A DNA stretch of 64,000 bases. It comes from Achromobacter sp. MYb9 (GTDB lineage Bacteria; Pseudomonadota; Gammaproteobacteria; Burkholderiales; Burkholderiaceae_B). Position numbers and translations under genes: made by a program. The stretch is from contig NZ_PCOQ01000001.1 of NCBI RefSeq assembly GCF_002975275.1, positions 124,001 through 188,000 of the forward strand, given 5' to 3'. Below the pieces are notes generated by a model that saw only the letters and a program-made list of their open reading frames with translations, ran no database searches and had not been told where the DNA came from. Every line of letters starts with the position of its first letter. Within the stretch, counting starts at the first letter, position 1. Shown piece after piece: positions 1 through 64,000 of the stretch.

Positions 1-238
1 GCTTGAGGGACGGCGCACGGGTGATCCAGTTGCCTTCCGGCAGCATCCCCACGATTTCCGAATGCGCGTGCTGCGAGATCTGGCGAACCAGCGTCTTGCG
101 GTAGGCGTCCGGCATCCAGTCCTTGGCCTCGATGCGCACGCCGTCGTCAATGCGGCGCTGGAACGTCTGGTCGCGGCCTTCAAGCTGGTCGGCGGTCTTG
201 ACCTGCTTGACGCCGGTTTCGACGAGTTGAGCGTACAT
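1..238 (-). CDS. paaA: 1,2-phenylacetyl-CoA epoxidase subunit PaaA (5' end only)
   Basis: The reading frame from the ATG at 238 to the left edge encodes 79 residues matching the N-terminus of PaaA, including the conserved stretches [20 protein letters not shown] and [17 protein letters not shown]. PaaA is the catalytic diiron subunit of the ring epoxidase in aerobic phenylacetate degradation; the diiron ligands lie beyond the window. A good ribosome site (AGGAG) sits 8 bases before the start. The gene is divergent from the paaX repressor gene, and the rest of the paa operon presumably continues to the left. The identification is strong, although only a quarter of the protein is visible. Confidence 0.93.
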
Positions 239-343
239 GTTTTGTCTCCTAGAGACGGTTTGCGAAAACGCAAAGCAAACGTTCCGCAGTGCCGTCATGT
301 CATAGGCCGATTATTTAATACAAAAAAATCATTGTCAAACTCA

Positions 344-376
344 AATCTGTATCACATTGGATTTATGTATCATATT
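344..376. promoter_or_regulatory. candidate PaaX operator, two direct repeats between paaA and paaX
   Basis: The sequence TGTATCAYATT occurs twice, at 348-358 and 366-376, exactly 18 bases apart. Read on the minus strand the copies are AATGTGATACA and AATATGATACA, resembling the left half of the E. coli PaaX site (WWTRTGATTCGYGWT). The pair lies in the AT-rich divergent gap, so one repressor could cover both promoters. Function is inferred from position and partial similarity. Confidence 0.5.
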
Positions 377-411
377 GCGGATCCTGATATCGGCCGCTTG
401 CGGCCCCCCTT

Positions 412-1341
412 ATGGCAAACCCTCAGTCGCCCCTGGACCGCTTTCTGTCCCGCTTATTGAAAAGCGATCCGCCCCGCGCCAAATCCCTGTGCGTCAGCTT
501 GCTGGGCGACGCGCTCGCGCCCCATGGCGGCGCCATTTGGCTCGGCGACCTGATCGCGCTGCTGGCACCGCTGGGCATCAACGAGCGGCTGCTGCGCACC
601 AGCGTGTTCCGGCTGGTCGCCCAGAACTGGCTGCAATCCGAACGCCATGGCCGTCGCAGCCTTTATCTGATTTCCGAGCAAGGCCTGCGCCATACGGCGC
701 ACGCGTCGCAGCGCATCTACGAGGGCGCGGCGCGGGACTGGAATGGGGAATGGACATTGGTGGCGTTGCCGCGCACGGGCAACGGCCTGGCCGAACGCGC
801 GGAGCTGCGGCGCGAACTGGTCTGGGAAGGCTTCGGCATGATCGCGCCGGGTTTGTTCGCCCATCCGCACACCGAGGCGCGGGCGGCGCACGACATCCTG
901 GACAAGCTGGGCATCCCGGACCGGGCGCTGGTGTTGTCGGCACGTGACCTGGCCGGCGCAGGCGGCCTGCCGATCGCCAGCCTGGCGTCGCAATGCTGGA
1001 ACCTGGACGACGTCGCCGAGCAATACCGTCAGTTCTCGCGGAACTTCGGCCCGTTGGAGAAACTGCTGGAAGAACCGCCCTCTCCGCCCGAGGCGTTCGT
1101 CGTCCGCGTCATGCTGCTGCACCATTGGCGACGGATCGTCCTGCATGACCCGCAGTTGCCCGGCCCGATGCTGCCCGACAACTGGCCTGGCCACGCGGCG
1201 CGCGAGCTGTGCGGAAGGATCTACTGGAAGGTGTTCGACGCGTCGGAGACGCACCTGGCAGCCTTGGCCGGCCAGGACAACGAACGCTTTGCCCCCCTGG
1301 CGGGAGACATCGCCGGTCGCTTCGGCGGACGCCCGGCCTGA
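412..1341 (+). CDS. paaX: phenylacetic acid degradation transcriptional repressor PaaX
   Basis: The 309-residue product has the length and domain order of PaaX: an N-terminal winged helix at about residues 20-95 (including LRTSVFRLVAQNWL), then the PaaX central and C-terminal domains. PaaX represses paa genes until phenylacetyl-CoA binds. The gene is divergent from paaA across a 173-base gap holding two candidate operators. The ATG at 412 is preceded by a C-rich run without a clear ribosome site, so translation may be weak. A long open frame on the opposite strand is a GC-rich shadow. Confidence 0.93.
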   Translation: MANPQSPLDRFLSRLLKSDPPRAKSLCVSLLGDALAPHGGAIWLGDLIALLAPLGINERLLRTSVFRLVAQNWLQSERHGRRSLYLISEQGLRHTAHASQRIYEGAARDWNGEWTLVALPRTGNGLAERAELRRELVWEGFGMIAPGLFAHPHTEARAAHDILDKLGIPDRALVLSARDLAGAGGLPIASLASQCWNLDDVAEQYRQFSRNFGPLEKLLEEPPSPPEAFVVRVMLLHHWRRIVLHDPQLPGPMLPDNWPGHAARELCGRIYWKVFDASETHLAALAGQDNERFAPLAGDIAGRFGGRPA

Positions 1342-1351
1342 ACGCCCGGCT

Positions 1352-1975
1352 TCAAGCGGGCGGAGACAGGGTCACGCCCAGCGAATCGACGTGACGCTCG
1401 CCGGCGGCGATCTGGCCGGGGCCGGGACGCGATAGCCCGACCGTGGCGGCGATGAAGGAAAGCGTCCAGTGCGCCTGGATGGGCCGTCCCAGCGCCGCGC
1501 CGGTATCGGCGTCGATGCCGCTGGGCACATCCAGCGCCAGGACCGGCACGTTCCAGCTGTTGACCGTATCGACCAGCGCTTGCCAGTCCGCGTCCAGCGT
1601 ACGGTTCAAGCCGATGCCGAACAAGCCGTCAATGACGATATCGGGGACGTCTCCAGACCCAAGCGACGTCTGCGTCTCGCCGCCGGCGGCATGCCAGCCG
1701 GCCCAGGCGCGGGCCGCGTCCGGTGGCAAACGGGCGGGGCCGGATGGCAGCAGCACCCGTACCGTATATCCCAGGGCGAGCAGGCGCGTCGCGGCTTCCA
1801 GCGCGTCGCCCCCGTTATTGCCGGGGCCGGCCAGGGCCAGGAGAGTGTGCTCAGGAGGGAAACGGGCCGCGATGAACTCGGCGGCAGCCCGGCCGGCCAA
1901 CGGCATCAGCGCCCGGCCCGAAGCCAGGGCTAGCTGTTCGGCGCGGCGAATCTGGGCAACGGAGTAAGACGGCAT
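1352..1975 (-). CDS. nnrE: NAD(P)H-hydrate epimerase (YjeF N-terminal domain)
   Basis: The 207-residue protein is a stand-alone YjeF_N domain, which interconverts R and S forms of damaged NAD(P)H hydrate so that a dehydratase can repair it. The motif [13 protein letters not shown] (about residues 49-61) is the family signature, with Ala where Gly is commoner, and [12 protein letters not shown] supplies the conserved Asp region. The E. coli homologue is fused to the ADP-dependent dehydratase domain; here that half is missing and no separate copy is seen in the window. It is convergent with paaX and lies downstream of orn. Confidence 0.88.
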
Positions 1976-2044
1976 GGCGAAGGCGCGGCGGAGCGATCCA
2001 GACCAAAGGTCTTGCCCAGTTTACGCCGCGGCCCGGCCTGCCGC

Positions 2045-2590
2045 TCACACCTTCAGGAAGTGCTCGCGGTAGTACTTGAGTTCGTCGATGGATTCGTAGA
2101 TGTCCGCCAGTGCTTCGTGGCGGCTCTTCTTTTCGAAGCCCTTGTACACCGCAGGCGCCCAGCGGCGCGCCAATTCCTTCAGCGTGCTGACGTCAAGGTT
2201 GCGGTAATGGAAGAACTGCTCCAGGCGCGGCATGTAAGCAAACATGAAGCGGCGGTCCTGGCTGATGGTATTGCCGCACAGCGGCGATTTGCCGGCCGGC
2301 ACATGCTGCGCAAGAAACGCCAAGAGCGTATCCTCTGCCTGCGCCTCGGACACCGTGGATGCCTTGACCTTGTCGATCAGGCCGCTCTTGCCGTGGGTGG
2401 ACTTGTTCCAGTTGTCCATGGCGTCAAGCAGGCTGTCGGGCTGGTGGATCACCAGCACCGGGCCTTCGGCCACGACCGTCAGATCAGGCTCCGTCACCAC
2501 GACGGCCACCTCGATGATGCGTTCTTTCTCAGGTTCCAGACCCGTCATTTCCATGTCGAGCCAAACCAGGCGATTTTCGTTCACAGCCAT
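2045..2590 (-). CDS. orn: oligoribonuclease
   Basis: The 181-residue DEDDh exonuclease degrades 2-5 nucleotide RNA and clears pGpG, the breakdown product of c-di-[23 protein letters not shown] near the N-terminus carries the first Asp and Glu ligands, and the conserved SRHEALADI block near the C-terminus carries the His and last Asp. Length and full-length similarity match the family. The ATG at 2590 is shared by all known starts of this type. Its role in c-di-GMP turnover is relevant to the c-di-GMP-responsive synthase at 57.5 kb. Confidence 0.96.
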
Positions 2591-2651
2591 ATAATTTGCC
2601 TATAAAACGCGCGATTTTCGCACATCCCTACTTGAGTCGACCGCTTCGCCC

Positions 2652-3902
2652 ATGTTCACATTGCTGTTCGTTGCTTTCCTGCTGACCGATATTGCCGTGC
2701 GCCTGTGGCTGGCGACACGCCAGATTCGCCACGTGGCACGCAATCGCGACCAGGTGCCCGTGGAGTTTTCCCATCGCATCGGGCTGTCCAGCCACCAGCG
2801 TGCGGCGGATTACACGGTCGCGCGGGTCAAGCTGGGCATGCTGGAGCGCACCTACGACGCAATCCTGCTGGTGTGCCTGACGCTGATGGGCGGACTGCAG
2901 TTCATTGACCTGATGGTAGGCCAGCTTACCAGCAACGACTTCCTGCGCCAGATGTTGCTGCTGGTTGCCGTGGCGCTGCTGCTCGGCGTGCTGGGGTTGC
3001 CGTTCACATTGTGGCGGCAGTTCAAACTGGAGGCGCGCTTCGGATTCAACCGCATGACGCCCGAGCTCTTCATCGCCGATGCGGCCAAGGGCCTGCTGGT
3101 GGCCGCCGTGCTGGGCTTGCCGCTGGCCGCGGCGGTGCTCTGGCTGATGGGCAGCGCGGGCGCCTACTGGTGGATCTGGGCGTGGGCGCTTTGGACCGTG
3201 TTCAACCTGGCGCTGCTGATCATCTACCCGATGTTCATCGCCCCGCTGTTCAACAAGTTCACCCCGCTGTCCGACCCGGAACTGGCGGGACGCATCCAGA
3301 GCCTGGCGCAACGCTGCGGCTTCTCCCTCAATGGCCTGTTCGTGATGGACGGTTCGCGCCGCTCCGCCCACGGCAACGCCTATTTCACGGGATTCGGCCG
3401 GTCGCGCCGCATCGTGTTCTTCGACACCTTGCTGGCCCGCTTGAACGGCGACGAAATCGAAGCCGTGCTGGCCCACGAGCTAGGCCATTTCGCCAAGCGT
3501 CACATCATCAAGCGCATCCTCTTCAGTTTCGGCATGGCATTTGCCTTTTTCGCCATCCTGGGCTGGGTCGCCCAACAACCCTGGTTCTATGTGGACCTGG
3601 GCGTGATGCCGCAATTGGGCGGGCGCAACGATGCCATGGCATTGCTGCTGTTCTTCCTGGTCATTCCCGTTTTCACTTTCATGTTCACCCCGCTGGCCAG
3701 CTGGTATTCGCGCCGCGACGAATTCGAAGCCGACCGCTATGCGGCCGAGCAGAGTTCGCCGGAACGCCTGGTGTCCGCGCTGGTCAAACTCTACGACGAC
3801 AACGCCTCTACGCTCACCCCCGATCCCGTGCACTCCGCCTTCTACGACAGCCATCCCCCCGCCGCCGAGCGCATCCGCCACCTGATGGCGAGCGCCGCAT
3901 GA
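2652..3902 (+). CDS. M48 family integral membrane zinc metalloprotease (Ste24/HtpX-like)
   Basis: The 416-residue protein has several membrane segments and the zinc site HELGH at about residues 275-279, followed by the downstream Glu ligand in the EFEADRYAAE block, as in CAAX prenyl protease 1 (Ste24) type M48A enzymes. The long N-terminal membrane part and the conserved NPxxG-poor soluble loop fit the bacterial Ste24-like group. It probably cleaves membrane or misfolded proteins from the cytoplasmic side; the substrate cannot be read from sequence. It is divergent from orn and its TGA overlaps the ATG of rsgA (ATGA). Confidence 0.9.
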   Translation: MFTLLFVAFLLTDIAVRLWLATRQIRHVARNRDQVPVEFSHRIGLSSHQRAADYTVARVKLGMLERTYDAILLVCLTLMGGLQFIDLMVGQLTSNDFLRQMLLLVAVALLLGVLGLPFTLWRQFKLEARFGFNRMTPELFIADAAKGLLVAAVLGLPLAAAVLWLMGSAGAYWWIWAWALWTVFNLALLIIYPMFIAPLFNKFTPLSDPELAGRIQSLAQRCGFSLNGLFVMDGSRRSAHGNAYFTGFGRSRRIVFFDTLLARLNGDEIEAVLAHELGHFAKRHIIKRILFSFGMAFAFFAILGWVAQQPWFYVDLGVMPQLGGRNDAMALLLFFLVIPVFTFMFTPLASWYSRRDEFEADRYAAEQSSPERLVSALVKLYDDNASTLTPDPVHSAFYDSHPPAAERIRHLMASAA

Positions 3903-4864
3903 ACGCCCGCAACAACAGCAGCAGGAAACCTCCCAATACGGCGCCTGCGGGCACCCCGGCCGCGCAAGTCGGGCTAGAAGGCCGCATCATCGCGGCGCAT
4001 GGGCGGCATTACACCGTGGAGCTGGCCGACGGCTCGGTACGCAAGTGCTTCCCCCGCGGCAAGAAGGCCGGCGCCGCCGTGGGCGACCGCGTCCAGATCA
4101 CGCCCCAGGGCAACGATGAAGGCGCCATCGACACCATCCTGCCCCGCAGCAACCTGCTGTACCGCTCGGACGACATGCGCTCCAAGCAGTTCGCCTCCAA
4201 CGTAGACCAGCTTCTGATCGTGATCGCCGTGCGGCCGACGTTCTCGGACGACCTGACAGGCCGTGCGCTTGCCGGGGCCTGGAGCGCAGGCATCTCGCCG
4301 CTCATCATCCTGAACAAAACGGATCTGACCGACGAATTGCCCGCCGCGCGCGCCCGCCTGGCGCCGATCGCGGCGCTGGGTGTGCCGGTCATCGAACTCA
4401 GTGCGCTGGAACCTGAAAAAGTCCATACCCTGCTGGCGCCACACCTGGCCGGCCGCACCAACCTGTTGCTGGGCCAGAGCGGCATGGGGAAATCCACGCT
4501 GCTCAACGCGTTGATTCCCACTGCCGGCGCCGCCACGCGCGAGCACTCGACCGCGCTGGACATGGGCAAGCACACCACGACCAGCACGCGGCTCTATCAC
4601 CTGCCCGAGCCGGGCGGCGACCTGATCGACTCGCCGGGATTCCAGGCCTTCGGGCTGCAGCACCTGACCCGCGACGACATCATCCGCGGCTTTCCGGAAT
4701 TCACGAAGCCCATCGAAGCATGCCGTTTCTACAACTGCACGCATCGGCAGGAACCGGGCTGCGGCGTCCTTGCGGCGCTGCAGGCAGGCGAGATCAATCC
4801 GCTGCGCTATGCGCTGTACGAACGCATCCTGGAAGAAAACCTGGCCGGACAGCAGCGCTATTGA
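3899..4864 (+). CDS. rsgA: small ribosomal subunit biogenesis GTPase RsgA
   Basis: The 321-residue protein shows the circularly permuted GTPase order of RsgA: the G4 motif NKTD (about residue 139) precedes the P-loop GQSGMGKST (about 191) and G3 DSPGF. An OB-fold precedes the GTPase part, and a zinc knuckle CRFYNCTHRQEPGC lies near residue 275. RsgA checks late 30S assembly. The chosen ATG at 3899 overlaps the upstream stop as ATGA, giving normal length; the frame stays open further upstream but only as a shadow of the protease gene. Confidence 0.96.
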   Translation: MNARNNSSRKPPNTAPAGTPAAQVGLEGRIIAAHGRHYTVELADGSVRKCFPRGKKAGAAVGDRVQITPQGNDEGAIDTILPRSNLLYRSDDMRSKQFASNVDQLLIVIAVRPTFSDDLTGRALAGAWSAGISPLIILNKTDLTDELPAARARLAPIAALGVPVIELSALEPEKVHTLLAPHLAGRTNLLLGQSGMGKSTLLNALIPTAGAATREHSTALDMGKHTTTSTRLYHLPEPGGDLIDSPGFQAFGLQHLTRDDIIRGFPEFTKPIEACRFYNCTHRQEPGCGVLAALQAGEINPLRYALYERILEENLAGQQRY

Positions 4865-4916
4865 AGGTCAGCGGCGCACGTCGCGCCCGACCGGCAACCG
4901 TGCCACCCGGCATGAA

Positions 4917-4944
4917 GACGGCCCCATAAGGGGCCGTTCTTATT
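4917..4944 (+). terminator. terminator downstream of rsgA
   Basis: An 8-bp GC-rich stem, ACGGCCCC / GGGGCCGT with a 4-base loop at 4918-4937, is followed by a loose T-rich run (TCTTATT). It separates rsgA from the convergent Nudix gene. Confidence 0.65.
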
Positions 4945-4968
4945 GGGACGCGCGGCGGGTGGGCGCCG

Positions 4969-5700
4969 TCAGCGCGGCTGGAAGCCGTTGCGCAGCAGGT
5001 GATAGAGATTGCGCAGCATGCCGGCAGTGGCGCCCCAGATGAAATGGTCGCCGTAGGGCATGCCGTAATAGTTGCGTACCCGTCCGTCGTCCAACCGCGC
5101 CTCATACAGGCGGTGGTTGGCGGGATCCATCAAGAAAGACAGCGGCACTTCGAACACTTCGGCCACTTCAAATGCGTCGGGCGCCAGGTCGAAACCCGGG
5201 CGCACCAGCGACACCACGGGAATGATGGAAAAGCCCGTCGCCGTCAGGTACGGCGGCATGCTACCCAGCACTTCCACATGGTTCGAGGGCAGGCCCGTTT
5301 CCTCCTGCGCCTCGCGCAGGGCCGCGGCCACCGGCGTCGAATCGCTGGTCTCGATGCGTCCACCCGGAAAGCTGATTTGGCCGGCATGGTCGTGCAAGTG
5401 CGCGGCACGCTGGGTCAGCATGATGTGCACGCCGTTGTCGCGGGTGACCAGCGGAATCAGCACCGCGGCGGGCACGGGCGTGCCTTCGCGACCTGGATAG
5501 CGCAGGTCGTTGTCGCGGGAAAGCTCCAGCGTCCAGGTGGACGGCTGGCTGAGCGTGCCCCGCAAGGAGTCCGGGGTCAGCAGGCTGGCAGGCACGGCCG
5601 GCAAGGACTCGTTGGCCACCACCCACGGTTGCGTCGCGGGATCGAAGCCGGGACGCGCGAGCGGCCGTCTAGGCCGCGCGGAATACGAGGAATCAGACAT
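4969..5700 (-). CDS. Nudix hydrolase, CoA pyrophosphatase type
   Basis: The 243-residue protein carries a Nudix box around residues 109-131, from GGRIE to REAQEETGL, preceded by LTQRAAHLHDHAGQISFPGG, the extension typical of CoA diphosphatases (NudL/Pcd1, UPF0035 group). Such enzymes split CoA and its derivatives into phosphopantetheine and 3',5'-ADP. I chose the ATG at 5700; a TTG 12 bases upstream is in frame but runs into the upstream terminator. The gene follows rplS on the same strand, separated by a terminator. Confidence 0.87.
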   Translation of the reverse strand: MSDSSYSARPRRPLARPGFDPATQPWVVANESLPAVPASLLTPDSLRGTLSQPSTWTLELSRDNDLRYPGREGTPVPAAVLIPLVTRDNGVHIMLTQRAAHLHDHAGQISFPGGRIETSDSTPVAAALREAQEETGLPSNHVEVLGSMPPYLTATGFSIIPVVSLVRPGFDLAPDAFEVAEVFEVPLSFLMDPANHRLYEARLDDGRVRNYYGMPYGDHFIWGATAGMLRNLYHLLRNGFQPR

Positions 5701-5716
5701 ACGGCTTTGCAATAAG

Positions 5717-5744
5717 AAAAAGGCACCCTCGCAGGTGCCTTTTT
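5717..5744 (-). terminator. terminator of rplS
   Basis: An 11-bp inverted repeat (AAAAAGGCACC / GGTGCCTTTTT, 6-base loop) lies between rplS and the Nudix gene. On the minus strand the stem is followed by five T. It is symmetrical and could act in both directions. Confidence 0.85.
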
Positions 5745-5823
5745 AACCCGGAAACCTGTGCCGGACGGAAACGCTGAATGGCGCGGACGTCCGACACTGG
5801 TAGGGCCGTGTGCCGATAAGCGA

Positions 5824-6204
5824 TCAAGCCGCCGGGGCTTGCTTGCTGACCAGCTTTTCCTTGATACGCGCCGACTTGCCCGAGCGGTTGCGCAGGTAGT
5901 ACAGCTTGGCGCGGCGCACGTCACCGCGGCGCTTGACTTCGATGCCAGCGATTTGCGGCGAGTACAGCTGGAACGTACGTTCCACGGCTTCACCCGACGA
6001 AATCTTGCGCACGGTGAACGCGGAGTTCAGGCCGCGGTTGCGCTTGGCGATAACAACGCCTTCGAAAGCCTGCACGCGCTTGCGGGTGCCTTCAACGACG
6101 TTCACGCTCACGATGACGGTGTCACCAGGAGCAAATTCAGGCTTGGCTTGGCCGCCGGTCAGACGGGCAATTTCTTCCTGTTCCAGGATAGCGATAAGGT
6201 TCAT
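5824..6204 (-). CDS. rplS: 50S ribosomal protein L19
   Basis: The 126-residue protein matches L19 throughout, including [20 protein letters not shown] and [21 protein letters not shown]19 sits at the 30S-50S interface. A strong ribosome site (TAGGAG) precedes the ATG. In many proteobacteria rplS is the last gene of rpsP-rimM-trmD-rplS; here none of those genes is adjacent, since the next gene upstream is a divergent transporter. Confidence 0.97.
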
Positions 6205-6562
6205 TAGAACTCCTAAGTCATCATGTCTTTGCGGACTAAAACTTTTGCCGTTCGATGTTGTTCACGTAACGCGTAGCCATCAGATGGCAGGCTTTCCGTG
6301 TGCATGGCTGGCAATCGATGCGTGTGCCCAGGGTTCGCTTGAAGTAGGTCTACTTAAAGTAGAGGCCTACTCAAAGTTCTACACGGGGCCCTCTCATGAT
6401 TTCCCGCAATGCTCGTACCGCAAGCAGAGGATGAGATTTGGCAAACCAATGATTCTACACCAAAAATTCGGTTGGGCGTCCGGTAGAATGGCGACCTTCT
6501 GGTGGCTTTGATGTACGCTTGCCACTTCTGTAACAAACACGTCATCTGACGCTGTTCCCCCC
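6205..6562. promoter_or_regulatory. divergent promoter region between rplS and the EamA transporter gene, with nested inverted repeats
   Basis: No gene is supported in these 358 bases. TAGAAT -10-like hexamers point left (6452-6457, minus strand) and right (6484-6489, plus strand), each without a clear -35. Two neighbouring inverted repeats, AAGTAGGTCTACTT at 6342-6355 and AGTAGAGGCCTACT at 6359-6372, could be an operator or a leader structure of the rplS message. Neither role is proven. Confidence 0.45.
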
Positions 6563-7435
6563 ATGTCGTATACGTCCCTGTTATTGGTTGTCCTGGCGGC
6601 AATGGCCCACGCGACGTGGAACCTGCTGGCCAAGCGCGCGGCCATGGTGGGCGCCCCATTCGTCTTTGCGTACGGCTTGTGCGCCTCGGTGCTGTATGCG
6701 CCTTGGGTGATCTGGGTGCTGATGCATGACGGCATGACGTGGACGTGGCCAGTCGTGGCCGCCATCCTCACTTCCAGCCTGTTGCATCTGGGCTACAGCC
6801 TGTGCCTGCAACGCGGCTATCAAGTGGCCGACCTGTCCGTGGTGTACCCCATCGCCCGGGGCACCGGCCCCCTGCTTTCGACCACTGGCGCCTTCCTGCT
6901 GCTGGGGGAACCCGCCACCAGCACCGGCATCATCGGCATGCTGTGCGTGGTGATCGGCGTATTGCTGATCGCGACCCAGGGCCGGCTGACCATCTTCAAG
7001 CAGGCGCAAGCCTGGGTGGGGGTGCGTTGGGGCGTGGTGATCGGCCTGTTCATCGCCGCCTACACCGTGGTGGACGCCTACGGCGTCAAGGTCTTGCTGA
7101 TCAGCCCGGTGCTATTCGACTGGTTCACGTGCGTGACGCGCACCGCCATGATGACGCCTCACATGCTGGGCCGCCGCACTCAGGCCTGGGAATCGATGCG
7201 GGGGCATTGGCATCTGGCGCTGGCCGTGGGCCTACTGTCTCCGCTGGGATACATCCTGGTGCTCTACGCCTTGCGCAACGGCGCGCCGCTGAGCCTGGTG
7301 GCCCCAGCGCGCGAAATGTCCATGATGCTGGGCACCTTGGCGGGCATGTTCCTGCTGCGCGAGAAGGTCGGGCCCGGGCGTCTGGCCGGCTGCCTGTCCA
7401 TTCTGGCGGGCGTCATCCTGCTGGGTTCCAGCTGA
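6563..7435 (+). CDS. EamA/DMT-superfamily transporter
   Basis: The 290-residue hydrophobic protein has about ten predicted membrane helices in two repeated halves, the EamA pattern. Typical family sequences are MAHATWNLLAKRA at the start, YPIARGTGPLLSTTGAFLLL at the end of the first half and GTLAGMFLLREKV in the second. Members export amino acids, nucleosides or other metabolites; the substrate is not predictable here. It is divergent from rplS and convergent with the next gene, only 12 bases away. Confidence 0.87.
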   Translation: MSYTSLLLVVLAAMAHATWNLLAKRAAMVGAPFVFAYGLCASVLYAPWVIWVLMHDGMTWTWPVVAAILTSSLLHLGYSLCLQRGYQVADLSVVYPIARGTGPLLSTTGAFLLLGEPATSTGIIGMLCVVIGVLLIATQGRLTIFKQAQAWVGVRWGVVIGLFIAAYTVVDAYGVKVLLISPVLFDWFTCVTRTAMMTPHMLGRRTQAWESMRGHWHLALAVGLLSPLGYILVLYALRNGAPLSLVAPAREMSMMLGTLAGMFLLREKVGPGRLAGCLSILAGVILLGSS

Positions 7436-7447
7436 ACCTCCTGCCGC

Positions 7448-7906
7448 TTAGAAACCGGCGGCCGCGCCCAGCCACATCAGTCCGGGGATGATTGCGCCCC
7501 AAGCCAACACCATCACCACGTCAATCACCATGGCCTTCATGGTGACCTGAGACGTAACGGGTTCAACCGTGGCGTTGCCCAGGCTGCGTTCGCGCACGAC
7601 GACGGCCGTGGGCGTGCTGACGACAACCGGCGCCGCGGGGCGGCCCGTTGCCACCGGCGCCGGGGCGGGGACCACCCCGTGGCTGGCGGCGCCCTCTTCC
7701 GCCGGCGCGGGCGGGAACGGCCAACGGGCGGGCATGGAGCCAGGACGCGCACGATGACGCGGCTGGGCGTCGACCGATGGAGTCCAGGGCATCGCCAAGC
7801 CCACCAGCTTGGCGCATACCGCCCGGGCGCGATGCGCGCTGCGGCGCAACGGGTTGAGCGTAACGGCAAGCTCGTCCGACAAAACGGAAATATCAGCGGT
7901 GTTCAT
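7448..7906 (-). CDS. hypothetical protein with Pro/Ala-rich middle and C-terminal membrane helix
   Basis: I do not recognise this 152-residue protein. The N-terminal 40 residues (MNTADISVLSDELAVTLNPL, then an Arg-rich patch) could be amphipathic; the middle is rich in Pro, Ala and Val; and the last 28 residues form one strong hydrophobic segment (about 128-148), suggesting a tail anchor. The ATG at 7906 has a good ribosome site (AAGGAG). Several longer overlapping frames on both strands exist, but this one has the best start context. Coding status is likely, function unknown. Confidence 0.6.
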   Translation of the reverse strand: MNTADISVLSDELAVTLNPLRRSAHRARAVCAKLVGLAMPWTPSVDAQPRHRARPGSMPARWPFPPAPAEEGAASHGVVPAPAPVATGRPAAPVVVSTPTAVVVRERSLGNATVEPVTSQVTMKAMVIDVVMVLAWGAIIPGLMWLGAAAGF

Positions 7907-7964
7907 AGGAACTCCTTGGAGAAAGATTCCAGGCCGCGGCGGGCACCGCGGCGTCGACCGGCAA

Positions 7965-9413
7965 TCAGTCGAACAATGACAACTGGCCTGCCGCCATTGC
8001 GCGCAGTTGGCGCGCACCGCGGCCCACTGCGCCGCTGACCGCGGGCAATCCATCAGAAAAAGGGACCCCTGAAGACGCTTGCGCGCCAACCGGGGATAGG
8101 AAATCGGAAGAAGACGCGGCGGAAGAAGACGCGGCGGAAGAGGACGCGACGGACGCGCCAGCCTCGGCCGCGGCGAACAGCGACGGCGTCGCGTTCGAGC
8201 CCAGCGGCGGCTGGAAGCGTTCGCAATCCAGGGCAAGACGATGACGGTTCAGGCCCAGCTTGCGGGTCGCCACGGCGAAACGTTGGCGCAGCAGATCTGC
8301 CCAGATGCCGGTGCCGCGCATGCGCGACCCGAAATTTGGATCGTTGCGGCGGCCATTGCGCAGGTCTTCAATGCGGTGCAACACGCGCTGGGCGCGATCG
8401 GGGAAATGGGCGTTAAGCCAGTCCTCGAACAGGGTCTTGACCTCCCAGGGCAGGCGCAAGACGGTGTAGCTGGCGTAATGCGCGCCGGCTGCCTTGGATT
8501 CCTGGAGGATATGTTCCATGGAGTCGTCGTTGATGAACGGAATGACCGGCGCCACCAACACGCCCACCGGCACGCCCGCTTCAGTCAGCGTGCGTACCGT
8601 TTCCAGCCGGCGCCAGGGGGCGGCAGCCCGGGGTTCCAGCGTGCGGGCCATGCCGGCATCCAGCGTGGTGATGCTCATGTAGACCACCACGAGCTTTTGC
8701 TCGGCCAGCGCCGCCAACAGGTCCACGTCGCGGGCGACCAGCGCGTTTTTCGTGACGATCGTGACCGGATGCCGGGTTTCCAGCATGAGCTCGAGCATGC
8801 CCCGGGTGAGCCGCCAGTCGCGTTCGATGGGCTGGTAGGCGTCCGTGGCGGAGCCGATGTTGATGGGAGACGGCTTGTAACCGGGGCGGCTGAGTTCGGC
8901 TCGCAGCGCCTGCACGGCATTCGCCTTGGCGACCAGCCGGGTTTCGAAGTCGAGCCCGGGGGACAGCCCCAGGTAGGAATGCGTGGGCCGGGCGTAGCAG
9001 TAGACGCAGCCATGTTCGCAGCCCCGGTACGGGTTGACGGCCACGTCGAAAGGAATGTCGGGCGAATCGTTGCGCGACAGCATCTTGCGCGCTTCTTCGG
9101 CCGTGACGGTGGTCTTGGGTGCGGCAGGCGCCACGCGCGAATCGGGCAGGATCGGAATGACCCGCTCGCGGGAGGGCGTATCAGCAGGAAATTCGGAGGG
9201 GAATTCGGAGGAAAACTCGGCGGGGAATTCGGGGACGGAATCTACGTAGTCGGCCGGCAGGCCGGAAGTGGACCAGCCGTCATCGACCTGCACGCGGTCA
9301 TCGCGTTGAAAGCGATGCCGAACATTAGTAACCGCACCCCGACCGCGCAAGGCGGCGGGGGCGGCAGCCGGGGACCCAGAACCGGCGGGAAAAGAATGAT
9401 CGGTGCGTGCCAT
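7965..9413 (-). CDS. PA0069-family radical SAM protein (SplB-like)
   Basis: The 482-residue protein has the CX3CX2C iron-sulfur motif in RGCEHGCVYCYARP (about residues 127-140) and downstream blocks such as IGSATDAYQPIERDW and VTIVTKNALVARD typical of the PA0069 group, which is related to spore photoproduct lyase. The biochemical role of this group is unknown; a DNA-repair link has been suspected because its Pseudomonas member is SOS-induced. Two in-frame tandem repeats add low-complexity Glu-Phe-Pro-Ser and Ala-Ser segments near both ends. I chose the ATG at 9413, directly behind a LexA-like promoter; an upstream in-frame start at 9449 would lie in the -35 region. Confidence 0.88.
   Translation of the reverse strand: MARTDHSFPAGSGSPAAAPAALRGRGAVTNVRHRFQRDDRVQVDDGWSTSGLPADYVDSVPEFPAEFSSEFPSEFPADTPSRERVIPILPDSRVAPAAPKTTVTAEEARKMLSRNDSPDIPFDVAVNPYRGCEHGCVYCYARPTHSYLGLSPGLDFETRLVAKANAVQALRAELSRPGYKPSPINIGSATDAYQPIERDWRLTRGMLELMLETRHPVTIVTKNALVARDVDLLAALAEQKLVVVYMSITTLDAGMARTLEPRAAAPWRRLETVRTLTEAGVPVGVLVAPVIPFINDDSMEHILQESKAAGAHYASYTVLRLPWEVKTLFEDWLNAHFPDRAQRVLHRIEDLRNGRRNDPNFGSRMRGTGIWADLLRQRFAVATRKLGLNRHRLALDCERFQPPLGSNATPSLFAAAEAGASVASSSAASSSAASSSDFLSPVGAQASSGVPFSDGLPAVSGAVGRGARQLRAMAAGQLSLFD
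8106..8150. repeat. 15-bp tandem repeat, three copies, inside the radical SAM gene
   Basis: The unit GGAAGAAGACGCGGC is repeated at 8106-8120, 8121-8135 and, with two changes, 8136-8150. It encodes an Ala-Ser-Ser-Ser pattern in the C-terminal part of the protein. As the unit is a multiple of three, copy changes would alter length without a frameshift. Confidence 0.85.
9187..9234. repeat. 12-bp tandem repeat, four copies, inside the radical SAM gene
   Basis: Four 12-base units resembling GGGAATTCGGAG lie head to tail at 9187-9198, 9199-9210, 9211-9222 and 9223-9234. They encode the repeated tetrapeptide Glu-Phe-(Pro/Ser)-(Ala/Ser) in the N-terminal linker ahead of the radical SAM domain. Confidence 0.85.
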
Positions 9414-9419
9414 AAAAAC

Positions 9420-9449
9420 TACTGTACAAAAACACAGTGGTTTTGACAA
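9420..9449 (-). promoter_or_regulatory. LexA-type SOS box overlapping the promoter of the radical SAM gene
   Basis: The palindrome CTGT-N8-ACAG, the E. coli-type LexA core, lies at 9422-9437 (in TACTGTACAAAAACACAGTG). On the minus strand TTGTCA (9444-9449), 17 bases and TACAGT (9421-9426) make a plausible sigma-70 promoter, so the LexA site covers the -10. Transcription would start at about 9414, at the ATG itself, suggesting a leaderless message. Confidence 0.75.
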
Positions 9450-9626
9450 GCACCAAAAGCCTTTTCGTAAGACAACCCCACTTTACCGCAAGACGAGAGC
9501 CCCGTCTGAACAAATCGATTTCACCAGGCGATATGGGCCGGAGAGCCGCGCCAGCATTGGATTTGGAAGAAAAACAACAGCAAAATAGAGCCTCAAGAGC
9601 CGTTGTTTTCCAGCCCACCCTCGGGC

Positions 9627-10925
9627 TCAGCGCAGCATGCCCGCCGCCGCGGTCTGATGCGTGGCTTCGTCGATCAGGATGAAGGCGCCGGTCGCCGGCA
9701 CATCGGCATAACGATCAACCGCCAGCGCTTCGCGCGTGGTGAACGTCACGCGTCCGATATCGTTCATGCGCAAGGTGCCTTCGGTGTTTTCGACTTCCTG
9801 CAACTCGTGGATGTCGCGATGCGAGAGCACGGCGCGGATCTTCGCCGACGTCAGGCGCGTGCCAGACTTCAGCAGATATTTACGCGCGGGATTCAACGCC
9901 TGCGCATCCAGCCAGCACAGCTCGGCTTCGAACTCGCGCGTTACCTGCGCAGGCGCGGACGAGTGCACGATCACGTCGCCGCGCGACACGTCCACATCGC
10001 GGTCCAGCACCAGCGTGACCGAATCCCCCGCCACCGCTTCATCCTGCAGGCGGTCGAAGACGCGCACTTCACGCACCACCGCCGTGACGCCCGAGGGTTG
10101 CACGGTGACCGCATCACCCGCGCGCAGCACGCCGCTGGCCACGCGGCCCGCATAGCCGCGGAAGTCTTCCTTGCGGTCCCCATCGTGGCGCGCCACCCAT
10201 TGCACGGGGAAGCGCAGCGGCAGCGCGCGGCCGTCGCTGGCCAGGTCCAGCGACTCCAACAGCGCCAGCAGCGGCTGCCCTTCGTACCACGGCGTTTTGG
10301 GCGATAGCGTGACAACGTTGTCGCCATTCAGGGCCGACAGCGGCAGCGCGTCGAAATGCGCAATGCCCAGCTTGCCCGCCAGGTCGGCATAGGCGTCGCG
10401 GATGCGCTCGAACACGGCGCGGTCCCAGTCCACGAGGTCCATCTTGTTCACCGCCACCACGATGTGGCGAATGCCCAGCAGGCGGGCGATGGTGCTGTGG
10501 CGCTTGGTCTGCGCCAGCAGCTTGCCGTCCGCGGCGCGCGTGGCGTCGATCAGGATGACGGCGACATCCGCCGTCGATGCGCCCGTGACCATGTTGCGCG
10601 TGTACTGTTCGTGCCCCGGCGCGTCGGCGATGATGAATTTGCGCGCCGGCGTGGAGAAGTAGCGGTAGGCCACGTCGATGGTGATGCCCTGCTCCCGCTC
10701 GGCTTCCAGCCCGTCGGTCAGCAGTGAGAAGTCGATCCCGTCGCCGGCCACGCGCTTGTGCTTGGCGCGCGAGATCGCGTCCAGCTGGTCGGCGAATACG
10801 CCCTTGCTGTCATACAGCAGGCGGCCGATCAGCGTGGATTTGCCGTCATCGACGGAACCCGCCGTGATCAGGCGCAGCACGCCGTTGCCGGCGCCGGAAA
10901 GAAAAGAGTCGTTCAGTGCGTTCAT
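9627..10925 (-). CDS. cysN: sulfate adenylyltransferase subunit 1 (GTPase)
   Basis: The 432-residue protein is the EF-Tu-like GTPase subunit of ATP sulfurylase. The P-loop GSVDDGKST (about residues 23-31), DAPGHEQY and NKMDL are all present. GTP hydrolysis drives synthesis of adenosine 5'-phosphosulfate (APS) by CysD. The length excludes a fused CysC (APS kinase) domain. The frame is open for another 65 codons upstream, but the ATG at 10925 starts the true N-terminus (MNALNDSFLSG); the gap to cysD is 41 bases. It is the last gene of the sulfur operon. Confidence 0.95.
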   Translation of the reverse strand: MNALNDSFLSGAGNGVLRLITAGSVDDGKSTLIGRLLYDSKGVFADQLDAISRAKHKRVAGDGIDFSLLTDGLEAEREQGITIDVAYRYFSTPARKFIIADAPGHEQYTRNMVTGASTADVAVILIDATRAADGKLLAQTKRHSTIARLLGIRHIVVAVNKMDLVDWDRAVFERIRDAYADLAGKLGIAHFDALPLSALNGDNVVTLSPKTPWYEGQPLLALLESLDLASDGRALPLRFPVQWVARHDGDRKEDFRGYAGRVASGVLRAGDAVTVQPSGVTAVVREVRVFDRLQDEAVAGDSVTLVLDRDVDVSRGDVIVHSSAPAQVTREFEAELCWLDAQALNPARKYLLKSGTRLTSAKIRAVLSHRDIHELQEVENTEGTLRMNDIGRVTFTTREALAVDRYADVPATGAFILIDEATHQTAAAGMLR

Positions 10926-10966
10926 GTGCGTCCCCTGCCGCCGGCCGCAGCCGGCGTATCCTGCAT

Positions 10967-11875
10967 TCAGAAATAGCCTTCCTTCTTGCGGCGCTCCATC
11001 GAGGCCTCGGAAGTCTGGTCGTCCATGCGCGTGGCGCCGCGCTCGGTGATGTCGGTCACCGCAGTCTCGGCGATGATGGCGATGGTGTCCGTGGCGTCGG
11101 ACGCCACCGGGCAGGTGCAAGAGATATCTCCCACCGTGCGAAAACGCACGGGCAGGCGTTCAACCTGCTCGCCGTCCTGCGGCGGCGTCAGGCGCGTGAC
11201 CGGCACCAACAGGCCCTTGCGGCGGACCACTTCGCGTTCATGGCTGAAATAGATGGACGGCAACGCCAGCTGTTCGCGCTGGATGTATTGCCAGACGTCC
11301 AGTTCGGTCCAGTTCGAGATCGGGAAGACGCGCATGTTCTCGCCCCGGTGCACGCGGGTGTTGAACAGGTTCCAGAGTTCCGGACGCTGCGCCTTGGGGT
11401 CCCATTGGCCGAACTCATCGCGGAACGAAAAGATGCGTTCCTTGGCGCGCGCCTTTTCCTCGTCGCGCCGGGCGCCGCCGATGCAGGCGTCGAACCCGAA
11501 CTCCTCGATCGCCTCCAGCAAGGTCACGGCCTGGGCCGCGTTGCGGGAATCGGTTTCGCGCCGCAGCACCACGCTGCCGCGCTTGATCGAGTCTTCCACG
11601 CTGCGCACGATCAGCGTCTCGCCCAGTTCGGCGGCTCGCTGGTCGCGGAAGGCAATCACCTCATCGAAGTTGTGCCCCGTATCGATATGCATGAGCGGAA
11701 ACGGGAAGCGTCCTGGCCGGAAGGCCTTTTCGGCCAGGCGCAGCAGCACCACCGAGTCCTTGCCGCCCGAGAACAGCAAGACCGGGTTTTCGCTTTCGGC
11801 GGCGACCTCGCGCAAGATGAATATTGCTTCCGATTCCAGCCAATCCAGGTGGCTGCGTTGGATCACAGCAGACAT
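10967..11875 (-). CDS. cysD: sulfate adenylyltransferase subunit 2
   Basis: The 302-residue catalytic subunit of ATP sulfurylase carries the PP-loop SGGKDSVVLLRL (about residues 37-48) and the C-terminal signature TRMDDQTSEASMERRKKEGY. It forms APS from sulfate and ATP together with CysN. I chose the ATG at 11875 (MSAVIQRSHLDWLE), the usual N-terminus; the longer open frame is non-conserved. It lies 40 bases after cysH in the same operon. Confidence 0.96.
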   Translation of the reverse strand: MSAVIQRSHLDWLESEAIFILREVAAESENPVLLFSGGKDSVVLLRLAEKAFRPGRFPFPLMHIDTGHNFDEVIAFRDQRAAELGETLIVRSVEDSIKRGSVVLRRETDSRNAAQAVTLLEAIEEFGFDACIGGARRDEEKARAKERIFSFRDEFGQWDPKAQRPELWNLFNTRVHRGENMRVFPISNWTELDVWQYIQREQLALPSIYFSHEREVVRRKGLLVPVTRLTPPQDGEQVERLPVRFRTVGDISCTCPVASDATDTIAIIAETAVTDITERGATRMDDQTSEASMERRKKEGYF

Positions 11876-11915
11876 AGGTATTCCCCTAAAACAGATTTCG
11901 AATTCATGGTCGGCG

Positions 11916-12686
11916 TCAGTCGCCGCGCGCCACGACACTGATGACCCGGTTGCCCGCATGCAGGCCGCATTCCTTGGAGTCCGACGACTCCCACCACCAG
12001 CGCCCTGCCCGCAGGTCTTCGCCCGGGCGGATCGCGCGCGTACAGGGGTCGCACCCGATCGACGGGTAGCCCTGGTCGTGCAAGGGGTTGTACGGAATGC
12101 CCAGGGCGCGGATCACGGCCCAGACGTCTTCTTCGCTCCACTCGGCCAGCGGATTGAACTTGTAGAGGCCGAAAGTAGCGTCGTGTTCTTCCAGCGGCAG
12201 TTCGCCGCGCGTCGTGGACTGCTGGCGGCGCTGGCCGGTGATCCACGCGCCGCGTCCGGCCAGCGCGCGCTTGAGCGGTTCGACTTTGCGGATCTGGCAA
12301 CAGGCCTTGCGCAGGTCGACGCTTTCGTAGAAGGCATAGGCGCCATGCGCCGCCACGTGCGCGTCGACGGCGGTGGCATCGGGCCGGTACACCGTGACGC
12401 GGCGCCCGTAGCGCGCGTCCACGGCGTCCAGCACCCCCAGGGTTTCGGCATGCAGCCGGCCGGTATCCAGCGAGAAGACTTCCAGGTCCAGGCCCGAATC
12501 GTAGATAGCGTGCGTCAGCACCATGTCCTCGGCCGCCAGCGAGGACGCCAGCGCCGCGTCAGGGTAGCGGCGCTGGACCTCGGCCAACCGGTCGACCAGC
12601 TCGCGCCAGCGACGGGCCAGCCCTGCGTCCAGGCTGGCCGGGAGGCTGGTGGAAAGATCAGGAGACAGGGGGGAAAGCGTCGTCAT
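11916..12686 (-). CDS. cysH: assimilatory adenylyl-sulfate (APS) reductase
   Basis: The 256-residue protein belongs to the CysH family. It keeps four iron-sulfur cysteines, KACCQIRK and GCDPC, plus the catalytic Cys in KECGLH near the C-terminus. The CC...CxxC set marks [4Fe-4S] enzymes that reduce APS, unlike the PAPS-using E. coli enzyme. This agrees with the lack of a cysC gene or a CysC fusion here. The product, sulfite, needs a sulfite reductase that is not in the window. The ATG overlaps the stop of cysA (ATGA). Confidence 0.93.
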
Positions 12687-13747
12687 GCCTGCACCGCGAA
12701 AATACGCGCGCGGCGGGGACGCGCCAACAGAACCTCGCCGTCGCGCAGGTCCAGCTCCCGGTACAGGTATTCGGGCACCTCCGCTTCGATGATGGTGTCG
12801 GAATCTTCGCGGGCCAATTCCAGATAGGCGCTGGGCCCGGCCAGATACGCGTGCGACAGGCGCACCGCGATGCCCTCGCCGCCCGCGCGGTAGCGCTCAA
12901 TATCGAACTCGTGCGGCCGCACATAGGCGGTAGCGCGCCGGGATTCGGCTTGCGCCAGGCCGGGCGCGGGCAACGACAGGCCGGCGCCTTCCCAGACTTC
13001 GCGCGCCGCCACGCCCTGCAACTGGTTTACATCGCCCAGGAAACCGTAGACGAAGGGCGTGGCGGGCTGTTCCCAGACTTCGCGCGGCGTGCCCACCTGC
13101 TCGATACGGCCGGCGTTCATCAGCACGACGCGGTCGGCCACTTCAAGCGCCTCTTCCTGATCGTGCGTGACGAACACGCTGGCCACGTTCAATTCGTCGT
13201 GCAGCCGGCGCAGCCAACGCCGCAGTTCCTTGCGCACCTTCGCATCCAACGCGCCGAAGGGCTCGTCCAGCAGCAGCACACGCGGCTCGACGGCCAGCGC
13301 GCGCGCCAGCGCAATGCGCTGCCGTTGGCCGCCCGACAATTGCGCGGGGTAACGATCCGCCAACCAGTCCAGTTGAACCAGCGTCAAAAGCTCGTGCACT
13401 TTGCGCTGGATCTGGTCCTCGGCGGGACGCTGCGACCGGTGCTTGACGCGCAGGCCGAAGGCCACGTTCTCGAACACCGTCATGTGCTTGAACAGCGCAT
13501 AGTGCTGGAACACGAACCCGACCTGACGCTGGCGCACGTCGACCGAGGTGGCGTCTTCCCCGGCGAACAGCACGTTGCCGGAATCCGGCGCCTCCAGTCC
13601 GGCGATGATGCGCAGCAGCGTGGTCTTGCCGCAGCCAGACGGCCCCAGCAGCGCCACCAGCTCGCCCGTTTCGATGTGCAGCGACACGTCGTTCAGCGCG
13701 CGGAACTGGCCGAACTGCTTGGATAGATTGCGAACTTCGATACTCAT
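12683..13747 (-). CDS. cysA: sulfate/thiosulfate ABC transporter ATP-binding protein
   Basis: The 354-residue ATPase has Walker [10 protein letters not shown] (about residues 36-44), signature LSGGQRQR, Walker [12 protein letters not shown] and the H-loop FVTHDQEEA, followed by a C-terminal TOBE-like domain. It energises uptake through CysT and CysW. The ATG at 13747 ([13 protein letters not shown]) gives the usual family length; the frame continues upstream without conservation. It is 26 bases downstream of cysW. Confidence 0.95.
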
Positions 13748-13773
13748 GCTTGTCTCCGTCTGAACCGGCCGCG

Positions 13774-14676
13774 TCAGGCGACGGCCGGTTTGAGGGTTGC
13801 CGACGCCGGACCGGGGTACTCGGCGGGCAGATCGGCCGCGCGCAGGAAGCGCGCGTTGCGCCACTCGACCACGTTCTTGGCCACCAGCGTCACCAGCGCC
13901 AGCAACGCCAGCAGCGATGCCACCGCGAATGCCGCGGAATACTGATATTCGTTATAGAGAATCTCTACATGCAGGGTCATCGTGTTGGTCAGCCCCCGTA
14001 TCTGCCCGGACACCACCGACACCGCCCCGAACTCGCCCATGGCCCGCGCGTTGCACAGGATCGCGCCGTACAGCAGGCCCCACTTGATGTTGGGCAGCGT
14101 GACGCGCCAGAAGATCTGCCAGCCATTGGCGCCAAGCGTCAGCGCGGCCTGCTCTTCCTCGCTGCCCTGCGCCTGCATCAGCGGGATCAGTTCGCGCGCC
14201 ACGAACGGAAAGGTCACGAAAAGCGTGGCCAGGATGATGCCGGGCACGGCGTATACGATCTTGACGTCGTGCTCCTGTAGCCAGCCGCCCAGCCAGCCCT
14301 GCGTGCCGAACAGCAGGATGAACACCAGGCCGGCCACGACAGGCGACACCGAAAACGGCAGATCGATCAACGTGATCAGGAACTGCTTGCCCCGGAACTG
14401 GAACTTCGTGATGGCCCAGGCGGCGGCTACCCCGAACACCAGGTTCACCGGCAGCGCGATCGCCGCCACCAGCAAGGTCAGCCAAATTGCTGACAGCGCA
14501 TCGGGTTCGACGATGGCCGCCAGGTACAACTCCCAGCCCTTCTTGAACGCCTCGGCGAACACCGCCGCCAACGGCACCAGCAGAAACAGCGTCAGGAATC
14601 CCAAGGCGATGAACAGCAGCACGCCGCGCACCCAGCGCGGCTCGGTCAGATGCGGCGGACGGTCCGATGCGCTCAT
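13774..14676 (-). CDS. cysW: sulfate ABC transporter permease CysW
   Basis: The 300-residue permease has about six membrane helices and the conserved coupling-loop region [20 protein letters not shown]. It pairs with CysT to form the inner-membrane channel for sulfate or thiosulfate. The C-terminal tail carries a non-conserved Ala/Pro-rich stretch. The start overlaps the end of cysT by four bases (ATGA), indicating coupled translation. Confidence 0.94.
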
Positions 14677-15569
14677 GCGAGCCTCCCCTGGTTGCGGCGA
14701 GCCTGCCAGCCTTGCAGCAGATTGATGATGAACAACAGCGCGAACGACAGCACCAGCATCACCGTCGCGATGGCGGCGGCGCCGGCATAGTCGAACTGTT
14801 CGAGTTTGGAAATGATCAGCAGCGGCGTGATCTCGGACACCATGGGCATGTTGCCCGCGATGAAGACCACCGATCCGTATTCGCCCACCGCCCGCGCGAA
14901 CGCCAGGGCGAAGCCCGTCATCAGCGCAGGCAGGATGGTCGGCAGCAGCACGCGGCGGATGGTTTGCCAGCGGCTGGCGCCCAGGCTGGCGGCGGCCTCC
15001 TCGATCTCGCGCTCGACGTCTTCCAGCACGGGCTGCACGGTACGCACCACGAACGGCACGCCGATGAAGATAAGCGCGATCACGATGCCCAGCGGGGTGA
15101 ACGCCACTTTCAAGTCAAACCATTTTGACAACGGCGCGCCCAGCCAGCCTTTTTCGGAATACAGCGCGGTCAGCGCGATACCGGCCACGGCGGTCGGCAA
15201 CGCGAACGGCAGGTCGACCAGCGCGTCCAGGATTTTCTTGCCGGGGAAGCGGTACCGCACCAGCACCCACGCCACCACGGTGCCGAACACCAGGTTCACC
15301 AGCGCGGCCAGCAACGACGCGCCGAAGGTCAGCTGATACGACGCCAGCACCCGAGGCGCCGTCACGGTGTCCCAGAACCCCTGCCATCCCAGCTCGGCGC
15401 TTCTCAAGGGCAGCGCGGCCAGCGGGATCAACACCAGCACACTCAGGTACAGCACCGCGTATCCCATGGAAATGCCGAACCCGGGTAGCACGCCGGGGCT
15501 GTTGCGCCGAACGGCAAAAGGCGCTTGCGCGCCGTTTGCCGCCGGGTTCGAGGCTGTAGTCATGACCAT
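14673..15569 (-). CDS. cysT: sulfate ABC transporter permease CysT
   Basis: The 298-residue permease (CysT, also called CysU) has six hydrophobic segments and the loop [20 protein letters not shown]. It is the partner of CysW. Two in-frame ATGs lie six bases apart (15569 and 15563); the first is used here, following an 18-base gap after the binding-protein gene. Confidence 0.94.
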
Positions 15570-15587
15570 CGTCCGCTCGTTGTCCGT

Positions 15588-16616
15588 TTATTTCTTCTGC
15601 GGCAGATAGATCTGATCGAACGTACCGCCGTCGCTGAAGTGGTCCTTCTGCGCCTTGCGCCAGCCGCCGAAGATCTTGTCGTCGATGGTGACGAGCTTGA
15701 CCTTGGGAAACTTGCTTTCGTACTTGGCGGCCACCGTCTTGTCGATCGGGCGGTAGTAGTTCTTCGCGATGATCTCCTGCGCGGCGGGCGTGTACAGGAA
15801 TTCCAGGTAGGCCTGCGCCGCGGCACGTGTTCCCTTCTTGTCCACGATCTTGTCCACGATCGCGATCGGCGGCTCGGCCAGGATCGACAGCGACGGCACC
15901 ACGATGTCGAACTTGTCAGGCCCCAGTTCTTCAAGCGCCAGGAACGCTTCGTTCTCCCAGGCCAGCAGCACATCGCCCACACCGCGCTCGACAAAGGTGG
16001 TGGTGGCGCCGCGGGCGCCGGTGTCCAGCACCGGCACGTGCTTGAGCAGGTCGCCCACATAGGCGCGCGCCTTCTCTTCGCTGCCGCCGTTCTTCTCCAG
16101 CGCATAGGCCCACGCGGCCAGGTAGTTCCAGCGCGCGCCGCCCGACGTCTTCGGGTTCGGGGTAATGACCTGGACGCCGTCCTTCACCAGGTCGTCCCAG
16201 TCCTTGATGGCCTTGGGGTTGCCCTTGCGCACCAGGAAGACAATGGTGGAGGTATAGGGCGAGCTGTTTTGCGGCAGGCGGCTCTGCCAGTTCGCGGGCA
16301 GCAGGCCGCGGTCGGCGATGGCGTCGATGTCGTAGGCCAGCGCCAGCGTCACCACGTCGGCTTCCAGGCCGTCGATGACAGAGCGCGCCTGGCGGCCGGA
16401 GCCGCCGTGCGATTGGCGGATCGTCAGGTCGACGTTGGCCTTGTCCTTGTATTGCTTGATGAAGGCGTCGTCGATGGCGCGGTACAGCTCGCGCGTCGGG
16501 TCGTACGAGACGTTCAGCAGCGTCTGCTTTTGCTGAGCCTGCGCCGGCGCGACCGCCGCCAGCGAAAATGTCACCGCCGCCAACGCGGCCAACCAACCGG
16601 CTTTCCCGAAAGACAT
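15588..16616 (-). CDS. sbp: periplasmic sulfate-binding protein
   Basis: The 342-residue protein is a type II periplasmic binding protein of the Sbp/CysP family. A signal peptide with an AQA cleavage site ends near residue 27. The ligand-loop sequence [20 protein letters not shown] and later [13 protein letters not shown] are conserved. It delivers sulfate to CysTWA. The ATG at 16616 sits behind GGGAGCAAGG. It is the first gene of the sulfur operon, so the operon promoter should lie in the 120 bases upstream; I do not see a definite regulator site. Sbp and CysP are hard to tell apart by eye. Confidence 0.9.
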
Positions 16617-16737
16617 CCCTTGCTCCCTGTATTTGGCAATATGGAAGCAAGTGTGCTGGCTAGCCATTCTGAACGGAACGAATCATTTTTTGATTGCTCA
16701 TCGCTCCCAGACATATAGGATCCGTGTCCCAACAATG

Positions 16738-16774
16738 AAAAACCGCCGCGTTTCCCTATGGAAAGGCGGCGGTT
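16738..16774 (-). terminator. terminator of the peroxiredoxin gene
   Basis: A 9-bp stem AACCGCCGC / GCGGCGGTT (16741-16749 with 16766-16774) encloses a smaller TTTCC/GGAAA stem. On the minus strand it ends in five T. It isolates the peroxiredoxin gene from the sulfur operon. Confidence 0.85.
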
Positions 16775-16828
16775 CTGGCGGCGGTGGAACGCCTGCGGAA
16801 TGCGGAGGCTACCCCCCGGATTCCGAAT

Positions 16829-17470
16829 TTACTTATTCGGCTGGGGCGTAATGCGCAGATACGGACGCACGGCCTTGTAGCCCTTGGGGAATTTCTGCTT
16901 GATCACCGCTTCGTCCTGCAAGGACGGCACGATGATCACATCATCGCCGTCTTCCCAGTTGACCGGGGTGGCCACGCTGTGGCTGTCGGTCAATTGCAGC
17001 GAATCAATGACACGCAGGATTTCGTTGAAGTTGCGGCCGGTGCTGGCCGGATACGTGATGATCAGGCGCACCTTTTTATTGGGGTCGACGATGAACACCG
17101 AACGCACCGTCAGCGTGGCGTTGGCGTTCGGGTGGATCATGTCGTACAGCTCGGACACCTTGCGATCCTTGTCGGCCAGGATCGGGAAGTTGACCTTGGT
17201 CGATTGCGTGTCGTTGATGTCCTCGATCCACTTGGAATGGGAATCGGCGCCGTCCACCGACAGCGCCAGCACCTTCACGTTGCGCTTGGCGAATTCGTCC
17301 GCCAGCTTGGCGGTGTAGCCGAGTTCGGTCGTGCACACGGGCGTGAAGTCGGCCGGATGCGAAAAGAGCACCCCCCAGCTGTTGCCCAGATACTCGTGGA
17401 AGCGGATAGGGCCAGCCGAGGATTCCTGTTCGAAATCAGGGGCGGTATCGCCCAGACGTAGATGACTCAT
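16829..17470 (-). CDS. 1-Cys peroxiredoxin (Prx6/LsfA type)
   Basis: The 213-residue protein has the peroxidatic Cys in SHPADFTPVCTTELGY (about residues 37-52) and the long C-terminal domain of the Prx6 group (WEDGDDVIIVPS, KGYKAVRPYLR). No resolving Cys motif is seen. It reduces peroxides and organic hydroperoxides. LsfA of Pseudomonas, the nearest well-known relative, is induced on sulfate starvation, and here the gene lies just upstream of the sulfate operon, which may reflect a sulfur-linked function. The ATG at 17470 follows AGGAGACACC. Confidence 0.92.
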   Translation of the reverse strand: MSHLRLGDTAPDFEQESSAGPIRFHEYLGNSWGVLFSHPADFTPVCTTELGYTAKLADEFAKRNVKVLALSVDGADSHSKWIEDINDTQSTKVNFPILADKDRKVSELYDMIHPNANATLTVRSVFIVDPNKKVRLIITYPASTGRNFNEILRVIDSLQLTDSHSVATPVNWEDGDDVIIVPSLQDEAVIKQKFPKGYKAVRPYLRITPQPNK

Positions 17471-17614
17471 GGTGTCTCCTGTATGCGGATTCAGTGGGGG
17501 ACCGGCGGCCCGCGACCGCTGCCACCGGGGAAGTCGTTCCATGCGGAGATTACCGCGGGTAAAACGATTCTTCCATCAAACCTTTGGCTGGGGAAATACG
17601 CAAGCCATATAACC

Positions 17615-19441
17615 TTATGCAATATCTGCAGCGGCGCCGCATGCCTCTGCGACCACTCCGGCCCGCACCGCCGCGGACAACGCCAACGCGCGCGGCAGGA
17701 TGTGCGCGGCATAGAACAATCCCGTCGCGATTTTCGATTTGTGGAACGGGTCGGTGGACCCCGCGGCCAGGTGTTTGCGGCACACCAGCACCGCGCGTGC
17801 CATCTGCCAGCCGCCATGCACCACGCCGGCCAGCATCAGATACGGAACGCTGCTGGAGTAGACCGCCCGGATGTTGGCGGCCGACTGCTCCAGGATGAAG
17901 CCCACGCCCGCCTCGTACGCCTGGATGGCGCCATCCAGGTTGTCGCGCAGCAGCCGCAGCGCATCGCGTTCCGCTGCGGCGGCGCGCGTGGATTCCGCTT
18001 CCACGGCGCGCAGCGTCTCGCGCATGGCGGCGATGGCCGCATAGGCGGTGGCGCCGCCGTCACGCTGCGTCTTGCGGCTGACCAGATCGTTGGCCTGGAT
18101 CGCGGTGGTGCCTTCATAGATGGGCAGGATGCGGGCGTCGCGGTAGAACTGCGCCGCGCCGGTTTCCTCGATGAATCCCATGCCGCCGTGCACCTGCACG
18201 CCCAGTGACGCAACCTCTACCGCGGTCTCGGTCGAGAAGCCCTTCACGATCGGCACCATGTATTCGTAGAACGCGCGGTTGCGCGAACGCTGTTCGGGAT
18301 CGGGATGGTGCGTGCCCTTGTCGTGCGCCGCCGCCGTCACGTAGGACACCGCGCGGGCGGCCTCCGTCAACGATTTCATGGTCAGCAGCATGCGTTGCAC
18401 ATCGGGATGCCGCACAATCGCCACCGGCCCCGCCGACCCTTCCACCGCGCGTCCCTGCACGCGTTCGCGCGCATACGCCAGCGCATGCTGGTAGGCGCGT
18501 TCGGACACGCCGATGCCTTGCTGCCCCACGGCATAGCGCGCGGCGTTCATCATGATGAACATGTATTCCAGGCCACGGTTCAATTCACCGACCAGATAGC
18601 CCACGGCGCCCTCGCCCACTTCGCCCTTGCCGGCGCCGTACAGCAGCACCGCCGTGGGGCTGCCGTGGATACCCAACTTGTGCTCCAGCGAGGCGCACCA
18701 GACATCATTGCGCTTGCCCAGGCTGCCGTCGGGCTCGACCATGAACTTCGGCACGATGAAAAGCGAAATCCCCTTCACGCCCGCTGGCGCGTCCGGGGTG
18801 CGAGCCAGCACCAGATGGATGATGTTCTCGGCCAGGTCGTGCTCGCCATAGGTAATGAAGATCTTCTGGCCCGACAGGCGGAAGCTGCCGTCGTCCTGCC
18901 GGACGGCGCGCGTGGCGACCTGGGCCAGGTCCGACCCGGCCTGCGGCTCGGTCAGGTTCATGGTGCCGGTCCACTTGCCGCTGATCAGGTTGGGGACGTA
19001 TTGCTTGCGCTGCGCCTCCGACCCCACGGTCAGCACGGCTTCGATCACGCCGTCCGTCAACATCGGGCATAAAGAGAAGGCCAGACTGGCCGCCTGGATG
19101 TTCTCTCCGGGCGCCGCGGCGACCAGTTTGGGCAGGCCTTGCCCGCCCCATGCCTGCGGATGCTGCAAGCCTTGCCAGCCCCCCGCCGCATAATCCTTGA
19201 AACCCTGGGCGTAGCCCGGCGTGGTCGTTACCTGCCCATCCTTCCAGACCGGCGGCTGCGTGTCACCGGGCACGTTCAAGGGGGCCACCGCCTGCTCCAC
19301 GAAGCGCCCGTTCTCTTCCAGGATGGCGTCCACGAGGTCGGGCGTGACGTCACCGAATCCGGGAAGTTTCAGGATATCGTCCAGTCCGGCCAGTTCCTTC
19401 AGGGCGAAGCGGAAGTCCTGCAGCGGGGTTACGTAAGGCAT
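17615..19441 (-). CDS. acyl-CoA dehydrogenase (FadE/DmdC-like, with C-terminal extension)
   Basis: The 608-residue protein has the acyl-CoA dehydrogenase fold: MNLTEPQAGSDLAQV and FITYGEHD in the FAD and substrate domain, and LGVQVHGGMGFIEETGAAQF near the catalytic Glu. An extra C-terminal domain of about 120 residues fits the group that includes DmdC. It oxidises an acyl-CoA and passes electrons to ETF, whose genes lie 5.7 kb away. The ATG at 19441 sits behind GGAGACACC. The substrate cannot be deduced. Confidence 0.9.
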   Translation of the reverse strand: MPYVTPLQDFRFALKELAGLDDILKLPGFGDVTPDLVDAILEENGRFVEQAVAPLNVPGDTQPPVWKDGQVTTTPGYAQGFKDYAAGGWQGLQHPQAWGGQGLPKLVAAAPGENIQAASLAFSLCPMLTDGVIEAVLTVGSEAQRKQYVPNLISGKWTGTMNLTEPQAGSDLAQVATRAVRQDDGSFRLSGQKIFITYGEHDLAENIIHLVLARTPDAPAGVKGISLFIVPKFMVEPDGSLGKRNDVWCASLEHKLGIHGSPTAVLLYGAGKGEVGEGAVGYLVGELNRGLEYMFIMMNAARYAVGQQGIGVSERAYQHALAYARERVQGRAVEGSAGPVAIVRHPDVQRMLLTMKSLTEAARAVSYVTAAAHDKGTHHPDPEQRSRNRAFYEYMVPIVKGFSTETAVEVASLGVQVHGGMGFIEETGAAQFYRDARILPIYEGTTAIQANDLVSRKTQRDGGATAYAAIAAMRETLRAVEAESTRAAAAERDALRLLRDNLDGAIQAYEAGVGFILEQSAANIRAVYSSSVPYLMLAGVVHGGWQMARAVLVCRKHLAAGSTDPFHKSKIATGLFYAAHILPRALALSAAVRAGVVAEACGAAADIA

Positions 19442-19460
19442 GGTGTCTCCGTGTGCAACG

Positions 19461-19489
19461 GACCCCGAGGCGCGGAGCGCCTCGGGGTC
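19461..19489. repeat. perfect 13-bp inverted repeat upstream of the acyl-CoA dehydrogenase gene
   Basis: GACCCCGAGGCGC and its exact complement are separated by three bases. It lies between the end of the exchanger gene and the dehydrogenase start. No T-run follows on either strand, so it is not a standard intrinsic terminator. Confidence 0.8.
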
Positions 19490-19574
19490 GGATGCGTTTC
19501 TTGATACGCGCGTCTGATTGCGCGCGTCGGGATGCGTCAAGCGCCGCATCATCCGGCGGATAGCCGGACGGGCG

Positions 19575-21275
19575 CTAACTCAGATGGTACGCCAATGACA
19601 CAATGATCGGCCCCAGCACCGGCAGCAGCACATTGGCAATGGCATAGGTCACGGTGTAACCCAATAGCGGCACGGAGCTGCCGCTGGCCCCCAAGATAGC
19701 GCTGATCGCGGGCGTGCTGACGTGCTGCCCGGCAATGGCGCCCACCAGCAGCGGCCCCTCGATCTTCAGGATCTTGTGGCCCACCCACAGCGACAGGCAG
19801 GCCGGCCCTAGCGACACCAGCAGCCCGATCAGGGGTAGCACGGCGCCGTGTTCGCGGATCAGCGAAATGGCCTCGGGCCCCGCGGACAAGCCCACGCAGG
19901 CCACGAATACCGCCAGGCCCAGATCTTTCAGCAGTTGCACCGCATGGTCCGGCATATGGCCGATGGCGGGCCGCTTGGCATTGATCCAGCCGCAGACCAG
20001 GCCGCTGACCAGGGCGCCGCCCCCGCTGCCCAGCGACACCGGAATGCCCCACAAGCGGGCGCTCAGGGCACCGATCATCAGGCCAACAAGGATGCCGAAC
20101 GCCAGGAACACCAGATCGGTCACGCCGCTGCGGCGCAATTCGTTGCCCAACGCGGCGCCGGCTTGTGACAACTCCGGTTCGGTGCCCACCAAGGTCACCA
20201 GATCGCCGTATTGAACGACGGTAGCCGGCGTCAGGGGCAGCACATGGCCGGACCGCACGATGGATTGAACGAACACGCCGCGCGCGCGCCGGGCGCCGGG
20301 CCGTTTGCCCAATTCGGCCAGGGTGTGCCCGTTGATCGCCTTCTTGCTGACGATGATGGCCAGTTCACTCAGTTGCAGGTCCTCCGCATGCGCTTCAGGC
20401 AACTGGATTTCAGGGCCGACCACTGAACCGGCGCGCAACGCGAAGCGGCGCAGACCCAGCACCACCACGATGTCGCCCGTGGCCAGGATGTCTTCCGGCG
20501 TGGCGTCGACCGCCTCGCCGTTGCGCAGGATGCGGCTGATCACCGTCCGCCCGCCCAATTGCGCCTCGACGTCGGCCACGCTCATGCCGTTGGCGTCCTT
20601 CACCACATGGGCACGCCCCACCAGCCTTGGCAACGTGGGCAGATTGATGTCTTCCTCGTCGCCCGACGCCACGCCCAGCTTTTCCTCCAAGGCCTTGGAG
20701 GCCTCGCGCAGATTGATGCGCAACAGCGCTGGCGCGACTTGGCTGGTGAAGAAGACGATGCTGATCAGTCCCACCAGATAGGTCAGCGTGTAGGCCGTGG
20801 CGATGTTGGCCTCCATGCGCTGCACCTCGGCATCCGGCAGTCCCAGGTGCTTGAGCGCCTCGGCAGCCGTGCCCACCACGGCGGATTCCGTGGCCGCCCC
20901 CGCCGCCAGGCCAGCCGCCGTGCCGGCGTCCAGGCCGAACAGGGGCACGGCCGCCAGCACGATCGTCAGCACCAACAGGGCCTCGATGATCGGCAGCACG
21001 ATGTAGCGCAGGCTGGACCGATTGAGGTTGGCGAAGAACTGCGGGCCACCGGAGTAGCCCATGGCAAAAATGAACAAAGCGAACGCAACCTCTTTCAGGT
21101 CGCCACGCATCTGGCAACCCGTCTGGCCGATCAGCAAGGCGACGATGAGCGTTCCGCACACCCCACCCAGCTGGATCGGCCCGACCTTCAGTTTGCCGAT
21201 CAGATATCCCAAACCCACCGTGACGAACAACACCGCGATGGGGACGTTATTGAAAAATCCGACCGAGCACGTCAT
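19575..21275 (-). CDS. aspT: AspT-family aspartate:alanine exchanger (copy 1)
   Basis: The 566-residue protein has the AAE-family plan: five or so membrane helices, two soluble TrkA-C (RCK_C) domains in the middle (about residues 210-385) and five more helices. Family sequences include GYSGGPQFFANL and AGQHVSTPAISAILGASGS. AspT exchanges aspartate for alanine electrogenically. It lies 22 bases downstream of the decarboxylase gene aspD, so it should be co-transcribed with it. A second paralogue lies on the other side of aspD. Confidence 0.87.
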   Translation of the reverse strand: MTCSVGFFNNVPIAVLFVTVGLGYLIGKLKVGPIQLGGVCGTLIVALLIGQTGCQMRGDLKEVAFALFIFAMGYSGGPQFFANLNRSSLRYIVLPIIEALLVLTIVLAAVPLFGLDAGTAAGLAAGAATESAVVGTAAEALKHLGLPDAEVQRMEANIATAYTLTYLVGLISIVFFTSQVAPALLRINLREASKALEEKLGVASGDEEDINLPTLPRLVGRAHVVKDANGMSVADVEAQLGGRTVISRILRNGEAVDATPEDILATGDIVVVLGLRRFALRAGSVVGPEIQLPEAHAEDLQLSELAIIVSKKAINGHTLAELGKRPGARRARGVFVQSIVRSGHVLPLTPATVVQYGDLVTLVGTEPELSQAGAALGNELRRSGVTDLVFLAFGILVGLMIGALSARLWGIPVSLGSGGGALVSGLVCGWINAKRPAIGHMPDHAVQLLKDLGLAVFVACVGLSAGPEAISLIREHGAVLPLIGLLVSLGPACLSLWVGHKILKIEGPLLVGAIAGQHVSTPAISAILGASGSSVPLLGYTVTYAIANVLLPVLGPIIVSLAYHLS

Positions 21276-21297
21276 AGCTCATCTCGCGTGTGGTTGC

Positions 21298-23136
21298 CTA
21301 CTTGCGGGCGGTGGCCTTCTTGGCGGATTTGGCCGCCGTGTCCGCTTGCTTGACCGCTTTCTTCACGGCTTTCTTCACCGCCGTCTTGGCGACCTTCTTC
21401 GTGGCCGTCTTTGCCACGCGCTTGGCCGCGCCCGCTTTCACCGTCTGGCCCTTGCCGGCAGTCGGACCCGAACGCACCAGTTCGGACGCCTTCCATGCCT
21501 CGACGTATTCGGTCGCGCACTCCACCATGTACTTGCCGATCTTGGCGTAATCGGCATCGTCAAGGTTGGCCAGCGAGATGCGGATGGACCACGGCGGGCC
21601 GCCGAAGCCGCCGCCATCCATCAAGACCACACCGGATTTTTCGGCCAGGCGGAACAGGAAGTCCACCGGCTCGTAGTTCGATGTCATGTACTTGCAGAAG
21701 GCGTCGCCATACATGACCTTGGCCCACACCATGAAGTCCAGCTCCACGTAATACCAGGCGCGCATGGGATCTTCCGGCGGCAACGGAATACCCAGGCCGC
21801 TCCACAGCGAGTCGCGGCGCGCACGCACGATCTGCATCGTCAGGTGCTTGTAGGCGTCTTTCAGATCCAGCAGGTGAGACAGCGCAAAAAAGCACATCTG
21901 CACCTGCTGCGGCAAGGACAGGCCGGCCGTGTGGTTCAGCGCCACGTTGCGGCTGTCAGCCACCATGCGGTCGATGAACTTCAGCTTTTCGGGCTCCATC
22001 GTCATGGCGCCGTAGCGCTTGTTCAGACGCTGCTTCCACGCCGCGGGCAGTTCGGCGATGCGCCGGTCCATGGTGTTTTTCTCGTGCGTGGCGATCACGC
22101 CCAGACGCCAGCCCGTGCAACCGAAGTTCTTGGAAAAGGAATAGACGCAGATGGTGTTGTGCGGCACTTCGGCCATCAACGAGCGGAAGTTCGGCACGAA
22201 GGTGCCGTACACATCGTCCGTGACCAGCACCAGATCGGGATTCTTGCGGATCAAGCGCACGATCTGCTTCATCTCGACCGGGCTGAACGCAACCGACGGC
22301 GGATTGCTGGGGTTCACCGTCACGGCGAGCTTGATCTTCGGATTCTCCAGCTTGGCGATTTCGGAGGCGGGATAGTGCCAGTCGTGCGTGCCGTCGGCCC
22401 GCAGGCTGCTGGCGTTGATGGCGACGATCTTGAACTGGAAACGCTCAAGGTGCGCGATTTCGATATACGGCGTGAAGGTCGGCAGGAACAGCGCAATCGT
22501 GTCGCCCTGCTTCAACAGGCCGTTCTGCATCATCGAATCGAAGATGTAGCACATGGCGGCGGTGCCGCCTTCAACCGGGAACAAATCGAACTTGCCCTTG
22601 GGCGGCCGGCCATCGCACATTTCCTTGATCAGGTAGTCATGCACGATCTGTTCGGTATGCACCAGCGCGCGCGGCGGCACGGGATAGTTGTCCCCGATGA
22701 TGCTGTCGCTCAGTTCGTGGATCCATTCATCCGGATCGAAACCCTTGATCTTGACGCCGTATTCAAGCACTCCCACCAGGAAGTCGTAGCCCTCCTCGCC
22801 CTTGTGCTTGGACAGGAATTTACGCAAGCGGTCGGCGCAACCTTTCTTTGCCGGCATGCCCGCCAGGATGGCATCGTCGCGCACGCGGCGCGCCTCTTTC
22901 ATGGCGAACTGGCCCATCAGGAAGAAGGCGTCGCGCGGCTCGGTGGCGATCCAGTTCGGGTTGCCCCGGCCCGCGTTCAACATGGTCAAGGCGGCCGTCT
23001 GCTGATTTTCCTTGGCCAACGTAATCAGATAATCCTTCAGTTCAAACGGCGACAGCTGTTCAAGGTCGCGTTGACGCGAGCGGGTCGTCTTCAGGGTGGA
23101 AGCCAAACTGACGGTGAGAGGCGCGGTGGAAGCCAT
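21298..23136 (-). CDS. aspD: aspartate 4-decarboxylase / aspartate aminotransferase with Lys/Ala-rich tail
   Basis: The PLP enzyme converts L-aspartate to L-alanine and CO2. LSPFELKDYLI, the segment FPVEGGTAAMCYIF, NPSNPPSV, LVTDDVYGTF and YSFSKNFGCTGWRLG (PLP Lys near residue 334) match AspD of Comamonas, Alcaligenes and Pseudomonas dacunhae. Those proteins have about 533 residues; this one has 612. The surplus is mainly a C-terminal tail of about 60 residues made of Lys-Ala-Val-Thr repeats (for example KKVAKTAVKKAVKKAV), like histone H1 or AlgP tails. With AspT the enzyme can build a proton motive force. Confidence 0.9.
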   Translation of the reverse strand: MASTAPLTVSLASTLKTTRSRQRDLEQLSPFELKDYLITLAKENQQTAALTMLNAGRGNPNWIATEPRDAFFLMGQFAMKEARRVRDDAILAGMPAKKGCADRLRKFLSKHKGEEGYDFLVGVLEYGVKIKGFDPDEWIHELSDSIIGDNYPVPPRALVHTEQIVHDYLIKEMCDGRPPKGKFDLFPVEGGTAAMCYIFDSMMQNGLLKQGDTIALFLPTFTPYIEIAHLERFQFKIVAINASSLRADGTHDWHYPASEIAKLENPKIKLAVTVNPSNPPSVAFSPVEMKQIVRLIRKNPDLVLVTDDVYGTFVPNFRSLMAEVPHNTICVYSFSKNFGCTGWRLGVIATHEKNTMDRRIAELPAAWKQRLNKRYGAMTMEPEKLKFIDRMVADSRNVALNHTAGLSLPQQVQMCFFALSHLLDLKDAYKHLTMQIVRARRDSLWSGLGIPLPPEDPMRAWYYVELDFMVWAKVMYGDAFCKYMTSNYEPVDFLFRLAEKSGVVLMDGGGFGGPPWSIRISLANLDDADYAKIGKYMVECATEYVEAWKASELVRSGPTAGKGQTVKAGAAKRVAKTATKKVAKTAVKKAVKKAVKQADTAAKSAKKATARK

Positions 23137-23217
23137 TATTCAGTACTCCTGGGTTGCGTATTGACAATCGCTGGCAGGGGCGGCGCGAGCGGGCACGCCC
23201 GCAGCCCCGAGGTGCTG

Positions 23218-23244
23218 CCCGCAAGCCTGAAGCAGGCTTGCGGG
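23218..23244. repeat. perfect 12-bp inverted repeat between aspT copy 2 and aspD
   Basis: CCCGCAAGCCTG and its exact complement are separated by AAG. It lies in the 116-base gap just after the stop of the second exchanger gene. It lacks a T-run; it could stabilise message ends or attenuate read-through into aspD. Confidence 0.8.
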
Positions 23245-23252
23245 GCGTCCCA

Positions 23253-24944
23253 CTAGGTCATCAGCATGACAATGACAATGCCCCAGATGATGAGCAGGGT
23301 ATTGCCGATTGCATAGGGCACCGTGTAGCCCAGGGCGGGCACCTGGCTCTTGGCCGTCTCGGTGATCTGGCCGATCGCAGCCGTCGTGGTGCGGGCACCA
23401 GCGCAAACGCCCAGCACGATGGCAGGATGGAATTTGAAGACATATCGGGCGATGAACACGCCCAGGATCATTGGCACGCTGGTGGCAATGATGCCGGCCA
23501 CGAACAGCTTGGCGCCCAATTGCTGGAAGCCCTGCACGAAGCCCGGCCCGGACGTGATGCCGACCACCGCCACGAACGCCGTCAGCCCCACCGACGTCAG
23601 GAACCAATGCACCGGTTCCGGCACGCGGCCGAAGGTGGGATGCACGGACCGCAGATAACCGAAAATCAGGCCCGATATCAGCGCGCCGCCAGAAGTCGAC
23701 AAGGTGATGGGAACGCCGCTGACCGTCAGCACCAGCGAACCGAACAGCCCGCCCAGCAAAATACCGAAGCCGACGAACACCATGTCGGTCTGCTCGGTCG
23801 CGCGGTCCACATATCCCAGCTTGCCCACGACGCGCTCAACGTCACGCTTGGCGCCCAGCACAAACAAGCGGTCGCCGCGGTCCAGCTTCAACCCCCAATT
23901 GACCGGCATCTCGTGGCCGCCGCGCACAACCTTGCGCAGGAACACGCCTCGTCCCAGCTGACGCACGGTTTCGTTTTCGGCCAGTTCCTTAAGCGTCTTG
24001 CCGGCCACGTTCTTGTTGGTCAGCACCACCTCGACGATCTCCGCGGGCAGGTTGATGACGTCCTTATCCTCGACTTCATTGCCGATGATGCCGCCTGCCT
24101 GCAAGACCAGTGCGTCGTGGCGCCCCGTCACGCCCAGCACGTCGCCCGCCTGCAGCACCGTGCTGGAGTCGTTATCGATGATCTGGTCGCCCCGGCGGAT
24201 ACGCTCCACAAACACGCGAGCGTCGACGAAGCGCGCTTCCAGATCGCCCACCGTCTTGCCCACCAGGTCGGTGTGATCCAGCTTATAGGCGCGCGCCGTG
24301 AACTTGCGGTAGCCGGACAGTTCCATGGAATCGCTGCCGCCGGACATCTTGGCTTCGTATTCCTTGCACTCTTTGACGATGTCCACGCCCATCAGCTTGG
24401 GGCCCAGCGAGGCCAGCAACCAGGCGCTGCCGACCGTGCCGAAGATGTAGCAGACCGCGTAGGCCACCGGGATGCTGTCGATCCACTTCTTCTTGGTCGC
24501 GGCATCCACGCCCAGGCCGTTGATCGTGTCCGTCGCCACGCCCATCACCGCTGAAATGGTTTGCGCACCGGCCAGCAATCCCGCTCCGGTACCGGCGTCA
24601 AATCCGAATCCGACGGCGGTGGCCCAGGTGACCAGCAAGCAGATAACGCAGATGATGACTGCGAATATGACCTGGGGAAGGCCATCGCTTTTCATGCCGC
24701 GGAAGAATTGTGGTCCGACGCCGTAGCCTAGACCGAAGAGGAAGAGCAGGAAGAACACCTGCTTGAGAATCGGGGCGATGGTGATGTCGAGTTGCCCGAC
24801 CAGCACGCCCACCAGCAAAGTACCTGTTACCGCGCCTAGATTAAAACCGAAGATCTTTTTGGCGCCGATCCAATAACCCAATCCCAGGGTCAGGAAGATC
24901 GCTAATTCTGGGTACTTCCGCAATGTGTCAAAGAACCATTCCAT
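23253..24944 (-). CDS. aspT: AspT-family aspartate:alanine exchanger (copy 2)
   Basis: The 563-residue protein shares the AAE layout: N-terminal helices (LGYWIGAKKIFGFNLGAVTG), two TrkA-C domains around residues 205-380, and C-terminal helices with VCAGARTTTAAIGQI. It is clearly a paralogue of the exchanger at 19.6 kb but diverged along its length, so this is not a recent duplication. The ATG at 24944 follows AAGGAGATTC. It is probably the first gene of the aspT-aspD-aspT unit. Confidence 0.87.
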   Translation of the reverse strand: MEWFFDTLRKYPELAIFLTLGLGYWIGAKKIFGFNLGAVTGTLLVGVLVGQLDITIAPILKQVFFLLFLFGLGYGVGPQFFRGMKSDGLPQVIFAVIICVICLLVTWATAVGFGFDAGTGAGLLAGAQTISAVMGVATDTINGLGVDAATKKKWIDSIPVAYAVCYIFGTVGSAWLLASLGPKLMGVDIVKECKEYEAKMSGGSDSMELSGYRKFTARAYKLDHTDLVGKTVGDLEARFVDARVFVERIRRGDQIIDNDSSTVLQAGDVLGVTGRHDALVLQAGGIIGNEVEDKDVINLPAEIVEVVLTNKNVAGKTLKELAENETVRQLGRGVFLRKVVRGGHEMPVNWGLKLDRGDRLFVLGAKRDVERVVGKLGYVDRATEQTDMVFVGFGILLGGLFGSLVLTVSGVPITLSTSGGALISGLIFGYLRSVHPTFGRVPEPVHWFLTSVGLTAFVAVVGITSGPGFVQGFQQLGAKLFVAGIIATSVPMILGVFIARYVFKFHPAIVLGVCAGARTTTAAIGQITETAKSQVPALGYTVPYAIGNTLLIIWGIVIVMLMT

Positions 24945-25080
24945 CCCGAATCTCCTTCGTTCTGTACAGGTCGAGCACGTGCGCGAACAATCCTGCTGCG
25001 CGCGGAACACATTATCAGAATCTTTCAGAAAATCAAAAGAAATACTAAAGCCATGACAAATGGATGCAGATTATCCGGTC

Positions 25081-25114
25081 AAAAAAAAACCGCAGGCGGA
25101 TGCCTGCGGTTTTT
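25081..25114 (-). terminator. terminator of etfB-etfA
   Basis: The stem ACCGCAGGC / GCCTGCGGT has a four-base loop. On the minus strand it is followed by nine T; the other side also has five T, so it may work in both directions. Confidence 0.92.
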
Positions 25115-25135
25115 GATATCGCACGACCGGGCGTT

Positions 25136-26065
25136 TTACAACGCGCTGGTCAGTTCAGGCACGACCTGGAACAAATCACCCACCAGGCCATAATCCGCCA
25201 CCCCGAAAATCGGGGCTTCGGCATCTTTATTGATGGCGACGATAACCTTGGAATCCTTCATGCCGGCCAAGTGCTGGATGGCGCCGGAAATACCGACGGC
25301 CACGTACAACTGCGGCGCAACAATTTTGCCGGTCTGGCCAACCTGCCAGTCGTTCGGGGCATAACCGGCATCAACGGCGGCGCGCGACGCACCCAATGCC
25401 GCGCCCAGCTTGTCGGCCAGCGGATCCAGGATCTTGAAGTTCTCGGCGCTGCCCAACCCACGGCCGCCCGACACCACCACGCGAGCGCCAGCCAGTTCGG
25501 GGCGATCGCTCTTGGCGACTTCGCGGCCCACGAACGTGGACAGGCCCGAATCAGCCACGGCAGCCACGTCTTCCACGGCCGCCGAACCCCCTTGCGCGGC
25601 GACGGCATCAAAGCCCGTCGTGCGCACGGTGATGACCTTCACGGCGTCGGCCGATTGCACGGTGGCAATGGCGTTGCCCGCGTAGATGGGGCGCAGGAAC
25701 GTGTCGGCGGATTCCACGCCGATGATGTCGGAAATCTGCGCGACGTCGAGCTTGGCGGCTACGCGCGGCGCCACGTTCTTGCCCGACGCAGTGGCGGGGA
25801 ACAGGATGTGGCTGTAGTTGGAAGCCACGGCCAGCACCTGCGCCGCGACGTTTTCCGCCAGGCCGTCGGCCAATTGCGGCGCATCGGCCAGCAAGACCTT
25901 GGCCACGCCTGCGGCGGCGGCAGCCTGGTCGGCCACGGCGCGCGCGTTGGCGCCGGCCACCAGCACGTGCACGTCGCCTCCGATCTTGGCGGCGGCGGCG
26001 ACGGCGTTCAGGGTTGCGCCCTTCAACTGGGCGTTATCGTGTTCGGCAATAACCAGCGTCGTCAT
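25136..26065 (-). CDS. etfA: electron transfer flavoprotein subunit alpha
   Basis: The 309-residue protein carries the C-terminal FAD-binding domain of Etf[35 protein letters not shown] and [15 protein letters not shown] collects electrons from acyl-CoA dehydrogenases and passes them to ETF-quinone oxidoreductase. It starts two bases after the stop of etfB, so the subunits are made together. Confidence 0.96.
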
Positions 26066-26067
26066 GT

Positions 26068-26817
26068 TCAGACCACCTTCGCTTCGTTCTTGAGTTTGTC
26101 CACCAGGGCTGCAACGTCCGCCACCTTGATGCCGGCCTTGCGGGCGGGCGGTTCGCTGACTTTCAGCGTCTTCAGGCGCGGAGCCGCATCAACGCCCAAT
26201 TCTTCGGGCGTGACGGTGTCCAACTGCTTCTTCTTGGCCTTCATGATGTTCGGCAGCGTGACGTAACGCGGCTCGTTCAGGCGCAAGTCGGTGGTGACGA
26301 TCGCCGGCAGCTTCAGCGTCAGCGTTTCCAGGCCGCCGTCCACTTCGCGCGTGACGGTGACCTTGCCATCAGCCAGTTCGACCTTGCTGGCGAACGTGGC
26401 TTGCGGCCAGTCCAGCAGCGCGGCCAACATCTGACCGGTCTGGTTGGCGTCGTCGTCGATGGCTTGCTTGCCCAGGATCACTAGTTGCGGCTGTTCCTTG
26501 TCGACCAGCGCCTTCAACAGCTTGGCGACGGCCAGCGGCTGCAGCTCGGCGTCGGTCTGGACCAGCACGCCGCGGTCGGCGCCGATGGCCATGGCGGTGC
26601 GCAGCGTCTCCTGGCATTGCGCAACGCCGCAAGAAACCGCCACGACTTCAGCGACGGCACCCTTTTCCTTCAGGCGGGTCGCTTCTTCGACGGCGATTTC
26701 GTCAAAGGGGTTCATGGACATCTTCACATTGGCGATATCCACGCCAGTCTGATCCGACTTGACTCGCACCTTGACGTTGTAGTCAACGACGCGCTTGACA
26801 GGTACCAACACCTTCAT
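26068..26817 (-). CDS. etfB: electron transfer flavoprotein subunit beta
   Basis: The 249-residue protein starts [20 protein letters not shown], the standard EtfB N-terminus, and contains the ETF beta signature around [20 protein letters not shown]. It binds AMP and docks the partner dehydrogenases. The ATG at 26817 follows GGAGGCAGCGGG. It forms a two-gene operon with etfA. Confidence 0.96.
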
Positions 26818-26888
26818 CCCGCTGCCTCCAAATGGAAATAATGACCCGGCGATGCGCCAGGATCGCATTGCACAATTTTTTCCTGATT

Positions 26889-27803
26889 CTACAGCTTCGC
26901 CAGCGCTCGTATATGCGCAACCACGCTGCGGCCCAAGGCCGACAAGTTGTAACCGCCCTCCAGCGTGCTGACGATCCGTCCCTGGCAGTGGCGCTCCGCC
27001 ACGTCCACAAGCTGCTCGGTCATCCAGGCGTAGTCCGCCTCGACCAGTCCCATCTGGCCCATGTCGTCTTCCCGGTGCGCGTCGAAACCGGCCGACACCA
27101 GGATCAGTTCGGGGCGATGGGCCTCCAGCCGGGGCAGCCACGTGTCCGTCACGATCGCCTTGACCGCGGCGCCCGTCGTGTAAGCAGCCACGGGAACGTT
27201 CAACATGTTGGCGGCCGGGTGTTCCGTGCCGCTGTTTGGAAAGAAAGGGTGCTGGAAAAAGCTGCACATCAGCACGCGATCATCGCCCGCGAACACATCT
27301 TCGGTGCCATTGCCGTGATGCACGTCGAAGTCCACGATGGCCACGCGCGACAAACCGTGGAAATCCAGCGCATGGCGCGCCGCGATCGCCACATTGTTCA
27401 GAAAGCAGAATCCCATCGCTTGCGAGCGGCAGGCATGGTGCCCGGGCGGACGGACCGCGCAGAAGGCCGTGCGCGCCTCGCCGCCCATCACCGCATCCAC
27501 CGCCGCCACGCCCGCGCCAGCCGCATATAGCGCGGCCTCGTAGGTGTGGGGATTCATCAGGGTGTCCGGATCTATCGGGTAATACCCTTGGTCCGGCGTA
27601 TGTTCGCGCAAACTGTCCAGGTACTGGACAGTGTGCACGCGCAACAGGTCGTGACGCGACGCCTGAGGCGCCTGCCTGTCATCCAGATAGGGCATCAAGC
27701 CGCTGGCCAGAAGCTGGTCGGAAATGGCGTCCAGCCTCTGCGGGCTTTCGGGATGCCAACTGCCCATTTCATGCAAGCGGCATGCCGGGTGGGTAAGATA
27801 CAT
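26889..27803 (-). CDS. histone deacetylase family (acetylpolyamine amidohydrolase-like) protein
   Basis: The 304-residue zinc hydrolase shows the arginase/deacetylase fold motifs RPPGHHA, the zinc ligands in [10 protein letters not shown] and SAGFDAH, and the catalytic-Tyr region LEGGYN. Bacterial members deacetylate small molecules such as acetylpolyamines or act on acetylated proteins; the substrate is unknown. Two ATGs are possible: 27803, behind GGAG at good spacing, and 27812 without one; I chose the first. It is divergent from mltB with only 19 bases between starts, so the promoters must overlap the coding ends. Confidence 0.88.
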
Positions 27804-27822
27804 GGTCTCCATAAGGAAGATT

Positions 27823-28977
27823 ATGTTCATCTGTCGGCGATTACTGCAACTCGGAGCGCTCTCCGCCCTGTTGGCGGGCTGCTCCACCACCGCTCCCACT
27901 GCCCCGAATTCCCTTGCCACCCCATCCGTGGCCGCCTCTGGCAACACCGCCATTCGCATCGGACCTAGTACGCCGACACCAGGCTCCGAACTGCCGGACG
28001 ACGCGCCCGCCACGCTGACCGCCACCGGCGCGTTGCGGCCGGAAGTGCGTACATTCGTGGAAGAACTGGCCGCCGAACGCAACCTGCCGCTGGACCCCAT
28101 GGTGAAGGCGCTGGAGAGCTCGCGCTACAACGCCACCGTGTCGCGCCTGATTGCGCCCGCCCCACCCGGCAAGAAAATCTGGCGCAGCTGGCTGACGTAC
28201 CGCTCGCGCTTTGTCGAGCCCAAGCGCATCGGCTGGGGCGTGGATTTCTACAACGAAAACCGCGACCTGCTTAATCAGGCCGCACAGCGTTTCGGTGTGC
28301 CCGCGCCCATCATCGCGTCGATCATCGGTGTCGAAACGCTGTATGGCCGCAACATGGGCAATTTCAGGGTGCTGGATGCGCTGGCCACCCTGGCCTTTGA
28401 CTACCCCGATCCCAACAAGCCTGAACGCGCAACGATGTTCCGCGGCCAGTTGGGCGACTTCCTGACGCTAGTCATGAAAGACAAGCTGGAACTGGAAACG
28501 CGCGGCTCATACGCCGGCGCCATCGGCATGCCGCAGTTCATGCCGACCAGCATCATGCATTACGCGGTGGACGGCGACGACAACGGCCATATCGACCTGA
28601 CGAACAACACCCAGGACGCCATCATGTCGGTTGGCAGCTTCCTGGCGCAGCACGGCTGGCAACGCGGCCTGCCCGTGTTCGCGCCGGTGATGCTGCCGGC
28701 CGATCCGACGGCGCTTGTTGATGGCGGCCTGGAACCCAAGCAAAGCTGGAGCACGTTGTCGGCCGCGGGCGCGCGCCTACAACCGGGCGCTTCCGTGACT
28801 GGCTGGGGCAGCCAGCCGCTGGGCGTGGTCGACTTGGTGGAAGAAGCGCGCGGCACGGCGCAGTACCGCGTGGGCACGCCCAACTTCTTTGCGCTGACGA
28901 AATACAACCGCAGCTATTTCTACGCCACGTCGGTCGCTGACCTGGCTGCTGAGATTGAAGCTCGCGTGAACCGCTGA
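27823..28977 (+). CDS. mltB: membrane-bound lytic murein transglycosylase B
   Basis: The 384-residue lipoprotein starts with a type II signal peptide and lipobox LLAGC (Cys near residue 20). The SLT_2 domain has the catalytic Glu in GVETLYGRNMG (about residue 171), followed by GSYAGAIGMPQFMPTS. It cleaves peptidoglycan between MurNAc and GlcNAc, forming 1,6-anhydroMurNAc. The frame is open upstream, but the ATG at 27823 with AAGGAAGA gives the proper signal peptide. Confidence 0.94.
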   Translation: MFICRRLLQLGALSALLAGCSTTAPTAPNSLATPSVAASGNTAIRIGPSTPTPGSELPDDAPATLTATGALRPEVRTFVEELAAERNLPLDPMVKALESSRYNATVSRLIAPAPPGKKIWRSWLTYRSRFVEPKRIGWGVDFYNENRDLLNQAAQRFGVPAPIIASIIGVETLYGRNMGNFRVLDALATLAFDYPDPNKPERATMFRGQLGDFLTLVMKDKLELETRGSYAGAIGMPQFMPTSIMHYAVDGDDNGHIDLTNNTQDAIMSVGSFLAQHGWQRGLPVFAPVMLPADPTALVDGGLEPKQSWSTLSAAGARLQPGASVTGWGSQPLGVVDLVEEARGTAQYRVGTPNFFALTKYNRSYFYATSVADLAAEIEARVNR

Positions 28978-28989
28978 TCTTCTTGTCAG

Positions 28990-29030
28990 AAAAAAGCGGC
29001 GCCTGGGCGTGAGTCCAGGCGCCGCTTTTT
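28990..29030. terminator. bidirectional terminator between mltB and the cyclase gene
   Basis: A 16-bp perfect stem (AAAAAGCGGCGCCTGG at 28991-29006 pairing with 29015-29030) is flanked by A and T runs on both sides. It serves the two convergent genes. Confidence 0.93.
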
Positions 29031-29082
29031 CATAAGTACCGCCGAACGCCCCGGGCCGCCTCGCCCATGTTGGCCAACGGCC

Positions 29083-30132
29083 TCACACGGTGGCCACCGG
29101 CGTGACGGGCGAGCCCACCGCGCCCGGCAGATTCAGAGGCGGGGCTGTCAGCAAAAACCGGCTGCGGCCATTGGCTTGCAACCAGCGCGCAAGCTCGCCC
29201 AAATACCACATCTCGCCAATCGGCATGCCCAATTTGAAGATGCAATGATGATGCAGCGGCAACGCGGCGCAGCAGGCGTTGGGCTTTTGCGTGGGGTAGA
29301 TCTCCAGCGCATGGTTGTCGGATGCCATCGCCGCCACTTTCGAATCCGAAATCCATTGCAGCAGCTTCTCATCGCTGCCATCCAGGCCGGCGCAAATCTC
29401 GTGCAGCGTATGCGTATCCGGCTCGCGGTTCTTCTCCAGCAAGGCGTCGCCGAACTCGGTATGGAACAGGACGATATCGCCCCGCTCGATCTCGATCCGG
29501 TCGCTTTCCAGAATACGCATCAGATCGTCATAGCCGACGGATTTCTGCGCCCGCCCGAAATGCCTGGCCAAGTCGATCATCACACCGCGGCTTTGCAAGC
29601 ACGATTCAGCCAACTGAGTGATATCCAGTTTCTTCGCATTTGACGCCACCCCCTGCCCCAGATCGGTCTTGGCAAAACCGTTGTCTACGTCGTAGTCCAC
29701 CGGGCCGATCACGTGATCATTGGGCCGGTAGCCGTTGTAGTAGACGCGTTCAGGCAGGCCATCGCCATTCGCATCGAACAACGCGCCTACATGCGCCAGG
29801 GAATCCCACTGCGTCGAGTACTGCAGGCTCATTTCAACAATATCGTCGCTCAGCACGTCCACGCACCCCGGACGCAGGCGCCCCAGCGGGAAATTCATGT
29901 ACTGATCGCCGTCCCGCTCAGTTGGACGCAGCTTGGGCGGAAGACGCCTGACATTCACGCCGTTGCCGCCGGGATAGTCCAGCGGCAGCGACAGGCAGAA
30001 GCTCAGGCCCTGGCGAACTTCGCCTATGCCCATCAACACGTTCTCGGGAGTGATGTAATTCAGGCAACCGCGCTGATCGTCGGGCCCGAAGTCTCCCCAG
30101 TTCGATCCTTCGGGACGGTTCTTCCATCTCAT
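29083..30132 (-). CDS. cyclase-family (kynurenine formamidase-like) hydrolase
   Basis: The 349-residue protein belongs to the cyclase family (PF04199), metal-dependent hydrolases that open or close amides and lactones. The metal-site region reads SLQYSTQWDSLAHVGALFD, a variant of HxGTHxDxPxH with Gln-Trp-Asp as in the larger fungal and bacterial members. Other anchors are SRGVMIDLARHF and IERGDIVLFHTEFGD. The ATG at 30132 follows AGGAG. Its divergent IclR regulator and a Bug receptor suggest a small catabolic unit; the substrate is unknown. Confidence 0.82.
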   Translation of the reverse strand: MRWKNRPEGSNWGDFGPDDQRGCLNYITPENVLMGIGEVRQGLSFCLSLPLDYPGGNGVNVRRLPPKLRPTERDGDQYMNFPLGRLRPGCVDVLSDDIVEMSLQYSTQWDSLAHVGALFDANGDGLPERVYYNGYRPNDHVIGPVDYDVDNGFAKTDLGQGVASNAKKLDITQLAESCLQSRGVMIDLARHFGRAQKSVGYDDLMRILESDRIEIERGDIVLFHTEFGDALLEKNREPDTHTLHEICAGLDGSDEKLLQWISDSKVAAMASDNHALEIYPTQKPNACCAALPLHHHCIFKLGMPIGEMWYLGELARWLQANGRSRFLLTAPPLNLPGAVGSPVTPVATV

Positions 30133-30162
30133 GCGTCGCAACTCCTTGGCGTTGAAAGCGGA

Positions 30163-30192
30163 TTGACATAAATTTATCACGTATAGGATACT
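30163..30192 (+). promoter_or_regulatory. iclR promoter with AT palindrome
   Basis: TTGACA (30163-30168), 18 bases and GATACT (30187-30192) make a plausible promoter ending 6 bases before the iclR ATG, so the message would have almost no leader. The palindrome ATAAATTTAT (30168-30177) overlaps the -35 and may be an IclR operator controlling both divergent genes. Confidence 0.5.
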
Positions 30193-30198
30193 AACATC

Positions 30199-30975
30199 AT
30201 GGATGTGAAAACTGCTGCTCGAGTTCTGGATGTACTGAACCTCTTTGCCGAGGAGCAGAAGCCATTGCTGTACAGCGAAATCGCCACCCAGATGCAGATC
30301 CCGCTGTCCAGTTGCCATGGCTTGCTCAAGACCATGGTGGCCCGCGGCTATCTGTATGAAATCGGTAAGAAGCACGGCTATTACCCGACCCAAAAGCTGA
30401 TCCACGTCGCCACGCTGATTTGCCGCAGCGACCCCTTGAATGCGGTCATCGAACCCGTGCTGGAGCGAGTCCGCGACCTGACCGGGGAAACCGCCCTGCT
30501 GGCCAAGCTGGCGGACGACAAGGTCGTCTACCTGATCGTGGCTGAATCCAAGCAGACGATCCGCTTCTCCCACCAGCCCGGCGGGTTCAAAGCCGTGCAC
30601 GCCACCAGCTCAGGCAAGGCGCTGTTGTCCGTGCTGCCGTCGGAAGAACGCCAAAAATGGTTCAAAGCCTATAGCGGATTCACTGCGTTCACGGACAGCA
30701 CTATCACCGCCCGCGATGCCTTTGATCGCGACCTGCAGGCAGGGGTCGCGCGGGGCTGGCAGCGTTCGGTCGGAGAAAACGTCGAAGACGTGATGTCCGT
30801 ATCGCTCGGGTTCCGGGCCTATGAACAACCCTTTGCCATTGTGGTGGCCGGGCCCCTGGGCCGCATGCTGAAAAACGAAGCCACCACTGGAAAACAACTG
30901 GAAGAGGTCAAGGCGCTGCTGCATGCGGCCCTGCCCTCCGCCAACCTCACCTTTGTTGGAGAAGACAGTAGATGA
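30199..30975 (+). CDS. IclR-family transcriptional regulator
   Basis: The 258-residue protein has an N-terminal winged helix (residues 1-70, with SEIATQMQIPLSSCHGLLKT) and the IclR effector domain (PGGFKAVHATSSGKALLSVL, GENVEDVMSVSLGF). It probably controls the divergent cyclase gene and the receptor gene that follows it; the latter overlaps its stop (ATGA). The effector is likely the substrate of the cyclase pathway. Confidence 0.9.
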   Translation: MDVKTAARVLDVLNLFAEEQKPLLYSEIATQMQIPLSSCHGLLKTMVARGYLYEIGKKHGYYPTQKLIHVATLICRSDPLNAVIEPVLERVRDLTGETALLAKLADDKVVYLIVAESKQTIRFSHQPGGFKAVHATSSGKALLSVLPSEERQKWFKAYSGFTAFTDSTITARDAFDRDLQAGVARGWQRSVGENVEDVMSVSLGFRAYEQPFAIVVAGPLGRMLKNEATTGKQLEEVKALLHAALPSANLTFVGEDSR

Positions 30976-31952
30976 ACAAACGCAGCTTTCTTGCCGCGGC
31001 ATGCACGATGGTCACCACCGCCGGACTTCCGTTGGCCGCCGCGCAAGCGCAAGGCACCTATCCGGACAAACCGATACGCGTCATCATGCCCTGGGCGGCT
31101 GGCGGTCCGACCGATGTGGTGGGCCGTGTGGTCGCCGTGCAAATGGGGGAAATTCTGGGCCAGCCGCTGGTCATTGAAACCCGTGCGGGCGCCAGTGGCA
31201 CGATCGGCGCGGCACAGGTCGCCCGAGCCCCCGCCGACGGCTACACGCTGCTGATGAATCCGTCCGTCCAGGGTATCTACCCCGCCCAGTTCAAGAACCT
31301 GAGTTTTGACCCGATCAAGGACTTCAGGATGGTAGGCGTGTTGGGCACGGTGCCAATGGTGGCTGTCGTCCCACCCACCTCCAAGTTCAAGACCTTTGCC
31401 GATCTGATCCAGCACGCCCGCGCGCAGCCGGGCACACTGACCTTCGCCTCCCCCGGGGTCGCCACGCTGCCGCACCTGGCCGGAGAACTGATCAATACGT
31501 CCACCAAGGCCTCCATCTCGCACGTTGGTTACCGCGGCAGCAGCCCGGCCCTGACCGATGTCGCAGGCGGCCATGTCGATCTGATGTACGCCCCGCTGGC
31601 GCCTGCGCTTCCGCTGATCCAGAGCGGCAAGGTTGTCCCGCTCGCCGTCACCACCAAAACGCGGCTGGCCGATCTTCCCAACGTGCCCACCATCGCCGAA
31701 ACCGTGCTGCCTGACTTCGATATCGTTACGTGGTATGGCATGTGGGTGCCCAAGGATACGCCCGAGCCCATCATCGCCAAGCTCAACAAAGCCATGGTCG
31801 AGGCATCGAAATCATCGAAGGTCGTCGAAGCCCTGAAATCGCAGGGCACGCTGCCCAGCACGATGGGCTACCAGGAAGCGGAAGCCTTCAATCTTGCGGA
31901 AAGCGCACGCTGGATCAAGGTCATGAAAGACGCCAACATTCAGCCTGAATAA
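30972..31952 (+). CDS. Bug-family tripartite tricarboxylate transporter receptor (TctC-like)
   Basis: The 326-residue protein has a signal peptide (cleavage after LAAAQA near residue 26) and the Bug/TctC fold: YPDKPIRVIMPWAAGGPTDV, then IETRAGASGTIGAAQVARA. Bug proteins are greatly expanded in Bordetella and relatives; many have no linked TctA/TctB permease, as here. It presumably binds the carboxylate handled by the neighbouring cyclase, but ligands vary widely. Confidence 0.9.
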   Translation: MNKRSFLAAACTMVTTAGLPLAAAQAQGTYPDKPIRVIMPWAAGGPTDVVGRVVAVQMGEILGQPLVIETRAGASGTIGAAQVARAPADGYTLLMNPSVQGIYPAQFKNLSFDPIKDFRMVGVLGTVPMVAVVPPTSKFKTFADLIQHARAQPGTLTFASPGVATLPHLAGELINTSTKASISHVGYRGSSPALTDVAGGHVDLMYAPLAPALPLIQSGKVVPLAVTTKTRLADLPNVPTIAETVLPDFDIVTWYGMWVPKDTPEPIIAKLNKAMVEASKSSKVVEALKSQGTLPSTMGYQEAEAFNLAESARWIKVMKDANIQPE

Positions 31953-32001
31953 TGCAGGGCTGCCGCGCGGCGCTTGCGGCCGCATGGCAGCCGCGCAATA
32001 G

Positions 32002-32045
32002 AAACAGCCCGGCCCAGGAATAGTCTTTCCTGGGCCGGGCTGTTT
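32002..32045. terminator. bidirectional terminator between the Bug receptor gene and cysM
   Basis: A 19-bp perfect stem (AAACAGCCCGGCCCAGGAA, 32002-32020, with 32027-32045) lies between convergent genes. The T-runs are short (TTT), but the stem is very stable. Confidence 0.85.
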
Positions 32046-32081
32046 GCTTCGGCGGCTCTTCAGGCGCCGAAAAAGCAGAGA

Positions 32082-32990
32082 TCAGTTGAAGACGCCCGTG
32101 GACAGATAGCGGTCGCCACGGTCGCACACGATGAAAACGATGGTGGCGTCGTTGACGCGCTCGGCCACGCGCAAGGCGGCAACCAGGGCGCCAGCGGACG
32201 AAATGCCGCCAAAGATGCCCTCTTCCGCCGCCAGGCGGCGCGCCATCACCTCGGCTTCCGATTGCTCGATGGACTCGTAGGCGTCTACGCGGCTACGGTC
32301 GAAGATCTTCGGCAGATAGGCTTCGGGCCACTTCCGGATGCCGGGGATCTGGGAACCTTCGGCCGGCTGCGCGCCCACCACCTGCACCGCCGGATTGCGC
32401 GACTTCAGGTAGGTGGACACACCCATGATGGTGCCCGTCGTGCCCATCGCGCTGACAAAGTGCGTGATGCGGCCATCGGTCTGGTCCCAGAGCTCGGGAC
32501 CGGTGGTTTCGACGTGCGCGCGGGGGTTGTCGGGGTTGGCGAACTGATCCAGCACCACGCCCCTGCCGTCCGCCTGCATCTCGGTGGCCAGGTCGCGGGC
32601 GTATTCCATGCCGCCCTTGTCGGCTGGCGTCAGGATCAATTCGGCGCCATAGGCCGCCATGGCCGCCCGGCGCTCCACCGACAGGTTGTCCGGCATGATC
32701 AGGATCATGCGGTAGCCCTTCATCGCGGCGGCCATGGCCAGCGCGATGCCGGTGTTGCCACTGGTGGCTTCGATCAGGGTATCGCCCGGCTTGATGTCGC
32801 CGCGCGCTTCCGCATGCTTGATCATCGACAAGGCCGGACGGTCCTTCACGGAGCCGGCGGGATTGTTGCCTTCCAGCTTGGCCAGGATGACGTTGCCACG
32901 CGCGTCGCCCGCGGCACCGGGAATGCGCTGCAAACGCACCAGCGGCGTATTGCCGACGGTCTGCTCGATAGTGGGGTAGGTAGTAGTCAT
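32082..32990 (-). CDS. cysM: cysteine synthase B (O-acetylserine sulfhydrylase)
   Basis: The 302-residue PLP enzyme has the PLP Lys in NPAGSVKDRPAL (about residue 48), TSGNTGIALAMAA and SAMGTTGTIMGVS. The sequence GNNPAGSVKDRPA and the overall length fit CysM rather than CysK. It makes cysteine from O-acetylserine with sulfide or thiosulfate. It lies 84 bases downstream of the ComEA-like gene, a typical betaproteobacterial neighbour, and forms the far end of the LPS/cysM block. Confidence 0.94.
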   Translation of the reverse strand: MTTTYPTIEQTVGNTPLVRLQRIPGAAGDARGNVILAKLEGNNPAGSVKDRPALSMIKHAEARGDIKPGDTLIEATSGNTGIALAMAAAMKGYRMILIMPDNLSVERRAAMAAYGAELILTPADKGGMEYARDLATEMQADGRGVVLDQFANPDNPRAHVETTGPELWDQTDGRITHFVSAMGTTGTIMGVSTYLKSRNPAVQVVGAQPAEGSQIPGIRKWPEAYLPKIFDRSRVDAYESIEQSEAEVMARRLAAEEGIFGGISSAGALVAALRVAERVNDATIVFIVCDRGDRYLSTGVFN

Positions 32991-33074
32991 GCGGACGATA
33001 ATAACTCCGCCCGGCGGCGGACGCGGCCAAAAGCCGCGCTCCCGCCAGGGGTTCCCCCGTCAGGCGGCGGCCGT

Positions 33075-33593
33075 TCAAGGCCGGGGCGTCGCCTTTGCCT
33101 TCAAGGTGGCCGGTCCGGATGCGGGTTTGGTTACCGCTTTGGCTCCCGGTTTGGGTTCCGACCTGGCTGCCGGTTTGTCTCCCGGCTTGGCGGATGGCGC
33201 TGCCGTTGCCGCCGGGCCGCCGGCCCCAATCTGCAAACCGGCCGATTCCAGGGCCTGCGCCTTTTTCAGGCCGATGCCCCGCACGCGCTCCGCCAGGTCT
33301 TCGAATGAATCGAACTTGCCGCCGCGGTCACGCTCGCCCACGATGATCTCGGCGGTGCGCGGACCGATGCCGCGGATGCCTTCAAGTTGTTGAGCGCTGG
33401 CCTGGTTGACATCCAACGCGTGGGCTGGCGCCGCCGCCACGCCAAGCCCCGCCGTCACCAGCAGCACGCCCAATGTCCGGCGCAGGCCGCGCGGGATGCG
33501 CCGGGGAAACGCGGATCGCCCCGGCCGGCAAGGCAGGGGCCCTGCCGGGCAGGCGCCATGCGCGGCGGGCGAGGACGGATACAGTGGATTCAT
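33075..33593 (-). CDS. ComEA-like helix-hairpin-helix protein
   Basis: The 172-residue protein has a signal-like hydrophobic stretch (LRRTLGVLLVTAGLGVAA, residues about 37-54) ending in AHA, then a double helix-hairpin-helix domain (LDVNQASAQQLEGIRGIGPR, FEDLAERVRGIGLKKAQAL) and a Pro/Lys/Ala-rich tail. ComEA proteins bind incoming DNA in the periplasm during natural transformation, but stand-alone copies are common in betaproteobacteria not known to be competent. About 35 residues precede the hydrophobic part, which is unusually long; the true start may be internal and non-ATG. Confidence 0.82.
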   Translation of the reverse strand: MNPLYPSSPAAHGACPAGPLPCRPGRSAFPRRIPRGLRRTLGVLLVTAGLGVAAAPAHALDVNQASAQQLEGIRGIGPRTAEIIVGERDRGGKFDSFEDLAERVRGIGLKKAQALESAGLQIGAGGPAATAAPSAKPGDKPAARSEPKPGAKAVTKPASGPATLKAKATPRP

Positions 33594-33725
33594 AAGGGTC
33601 TCCGGATGGAACGGACGCAACGGCTGTCGCGCCACCCTTGAATCATGGCCAACCGGCCCTCTGCCCGGTGGTTCGGTGAACGGAAAGATCCACCTCGGCA
33701 ACTACGGGGAGGCAAATACGGAGAG

Positions 33726-33754
33726 AAAAAAAAACCACCGGAGCGGTGGTTTTT
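33726..33754 (-). terminator. terminator of hldD
   Basis: The 10-bp stem AAAACCACCG / CGGTGGTTTT has a GAG loop. On the minus strand it is followed by nine T in all, and by five on the other side. Confidence 0.9.
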
Positions 33755-33800
33755 CTATCCGGGGCAACGCGGTGCCAGGGCCGCGCCGGCCATGCCGCTC

Positions 33801-34790
33801 TTAACGGCGCGCGCGCCAGTAGCGCACGTACTCGGCCACGCCCGTCTGCACGTCGCGCATCGGCGCGTGGAAACCGGCCGCGCGCAGTTGCGTCACATCC
33901 GCCTGCGTGTAGCTCTGGTAGCGGCCTTTGAGGTCATCGGGGAACGGGATATAGCGGATAAGGTCCAGTTCCACCAATTGAGCCAGCGTCAGCTCCGCTT
34001 CGCCGCGCTCGGCGCGCAGGGTATTGACCACCGCCGCCGCCACGTCGTTGAACGGCTGGGCACGCCCCGTGCCGCAATTGAAGATGCCCGACTGTTCCGG
34101 GTGGTCCAGGAAGTGCAGATTCACGGCCACCACGTCTTCGACCGAGATGAAGTCGCGGCTCTGTCCGCCGTCCACGTAGCCGTCCCAACCCGCGAACAGG
34201 CGCACATGGCCATGCTCCAGGAACTGGTTCATGTTGTGGAACGCCACCGAGGCCATGCGCCCCTTGTGCTGCTCGTGCGGCCCATAGACGTTGAAATAGC
34301 GCAGCCCCACGACTTGCGCCGTCAGGCTGTCCATGCGCTGGCGCAACACCTGGTCGAACAGCAGCTTGGAATAACCGTAGACGTTCAAGGGGCCTTCGTT
34401 ATCGGGATGCTCGACGTAGATGGACGAGCCGCCGTACACGGCCGCCGACGAGGCATACAGGAACGGAATGCGCCGCGCCTGGCAGAACTCGAACAACTCC
34501 AGCGTGACCCGGTAGTTGTTGTCCATCATGTAGCGGCCATTGCGCTCGGTCGTGTCCGAGCACGCGCCCTGATGCAGCACGGCACGCACCCCAGGCAAGC
34601 TGCCGTCGGCCACCCGGCGGCGGAAATCGTCCTTGTCCATGTACTCGGCGATCTGGCAATCGACCAGGTTGACGAACTTGTCGCCTTCGGTCAGATCATC
34701 CACCGCGATGATGTCCTGGATGCCACGGCGGTTCAGCCCGCGCACCAGATTGCTGCCAATGAAGCCTGCGGCTCCGGTTACGACGATCAT
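33801..34790 (-). CDS. hldD: ADP-L-glycero-D-manno-heptose-6-epimerase
   Basis: The 329-residue SDR enzyme has GAAGFIGSN at the N-terminus for NADP binding, the catalytic Tyr/Lys in [10 protein letters not shown] and the family stretches [17 protein letters not shown] and [15 protein letters not shown]. It makes the heptose precursor of the LPS inner core. The ATG overlaps the stop of the kinase gene (ATGA), so heptose activation steps are coupled. Confidence 0.96.
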
Positions 34791-35728
34791 GAGGGTTCTC
34801 CTGCCAGTTCGGCTGCAGTGACGACGGACGTGCCAAGTTTGCCCACGGCGATGCCGCCGGCCTTGTTGGCCCAGCCCATCGCCTCGGCCCACGGCAAGCC
34901 GATGGCGCGCGAGACCGCCAGCGTCGCCAGCACGGTGTCGCCCGCCCCAGACACGTCGAACACTTCGTGTGCTTGCGCATCGATGTGGTCCCGTCCCGTG
35001 TCGGTAAACAACGTCATGCCCTGCTCGGAACGCGTCACAAGCAAGGCTTCCAGGTCCAGGTCGGCGCGCAAGCGCTGCGCCCGATCCGTGAGTTCGGCCT
35101 CGGAATTCCAGCGGCCCACGGCCTGCTGCATTTCCGAGCGGTTCGGCGTGACCAGCGTCGCGCCGCGATAGCGCGCGTAGTCGTCGCCTTTGGGATCCAC
35201 CAGCACCGGTATGCCGGCATGGCGCGCCATGGCCAGTAGCGACTCGACGCGGGTCAGCACGCCTTTGGCATAGTCGGACAGCACGACGATGTCGTGGTTG
35301 GCCAGATGGCGGGCCAACGCGGCGTCCACGCGATCCAGCGCGGCCTGCTCCGGGTGCTGTTCGAAATCCACGCGCAGCAACTGCTGCTGGCGGCCCAGCA
35401 CGCGCATCTTCAGCGTGGTGTGCAGCGATGGATCGGCGATCAGGTCGGCATGAATGCCTGCCTCGGCGGACAGGCGGCGGATGCTGTCGCCCGCCTCGTC
35501 CTCGCCCAACACGCCAACCAGCGTCACCTGGCCGCCCAGCGCCGCGACGTTGCGGGCCACGTTGGCGGCGCCGCCCAAACGGTCTTCGCGGCGCGCCACG
35601 CGCACCACGGGCACCGGCGCTTCCGGCGAAATACGTTCGACTTCACCAAACCAATAACGGTCCAGCATCACGTCGCCAACCACAAGAACGCGGCTACGCG
35701 AAATAGCTTCGGCGGGGAAAGGCTTCAT
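34787..35728 (-). CDS. hldA: D-glycero-beta-D-manno-heptose-7-phosphate kinase
   Basis: The 313-residue PfkB-family kinase has [20 protein letters not shown] near the start, [10 protein letters not shown], and the C-terminal signature [12 protein letters not shown] with the catalytic Asp. It has only the kinase domain; the nucleotidyltransferase half of E. coli HldE (HldC) must be encoded elsewhere. It is often named rfaE. Its ATG overlaps the end of lapB (four bases). Confidence 0.93.
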
Positions 35729-36942
35729 TCAAGTTCTTCCAAACGGCGCGGCGCATAGGTTTCCCAGGCATTGCAGCCGGGACATTGCCAGTAAAAACGA
35801 CGCGCTTGAAAACCGCAACTGCGGCACGCATAGCGGTCCAGCCGTTGCGTATGCTTGTGGATCAGACTGCGCAGCAGCGTCAAGTCGGCGCCGGGCACCG
35901 GCCCCTGTTCCGTAACGCCGGCTTCCGGGCTGGCCAATTCGGCTTCCAGGAGGCGGTCCAGGCCCAACAGGGACGGATGGCTGCGCAGCGCGCCGCGCGC
36001 GAATGCCCAGGCAACAGCCGAACCTTGCTGAACGCGGAGTTCGCGGAACACCACGTTGAACAGGTCCAGCGACGCATGACGCTGATATTGCTTCTGCAGG
36101 AATTCCAGCCCGGCTTCGACCTGACCGGCCGCGCGATAGTTCGCCAGCAACTGTTCGGCCACCAAGCCGGCGTACTCCGGCGCGTCGGTCATGACCGACT
36201 CCAGATACAGCCGCTCGCGCTTGGGATCCTGTTCCATCAGGGCCAGGCGCGCGCGCAGCATGGCGGTGCGCACCATCGCGCCCTTGCTCAGCGACGCGTC
36301 GGTCATCGAGAGGGCATGATCGGCGGCATCAAGCGCCTTGTGCGCGGCATCGACGTCGGCGGGCTTGGCGGTCAGGGCGGTCTGCGCCTGCTCGCAGTAG
36401 TAATGCACGATCTGCGGCACCGGCTCGTCGACCAGGCCTTGCAGCGTCTTGACGGCTTCAATCGCGCGCGGCCAATCGTGTTCGGATTCAAAGATGCGGA
36501 TCAGTGAGCGCAGGGCCGGCAGCGCATAGCGCGTGTCCTTGAGCTGTTCAAATCCGCTTTCCGCGCGGTCCAGCATGCCGGCCTTGAGAAAGTCCTGCGC
36601 CAGCTCATGCTGCGCGTGTTCGCGCTCGGCGGCCGGCAGGTCGGACCGGCTCAGCAGGCTTTGATGCACGCGGATGGCACGTTCCATTTCGCCGCGGCGG
36701 CGGAAAAGGCTGCCCAGCGCGAAGTGCAGCTCGGTCGTCTCGGGGTCCAGCTTGGCGACTTCGACGAACGCGTCGATTGCGCGGTCCGGCTGTTCGTTCA
36801 GCAGGAAGTTCAGCCCCCGGAAATACGAGTCGGGCAGGGTCCGGGTTTCCCGAAGCATCTGCCGAATATCGAAGCGCGCGGCCAGCCAGCCGAGCGCAAA
36901 CAATACCGGCACGAAAATCAACCACCAAGGTTCAAAATCCAC
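35725..36942 (-). CDS. lapB: lipopolysaccharide assembly protein LapB
   Basis: The 405-residue protein has one N-terminal membrane helix (WWLIFVPVLFALGWLAA), several TPR repeats and a C-terminal rubredoxin-like metal site CRSCGFQARRFYWQCPGC. LapB (YciM) adjusts LPS synthesis by steering FtsH towards LpxC. The first codon is GTG at 36942; the first ATG inside would remove the helix. It lies between the lapA-like gene and the heptose genes, all working on LPS. Confidence 0.94.
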   Translation of the reverse strand: MDFEPWWLIFVPVLFALGWLAARFDIRQMLRETRTLPDSYFRGLNFLLNEQPDRAIDAFVEVAKLDPETTELHFALGSLFRRRGEMERAIRVHQSLLSRSDLPAAEREHAQHELAQDFLKAGMLDRAESGFEQLKDTRYALPALRSLIRIFESEHDWPRAIEAVKTLQGLVDEPVPQIVHYYCEQAQTALTAKPADVDAAHKALDAADHALSMTDASLSKGAMVRTAMLRARLALMEQDPKRERLYLESVMTDAPEYAGLVAEQLLANYRAAGQVEAGLEFLQKQYQRHASLDLFNVVFRELRVQQGSAVAWAFARGALRSHPSLLGLDRLLEAELASPEAGVTEQGPVPGADLTLLRSLIHKHTQRLDRYACRSCGFQARRFYWQCPGCNAWETYAPRRLEELE

Positions 36943-37002
36943 TGTTCGGGCTCTTGCGGTAATTCAGTGCGAAAAGGGGGACGTGCGGCGGACGGCGCGC
37001 CG

Positions 37003-37317
37003 TCACAGCGGCGACATCGGCGCAACGGCTTCCGGCGGCACGACGGGGGTGGTGCCATTGACGGCGGCCTGGACACGGTCCAGTTCGCGGCGCAAGCGCA
37101 TGGCTTCACGGCGGCGGCGCATGGCGGCAGGCACGGTCAGCAACAGGCCGAACAGGGCGCCGGCAACGAATACCACCAGCATCACGACGATCAACGGCAC
37201 ATCTTGCACGACGTAGTCCGCGTAGAACTTCACGGCAACCGGATCGGTGTTCTTCAAGGCGAACATCAATACCGCAATAAACACGAGCAATCGCAGGGCC
37301 CAGACGAGATAGCGCAT
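37003..37317 (-). CDS. lapA: LapA-domain membrane protein
   Basis: The 104-residue protein has two membrane helices (VWALRLLVFIAVLMFAL and VPLIVVMLVVFVAGALFGL) and a short cytoplasmic part with RRRREAMRLRRELDRVQ, the LapA (YciS, DUF1049) plan. It is thought to work with LapB in LPS regulation. The ATG at 37317 is chosen because it starts the conserved N-terminus. It lies 60 bases before lapB. Confidence 0.87.
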   Translation of the reverse strand: MRYLVWALRLLVFIAVLMFALKNTDPVAVKFYADYVVQDVPLIVVMLVVFVAGALFGLLLTVPAAMRRRREAMRLRRELDRVQAAVNGTTPVVPPEAVAPMSPL

Positions 37318-37420
37318 GACGCATGCTCCAGAGAATTCAAGACTGTCAATTGTAAGCGACGCCGCAAAGCAGCAAGAAAAAAAATCCCGCGCGCCGCCCG
37401 GCCGACGCATTGGCGGCCGG

Positions 37421-37452
37421 AAAAAACAAAGCCCCTTGATTTCTCAAGGGGC
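37421..37452 (-). terminator. terminator of rpsA-ihfB
   Basis: The 9-bp stem GCCCCTTGA / TCAAGGGGC (37431-37439 with 37444-37452) is followed on the minus strand by TTTGTTTTTT. It separates the rpsA-ihfB part from the lapA-lapB part. Confidence 0.88.
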
Positions 37453-37498
37453 CTGTTCTCGGTCCGATCTGCCCGTAGGCAGCCTTTACGCCGATCCG

Positions 37499-37858
37499 TC
37501 AGTGCATGGCGTGCAAGCTTGCCATGGACGGCATCGGTTCACTCGATCCAGAAGATTGAGCGTCCTCGTCATTGCCGCCGACCAGGTCTACCCGCTCGCG
37601 CAGTTCCTTGCCCGCCTTGAAGTGCGGCACCTGTTTACCAGGCACCAGCACTTGTTCGCCGGATTTCGGATTGCGACCGATTCGGGGAGACCGCTGCGAC
37701 AACGAGAAGCTGCCAAAACCGCGGATCTCGATGCGCTGACCCGAGGCCAGGGCCTGGGTCATTGCATCCAGCACGGTCTTGACCGCGTAATCGGTGTCGC
37801 GGGCGGCCAGCTGAGGATAGCGGGCCGCCAAGGCGGCGATCAGCTCCGACTTGGTCAC
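37499..37858 (-). CDS. ihfB: integration host factor subunit beta
   Basis: The 119-residue HU/IHF-fold protein has the beta-arm motif [15 protein letters not shown] and [20 protein letters not shown] bends DNA in replication, recombination and transcription. The start codon is GTG, three bases after the rpsA stop, without a clear ribosome site, so it probably depends on rpsA translation. About 25 residues rich in Asp, Ser, Met and His extend past the usual end of IHF beta (near residue 94). Confidence 0.95.
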
Positions 37859-37861
37859 GAA

Positions 37862-39574
37862 TTAACCGTCGTTGCGCTGTTGGTCCAGCTTGGCCTTCAG
37901 CAGCGCGCCGAGGTTGGTGGTGCCGGACGAAGCGCTGGCGTCGGACATGCGCTGGATCGTGTCGGCGGTCTCGGCGTTGTCACGGGCCTTGATCGACAGT
38001 TGGATCGAACGCGTCTTGCGGTCGATGTTGACGATCATGGCTTCGATGTTCTCGCCAGCGTTCAGAACGGTGGTGGCATCTTCAACGCGGCCCGAAGAGA
38101 TCTCGGAAGCGCGCAGGTAGCCTTCAACGTCCACGGACAGCGTAACAACAGCGCCCTTGGCTTCGACGGACTTGATGGTGCCCGGAACAACGGCGCCCTT
38201 GTCAAACGTGGCGACGAAGTTGTTGAAGGGGTCGCCTTCCAGCTGCTTGATGCCCAGCGAGATGCGTTCCTTGTCGGTATCGATGCCCAGAACCACGGCT
38301 TCGATCTCGTCGCCCTTCTTGAAGTTGCGCACGGCTTCTTCGCCCGTTTCCGTCCAGGACAGGTCGGACAGGTGAACCAGGCCGTCGATGCCGCCAGGCA
38401 GGCCGACGAACACGCCGAAGTCGGTGATCGACTTGATGGCGCCACGGACCTTGTCGCCGCGCTTGAAGTTCGTAGCGAACTCTTCCCACGGGTTCTGACG
38501 GCACTGCTTCATGCCCAGCGAGATACGACGACGGTCTTCGTCGATTTCCAGGACCATGACTTCGACTTCTTCGCCCAGGGTAACAACCTTGCGCGGGTCG
38601 ACGTTCTTGTTGGTCCAGTCCATTTCGGAGACGTGAACCAGGCCTTCGATGCCGGCTTCGACTTCGACGAACGCGCCGTAGTCGGTCAGGTTCGTGACCT
38701 TACCGAACAGGCGGGTGCCTTGCGGGTAGCGGCGAGCCAGGCCCACCCACGGATCTTCGCCCAGCTGCTTGACGCCCAGCGAGACGCGGCTCTTTTCCTG
38801 GTCGAACTTGAGGACCTTGGCTTCGACTTCTTGACCCACTTGCAGGACTTCGGACGGGTGACGCACGCGACGCCATGCCATGTCGGTGATGTGCAGCAGG
38901 CCGTCGATACCGCCCAGGTCAACGAACGCGCCGTAGTCGGTGATGTTCTTGACCACGCCCTTGACCACGGCACCTTCGTGCAGGGTTTCGAGCAGCTTTT
39001 GACGCTCTTCGCCCATGCTGGCTTCCAGCACCTGGCGACGCGACAGCACAACGTTGTTGCGCTTGCGGTCGAGCTTGATGACCTTGAATTCGAGGGTCTT
39101 GCCTTCGTACGGGGTGGTGTCCTTGACCGGACGCAGATCCACCAGCGAACCGGGCAGGAACGCGCGGATGCCGTTGGTCATGACGGTCAGGCCGCCCTTC
39201 ACCTTGCCGGTGATGGTGCCGGTAACCAGTTCGCCGTTTTCCAGGGCCTTTTCCAGCTGCAGCCAGGCCGACAGGCGCTTGGCGCGGTCACGCGACAGGA
39301 TGGTGTCGCCGTAGCCGTTTTCCAGGGAATCGATGGCCACCGAGACGAAATCGCCGGGTTGCACTTCGAGCTCGCCCTGGTCATTCAGGAACTCTTCCAG
39401 GGGGATCAGCGCTTCGGACTTCAGGCCGGCGTTGACGACGACGAAATTATGGTCGACGCGCACGACTTCGGCGCTGATGACCTCGCCGGACTTCATGTCC
39501 TGGCTCTTGAGGCTTTGTGCGAAAAGGTCGGCGAAGCTTTCGCCGCCGGTGGCGGTAGTGGAAACGGAAGACAT
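37862..39574 (-). CDS. rpsA: 30S ribosomal protein S1
   Basis: The 570-residue protein has six S1 RNA-binding repeats, visible from repeated [20 protein letters not shown] and [20 protein letters not shown] blocks. S1 unfolds messages on the 30S subunit. The ATG at 39574 gives the standard N-terminus [18 protein letters not shown]. No Shine-Dalgarno sequence is visible just upstream, as expected for a gene whose product regulates its own translation. A 216-base leader separates it from cmk; I find no definite promoter in it. Confidence 0.97.
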
Positions 39575-39790
39575 GGGGTTGAAATCCATTGGGCCGAAAT
39601 GGCCGTTAAGAACACACCGCAGCGGATTGCCCGCCACAGTGGAGTCAAAATACCTGCCTGCCGGTTTGCCCTGCGGGGTGTCCCGTGGGGGTTGCGCCTG
39701 GCTAGGACAGGGCCTAATCAAAAAATCAAAGTGGATCGGCTTGGCTCATCGCAGGCCTGGCACATCGCATCAGAGTGGGGCTTGCAGCCT

Positions 39791-40486
39791 TTATCCGTGC
39801 TTGGCTTGTGCTTGCTGCCAAAAATCCAGTATTGCCTGCACCGTCTCTGCAATCGTCAAATCAGACGAATCCAGCACGTGTGCATCTGCTGCAGGAGCCA
39901 ACGGCGCAGTCGCCCGTTCGGTATCGCGGGCGTCCCGCTCGCGCATGTCTCGCAGTAGGTCATCTAGATTAGCAGAAATTCCCTTTTCGATCAACTGCTT
40001 ACGGCGCCTCTCCGCCCGGGCGACCACGTCGGCGACCAGGAAGACCTTCAGGGACGCATCCGGGAACACGACGGTGCCCATATCGCGGCCGTCCGCCACC
40101 AGGCCGGGCGGCACGCGAAAAGCGCGCTGGCGCTCGAGCAACGCCTGGCGCACGCCCGGGAAAGCCGCCACGCGGGAGGCGAAATTGCCCACTTCCTCGC
40201 GGCGGATGTCATGGCCCACGTCGGCGCCTTCCAGATACACATGGGGGCCGTCGAAGCGCACATCCAGCGTTTCGGCCACACGGGCCACGCCTGCTTCGTC
40301 GTCGGCGGCGACGCCCTGGTTGATGGCGGCCAGGGCGGTCAGCCGGTACAGCGCGCCGCTGTCCAGCACATCCCAGCCCAACGCCTTGGCGACCCGATGC
40401 GCCACGGTGCCCTTGCCCGAAGCGGTGGGGCCGTCGATCGTGATGACGGCGGCCAGAGGGGGAACAGTCGAAGAAGTCAAAGTCAT
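39791..40486 (-). CDS. cmk: cytidylate kinase
   Basis: The 231-residue enzyme phosphorylates CMP and dCMP. The P-loop is [11 protein letters not shown] (about residues 19-29), with [13 protein letters not shown] and [16 protein letters not shown] typical of Cmk. The ATG at 40486 starts a normal-length protein; upstream frame is a shadow of aroA. It lies 13 bases after aroA in the supraoperon. Confidence 0.96.
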
Positions 40487-40499
40487 GTGTCTTTTCGCG

Positions 40500-41822
40500 C
40501 TAGGCCGATACCAGGCCCGCGTAAACGTCAAAGTAACCCGGGAACGTCTTGCTGACGCAACCCGGATCCAGGATTCGGACCGCTGCCGGGCCGAAGGCGG
40601 CCAGCGAAAAGCACATGGCCATGCGATGGTCGTCCCAGGTGCCGATGTGCGCGTCGCGCCAGGCATCTTGCGCCGGCGGGATGATACGCAGCCAATCCGG
40701 CCCCGATTCCACCTGCGCACCCAGCTTTTCCAGCTCGGTCTGCATGGCGTGGATGCGGTCGGTTTCCTTTACCCGCCAGCTGCCGATGTTGCGCAGGCGG
40801 CACGGGCCGTCGGCATACAGGGCCAGCGCCGCTGCGGTCATGGCCGCATCGGGAATCAGGTTGAAATCGGTGTCGAATGCCTTCAGCCGCGCGCCGTCGG
40901 CCACCCGGACGCCGGTCACCTCGATCCAATCAGGGCCATAGGCGACCTTGGCGCCCATGTGCGCCAGCGTGTCGGCGAAAGCGACGTCGCCCTGGATGCT
41001 GTCCGCGCCCACGCCGGTCACGCGCAAGGGGCCGCCGCCGATCGCGCCCAACGCCAGAAAATAAGATGCCGTGGAGGCATCGCCTTCCACCGCGATCCGG
41101 CCCGGGCTGCGATAACCGGCGCCACCATCGATCACGAAGCGGCTCCAGCCGTCGCGCCGCACCTGCACCCCGAATCGGGCCATCAGGTTCAGCGTGATTT
41201 CAATATAGGGCTTGGAGATCAGCTCGCCCACCACTTCAATGGTAACGGGCTTGCCGCTGCGGCCCGCCTGCAGGGGCGCGGCCAGCAGCAAGGCCGTCAG
41301 GAATTGGCTTGACACGGAGCCCTGCACACGGGTCACGGCGTCGGCGGCGATTTCGCCGCGGCCGATATGCAACGGCGGATAGCCGGCCTGGCCCAGATAG
41401 TCGACGCGCGCGCCCAGGGCGTTCAAGGCGTCCGCCAGGTCTCCGATGGGCCGTTCGTGCATGCGCGGCACGCCGGACAAGCGATAGTCGCCGCCCATGA
41501 GGGCCAGCGCGGCCGTCAGGGGACGGATCGCGGTGCCCGCGTTGCCCATGAAAAGGTCCGCGCTTTCCACCGGGAACCGGCGCACGCCCTCGACAGTGAC
41601 GCAGCCCGCGTCAAGATCCGACACCTGCACGCCCAACTGGCGCAGTGCGGCCAGCATGACGCGCGTATCGTCGGAATCCAGCAGGCCGGTGATGACCGTC
41701 GTGCCCTCGGCGATCGCCGCCAGCAACAGCACGCGGTTGGAAATACTCTTGGAACCCGGCAAGGCGATCACGCCCTGCGCTTGCCGCACGCGCGGCAGGT
41801 CCAGATAAGGCAAAGCGCCCAT
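40500..41822 (-). CDS. aroA: 3-phosphoshikimate 1-carboxyvinyltransferase (EPSP synthase)
   Basis: The 440-residue enzyme condenses shikimate-3-phosphate with [35 protein letters not shown] and [11 protein letters not shown] are the expected active-site stretches. The [10 protein letters not shown] motif has the ordinary Gly96 and Pro101 equivalents (class I, glyphosate-sensitive type). The start is five bases after tyrA. It is part of the aromatic block. Confidence 0.96.
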
Positions 41823-41827
41823 GTCAG

Positions 41828-42730
41828 CTACTCCTTGCGCCAGTTGCGGCGTGCCTGGGCCGCGGTCTCCAGCAGCGCCAGCAAAACCGCATCGTCGCCG
41901 TTTTGAATCGCGCGTTCGGCGCGATCCAGCACGGCGCGCACGTCGGCAAGCTCGGCCAGCATCGCATCGCGATTGGATAGAAAGATATCGCGCCACATCT
42001 CTGGCGAGCCCGCCGCGATGCGCGTGAAATCACGAAAACCGCTGCCGGCCAGATCCAGGCGCGTACGGGCGTCGGCGGCCGTGGCCACCTGTTCCATGTA
42101 GACGGCCGATAGCAAATGCGGCAGATGGCTGACCGATGCCAGCAGCCGATCGTGCGCGCCGGCGTCCATGTCGATCACGCTGGCGCCGCAGGCCTGCCAG
42201 GCCCGGCGCACAAGGTCGGCCGACGCCGCGCTATTTTCGGCAAGCGGGGTCAGGATGACGGTGCGATCGCGGTACAGCGAGGGGTCGGCGGCGTCCGGCC
42301 CGGTACGTTCGGCACCCGCGATGGGATGCCCGGGCACGAACTGCCCCACGCTGCCGCCAAGCGCTTCGCGCGCGGCGTCCACGACTTCGGCCTTGGTGCT
42401 GCCCGCGTCGGTCAACACCGTCGTGGCGCCCAGATGCGGCAGCATCCGCGCGAGCACGTTCTTCAGGCCGCCAACGGGCGTGGACAGCAGGATCAGGTTG
42501 GCGCGGGCCGCCGCGTCTTCAGCGCTGACGGCCTCATCGATCAAACCCAGCTCGACCGCGCGCGCCAGCGATGACGCGCTGCGCCCCACGCCAAGCACCC
42601 GGCCCACCTGCCCTGCCTGGCGCAACGCCGCGGCGAAAGATCCGCCGATCAGGCCCACGCCTACAACCGCCAATACAGGAATCAGGGGGCCAGCGGCCCC
42701 CTGATCGGTAGAAGGTAACGCGTCGTTCAT
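41828..42730 (-). CDS. tyrA: prephenate dehydrogenase (TyrA)
   Basis: The 300-residue protein has the NAD-binding motif [15 protein letters not shown] near residue 22 and the conserved [15 protein letters not shown] and SHLPHLLSA blocks. It makes hydroxyphenylpyruvate for tyrosine synthesis, possibly also accepting arogenate. No chorismate mutase or ACT domain is attached. The ATG at 42730 overlaps the hisC stop (ATGA). Confidence 0.93.
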
Positions 42731-43848
42731 GCGGACAGGATGGCAGTCAGGGCATCGATGAAACGGGCGTTCTCTTGCGGCAAGCCGATAGACACGCGCA
42801 GCCACTCAGGCAGGCCGTCGCCGGCCACCGGGCGCACGATCACGCCCCGCTTGAGCAATTCCAGGTTGATGCGGGGCGCGTCGCCCACATGCACCAGCAC
42901 GAAATTCCCGTAGCTGGGCACATAGCGCAGCTTCAAGCGGTCGAACGCCTCGCACAATTGGGCCTTGCCCGACTTGTTCGAGGCATACGCCTCTTCCAGG
43001 TAGGCCGCGTCGCCCAGCGCGGCAATCGCCGCGGCCTGAGCCAGCGTGTTCACGTTGAACGGCTGGCGCACGCGATTCAGCAGGTCGGTCAGCGGCGGCT
43101 GCGCCACCGAGAAACCAACGCGCAGGCCCGCCAGGCCATAGGCCTTGGAGAAGGTGCGCGAGATGATCAGGTTCGGGAACCGGCGGGCCAGCGCAGTGCT
43201 GTCGAAACGGTGTTCCGGGTCCAGGTACTCGTTGTAGGCCTCGTCCAGCACCACGGTGACGCGGTCGCCGTGCGCGGCCTGCACGCGCTCCAGGAACGAG
43301 GCGACCTTGTCGCCCGGCACGAAGGTGCCCGTGGGATTGTTGGGGTTGGCGATGAACAGCAGGCGCGTGTCGTCAGCGATTGCGTCGAACATCGCGCCCA
43401 GGTCATGGCCGTAGTCTTGCGCCGGCACCACGATGTGGCGCGCGCCGCGCGCTTGCGTGGCAAGGCGATACACCGCGAACGAATGCTGCGCATACACCGC
43501 CGACGCGCCCGGCTCCAGCAAGGCCAGCGCGGCGATTTCCAGGATGTCGTTCGAACCGTTGCCCAGCGTGATCCAGCTCATTGGCACGCCATAGCGTTCC
43601 GCCAGCGCCGCTTTCAGATCGAAGCCGTTGGGATCGGGATAGCGGGCCAGCGACTCGGCCGCCGCCAGCATGGCCGCGCGCGCCGACTTGGGCATGCCCA
43701 GCGGGTTTTCGTTTGACGCCAGCTTGACGATGCCGGCCGGATCCAGCCCGAACTCGCGGGCCAGTTCTTCAATGGGCTTACCCGCCTGGTAAGGCGCGAT
43801 GGCGCTGACGTGCGCGGGAGCAACGAGGGGCTTGGATGCGGTGGTCAT
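42727..43848 (-). CDS. hisC: histidinol-phosphate aminotransferase
   Basis: The 373-residue PLP enzyme has the PLP Lys in SRTFSKAYGLAGLRVG and the N-terminal LASNENPLGMP. In this operon type, HisC probably serves both histidine and aromatic amino acid synthesis (HisHb group). Two starts are possible: ATG at 43848, used here, or GTG at 43863, which would overlap the pheA stop as GTGA and add MSPHT. The spacing supports translational coupling either way. Confidence 0.93.
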   Translation of the reverse strand: MTTASKPLVAPAHVSAIAPYQAGKPIEELAREFGLDPAGIVKLASNENPLGMPKSARAAMLAAAESLARYPDPNGFDLKAALAERYGVPMSWITLGNGSNDILEIAALALLEPGASAVYAQHSFAVYRLATQARGARHIVVPAQDYGHDLGAMFDAIADDTRLLFIANPNNPTGTFVPGDKVASFLERVQAAHGDRVTVVLDEAYNEYLDPEHRFDSTALARRFPNLIISRTFSKAYGLAGLRVGFSVAQPPLTDLLNRVRQPFNVNTLAQAAAIAALGDAAYLEEAYASNKSGKAQLCEAFDRLKLRYVPSYGNFVLVHVGDAPRINLELLKRGVIVRPVAGDGLPEWLRVSIGLPQENARFIDALTAILSA

Positions 43849-43859
43849 GGTGTGGGGGC

Positions 43860-44945
43860 TCACGGCGCCGGGTAGGAACCCAACACCTTCAGGTAGGCGA
43901 CCTGCGCCTGCAAGGCGGCAAGCGCGCGTTCGACGTTCGGGTCATTGCGGTGTCCCAGAACGTCAACGTAAAAATAGTATTCCCATTGGCCGGTGCGCGC
44001 GGGGCGCGACTCGAAGCGCGTCATCGACACGCCATTGGCCGCCAGCGGGGCCAGCATTTCATAAACGGCGCCCGCGCGGTTCGGCACAGCCAGGATCAGG
44101 CTGGTCTTGTCCTTGCCGCTGACCAGCGGCTGGATGTTGCCGATGGCCAGGAAACGGGTGCGGTTGTGCGGATCGTCCTGGATGCCGGCCGCGACGACCT
44201 GCAGGTTCCAGGCGGGCGCGGCCACTTCGCCAGCGATCGCGGCGATGGCCGGATCGCCCGCCGCCGCCCGTGCCGCTTCGGAATTGCTGGAAGCGGCCAC
44301 GCGTTCAAGGTCGGGATAGTTGCGCGTCAGCCAGCCCTGGCACTGGGCCAGCGCCTGCGGATGCGCGGAAATGGTCTTGATGCCGTCCATGCCGCCCGAT
44401 TGGGTCATCAGGCAATGCCGGATCACCAGCGAGCGTTCGCCCAGGATCGTCAGCGGCGTATTAAGCAGCAGGTCCAGGCTGCGGTTGACGGCGCCTTCCG
44501 TGGAGTTCTCCACCGGCACCATGCCCACGTCCGCCTGACCGCCTTCGACCGCGCGGAAGACTTCGTCGAAGGAGACGCATGGCAGCTTCTGCACGGCGTG
44601 GCCGAAATGCTCAAGCGCGGCCTGCTCGGAGAACGAACCCTGCGGCCCCAGATACGCAACGGTCATGCCGCGTTCCAGGCCGCGGCAGGCCGAGATGATC
44701 TCGGTCCAGACCGACGCCACGCCCGCGTTCGGGAACGGGCCGGGGTTGAGCTGCTGCAAGCGGCGGATGACTTCGGCCTCGCGCTCGGGGCGCAATACCG
44801 GACCGTCGGCCTGGGCAGCGTGCTTGGCCTCGCCCACTTCCAGCGCGGCGCGAGCGCGCTGCGACAGCAAGTCGAGGATCTGCGCGTCCAACGCATCGAT
44901 GCGTTCGCGCAAGGGGCGCAGCTTGCGCTGCAGGTCTTCATCCAT
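43860..44945 (-). CDS. pheA: bifunctional chorismate mutase / prephenate dehydratase (P-protein)
   Basis: The 361-residue protein has an N-terminal chorismate mutase (residues about 1-90, with [19 protein letters not shown]), a prephenate dehydratase domain ([14 protein letters not shown] to NRTRFLAIG) and a C-terminal ACT domain with the ESRP motif in [20 protein letters not shown]. It directs chorismate to phenylpyruvate and should be feedback-inhibited by phenylalanine. Its first eight bases overlap the end of serC. Confidence 0.96.
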
Positions 44946-46068
44946 AGCGGCGCTCGAATTCCTTCAGGTACTCGACCAGCGCCGCCACCCCGGCAAGGGG
45001 CACGGCGTTGTAGATGGAGGCACGCATGCCGCCCACGCTCTTGTGGCCCTTCAACTGCGTCAAGCCAGCCGCGTCCGCGCCTTGCAGGAAGGCGTCGTTC
45101 AGCGATTCGTCGCGCAGCACGAAGGGCACGTTCATGCGCGAACGCACGGGTGCATGGATGGGATTGCGGTAGAACTCGCTGCTGTCCAGGTAGCCGTACA
45201 GCAGATCGGCCTTGGCTTTGTTGGCGGCTTCCATGCCCGCCACGCCGCCATTGGCCTTGACCCACTTGAACACCAGGCCCGCGACGTAGATCGCGAACGT
45301 GGGCGGTGTGTTGTAGCGCGAATGCTCGGCCGCCACGTTGGCGTAGTCAAACGCCGACGGGCAGATGGGCAAGGCGTGGCCAATCAGGTCGCGACGCGCG
45401 ATGACCATGGTCACGCCTGCGGGGCCGGCGTTTTTCTGCGCGCCGGCATACACCATGCCGCAGCGCGTGATGTCCATCGGACGCGACAGGAAATGCGACG
45501 AGGCATCGACGACCAGCGGCACATCGGGCGCGCCCAGCGCAGCGGTGTCGGGCCAGTCCATGAACTCGACGCCGCCAATGGTTTCATTGCTGCACAGATG
45601 CAGGTAGGCCGATTCCTTGCGCACGTTCCAGGAATCGACCGGCGGCACCCAGGTCAGCGGCGCCTGCTCGCGGCCATCCAGCTGGATGGGCTGCTCGCTG
45701 CTTGCCGCCACATGGGTGCTGCCATAGCGGGCCGCTTCCTTGTACGAACGCTTGGACCAATGGCCCGTCACGACGAAGTCGGCGGCCGGCGTGCCGCGGC
45801 GTCCCATGAGATTCATGGGAACGATGGCGTTTTCCCCGGAACCTCCGCCTTGCATGAACATGACGGCGTAGTCGGCGGGCAAGCCCAGCAGATCACGCAG
45901 ATCCGATTCAGCTTCGTCGCAGATCTGCACGAAATGCTTGCCGCGATGGGACATTTCCATCACCGACATGCCGCTGCCATGCCAATCCAGCATCTCAGCT
46001 GCTGCTTGCTGCAATACCACCTCGGGCAAGGCCGAGGGGCCTGCCGAGAAGTTCCAGGGGCGGGCCAT
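44938..46068 (-). CDS. serC: phosphoserine aminotransferase
   Basis: The 376-residue PLP enzyme begins [19 protein letters not shown] and has the PLP Lys in [20 protein letters not shown]. It serves serine synthesis and, in many bacteria, pyridoxine synthesis. The ATG shares one base with the gyrA stop (TAATG). Its linkage to pheA and gyrA is typical of the betaproteobacterial supraoperon. Confidence 0.96.
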
Positions 46069-48737
46069 TATTGCTCCGTAGGTTCCGTCGAATCCGTCGC
46101 TTGCGCGTCGCCGTTGCTGTCATCGCCGCCGTCGTCCTGGCCCTCTTCGTCCAGGTCGCCGTCGTCGTCCGCATCGCTTTCCACGACACGGCGCACGCCG
46201 GACAGCGTGCTGCCATCGTCCACGTTGATCAGCGTCACGCCTTGCGTCGCGCGGCCCATTTCGCGGATTTCCGCGACACGGGTGCGCACCAGCACGCCAC
46301 CAGTGGTGATCAGCATGATCTCGTCGGTCGGGTTGACCAGCACCGCGCCCACGACCTTGCCGTTGCGCGAACTGGTCTGGATCGCGATCATGCCCTTCGT
46401 GCCACGGCCATGGCGCGTGTATTCGCCGATCGGGGTGCGCTTGCCGTAGCCGTTTTCGGTGGCAGTCAGCACGGTCTGCGTTTCGTCGCCGGCAACCAGC
46501 AGCGCGATGACGGTCTGCGTTTCCTCGAGCATCATGCCGCGCACGCCGCGGGCGTTGCGGCCCATCGGACGCACGTCGTTCTCGTCGAAGCGGACCGCCT
46601 TGCCCGAATCCGAGAACAGCATGACGTCATGCTTGCCATCGGTCAGGTCGGCGCCAATCAGGTAGTCGCCATCGTCAAGGTCGACGGCGATGATGCCGGC
46701 CTTGCGCGGGTTGGAGAAGTCGGACAGCGGGGTCTTCTTGACCGTGCCGCGCGACGTCGCCATGAAGACGTAGTGGTCTTCGCTGAATACCTTGACCGGC
46801 AACACCACCGTGACCTTCTCGCCGTCAGCCAGCGGGAACATGTTGACGATGGGCTTGCCGCGCGAGTTGCGCGTGCCCTGGGGCACTTCCCAGACCTTCA
46901 GCCAGTACACACGGCCGCGGTTCGAGAAGCACAGCAGGAAGTCGTGCGTGTTGGCGATGAACAACTGGTCGATCCAGTCGTTTTCCTTCATCGCCGTCGC
47001 CTGCTTGCCGCGTCCGCCGCGCTTTTGCGAGCGGTATTCAGACAAGGGCTGGCTCTTGATGTAGCCGCCATGCGACAAGGTCACGACCATGTCGGTGGGC
47101 GTGATCAGGTCTTCGGTGTCGAGTTCGGTCGCGTTCATCTCGATTTCCGAACGACGCGTGTCCTTCACGCCGGTCGAGAACTCGGCCTTGATGGCTTGGA
47201 GTTCGTCGGAGATGATCGTGGTGATGCGCTCGGGGCGGGCCAGGATGTCGAGCAAATCGGCAATGGTGGACATGATGTCCTTGTATTCGCCGACGATCTT
47301 GTCCTGCTCCAGCCCGGTCAGGCGTTGCAGGCGCATGTTCAGGATTTCCTGAGCCTGCGTATCGCTCAAGCGGTACATGCCGTCGCCTTGGAGGCCGAAT
47401 TCGGCATCCAGGTCGTCCGGGCGGAAGGCCGAACGGCCTCCCGGCGTATCGCCGTCGGCGCGCGACAGCATTTCGCGTACCAGCGACGAATCCCACGACT
47501 TGGCCATCAATTCCTGGCGGGCGACGGGAGGCGTCGGCGCCGCCTTGATGATCGTGATGAAGTCGTCGATGTTGGCCAGTGCAACGGCCAGGCCTTCCAG
47601 CACATGACCGCGTTCGCGAGCCTTGCGCAGCTGGAACACCGTGCGGCGCGTGACCACTTCGCGGCGGTGCTGCAGGAAGTAGTCGATCATCTGCTTCAGG
47701 TTGAGCAGGCGAGGCTGGCCGTCGACCAGCGCCACCAGGTTCATCCCGAAGGTGTCTTGCAGCTGCGTGTTCTTGTACAGGTTGTTCAGAACAACCTCGG
47801 GAACCTCGCCGCGCTTGAGCTCGATGACCAGGCGCATACCGTCCTTATCGGACTCGTCGCGAATATCGGAGATGCCTTCGATCTTCTTGTCGTTGACGAG
47901 TTCTGCGATGCGTTCCTGCAACGTCTTCTTGTTGACCTGGTAGGGAATCGCGTCGATCACGATCGCTTGGCGATTGCCCTTTTCCATGTCTTCGAAGTGG
48001 GTCTTGGCGCGCATGATGACGCGGCCGCGACCGGTGCGATAGCCTTCCCGCACACCCGACATGCCGTAGATGATCCCGCCCGTGGGGAAATCAGGCGCCG
48101 GGATGAGCTCGATGAGTTCATCGACCGTGCAGGCCGGATTGCGCAGGCAGTACAGGCAGCCGTCGACCACTTCCTGGAGGTTGTGCGGCGGAATGTTGGT
48201 GGCCATGCCCACCGCGATGCCCGAACTGCCGTTGACCAGCAGGTTGGGCAGGCGCGACGGCAACAGCAGCGGCTCTTGCTCGCTGCCGTCGTAGTTGGGG
48301 CCGAAGTCCACCGTTTCCTGGTCGATGTCGGCCAACAATTCGTGGGCGATCTTGGCCAGGCGAATTTCGGTATAGCGCATCGCCGCGGCGTTATCGCCGT
48401 CGATCGAGCCGAAGTTGCCCTGGCCGTCGACCAGCATGTAGCGCATGGAGAAATCCTGCGCCATGCGGACGATGGTGTCGTAGACGGATTGGTCGCCGTG
48501 GGGGTGGTACTTACCGATGACGTCCCCGACGATACGCGCCGACTTCTTGTAGGCGCGGTTCCAATCGTTGTTCAGTTCATGCATCGCGTAGAGCACGCGC
48601 CGGTGGACGGGTTTCAGCCCGTCCCGCACATCCGGTAGCGCCCGCCCAACGATCACGCTCATCGCGTAATCGAGGTAACTGCGGCGCATCTCTTCTTCCA
48701 GCGAAACCGGAAGCGTCTCCTTGGCAAAGGAATCCAT
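46068..48737 (-). CDS. gyrA: DNA gyrase subunit A
   Basis: The 889-residue protein has the catalytic Tyr in [11 protein letters not shown] (residue 122) and the GyrA-box QKRGGRGK in the C-terminal wrapping domain, followed by an acidic tail rich in Asp and Glu. Position 83 in the quinolone-determining region is Gln and 84 is Ser ([13 protein letters not shown]), with Asp87 normal; E. coli has Ser83. The ATG at 48737 lies in an ATATATATG context without a strong ribosome site. A long opposite-strand frame is a shadow. Confidence 0.97.
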
Positions 48738-49161
48738 ATATATAACGACAGAATCGTGTAAGGAGGAACCCGGGCCGGGTAAACAGGAAATTCTATCATT
48801 CGATTCCGATCCCGTTGGGCAGCGCCGCGGGAAGTGGCCGATGAGCGGTCTTTGCGGATAACCCTTCCGACGCCATGGGGATGCCGCGCCCCGCTGCCGG
48901 GCCGCGCCCAACGGCCCTGTTGTCAAAAACCAACATGGAAAACCTATGGAGCGCCGAAAACGTCGTATCCAGCGTTAATGCGCCTGTCCAGGGAAGCCAA
49001 AGCCCCCCAAATGCCTTAAGATTGTTTCCAGCACGCAGGAAACCCAGTAGCTAATCCTTTGAACCAGCTCTTGGCGTTGCTATACTGGCCCCGTTTTCCT
49101 GATATGCGGCGGGGGTTCGCTGCGAGTCACTTATCCAGCTTCAAGCTCAACGAGGAGAAAC
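48738..49161. promoter_or_regulatory. divergent gyrA-ompA promoter region
   Basis: No gene is supported in these 424 bases. The ompA side has a clear promoter (separate entry). On the gyrA side a TAGAAT hexamer at 48790-48795 (minus strand) resembles a -10 but lacks a good -35. The middle is GC-rich with no further recognisable signal. Confidence 0.5.
49059..49086 (+). promoter_or_regulatory. sigma-70 promoter of ompA
   Basis: TTGAAC (49059-49064), 16 bases and TATACT (49081-49086) form a good promoter about 75 bases before the ompA ATG; an ACGAGGAGAAAC ribosome site follows. Confidence 0.75.
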
Positions 49162-49743
49162 ATGAACAAACCCTCCAAATTCGCTCTGGCGCTCGCCTTC
49201 GCCGCCGTCACGGCCTCTGGTGTAGCTTCCGCGCAAACCGTGGACAACTGGCGCAACCCGTTCGGTAACGTTTGGAAAAACGGTACGAACGAACTGTGCT
49301 GGCGCGATGCTTTCTGGACCCCTGCCACCGGTATCCCCGGTTGCGACGGTGTCCCGGTTGCACAACAGAAGGCGAAGCCGGCCCCGATGGCGGCAAAGGT
49401 CGTGTTCAATGCTGACACGTTCTTCGACTTCGACAAGTCGACCCTGAAGCCCGAAGGCCGTCAGCTGCTGGATCAAGTCGCCCAGCAAGCTCGCGGTATC
49501 GAGCTGGAAACCATCATTGCTGTTGGCCACACCGACTCCATCGGTACTGACGCCTACAACCAGAAGCTGTCCGAGCGCCGCGCCGCTTCGGTCAAGACCT
49601 ACCTGGTCAGCAAGGGTATCGACCCCAACCGTATCTATACGGAAGGCAAGGGCGAGTCGAACCCCATCGCTTCCAACAAGACGAAAGAGGGCCGTGCCCA
49701 AAACCGTCGCGTTGAAATCGAAATCGTGGGTAGCCGCAAGTAA
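49162..49743 (+). CDS. ompA: OmpA-family outer membrane protein
   Basis: The 193-residue protein has a signal peptide cleaved after SGVASA (residue 24) and a C-terminal OmpA peptidoglycan-binding domain ([46 protein letters not shown]). There is no eight-strand barrel; the N-terminal part is a short Trp/Asn-rich segment, as in the abundant OmpA-like protein of Bordetella. A strong promoter, ribosome site and terminator suggest high expression. It links the outer membrane to peptidoglycan. Confidence 0.93.
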
Positions 49744-49763
49744 TTGCCGGACTAGCTACAATA

Positions 49764-49793
49764 AAGGGCCTCGCATAGCGAGGCCCTTTTTTT
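49764..49793 (+). terminator. terminator of ompA
   Basis: The 9-bp stem GGGCCTCGC / GCGAGGCCC with loop ATA is followed by seven T. Confidence 0.95.
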
Positions 49794-49891
49794 CGTCCGT
49801 CTTGCACCAACGTGGTGCAATGGCGTGTTTCCTTCCCGCCTTCGCGCGACGGACCCCTCTATATATAGCGTCGCTTTTCGCTGGACCGCCC

Positions 49892-50620
49892 ATGACCACG
49901 CAAATTCACGACTCCGCCCGCCCCGCCGTCAATGCCGACCAGGCCGAACTGGACAAGTTCAGCGCCCTGGCCAGCCGCTGGTGGGACCCCGAAAGCGAGT
50001 TCAAGCCCCTGCACGCCATCAATCCGCTGCGGTTGGAATGGATTCAGGAGTGCGCCGGCAGCCTGGCCGGCAAAAAAGTGCTGGATGTGGGTTGCGGCGG
50101 CGGCATTCTGTCGGAATCGATGGCCCGGGGTGGCGCGGACGTCACCGGCATCGACCTGGCCGACAAGTCGCTGAAGGTTGCCCGACTGCATGGCCTGGAG
50201 TCCGGCGTGAAGGTCGAATACCGTAAAGTGCCGGTGGAAGAACTGGCGGCGGAACAGCCCGGGCAGTACGACGTGGTTACCTGCATGGAGATGCTGGAAC
50301 ACGTGCCGGACCCGGCATCCATCGTGCGTGCCTGCTCGACGCTCGTCAAACCGGGCGGCTGGGTGTTCTTTTCGACACTGAACCGCAACGCCAAGGCGTT
50401 CCTGTTCGCCATCGTCGGCGCCGAGTACGTCTTGCGCCTGCTGCCGCGCGGCACCCATAGCTATGACCAGTTCATCAAACCCAGCGAACTATCGGCGGCG
50501 GCCCGCGCCGCCAGCCTGGAGCCGGTCAGCATGCGCGGCATGGAATACAACCCGATCACCCAGATCTACACGCTGTCGGCCGACACCTCGGTCAACTACC
50601 TGATGGCTACCCGTAAATGA
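49892..50620 (+). CDS. ubiG: ubiquinone biosynthesis O-methyltransferase
   Basis: The 242-residue SAM-dependent enzyme has motif I in [16 protein letters not shown] and the UbiG stretches [20 protein letters not shown] and [11 protein letters not shown]. It performs both O-methylations in ubiquinone synthesis. The ATG at 49892 gives the usual N-terminus. It is followed by gph with an ATGA overlap, a common betaproteobacterial pair next to ompA. Confidence 0.96.
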
Positions 50621-51291
50621 GCGCCCTGATCCTGTTCGACTTCGATGGCACCCTGGCCGATACCGCCCCCGACCTGGCCGCCGCCGCCAACCGGCAGCGC
50701 ACCCGCCGTGGGCTGGAACCCCTGCCCTACGAAGCCCTGCGCCCCGTCGCGTCGCAAGGCGCTCGCGGCCTGTTGCGCGTGGCGCTGGACCTGAAAGCTG
50801 GCGATCCGGACTACGAGCCGACGCGTTTGCAGTTTCTGGAAGACTACGCGGCCAGCTCGACCGTGCACAGCAAGCTGTTCCCCGGCATCGAAGCGCTGCT
50901 GGCCGACATCCGCCGCCGCGGCCTGTCGTGGGGCATCGTCACCAACAAGGTGACCTACCTGACCCTGCCGATCGTCGAATTCCTGGACCTGACGCGCGAC
51001 AGCGCGGTGCTGGTCTGCGGCGACACGACGGCCCACGCCAAACCGCACCCGCTGCCGCTGCAACACGCCGCGCGCGAAGCGGGCTTCGCCGTTGACCGCT
51101 GCGTCTATGTCGGTGACGACCTGCGCGACATCCAGGCCGCGCACGCGGCGGGCATGCCCGCCGTGGCAGCCGCGTACGGCTATGTGGGCGAAGAAGACAA
51201 CATCAGCACCTGGGAAGCCGAGACCTGCGCCAATACCCCGGCGGAACTCTGGTCCGCGATTCAACCGCTGTTGCCCAGCGACCTGCGCTGA
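50617..51291 (+). CDS. gph: phosphoglycolate phosphatase (HAD family)
   Basis: The 224-residue HAD hydrolase has [19 protein letters not shown] (motif I, nucleophile Asp), VTNK and a C-terminal [18 protein letters not shown]. It removes 2-phosphoglycolate, formed in DNA repair or metabolism. Related enzymes act on other small phosphates (including MurNAc-6-phosphate in MupP), so specificity is not certain. It overlaps ubiG by four bases. Confidence 0.88.
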
Positions 51292-51677
51292 CACGACGCA
51301 TGCTGCTGCCCTGCTGCCTGCAGCGGTACGTCCGGCGGGGCCGGGTCGGCTTCGGCCGCCTGCCCCGCCACGGGTTTCCTACGGTTGTTCGCGCGTATTA
51401 GTTGATCTGGTCGAATAATTTATCCGAAACCGGGCCCTTTATCCGGATTCCAAAGTCCCTTAAAGTGTCACTCATGCAAGGCATTCGGGTGCCTCCCGAT
51501 TGCCATTCCGGCTGACGCCGGGGTTGCAGCCGATCCCATTCGCAACCACCGCCCTACGCGCCGACGGCTTTCTGCCGCCGCGCAGCGCCCGGCTCCATGC
51601 CGCCGCGCCCCTTAGACCTTTCAGTACGCCGATAACGCCCTGCCCCGCGCGCCGCCTGACGGCATCGCGCCAGAGGA
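51292..51677. other. 386-base gap between gph and the MFS gene
   Basis: No gene is supported. The first part is GC-rich. An AT-rich stretch (51400-51470) has two TTTATCCG copies in direct orientation (around 51420 and 51438) that might be regulator sites for the MFS gene. I see no clear terminator or promoter. Confidence 0.4.
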
Positions 51678-52859
51678 ATGCCTATGCTTTTGCCTATCCT
51701 GTTACTTTCCGCCGCCGGTTTCACGATCCTGACCACCGAATTCCTGATCGTCGGCCTGCTGCCCGGGCTGGCCCGCGACCTGGGCGTCACGGTGTCGCAA
51801 GCCGGTTTGCTGGTGTCGCTGTTCGCCTTCACGGTGGCGGCCACCGGCCCCCTGCTGACCGCGCTGATGGCCAACGTCGAACGCAAGCGCCTGTTCATCG
51901 GCGTGCTGCTGCTGTTCGGCGTGTCCAACGCCGTGGCGGCGATGGCCCCGAACATCTGGGTCATGGCCGTGGCGCGCTTCGTGCCCGCCCTGGCCCTGCC
52001 TGTATTCTGGTCATTGGCCAGCGCCACCGCCGTGGAATTGGTCGGACCGGCGCGCGCCGGCCGCGCGATCTCGATGGTGGCTTTCGGTATCGTGGCGGCC
52101 ACCGTGTTTGGCATCCCGATTGGCGTGCTGATCTCGGATGCGTTTGGCTGGCGTGCGGCCTTCTGGGTGTTGTCGGGCGTCGCTTTCGCCAAGGCGCTGC
52201 TCCTGCTGCTGGCATTCCCCAGCACCCGCATCCGCGCCGACAGCGTCAAACTGGTCACGCAGTTGCGCATTCTGCGCAACCCGATCGTGCTGGGCCACGT
52301 GGTGCTGTCGCTGCTGGTGTTCACCGGAATGTTCACCGCCTACACCTACCTGGCCGACATGCTGGAGCGGCTGGCCGGATTCAATGGGCAGATCGTCGGC
52401 TGGACCATGATGGCCTTCGGCGGCGTGGGCCTGATCGGCAACACGCTGGGCGGCCGCATGGTGGACCGCAGCCCGCTGGGCGCGACCGCGCTGTTCTCAT
52501 CGATGATGGCGGCAGGACTGGCATTCGTGGCGCCCGTGATGCAATCGCACGGCCTGTTGGCCGTGGCGCTGGGCGTCTGGGGCATTGCGCAGGCCGCGCT
52601 GTTCATCGTGTGCCATGTGCGCCTGATGAAGGCTGCCCCCGAAGCGCCGGCCTTCGCGGCCTCGCTGAACATCTCGGGCGCCAACATCGGCATCGGGCTG
52701 GGTGCCGTGGTCGGCGGCCATGTCATCGACCACTACGGCCTGGCGTCGCTGGGCTGGGCGGCATCGGTCATCGTGGCGGTTTCCGTTGCCCTGGCCTTCG
52801 CGCTGATGGCTGCGTCGCGCCCGCGGCAGGCGAAAGCCGCGTGCGCCAACGCTGCCTGA
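51678..52859 (+). CDS. MFS transporter (DHA1/AraJ-type)
   Basis: The 393-residue protein has twelve predicted membrane helices and the DHA1 pattern, with TTEFLIVGLLPGLARDLGV in helix 1 and the loop-like GGRMVDRSPLGATALF between halves. Such proteins export sugars, purines or drugs; the substrate cannot be predicted. Two ATGs lie six bases apart (51678 and 51684); AGAGGA is better spaced for the second, so the true protein may lack two residues. Confidence 0.87.
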   Translation: MPMLLPILLLSAAGFTILTTEFLIVGLLPGLARDLGVTVSQAGLLVSLFAFTVAATGPLLTALMANVERKRLFIGVLLLFGVSNAVAAMAPNIWVMAVARFVPALALPVFWSLASATAVELVGPARAGRAISMVAFGIVAATVFGIPIGVLISDAFGWRAAFWVLSGVAFAKALLLLLAFPSTRIRADSVKLVTQLRILRNPIVLGHVVLSLLVFTGMFTAYTYLADMLERLAGFNGQIVGWTMMAFGGVGLIGNTLGGRMVDRSPLGATALFSSMMAAGLAFVAPVMQSHGLLAVALGVWGIAQAALFIVCHVRLMKAAPEAPAFAASLNISGANIGIGLGAVVGGHVIDHYGLASLGWAASVIVAVSVALAFALMAASRPRQAKAACANAA

Positions 52860-52934
52860 GCCAGCACGTGTGTCCCCCGCGCCACGCCTCTGCGGGCGGG
52901 CGCGGAGAACGCAGCAGGCTATTGCGTTTACCAG

Positions 52935-52940
52935 TACAAT
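52935..52940 (+). promoter_or_regulatory. -10 element of ssrA
   Basis: TACAAT lies 10 bases before the mature 5' end of the tmRNA. No good -35 is visible at 17 bases upstream. Confidence 0.45.
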
Positions 52941-52950
52941 AGAAGTTCTT

Positions 52951-53340
52951 GGGGCCGATCCGGATTCGACGTGGGTCGCGAAACAACTCAGGGCATGCCG
53001 AGCACCAGTTCGCTCGTTAAACCACTGGAAACACTACAAACGCCAACGACGAGCGTTTCGCTCTCGCCGCTTAAGCGGTGAGCCGCTGCACTGATCTGTC
53101 CTTGGGTCAGGTGGAGGAAGGCAACTTCCTAGGGGGGTAACCCTCGAACCACAGCAGCGACATTCACAAGGAATCGGTCTGCGCTGGGGTCACACGGCTC
53201 AGATTTAAATTACGTGAATCGCTTTGGTCCGGCCTGTCGGTTGGCTAAGTCCAGAGTTAAAACTAAATAAATCGACTACGCATGTAGAACTGATTGCAGA
53301 GGGCTTGCGGACGGGGGTTCAATTCCCCCCGGCTCCACCA
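52951..53340 (+). ncRNA. ssrA: transfer-messenger RNA (tmRNA)
   Basis: The 390-nucleotide RNA starts GGGGCCGATCCGGATTCGAC and ends with GGGGGTTCAATTCCCCCCGG then CTCCACCA, the tRNA-like acceptor and T arm with encoded CCA. The tag reading frame at 53042-53074 spells ANDERFALAA followed by TAA, the tag of Bordetella and relatives. tmRNA rescues stalled ribosomes with SmpB. Single-piece architecture is clear from the continuous pairing of the two ends. Confidence 0.98.
53042..53074 (+). CDS. tmRNA proteolysis tag reading frame
   Basis: The eleven codons encode ANDERFALAA plus stop and lie at the usual place within ssrA. The tag sends stalled products to ClpXP and other proteases. Confidence 0.95.
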   Translation, partial: ANDERFALAA

Positions 53341-53365
53341 AACACTCCAGTGCTATCAAGCACTT

Positions 53366-53400
53366 AAAAAAGGCCAACCCTTAAAGTTGGCCTTTTTTTT
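53366..53400 (+). terminator. terminator of ssrA
   Basis: GGCCAAC / GTTGGCC with a 7-base loop, preceded by a run of A and followed by eight T. Confidence 0.95.
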
Positions 53401-53444
53401 GCGTGTTTGGGTTCGGCGTCCCCGACCGGCAGACCCCGCGCCCC

Positions 53445-53789
53445 TTAGGGAAGCCTTGAGACGATAAATGCAACTTCGTTTTGATGGTTTGGATATCGGC
53501 CGTTCACGTGGGCGGCGAAATCCTGTCTGGTGATCCGGTGGTGATAAGCATCATGCAACCACACCAGGAACTGGTCTTCCTCGGCTTTCGTATCGATGGG
53601 GATGCGCTTGTAGTTTGGCTCCGCCTTGATCCGGTCCACCAAGTTGTTGAGCCACGCATTGAAGGGCTGGTCATCCACCGCTGCCGCAACGCGAGGGTCG
53701 GTATTTGTCGCGCAGCCCTGTATCGCGGGCATGGCCAGAACGCACGCTAGCACGACAGCGCGACCGAAATTTCTCGCTCTCATTTTCAT
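53445..53789 (-). CDS. small putative lipoprotein
   Basis: The 114-residue protein has a type II signal peptide with a lipobox-like IQGC (Cys about residue 26). The mature part, rich in charged residues and aromatic pairs (FLVWLHDAYHHRITRQDF), has no domain I know. The ATG at 53789 follows GGAGAAGTGAGC, and signal peptide plus good start argue that it is real. It is convergent with ssrA and divergent from the polysaccharide operon, so it might be an accessory part of that system or unrelated. Confidence 0.7.
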   Translation of the reverse strand: MKMRARNFGRAVVLACVLAMPAIQGCATNTDPRVAAAVDDQPFNAWLNNLVDRIKAEPNYKRIPIDTKAEEDQFLVWLHDAYHHRITRQDFAAHVNGRYPNHQNEVAFIVSRLP

Positions 53790-54117
53790 GCTCACTTCTC
53801 CTTCTCTGTCCGAACAGGAGCAATGAAGATACTTCGATAAGGGCGTGCGCAGCAAAAGGCCGGCATGCCGAATCCCGTTGGCTTCTGGTGCCCGGGTTTT
53901 TCTGAAACGCTTATCGAGAAAGCCCAAACAGGGCGAACCTCAGAAAGAAAAGTGCTACCGCCTGCTCGTGCCGTGGCGCGGGGACAACGGCCCGAACTTT
54001 TACCGAGTATGTCCCCAGCATTGGTTCGAGTCGAAATAATCCGTCACATATTACCAATACTTTCAATACATAATAAACGCAAGGAAATGCCACCACGTCT
54101 GTGAGGTCATTCTTGCG
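53790..54117. promoter_or_regulatory. region upstream of the exopolysaccharide operon
   Basis: No gene is supported in these 328 bases. The part at 54035-54085 is markedly AT-rich (ATATTACCAATACTTTCAAT, then ACATAATAAACG) and is the likely promoter region for wecB; I cannot assign -35 and -10 with confidence. There is no strong ribosome site directly before the wecB ATG. Confidence 0.45.
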
Positions 54118-55278
54118 ATGAAAGTCCTGTCCATATTCGGCACGCGTCCCGAAGCCATCAAGATGGCGCCACTTGTGACCGCGCTGCAGCAGGAGCGACG
54201 GATTCAAAGCGTGGTTTGCGTGACGGGCCAGCACCGGGAGATGCTGGATCAGGTCTTGGCGCTGTTCGACCTGCGCGCCCAGCACGACCTGGACATCATG
54301 ATCCCCAACCAGACCCTGAACGGACTATATGCGCGGTTGATCAGCCGGGTGGACAGCGTGCTGGAGGCCGAGCAACCCGATTGCGTCCTGGTGCATGGCG
54401 ACACCAGCACCGCCTCTGCCTGCGCCTTGGCGTCGTTCCACCGCCGTGTCCGTATTGGCCATGTCGAGGCCGGATTGCGCACGGGCAATCTGGCGATGCC
54501 CTTTCCCGAAGAAATGAATCGCCGCGTCGTCGATGCGGTCGGCGACTGGCTGTTCGCCCCCACGGCCGAGTCGCGCGGCAATCTGCTGCGCGAGAACCTG
54601 GCGGGCCACATTACCGTCACGGGCAACACGGTGATCGACGCGCTGGCGATGACGTGCGAAAAACTGGATCCGCAAGGTCCGCTGGCCCGCCAATTGGAGT
54701 CCCGCTACGACTGGCTGGATCCGTCCCGCCGGCTGCTGCTGGCGACCGGCCATCGGCGCGAGAGCTTTGGGGACGGTTTCAAGAATATCTGCGCGGCGCT
54801 GGCCGAACTGGCCCGACGCGACGACCTGCAGATCGTCTATCCCGTGCACCTGAACCCGCAAGTCCGCAATGTGGTGATGACGGAATTGGCTGGCCTGCCG
54901 CATGTGCACCTGATCGATCCGCTGGATTACCTGGACTTCGTCTGGTTCATGCAGCGGTCGTATCTGATCCTGACCGATTCCGGCGGAGTTCAGGAAGAAG
55001 CCCCTTACCTGGGCAAACCGGTGCTGGTGATGCGCGACGTGACCGAGCGCCCCGAGGCGGTGCAGGCGGGAACGGTGGCGCTGGTGGGCACCGACACACG
55101 GCGCATCGTGACCGAAGTGACCCGCCTGCTGGATGACCCTGGCCTGCATGCGTCTTTCTCGCGGCGCATCAACCCCTATGGAGACAGTCAAGCCAGCCAA
55201 CGCATCGTGGACGCCTTGTGCGGACGCGCCGTATCGGAATTCGACCCCTACGGAACTGCGTCCGCTGCTGGCGCCTGA
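54118..55278 (+). CDS. wecB: UDP-N-acetylglucosamine 2-epimerase (non-hydrolysing)
   Basis: The 386-residue enzyme begins MKVLSIFGTRPEAIKMAPLV and keeps VHGDTSTASACALA, GHVEAGLRTG, FPEEMNR and GHRRESFG, which hold the catalytic acids and His of WecB/MnaA. It converts UDP-GlcNAc to UDP-ManNAc in the cytoplasm. No wecC (dehydrogenase) follows, so ManNAc itself rather than ManNAcA is the probable building block. It leads the exopolysaccharide operon, 34 bases before the next gene. The E. coli NfrB pathway also depends on WecB. Confidence 0.94.
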   Translation: MKVLSIFGTRPEAIKMAPLVTALQQERRIQSVVCVTGQHREMLDQVLALFDLRAQHDLDIMIPNQTLNGLYARLISRVDSVLEAEQPDCVLVHGDTSTASACALASFHRRVRIGHVEAGLRTGNLAMPFPEEMNRRVVDAVGDWLFAPTAESRGNLLRENLAGHITVTGNTVIDALAMTCEKLDPQGPLARQLESRYDWLDPSRRLLLATGHRRESFGDGFKNICAALAELARRDDLQIVYPVHLNPQVRNVVMTELAGLPHVHLIDPLDYLDFVWFMQRSYLILTDSGGVQEEAPYLGKPVLVMRDVTERPEAVQAGTVALVGTDTRRIVTEVTRLLDDPGLHASFSRRINPYGDSQASQRIVDALCGRAVSEFDPYGTASAAGA

Positions 55279-55312
55279 CGCCCTTGCGACGTATTCCCAG
55301 CCCGGAGCCCCC

Positions 55313-57529
55313 ATGCCTTCCCCTAGCCTGATCACCCCCGCTATCCGAACGCTTTGCCGCGCCTTGATGGCCGCCGGCATGCTGTTTCCCGTGGCCGCGA
55401 CGGCCAGCCCCGCCGGCGACGCTTTGCGGCGCCTGCAAAGCGATGACTGGGTCACGCGGAGCACCACGCTGCAAGACCTGGGCATTACCGAGCCGGTCGT
55501 CCTGAGCAACAGCGACGCGCGTCATGACTTCTATCTTCCCGTGCCGCGCGGCGTGCCCATTTCCGATGCAACCCTGAACTTCGACGCGAGGTACACCAAG
55601 GGCGAGCCGGGGCGCACGAGCATGGTGCTATGGGTGGACGGTGAGCCGCAAACCGCACAGCGGATCGCCGACGGCGACGGGTCCCTGACGCGCAAGCTGG
55701 CCGTGGAACAGCGCAGCCGCCAGACCGGTTTCCTGCGGCTCGGCATCGATTGGCAATCGGAAATCGCACTGCGCAATTGCGAGAGCAATCGCGCGACGGC
55801 CAATGCGCTGACGATCTCGCCACAGACCGACCTGAGCTACCGCTACGACGCGTCCGCCATCAGCAATCTTGATGACGCTTGGCGCACCTTGCCCGGCAAA
55901 CCGGTATTGATGGTGCCCGGGGCCAAGGTAGACCCGCAGACGTTCGACAGCGCCTGGCGCATGGGCGTGGCGATGGAGCGCGCGGGCAAGCGCGTGGCGG
56001 TCAAGGCATTCCCGTCGGTGGGCGACGAGGTCGACACGCGGGGCCTGCAGGCGCCCGCCGGCCTGGGGCAGATCCCGGCGTTCGCCGCCGTGACGGACAA
56101 GGCGAAGCACAAGCTGGCCAGCCCCGCCGAAATTGGCGCCTTGCTCGTCCTGGGCGCCCCCGCCGTGAGCGGCGATGTGGTCATCGTCGATGCCTCGCTG
56201 CGCGCTCGCTACAACGCCGCGCTGGATGCGCTGCAAACGCAACTGGCCTCGGACGCCGACGCCGCCGACGCCTTCAAGGCGTGGCGCCAGCAGCGCATGC
56301 CGCTGGCCGGCGCGGACCTGCCCGCGAAGGATATCCGGCTGCTGTCGTTGGGGCGCCAAGCCGTGATCGCCGTGGCGGCCGATGCCGGTGCTCAAGGCGC
56401 AGGCGCTTTCGACGCGGCCTGGCGGCGCATCCTGGTGACGCGCCAGGTCAATGTGAAAACCGCCACGCCGCCCCAGACCTTCGCGGACGGCGGCCTGCGC
56501 CTGACGACCCTAGGCGGTTCAGCGGACAGTTTCGACGTGGTCGCGCGTGGCGACTGGAACGCAACCTTCCCGCTGGCGTCCGTATCCGCGGATGGCCGGA
56601 TGCCGGACGAACTGGTCCTGGATCTGGCTGCGGCGCCCGGGGCGTCCACGACACGTCCCGTGGCCTCGGTCTTCTGGAACGGCATTCTGCTGGCCGCCAA
56701 ACAGATGGACGCCGACGGCAGGCCCGAGCGCCTGATCGCTCGCGTTCCCGGCTATGCGCTGGGCGTCACCAATGCCGTGCGCGTCACGTTCCAGCGCCAG
56801 CCGGTATCGGTGGACTGCAACGAAATCCCCCAGGGCTATCCCGTGAACGTGCTGCCGACGAGCTACGTAAAACCGGGCAAGGCGCAGCCTGACGGCACCT
56901 TCGTGGGACTGCTGCCGCTGCTGGCCGGCAGCCCGCAACTGATCATCCCGGACGCCTACCTGGCCGATGCGCCCGACAACCTCAAGCGCGTGATCGGTAT
57001 CGCCTCCGCCAGCGGCGTGTCGGCGACGCGCGCCGAGCTGACGGTGACGCCCGCAGGCCAGGCCGTCAAGCCGGCACGGCCGTTCCTGGCGATGGAAGTC
57101 GCGGTGGAAGGAGCCAAGCCCATGGTCCAGGTGACCGACCGCAAGCAATTGAAGGTGGATGGCAAGGACGCGCCCTGGCTGGACATTTCCGGCCTGGACC
57201 ACATCAGCACCGCGGAGGTCGTCAGCGGCGGCGGCCAGGACGGCTTGCTGTGGCACACCCTGGGCGAGCGGCCGGGCATGCTGGATGCGCCCTTCGTGCT
57301 GAACCGCGGCAACGTCGTCATCATCGGCGCAACGGGACCGGTGGCCTGGATCGATAGCGGCAACCCCGACGCCAGCCACCCGCCGGGCGCAGGCGAAAGC
57401 GCCTTCTTCGAATGGCGCCGCTATATCTCGTGGAGCGTGCCCGCCATCAGCATCAGCATGCTGATACTGATCTTGATCCTGATCGTTGCCCTGCGCGTGA
57501 GCCGCAGGAAGCACAAGGAAAACAAGTAA
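55313..57529 (+). CDS. BcsB-like periplasmic subunit of a polysaccharide synthase
   Basis: The 738-residue protein has a signal peptide (to about residue 31), a large periplasmic part and one C-terminal membrane helix (ISMLILILILIVALRVSRRK), the plan of BcsB. The blocks FYLPVPRGVPISDATLNFDA and LRNCESNRATANALTISPQT resemble the BcsB repeats; a second copy of the pattern lies around DAYLADAP to VDCNEIPQ. BcsB escorts the nascent chain from the BcsA synthase. Here the partner would be the NfrB-like enzyme, 12 bases downstream. Similarity was judged by eye and is moderate; the ATG at 55313 follows CCCGGAGC. Confidence 0.68.
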   Translation: MPSPSLITPAIRTLCRALMAAGMLFPVAATASPAGDALRRLQSDDWVTRSTTLQDLGITEPVVLSNSDARHDFYLPVPRGVPISDATLNFDARYTKGEPGRTSMVLWVDGEPQTAQRIADGDGSLTRKLAVEQRSRQTGFLRLGIDWQSEIALRNCESNRATANALTISPQTDLSYRYDASAISNLDDAWRTLPGKPVLMVPGAKVDPQTFDSAWRMGVAMERAGKRVAVKAFPSVGDEVDTRGLQAPAGLGQIPAFAAVTDKAKHKLASPAEIGALLVLGAPAVSGDVVIVDASLRARYNAALDALQTQLASDADAADAFKAWRQQRMPLAGADLPAKDIRLLSLGRQAVIAVAADAGAQGAGAFDAAWRRILVTRQVNVKTATPPQTFADGGLRLTTLGGSADSFDVVARGDWNATFPLASVSADGRMPDELVLDLAAAPGASTTRPVASVFWNGILLAAKQMDADGRPERLIARVPGYALGVTNAVRVTFQRQPVSVDCNEIPQGYPVNVLPTSYVKPGKAQPDGTFVGLLPLLAGSPQLIIPDAYLADAPDNLKRVIGIASASGVSATRAELTVTPAGQAVKPARPFLAMEVAVEGAKPMVQVTDRKQLKVDGKDAPWLDISGLDHISTAEVVSGGGQDGLLWHTLGERPGMLDAPFVLNRGNVVIIGATGPVAWIDSGNPDASHPPGAGESAFFEWRRYISWSVPAISISMLILILILIVALRVSRRKHKENK

Positions 57530-57541
57530 CCCGGAAGCGCC

Positions 57542-59239
57542 ATGTCCTCGCTCTACTGGCCCTACCTCATCGCGGATTACTACCGCGGGCTGGAAGTCGT
57601 GACCGCCATCGTGGGCGTGGTCATCCTTCTGTCGAGCCTGGACGACCTGTTCATCGACGCCTGGTACTGGCTGCGCGAGCTGAGGCGTTCATTGACGGTC
57701 AAGCGCCGCTACACCCCGCTTTCGGCTGAACAGCTGCGCGCCAAGGAGGAACAGCCGCTGGCGATCATGGTGCCCGCGTGGCTGGAGTACGACGTGATCT
57801 CGTCGATGCTCGAGACCATGGTGTCGACGCTGGAATACAAGAACTACATGATCTTCGCCGGCACGTACCAGAACGACCAGCGGACGATCGACGAAGTGGA
57901 GCGCATGCGCCGGCGTTATCGGCAATTGATCCGGGTGGAAGTGCCCCACGACGGCCCCACCTGCAAGGCCGATTGCCTGAACTGGATCGTGCAGGCCATC
58001 TTCGCGCAGGACGAGAAGCAACCGGTGCCCTTCGCCGGCGTCATCCTGCATGACAGCGAGGACGTGCTGCACCCGCTGGAGCTCAAGTACTACAACTACC
58101 TGCTGCCGCGCATCGATTTCATCCAGCTGCCGGTGACGTCGCTGGAGCGCCATTGGTATGAGCTGGTCGCCGGCACCTACATGGATGAATTCGCGGAGTG
58201 GCACACCAAGGACCTGGTGGTGCGCGAAAGCCTGTCCAAGATGGTGCCGTCCGCCGGCGTGGGCACCTGCTTTTCGCGCCATGCGCTGGTGGAGCTTGCG
58301 GCTGAAACCAACAACCAGCCCTTCAACACGGACACGCTGACCGAAGACTATGACATCGGCGCGCGGCTGGCCCAGCGCGGCATGAAGCAGATCTTCGGCA
58401 AGTTCCGCGTGGAATACGTGACGCGGCGGCGCTCGTGGTTCGGGCTTGGGCCTGAAAAAATATCGACCATCAGAATGCCGCTGGGTGTGCGCGAATATTT
58501 TCCCAACACCTTTCGCACGGCGTATCGGCAGAAGGCGCGCTGGACGCTGGGGATCGGCCTGCAGGGCTGGCAGCAAGTGGGATGGACGGGATCACTGGCG
58601 ACCAGATACCTGCTGTTCCGCGACCGCAAGGGGCTGATCACGTCGTTCATTGCGATTCTGGCATATGTCCTGCTGGCCAACTTTTTCGTGTTTTTCCTGG
58701 CGGACAAGTTTGGCTGGTGGACGGTGTATTACCCCTCTTATTTCCGGCCCGGCGGGTGGCTGGTGACGCTGATGTGGATCAATGCGGTGGCCCTATTGCT
58801 GCGTGTGGTGCAGCGGGCGTACTTTGTGGGGCGCATGTATGGCTGGGAACACGCCATGCTGTCGATCCCCCGGATGATCGTCGGCAATTTCATCAATGCA
58901 ATGGCGGCGGCGCGGGCCTGGCGGCTGTTCATCATGCACCTGATCACCGGCAAGCGCCTGGCATGGGACAAGACCATGCACGACTTCCCAAGCACCGACC
59001 AACTGTCGCAGCAGCGCAAGCGGCTGGGCGAACTGCTGCTGTCCTGGCAGGCCATCGACCAGGACACGCTGTCACGCGCGCTTGAGATCCAGGCGCGCGA
59101 GAAAAAGCCACTGGGCAAGATTCTGATGGAGCAAGGCTGGCTGGACGAGCGCACGCTCAACGAGGCCATCGATTTCCAACAAGCGGGACAGGAGGCGCCG
59201 CCGCCCCCGCACGCCAAAGACAAACCCGCGACGACATGA
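57542..59239 (+). CDS. nfrB: NfrB-like membrane glycosyltransferase with c-di-GMP-binding MshEN domain
   Basis: The 565-residue protein is an inner-membrane GT2 enzyme: an N-terminal helix, HDSED at about 170-174, TEDYDIGARL near 266, QKARW at 330-334, and two or three membrane segments after 365. At the C-terminus two 24-residue motifs, RLGELLLSWQ...Q (494-517) and PLGKILMEQG...Q (523-546), are spaced by five residues, exactly the MshEN c-di-GMP-binding arrangement. E. coli NfrB has this layout and is needed for phage N4 infection and c-di-GMP-dependent glycan synthesis. The stop overlaps the nfrA ATG. Confidence 0.9.
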   Translation: MSSLYWPYLIADYYRGLEVVTAIVGVVILLSSLDDLFIDAWYWLRELRRSLTVKRRYTPLSAEQLRAKEEQPLAIMVPAWLEYDVISSMLETMVSTLEYKNYMIFAGTYQNDQRTIDEVERMRRRYRQLIRVEVPHDGPTCKADCLNWIVQAIFAQDEKQPVPFAGVILHDSEDVLHPLELKYYNYLLPRIDFIQLPVTSLERHWYELVAGTYMDEFAEWHTKDLVVRESLSKMVPSAGVGTCFSRHALVELAAETNNQPFNTDTLTEDYDIGARLAQRGMKQIFGKFRVEYVTRRRSWFGLGPEKISTIRMPLGVREYFPNTFRTAYRQKARWTLGIGLQGWQQVGWTGSLATRYLLFRDRKGLITSFIAILAYVLLANFFVFFLADKFGWWTVYYPSYFRPGGWLVTLMWINAVALLLRVVQRAYFVGRMYGWEHAMLSIPRMIVGNFINAMAAARAWRLFIMHLITGKRLAWDKTMHDFPSTDQLSQQRKRLGELLLSWQAIDQDTLSRALEIQAREKKPLGKILMEQGWLDERTLNEAIDFQQAGQEAPPPPHAKDKPATT

Positions 59240-61983
59240 CTCTGCTGACCCGTTCGCTCATCTTGTCCGCCGCGCTGGCATGCGTGTGGGCGGCCGCGCC
59301 CGCCTCCGCTCAAACCCCGGGCCAGACGCCGGCCAAGACGGAAGCGCCGCTGGAAGGCGCCGCCTGGCAGTTTGCCGATGAAGGCTACAAGAACTACGAC
59401 GCGGGCAAGTATGAACTTGCCCAGCGGCAGGCGGAATCCGCCATCGCCCTGCGTCCGGACGTGGAACGGCTGCGCTTGCTGCTGGTCTATTCGCTGCAAA
59501 AGCAGGGCAAGCTGAAAGAGGCCGATCAGGCCGCTGCCGATGCGATCAAGAACGGCCTGGACACCCCCGCCTTGCGGCAGGCCCGCGCCAACCTCCGGCC
59601 GCAGGCAGCGCCGCGCCCGGCGGGCGTTGCATCCGGCGGTTCGGCCACGACTTCCGCCTACCGCCGCGGCTTTCCCATCGCCACGCGCGCCTACGCCGAC
59701 TACAACCGTGCCGACTACCCGGCCGCCGCGCGCGGGGCCGAACAGGCGTTCCGCATCGATCCGAAGCAAGGCGCGTGGGCCATGCTGTGGTTGGACGCGC
59801 TGGAAGCCCAGGGCAAGTATGAAGAGGCCGACGCTGCCGCCGCCCAGGCGATTGCGCTGGGTGCACCCAACAAGAACGACTTGACCGCCCGCCAGCAGAC
59901 GATGAAGCGGCGCATGGCGATCAAGCCGGCCGAAGCGGGCTACCAGGCCCTGATCGCCAATCGGCCGGGCGACGCCGTGCCGCTGGCGCGTCAGGCCGTC
60001 GCGCTGGCGCCCGATACCGCCAGCCATCGCCTGCTGCTCATCAGCGCCCTGATGCTGGACAACCAGTTGCAGGCGGCCGAAGACGCCGCGACGGACGCGA
60101 TGAAGCAGGACGACGAAAACACCGTGGCGCTGGTCATGCGCGCGTATCTGCGCCAGCGCCAGGGCAAGACCGACCTGGCGGACGCGGACTTCGACGCCGC
60201 CCTCAAGCAGGATTGGCTGGACGACGACCAGCGCCGGAATATCCGCTTGATTGCGGCGGATGCGTCGCTGGCCGCCGGCGAGAACGCGCGCGCGCTAGCC
60301 TTGCTGCAGCCGCTGGGCGCCAAGGATGACGCGGCGGAGGCTCGCATCAAACGCGCACGCTCTCGGCCCGCGGTGCCTGCGACCCTGACGTTGGCCAACT
60401 ATCCTGCCCCGGTGCAGGATTGCCGCGACACGCCCTACGGCACATCGTGCGAACTGCTGCCTTCGGACGCCGCCGGCAGCGGCGGCCCTGCCTCGCTGGC
60501 TTACGCGGCGTATGCGCGCGAGGATTATCAGGAAGCCATTGCCCAAGCCCGCCAGGCGGTTGCGCAAGACCCCGCCAACAAAGAGTTCCAGCGCCTGCTG
60601 ACGACCACGCTGGCCGCCGGTAATCGCGCGCAATTGACGGAAGCCAACCAGCGCATGAGCGAGGCGCTGGCGGCCCAGCCCGACAATCCCACGCTGCTGA
60701 TGCAGCGCGGCTATTTGCACCAGCGCATGAAACAGCCGAAGCTGGCGCTCCAGGATTTCCAGGCGGCGCGCGCCACCGGCAAAGCGCCTCCGACCGTCAT
60801 CCTGGACGAGGGCTATGCGCTGTCGGGAGTGGGCGACAAACGCGGCGCGGTCGACAAACTGAAGGAAGCCATCGACGAAGCCGATGCCGGCAGGCTGGAA
60901 CTGACGCCGCAGCAGCGCTTCGACACCCGCAACGGCATCGCGGGGCTGGACCGCGAATGGGGCGGCTATTTTTCCGCCGGCTACCGGGGCGCACGGCCCG
61001 CCTCGGCAGGCCTGGGCGGCGCGGCGGTTACCGTGCCGGGCGACGCCGTATTCAGCACCGCCGAGATCTTCTGGCGGCCATCGGATTTTCTGAATTCGTC
61101 CACCCAGGTCTTCGAACTGTACGGCCGCCTATCCAACACGCTGTACGACAAGGGCGGCAAGACCACGAGCCAGACCGTGTCCGACCCGTGCGGCGGCAGC
61201 ATCGACGTCAACGAGACCAGCAATCAGGGGCTTGCCGGCATTCCCACGACGGTGGGCTCATTGGGGTTGCGCTTCACGCCGTCCACCGAGGTGGGGCTGA
61301 CATTCGGCCTGGAACGCCAGTTCAACCTGGGCACCGCGACCCGGCGCGGCACGTTCAGCCCGGATCCGTCGGCGTTGCGCTGCCAGCTCAACCAAGACAA
61401 CGAGACCGCCCACTACGAAACCAATGCCGGTAGCGGCGGCTGGCTCGCCTATGTGACTTACGGGCTGTATGAAGGCACGACGCTGCGCATCGACCGCCCC
61501 GACTGGTTCACGATGGAAGGCTACGTACAGGCGGGCTACTCCTGGCAGGACATGCCCGCGAAATTCTGGCTGCGCAACAACGCGACCGGCGTCGATGGCG
61601 AGAAATCATCGGGCAGGCTGAAGCGCGACCAGGCCTTTGGCGCGGGCGAGCTGCGCGTGGGGCGCAGCTACCGCATGGACGCCATCAGCGACCGTCTGGT
61701 GTTTTTTCCGTATGCCGTGATCGGCGCGGACTGGTTGTCGAACCGGAACCGTGTATCCGGCCTGGACATCAACGGCACCGATTCCTACAACCTGGTGGGC
61801 AACGGCTCGTCCTGGTCCCTGGGCGCCGGCCCCGGTTTCAACGTCCGCTACTGGTTCCGCGAAGACCATTACAACGCACCACGGTCCTATCTGGACTGGA
61901 CGACGCAATACCGCTTCAACATCGGCGGCGGCGCGGCCGACCGGGCCCGCGGCCTGTTCATCAACCTGACCCTGTCGTACTGA
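59236..61983 (+). CDS. nfrA: NfrA-like outer-membrane TPR protein (phage N4 adsorption protein A family)
   Basis: The 915-residue protein has a signal peptide cleaved after ASA near residue 26, many TPR units (residues about 35-550, e.g. EGYALSGVGDKRGAVDKLKE) and a C-terminal domain with AGYSWQDMPAKFWLRNNATG and FFPYAVIGADWLSNRNR, typical of the NfrA C-terminal family, ending in an aromatic residue as outer-membrane barrels do. In E. coli NfrA is the phage N4 receptor component and export partner of NfrB. It probably conducts the glycan through the outer membrane, like BcsC or AlgE/AlgK in other systems. Confidence 0.87.
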   Translation: MTLLTRSLILSAALACVWAAAPASAQTPGQTPAKTEAPLEGAAWQFADEGYKNYDAGKYELAQRQAESAIALRPDVERLRLLLVYSLQKQGKLKEADQAAADAIKNGLDTPALRQARANLRPQAAPRPAGVASGGSATTSAYRRGFPIATRAYADYNRADYPAAARGAEQAFRIDPKQGAWAMLWLDALEAQGKYEEADAAAAQAIALGAPNKNDLTARQQTMKRRMAIKPAEAGYQALIANRPGDAVPLARQAVALAPDTASHRLLLISALMLDNQLQAAEDAATDAMKQDDENTVALVMRAYLRQRQGKTDLADADFDAALKQDWLDDDQRRNIRLIAADASLAAGENARALALLQPLGAKDDAAEARIKRARSRPAVPATLTLANYPAPVQDCRDTPYGTSCELLPSDAAGSGGPASLAYAAYAREDYQEAIAQARQAVAQDPANKEFQRLLTTTLAAGNRAQLTEANQRMSEALAAQPDNPTLLMQRGYLHQRMKQPKLALQDFQAARATGKAPPTVILDEGYALSGVGDKRGAVDKLKEAIDEADAGRLELTPQQRFDTRNGIAGLDREWGGYFSAGYRGARPASAGLGGAAVTVPGDAVFSTAEIFWRPSDFLNSSTQVFELYGRLSNTLYDKGGKTTSQTVSDPCGGSIDVNETSNQGLAGIPTTVGSLGLRFTPSTEVGLTFGLERQFNLGTATRRGTFSPDPSALRCQLNQDNETAHYETNAGSGGWLAYVTYGLYEGTTLRIDRPDWFTMEGYVQAGYSWQDMPAKFWLRNNATGVDGEKSSGRLKRDQAFGAGELRVGRSYRMDAISDRLVFFPYAVIGADWLSNRNRVSGLDINGTDSYNLVGNGSSWSLGAGPGFNVRYWFREDHYNAPRSYLDWTTQYRFNIGGGAADRARGLFINLTLSY

Positions 61984-62021
61984 CGACGCGCCGACCCGCA
62001 ACGAACAAGGAGTCCGTCTTC

Positions 62022-63002
62022 ATGAAAACCCCTTTCCCCTTTTCCCGCCGGCTGGCGATTGGCCTGTCCGCCGCGCTGCTGGCCGTTGCCGCGTATGCGC
62101 AGGAAGGCTCGTCCCTCGTGATCCAGGGCAAGGACAACTGGCTGTTCCCCGGTTGGGGCAGCCTGACGCAGGTGGACATGCGCGGCATCGACGCCTCGAC
62201 CCAGCTGGTACGCGAAACCCGCGACGCCTTGGCCGCCAAGGGCATCCAGCTGGAAGTGCTGGTGCTGCCGGACAAGACACTGTTCTATCAGGACAAGCTG
62301 CCCGACGGGAAATCGCTGAGCGCCGACGTGAAGAAGCGCTATCAGACCATCCAGGACAAGCTGAAGCAGGCCGGCGTGTCGACCTTCGACGACGAAGCCG
62401 TACTGAAGCAAGTGAAGGACAGCGGCAAGGACGTCTTCTACCGCACCGACCAGCACTGGACGCAGGCCGCCGCCGACGCCACCGCCGAAGCGCTGGCGCA
62501 GCAGATCCAGCAAGACGTGAAGACGCTGGCCGGCAAGCCCGGCACCGGCATGCCGCTGGGCAGCGTGGTCAACGAGCGCCGCTATGGCGATCTGGCTGAA
62601 CTGTTCCTGACGCCCGACCAGCGCAAGCAGGCCGGCCGCGAGACCTACACCGTGCGCCGCCAGGCCGAAAACCAGAGCCTGCTGGACGACGCGCCGGCCC
62701 CCGTGCACGTGACCGGCCACAGCATGGTGCAGCCGTATTTCGGTTTTCCGCAGAAGCTGTCCAACGTGCTGGACCGCCCGGTCTCCGTCAATTGGAAGCC
62801 CGGCAACGTCGGCCAGTGGATCATGCTGCTGGAGTACCTGGAGTCGCCCGCGTTCAAGCAGAACAAGCCGCAGGTGCTGGTCTGGCAGATGTTCGAACCC
62901 ACCTATGCCCAAGGACCGGACGCCAAGGGCTTATGGGACAACGCGTCCATCATGGGCGCCGACACCTGGCGCAACCGCATGAAGGCCGCCATTGGCAAGT
63001 AG
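62022..63002 (+). CDS. AlgX/AlgJ-like SGNH-fold protein (putative O-acetyltransferase)
   Basis: The 326-residue protein has a signal peptide ending near residue 27 and the SGNH features of AlgX and AlgJ: the Asp-His pair in FYRTDQHWTQAAADATAEAL (about 139-158) and a nucleophile-Ser motif GHSMVQPYFG (Ser about 232). Alginate AlgX and AlgJ transfer acetyl groups to the polymer in the periplasm. No carbohydrate-binding C-terminal module is present. It lies 38 bases after nfrA and five bases before another protein of the same family; AAGGAG precedes the ATG. Confidence 0.82.
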   Translation: MKTPFPFSRRLAIGLSAALLAVAAYAQEGSSLVIQGKDNWLFPGWGSLTQVDMRGIDASTQLVRETRDALAAKGIQLEVLVLPDKTLFYQDKLPDGKSLSADVKKRYQTIQDKLKQAGVSTFDDEAVLKQVKDSGKDVFYRTDQHWTQAAADATAEALAQQIQQDVKTLAGKPGTGMPLGSVVNERRYGDLAELFLTPDQRKQAGRETYTVRRQAENQSLLDDAPAPVHVTGHSMVQPYFGFPQKLSNVLDRPVSVNWKPGNVGQWIMLLEYLESPAFKQNKPQVLVWQMFEPTYAQGPDAKGLWDNASIMGADTWRNRMKAAIGK

Positions 63003-63006
63003 CGCC

Positions 63007-64000
63007 GTGGAACCCTCTGACAAAGCCGCCGCGCCCAGCCACCGGCTGAGCGCCTGCGTGGTCGCGTTGCTGCTGGCGATGGGCTTGGGCTGGGGCGCCT
63101 GGTGCCTGGTCGACGCCAAGATCAGCCCGGCCGAGGTGTCGCCGTCCGCGTGGGCCGACGGATCGGCGGGCAGCGTGCTGAACAAGGCCATGCATATGCC
63201 CAGGCAGCCGGAAGTGGACACCTGGAACGCCTCGGTGCGCTACCGCGTGCTGGGCGACCTGGGCGATCAGGTCGCGATGGGCTGCCCGCAATGGCTGTTC
63301 TACCGCGACGGCTTGCGCCCGCAGCCAGGCGTCCACGTCTTCAATGAGCGCCTGCGCCTGATGCGGCACTGGGTGGATGAACTGCGCAAGAAGCAGGTAC
63401 AGGTGCTGGTCGTTGCCGTGCCGGATAAATCGCGTATTGAAGCTGACCGGCTCTGCGGCCTGCCGGTGTCGATGCCGATGCGCCAGACGCTGGATGCATG
63501 GCAGGATGCCCTGCGTGCGCAAGGCGTGCCTTTCGTGGACCTGCGCGACGCGTTACGCGCCGCGCCCGCCCCCCGCTTCTTCCGCACCGACGTGCACATG
63601 AACGCGCAGGGCGCGAAGGCCGCCGCGCAGCGTGTGGCCGAGGCGGCCTTGCCCCTGCTGCAAGGCCCCGGCACGCAAGCGTTCAAGACCGATGCGCCCA
63701 CGCCCGCCACGACGCGGATGGGCGACCTGATCGTGCTGGCAGGGCTGGAGCATGCGCGGCCGGGCTGGCGTCCCGAACTGGAAGTGGTATCGGAGCAGAG
63801 AATCGAACCGGTGCGCGCCGGCGGGCTGCTGGACGAGGCGCCGCCCGTGGAAGTACTGCTGGCAGGCACGTCCAACGGCCGCCGCAGCCAGTTCGCGGAA
63901 CGGCTGGGCATCGGCCTGGGCCGCGAAGTCTGGAACATGAGCCTGGACGGCGGGCAGTTCTCGGGAGCGTTGCAGATCGCGCTGAAGCAGCGCGATCAAT
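63007..64000 (+). CDS. AlgJ/AlgX-like membrane-anchored SGNH protein (3' end cut off)
   Basis: The frame starts with GTG at 63007, five bases after the preceding stop, and stays open to the edge (331 codons). It has an N-terminal membrane anchor (VVALLLAMGLGWGAWCL), an Asp-His motif in FFRTDVHMNAQGAKAAAQRV (about 192-211) and GTSNGRRSQFAERLG (about 285), the AlgJ pattern with the nucleophile Ser in a GTS motif. It probably works with the previous protein in acetylation; an MBOAT acetyl-CoA donor (AlgI type) is not seen and may lie to the right. Confidence 0.78.
   Translation, partial: MEPSDKAAAPSHRLSACVVALLLAMGLGWGAWCLVDAKISPAEVSPSAWADGSAGSVLNKAMHMPRQPEVDTWNASVRYRVLGDLGDQVAMGCPQWLFYRDGLRPQPGVHVFNERLRLMRHWVDELRKKQVQVLVVAVPDKSRIEADRLCGLPVSMPMRQTLDAWQDALRAQGVPFVDLRDALRAAPAPRFFRTDVHMNAQGAKAAAQRVAEAALPLLQGPGTQAFKTDAPTPATTRMGDLIVLAGLEHARPGWRPELEVVSEQRIEPVRAGGLLDEAPPVEVLLAGTSNGRRSQFAERLGIGLGREVWNMSLDGGQFSGALQIALKQRDQ

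Follow-up and report, generated by a model that had tools for sequence, protein, structure and literature searches.

Described nfr loci and acylation pathways

In Escherichia coli, NfrB binds c-di-GMP, and changes of its motif residues lowered plating of phage N4 (PMC8669469). NfrA and the glycan form the N4 receptor in this species, and the NfrB polymer has only been proposed to be ManNAc-based (PMC8669472). A gene combination like the one described below has been in print since 2021: in Achromobacter xylosoxidans, nfrA, nfrB and wecB are clustered with a BcsB homologue and homologues of periplasmic O-acetyltransferases (Sellner et al. 2021, PMC8669472). Because of that account, the combination is not a discovery in the form given by an earlier note on the present DNA, which had suggested that it would be a distinct secreted polysaccharide system. 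An alginate-like acetyltransferase cluster was also noted in the nfr locus of Simplicispira suum (Junkermeier and Hengge 2021, PMC8669469). For MBOAT-SGNH pathways, a further paper describes acetylation of the tyrosine of an FLYFQF-type motif in PatA, places the same motif, cited as a shuttle, in DltX of the Dlt pathway, and states that the non-Dlt pathways are without a carrier protein (PMC12148441).

We propose that the locus analysed here encodes an Nfr-type exopolysaccharide system that responds to c-di-GMP and whose operon includes an acylation cassette fed by a carrier protein, a reading that we consider likely given the genes, motifs, fold and linked inheritance observed.

Gene order and the synthase-export core

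The window, the whole stretch of 64,000 nucleotides that was analysed (C1:124001-188000 of a 6.68 Mb genome; window positions are C1 positions minus 124000), comes from a bacterium whose closest named relatives by NfrB are Achromobacter (97-98% NfrB identity). Six co-directional genes, wecB, a bcsB-like gene, nfrB, nfrA and two SGNH genes, occupy the end of the window from 54118 onwards, and past 64000 there are five further operon genes, all on the forward strand, up to C1:193275. The full order is wecB, bcsB-like, nfrB, nfrA, two SGNH genes, MBOAT, carrier protein, adenylation enzyme, algF-like and acyl-CoA dehydrogenase, with intergenic gaps of at most 38 bases (with starts as chosen) and a 4-base overlap between nfrB and nfrA; the open reading frames and coordinates bear out the earlier description of six co-directional genes with small gaps or overlaps. 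Downstream and convergent lies ybcH (about C1:193283-194266, reverse strand, start approximate), whose product matches DUF4434, the family of YbcH (PF14488, 194.5 bits). A tmRNA gene is found upstream of the operon at 52951-53340.

Three of the four core proteins were assigned by profile. WecB (54118..55278, forward strand), a non-hydrolysing UDP-GlcNAc 2-epimerase with UDP-ManNAc as its expected product, scored 462.5 bits on TIGR00236 (cut-off 210.15) and 384 bits on PF02350. NfrB (57542..59239, forward strand), a short form (565 aa) of the processive family-2 glycosyltransferase, reached 954.5 bits on PRK15489 (cut-off 537), and its signature residues DxxD, TED and QxxRW are invariant in all 81 aligned NfrB sequences (the window, E. 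coli and 79 loci, after exclusion of a locus whose NfrB was read as 1198 aa). The adjoining nfrA (59236..61983, forward strand) encodes a putative exporter with TPR families and, by homology, an outer-membrane barrel, with 98.8 bits on NfrA_C (PF13283, cut-off 25).

The BcsB-like protein (55313..57529, forward strand, with a C-terminal membrane helix) is encoded in a frame open from 55133; the start at 55313, after wecB, is the more likely one, with a signal-peptide-like stretch seen there by eye. PF03170 matched it at 27.8 bits (cut-off 21) over only 138 of 606 positions, and when PDB sequences were searched at E 10 with a profile built from 41 relatives, no BcsB chain was recovered. Because this sequence call was weak, the protein was folded by prediction, from an alignment that left out 39 of the 79 BcsB relatives, and the BcsB fold was recovered over its periplasmic part. 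The predicted fold settles the assignment as BcsB-like, with a putative role as periplasmic chain escort. All of the earlier family calls for the six genes were thus recovered above profile cut-offs, that of BcsB being convincing only with the predicted fold.

The C-terminal part of NfrB (residues 494-546; 59021..59179, forward strand) holds a tandem 24-residue MshEN-type c-di-GMP motif with a 5-residue spacer, detected at 54.1 bits by NF053729 (cut-off 38). A Pfam search of the same protein gave no MshEN domain at E 0.1, and on NF008411, the model of c-di-GMP-activated NfrB, it stayed below the cut-off (577.7 of 1170 bits over 538 residues). Motif residues L495, G496, L499, L510, L524, G525, L539 and Q546 are invariant in 81 of 81 sequences. 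Since the motif is conserved and E. coli NfrB is reported to bind c-di-GMP (PMC8669469), we infer by analogy that c-di-GMP controls this NfrB too. The c-di-GMP control named in the earlier note is matched by a binding motif.

With the E. coli nfrBA-ybcH genes plus wecB, the locus shares NfrB with its c-di-GMP motif (41% identity over 558 positions), NfrA, a DUF4434 gene and WecB, a likeness that supports the reading as one secreted-polysaccharide pathway (PMC8669469, PMC8669472). The E. coli NfrB is longer (745 against 565 aa), and in the 12 kb of E. coli nfrBA examined, ending inside nfrA, neither a BcsB-like gene nor an acylation cassette gave a match; BcsB lies elsewhere in E. coli.

Acylation cassette

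The two SGNH genes, at 62022..63002 and from a TTG at 62992 or a GTG at 63007 to C1:188101 (64101, beyond the window end), both on the forward strand, encode candidate acyltransferases of the ALGX family (PF16822, 247 and 219.2 bits; cut-off 26.5). The first has AlgJ (4o8v, 79.8 bits) as its closest solved structure, with the D-x-H and G-x-S stretches aligned, and both proteins are closer to AlgJ than to AlgX, so that of the two names in the earlier label AlgX/AlgJ-like, AlgJ fits better. They are followed, again on the forward strand, by genes for an MBOAT (C1:188111-189691; PF03062, 75.5 bits), a carrier protein (C1:189717-189956; PF00550, PP-binding, 36.4 bits, cut-off 20.8), a DltA-like adenylation enzyme (C1:189988-191457; PF00501, AMP-binding, 171.6 bits), an AlgF-like protein (C1:191461-192135; PF11182, 46.1 bits, cut-off 34.4) and an acyl-CoA dehydrogenase (C1:192145-193275; 125.9 bits for the acyl-CoA dehydrogenase domain). 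The MBOAT ends in FLYFQF, the acyl-shuttle motif. Of the 57 long MBOATs (those of the window and of 56 loci), 55 have the same terminus, the exceptions being that of L032, which is truncated, and that of L045, which has a different end; both short MBOATs of the survey described below have it too.

As in alginate acetylation by AlgI, AlgJ, AlgX and AlgF, there is an MBOAT with a fused tail, two SGNH proteins and AlgF; unlike it, the operon encodes a carrier protein and its loader, and both SGNH proteins are nearer AlgJ than AlgX. From these sequences, the decoration is probably an aminoacyl-type group delivered by the carrier rather than acetate, and the alginate-type acetylation proposed earlier is probably wrong here because next to the MBOAT stand a carrier protein of its own and a DltA-like adenylation enzyme. 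The D-S site is kept in all 55 carriers compared (49 and 6 of the two types, by eye).

Related loci

An NfrB scan retained the best 80 of 371 relatives, with distant NfrB loci under-sampled. Profile calls and neighbourhood order had been set beforehand as the two tests of the operon reading; the calls held, and the order wecB>bcsB>nfrB>nfrA was kept in 71 of the best 80 loci. Of the nine exceptions, one is without bcsB, two are truncated ahead of nfrA, and in six no wecB match upstream reached the threshold; L103, one of these six, starts at the end of its contig. Profile mapping across the same best 80 of 371 loci placed NfrB in 80, BcsB in 79, NfrA in 78, WecB in 74 and a long MBOAT in 56. 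Forty-eight of these 56 have an adenylation enzyme with a carrier, six have an FkbH-like protein with a different carrier, and two are cut by a contig end; carrier and loader therefore accompany the long MBOAT in 54 of 54 uncut loci (L032 and L066, at contig ends, were left out of the carrier count), a figure that stands for linkage within this set and not for an independent test because the profiles were derived from the same, related loci. No MBOAT was found in 22 of the 80 loci; of these, L084, L085, L091 and L102 stop within nfrA or ahead of it, and L105 stops 2.7 kb past the gene. In the window's type the cassette sits between nfrA and ybcH; elsewhere AlgF comes first, or the adenylation and carrier genes lie on the opposite strand.

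FkbH systems of polyketide pathways have a glyceryl-carrier function, and the six FkbH-type loci (of 80) resemble them in setting an FkbH-like protein beside a carrier. Unlike in those systems, the pair lies directly upstream of an MBOAT in an exopolysaccharide operon. The one FkbH-like protein scanned, that of L046, scored 309.5 bits on TIGR01686 (cut-off 146.65). Two unrelated loaders beside the same type of MBOAT argue that the MBOAT draws its acyl group from the carrier.

These counts bear on whether the operon could instead perform ordinary alginate-like O-acetylation, from acetyl-CoA via MBOAT, AlgJ/X and AlgF, next to an unrelated carrier, adenylation enzyme and dehydrogenase. The ALGX, MBOAT and AlgF families are all matched above their Pfam cut-offs, and such genes are termed acetyltransferases in both printed accounts (PMC8669469, PMC8669472). 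In addition, two of the 80 loci, L097 and L103, hold the set with no carrier detected by profile mapping, the L103 contig stopping about 200 bases after its last cassette gene. Those two, however, have a different, shorter, AlgI-type MBOAT (461 against about 526 aa), and the pairing of the long form with a carrier and one of two unrelated loader types in 54 of 54 uncut loci speaks against this reading. We regard plain O-acetylation as quite unlikely, although the MBOAT could accept acetyl-CoA with the carrier serving another purpose.

In wider draws, own genome included, NfrB was present in 21 of 200 genomes of the family at E 1e-60 and in 7 of 369 genomes of the class at E 1e-80. Three of 17 further loci have the full cassette (L151-L153). 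The remaining 14 gave no match to a cassette gene except for a weak 47-bit dehydrogenase match in L143; among them, bcsB was clear in four loci (L137 and L143-L145), and L142 had a weak bcsB match of 36 bits.

Adenylation enzymes and the acyl-CoA dehydrogenase

Aligning 48 adenylation enzymes (the window and 47 loci) gave a ten-residue pocket code for each; L094, whose A-domain is cut by the contig end, and distant A-domain matches in L038, L039 and L056, which are not cassette genes, were excluded. The same mapping returned the known code of E. coli EntF. Two classes emerged. Class I, with codes like DFFAVGSCSK, comprises 31 of the 48 enzymes and includes that of the window (DFFAVGSCSK); class II, D[LV]Y[VT][LV]CTVAK, comprises the other 17. 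Inspecting the alignment by eye gives DLMTLCTVAK for B. cereus DltA and DLYVLCTVAK for the enzyme of a separate Dlt operon in the window's own genome. That operon (C21) encodes DltD (PF04914, 198.2 bits), an MBOAT (60.6 bits) and its adenylation enzyme. Class II pockets nearly equal that of DltA, so that alanine is the probable substrate of class II, and class I probably loads a different group; the class I code of the window predicts no amino acid known to us.

In the tree, class I forms one clade (support 0.904) within a DltA-like group that contains the genome's own DltA, and class II, at a weak node (0.411), is not one clade. At 315.6 bits, the window enzyme stayed under the cut-off of the DltA equivalog model (559.85 bits), as did that of the genome's own Dlt operon (389.2 bits), so the cut-off is strict. 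Compared with PDB sequences, DltA was the best single-domain match of the window A-domain (235.4 bits, against 131.9 for prolyl ligases); linear gramicidin synthase stood in the top rows with a score added up from two A-domains (128.5 and 118.6 bits).

A plain Gram-negative Dlt pathway, with D-alanine in all adenylation-type loci, would account for the best scores of these enzymes falling on DltA models, for their clustering with the genome's own Dlt-operon enzyme and for the class II pockets, almost identical to that of DltA, which make D-alanine likely in class II loci. As in Dlt teichoic acid D-alanylation, an adenylation enzyme and carrier adjoin an MBOAT/SGNH relay that they would feed. 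The window pocket, though, as read here, has only D and K in common with DltA and departs from it at the other 8 of 10 positions, the class I clade is separate and associated with the dehydrogenase, and a dedicated Dlt operon is already present in the genome. Unlike in Dlt, moreover, ALGX-type proteins (PF16822) replace DltD, with no PF04914 match in the operon, a shuttle tail fused to the MBOAT replaces DltX, AlgF is present and the target would be an exopolysaccharide. D-alanylation throughout is in our judgement unlikely.

The dehydrogenase gene is present in 27 of the 31 class I loci (absent from 4) and in none of the 17 class II loci; it was not found in any of 7 further class II flanks, nor, in 11 genomes compared, within 100 kb of a class II cassette among the matches listed. 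Being seen only in class I loci, it was rejected as a general cassette part. Known pyrrole pathways combine an A-domain, a carrier and an acyl-CoA dehydrogenase, and the same three enzyme types adjoin here, which raises the idea that proline is converted to a pyrrole-2-carboxyl group and then esterified to the polymer. Glu240, which we presume to be the catalytic glutamate, is conserved in 19 of 19 dehydrogenases of at least 300 aa (of 27 found), as this idea would lead one to expect; the aligned LCAD chain 8w0z has Gln at that position. The scores point elsewhere: against the prolyl-carrier family, the window dehydrogenase reached 206.3 bits (cut-off 650), and it is much nearer long-chain acyl-CoA dehydrogenase than prolyl-ACP dehydrogenase (360.7 against 165.1 bits), and the A-domain, as given above, prefers DltA to prolyl ligases. 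With profile and structure-sequence scores both disfavouring it, a pyrrole cassette is highly improbable.

Proposed pathway

We infer the biochemical steps, the sugar and the acyl group as follows for the carrier-fed operon. By homology with the E. coli Nfr and Bcs systems, WecB would supply UDP-ManNAc, which NfrB, activated by c-di-GMP through its C-terminal tandem motif, would polymerise across the inner membrane; the BcsB-like protein would escort the chain in the periplasm and NfrA would export the polymer. In the cytoplasm, the DltA-like enzyme would adenylate an amino acid and load it onto the carrier protein, where the acyl-CoA dehydrogenase may desaturate the group. The MBOAT would then transfer it onto the tyrosine in the FLYFQF tail that forms the MBOAT C-terminus, from which the two AlgJ/X-type SGNH proteins and AlgF would hand it on to the polymer.

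If correct, this pathway would break the rule, stated in PMC12148441, that Dlt alone among MBOAT-SGNH pathways uses a carrier protein. The operon family looks exceptional in combining fused-tail MBOATs, AlgJ-like SGNH proteins and AlgF with a carrier and one of two unrelated loaders. Exopolysaccharide esters in various beta-proteobacteria and some Pseudomonas would then be aminoacyl or glyceryl, would be missed by an acetate assay and would affect polymer charge and phage adsorption. The substrate question is directly testable with soluble proteins (the adenylation enzyme, the carrier and FkbH).

The accessible part of the A. xylosoxidans account makes no mention of a carrier protein, adenylation enzyme, AlgF or dehydrogenase (PMC8669472), and the sole locus labelled A. 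xylosoxidans in our set (L040) has no cassette. In a Simplicispira relative (L068), a class II adenylation enzyme and carrier lie on the opposite strand, and this position may be why a carrier was perhaps left undiscussed for Simplicispira. Among the titles listed by a literature search, with preprints and most subscription journals outside it, none was on carrier-protein-fed exopolysaccharide acylation. As far as checked, four features are new: the carrier module, the two loaders that can replace each other in it, the derived pocket that goes with the dehydrogenase, and the joint switch with NfrA.

NfrA and cassette types

Nine Pandoraea loci, five of the adenylation type and four of the FkbH type, were compared. 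Between types, WecB (86%), BcsB (82%) and NfrB (89%) are about as similar as within types, whereas NfrA (35%), SGNH-1 (44%), SGNH-2 (49%), MBOAT (60%) and AlgF (39%) all fall below the within-type ranges. Between the 10 Achromobacter loci that have the cassette and the 6 that lack it, NfrB identity is 88% and NfrA identity 56%, against 86% and 88% for NfrA within the groups; the NfrA values come from 9 of 10 and 5 of 6 loci, as a length filter removed incomplete proteins (L029 NfrA gave no value), and L032 was left out of this table. DNA identity drops at the nfrB/nfrA border, although the NfrB tail and NfrA vary within types too. The NfrA exporter and the decoration cassette thus appear, from these comparisons, to change jointly over a constant synthase.

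We lean slightly towards a broader reading in which Nfr-type exopolysaccharides are decorated by exchangeable carrier modules, either DltA-like (alanyl or, for class I, an unusual, perhaps dehydro-, aminoacyl ester) or FkbH (a glyceryl ester), and in which module and NfrA switch as a block. Because such a block would move over a constant synthase, a single step could give a species a chemically altered version of a known phage-receptor glycan. Phage pressure is a possible, speculative driver, since NfrA and the glycan serve as the N4 receptor in E. coli (PMC8669472). One exception to the joint pattern was seen: A. piechaudii (L029) is without the cassette and yet has a cassette-type NfrA (80% identical to that of the window) in two overlapping open reading frames, perhaps reflecting recent loss of the cassette.

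Variation among nfr loci and their surroundings

Across the best 80 of 371 NfrB relatives, NfrB measured 559–577 aa in 61 loci and 703–770 aa in 18, while the protein of one further locus reads as 1198 aa. The long form was found at loci L085, L087–L094, L096–L101 and L103–L105 as well as in E. coli (L106), and extra repeats resembling the c-di-GMP-binding MshEN motif were recognized by eye in the long C-termini of four of these loci and of E. coli.

The acylation cassette near nfrA also varied among relatives. The Pseudomonas aegrilactucae nfr locus (L070:14377-16068) showed a single SGNH gene and algF, and profile mapping of this locus gave no match for the MBOAT, the second SGNH gene or the carrier protein. 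Profile mapping likewise placed no cassette between nfrA and ybcH in Achromobacter piechaudii (L029:11680-15526), where nfrA reads as two overlapping ORFs. Among the long MBOATs uncut by a contig end, only that of locus L045 (550 aa) had a C-terminus other than FLYFQF, which may reflect a frameshift or a real change.

A short way upstream of the operon lies a tmRNA gene (window 52951-53340), followed by a small reverse-strand ORF (window 53445-53927) that matched no Pfam family above its cut-off. On the downstream side (L003:12202-17864), neighbouring genes encode a DUF1854 protein, a protein of the ABC transporter type and one resembling cyanophycin synthetase.

Outside the window, another contig of the host genome carries a distinct Dlt-type operon (G000:C21:95000-110000; L129:6967-11017, minus strand) encoding DltD, a short MBOAT and a DltA-like enzyme, the pocket of which is also DltA-like.
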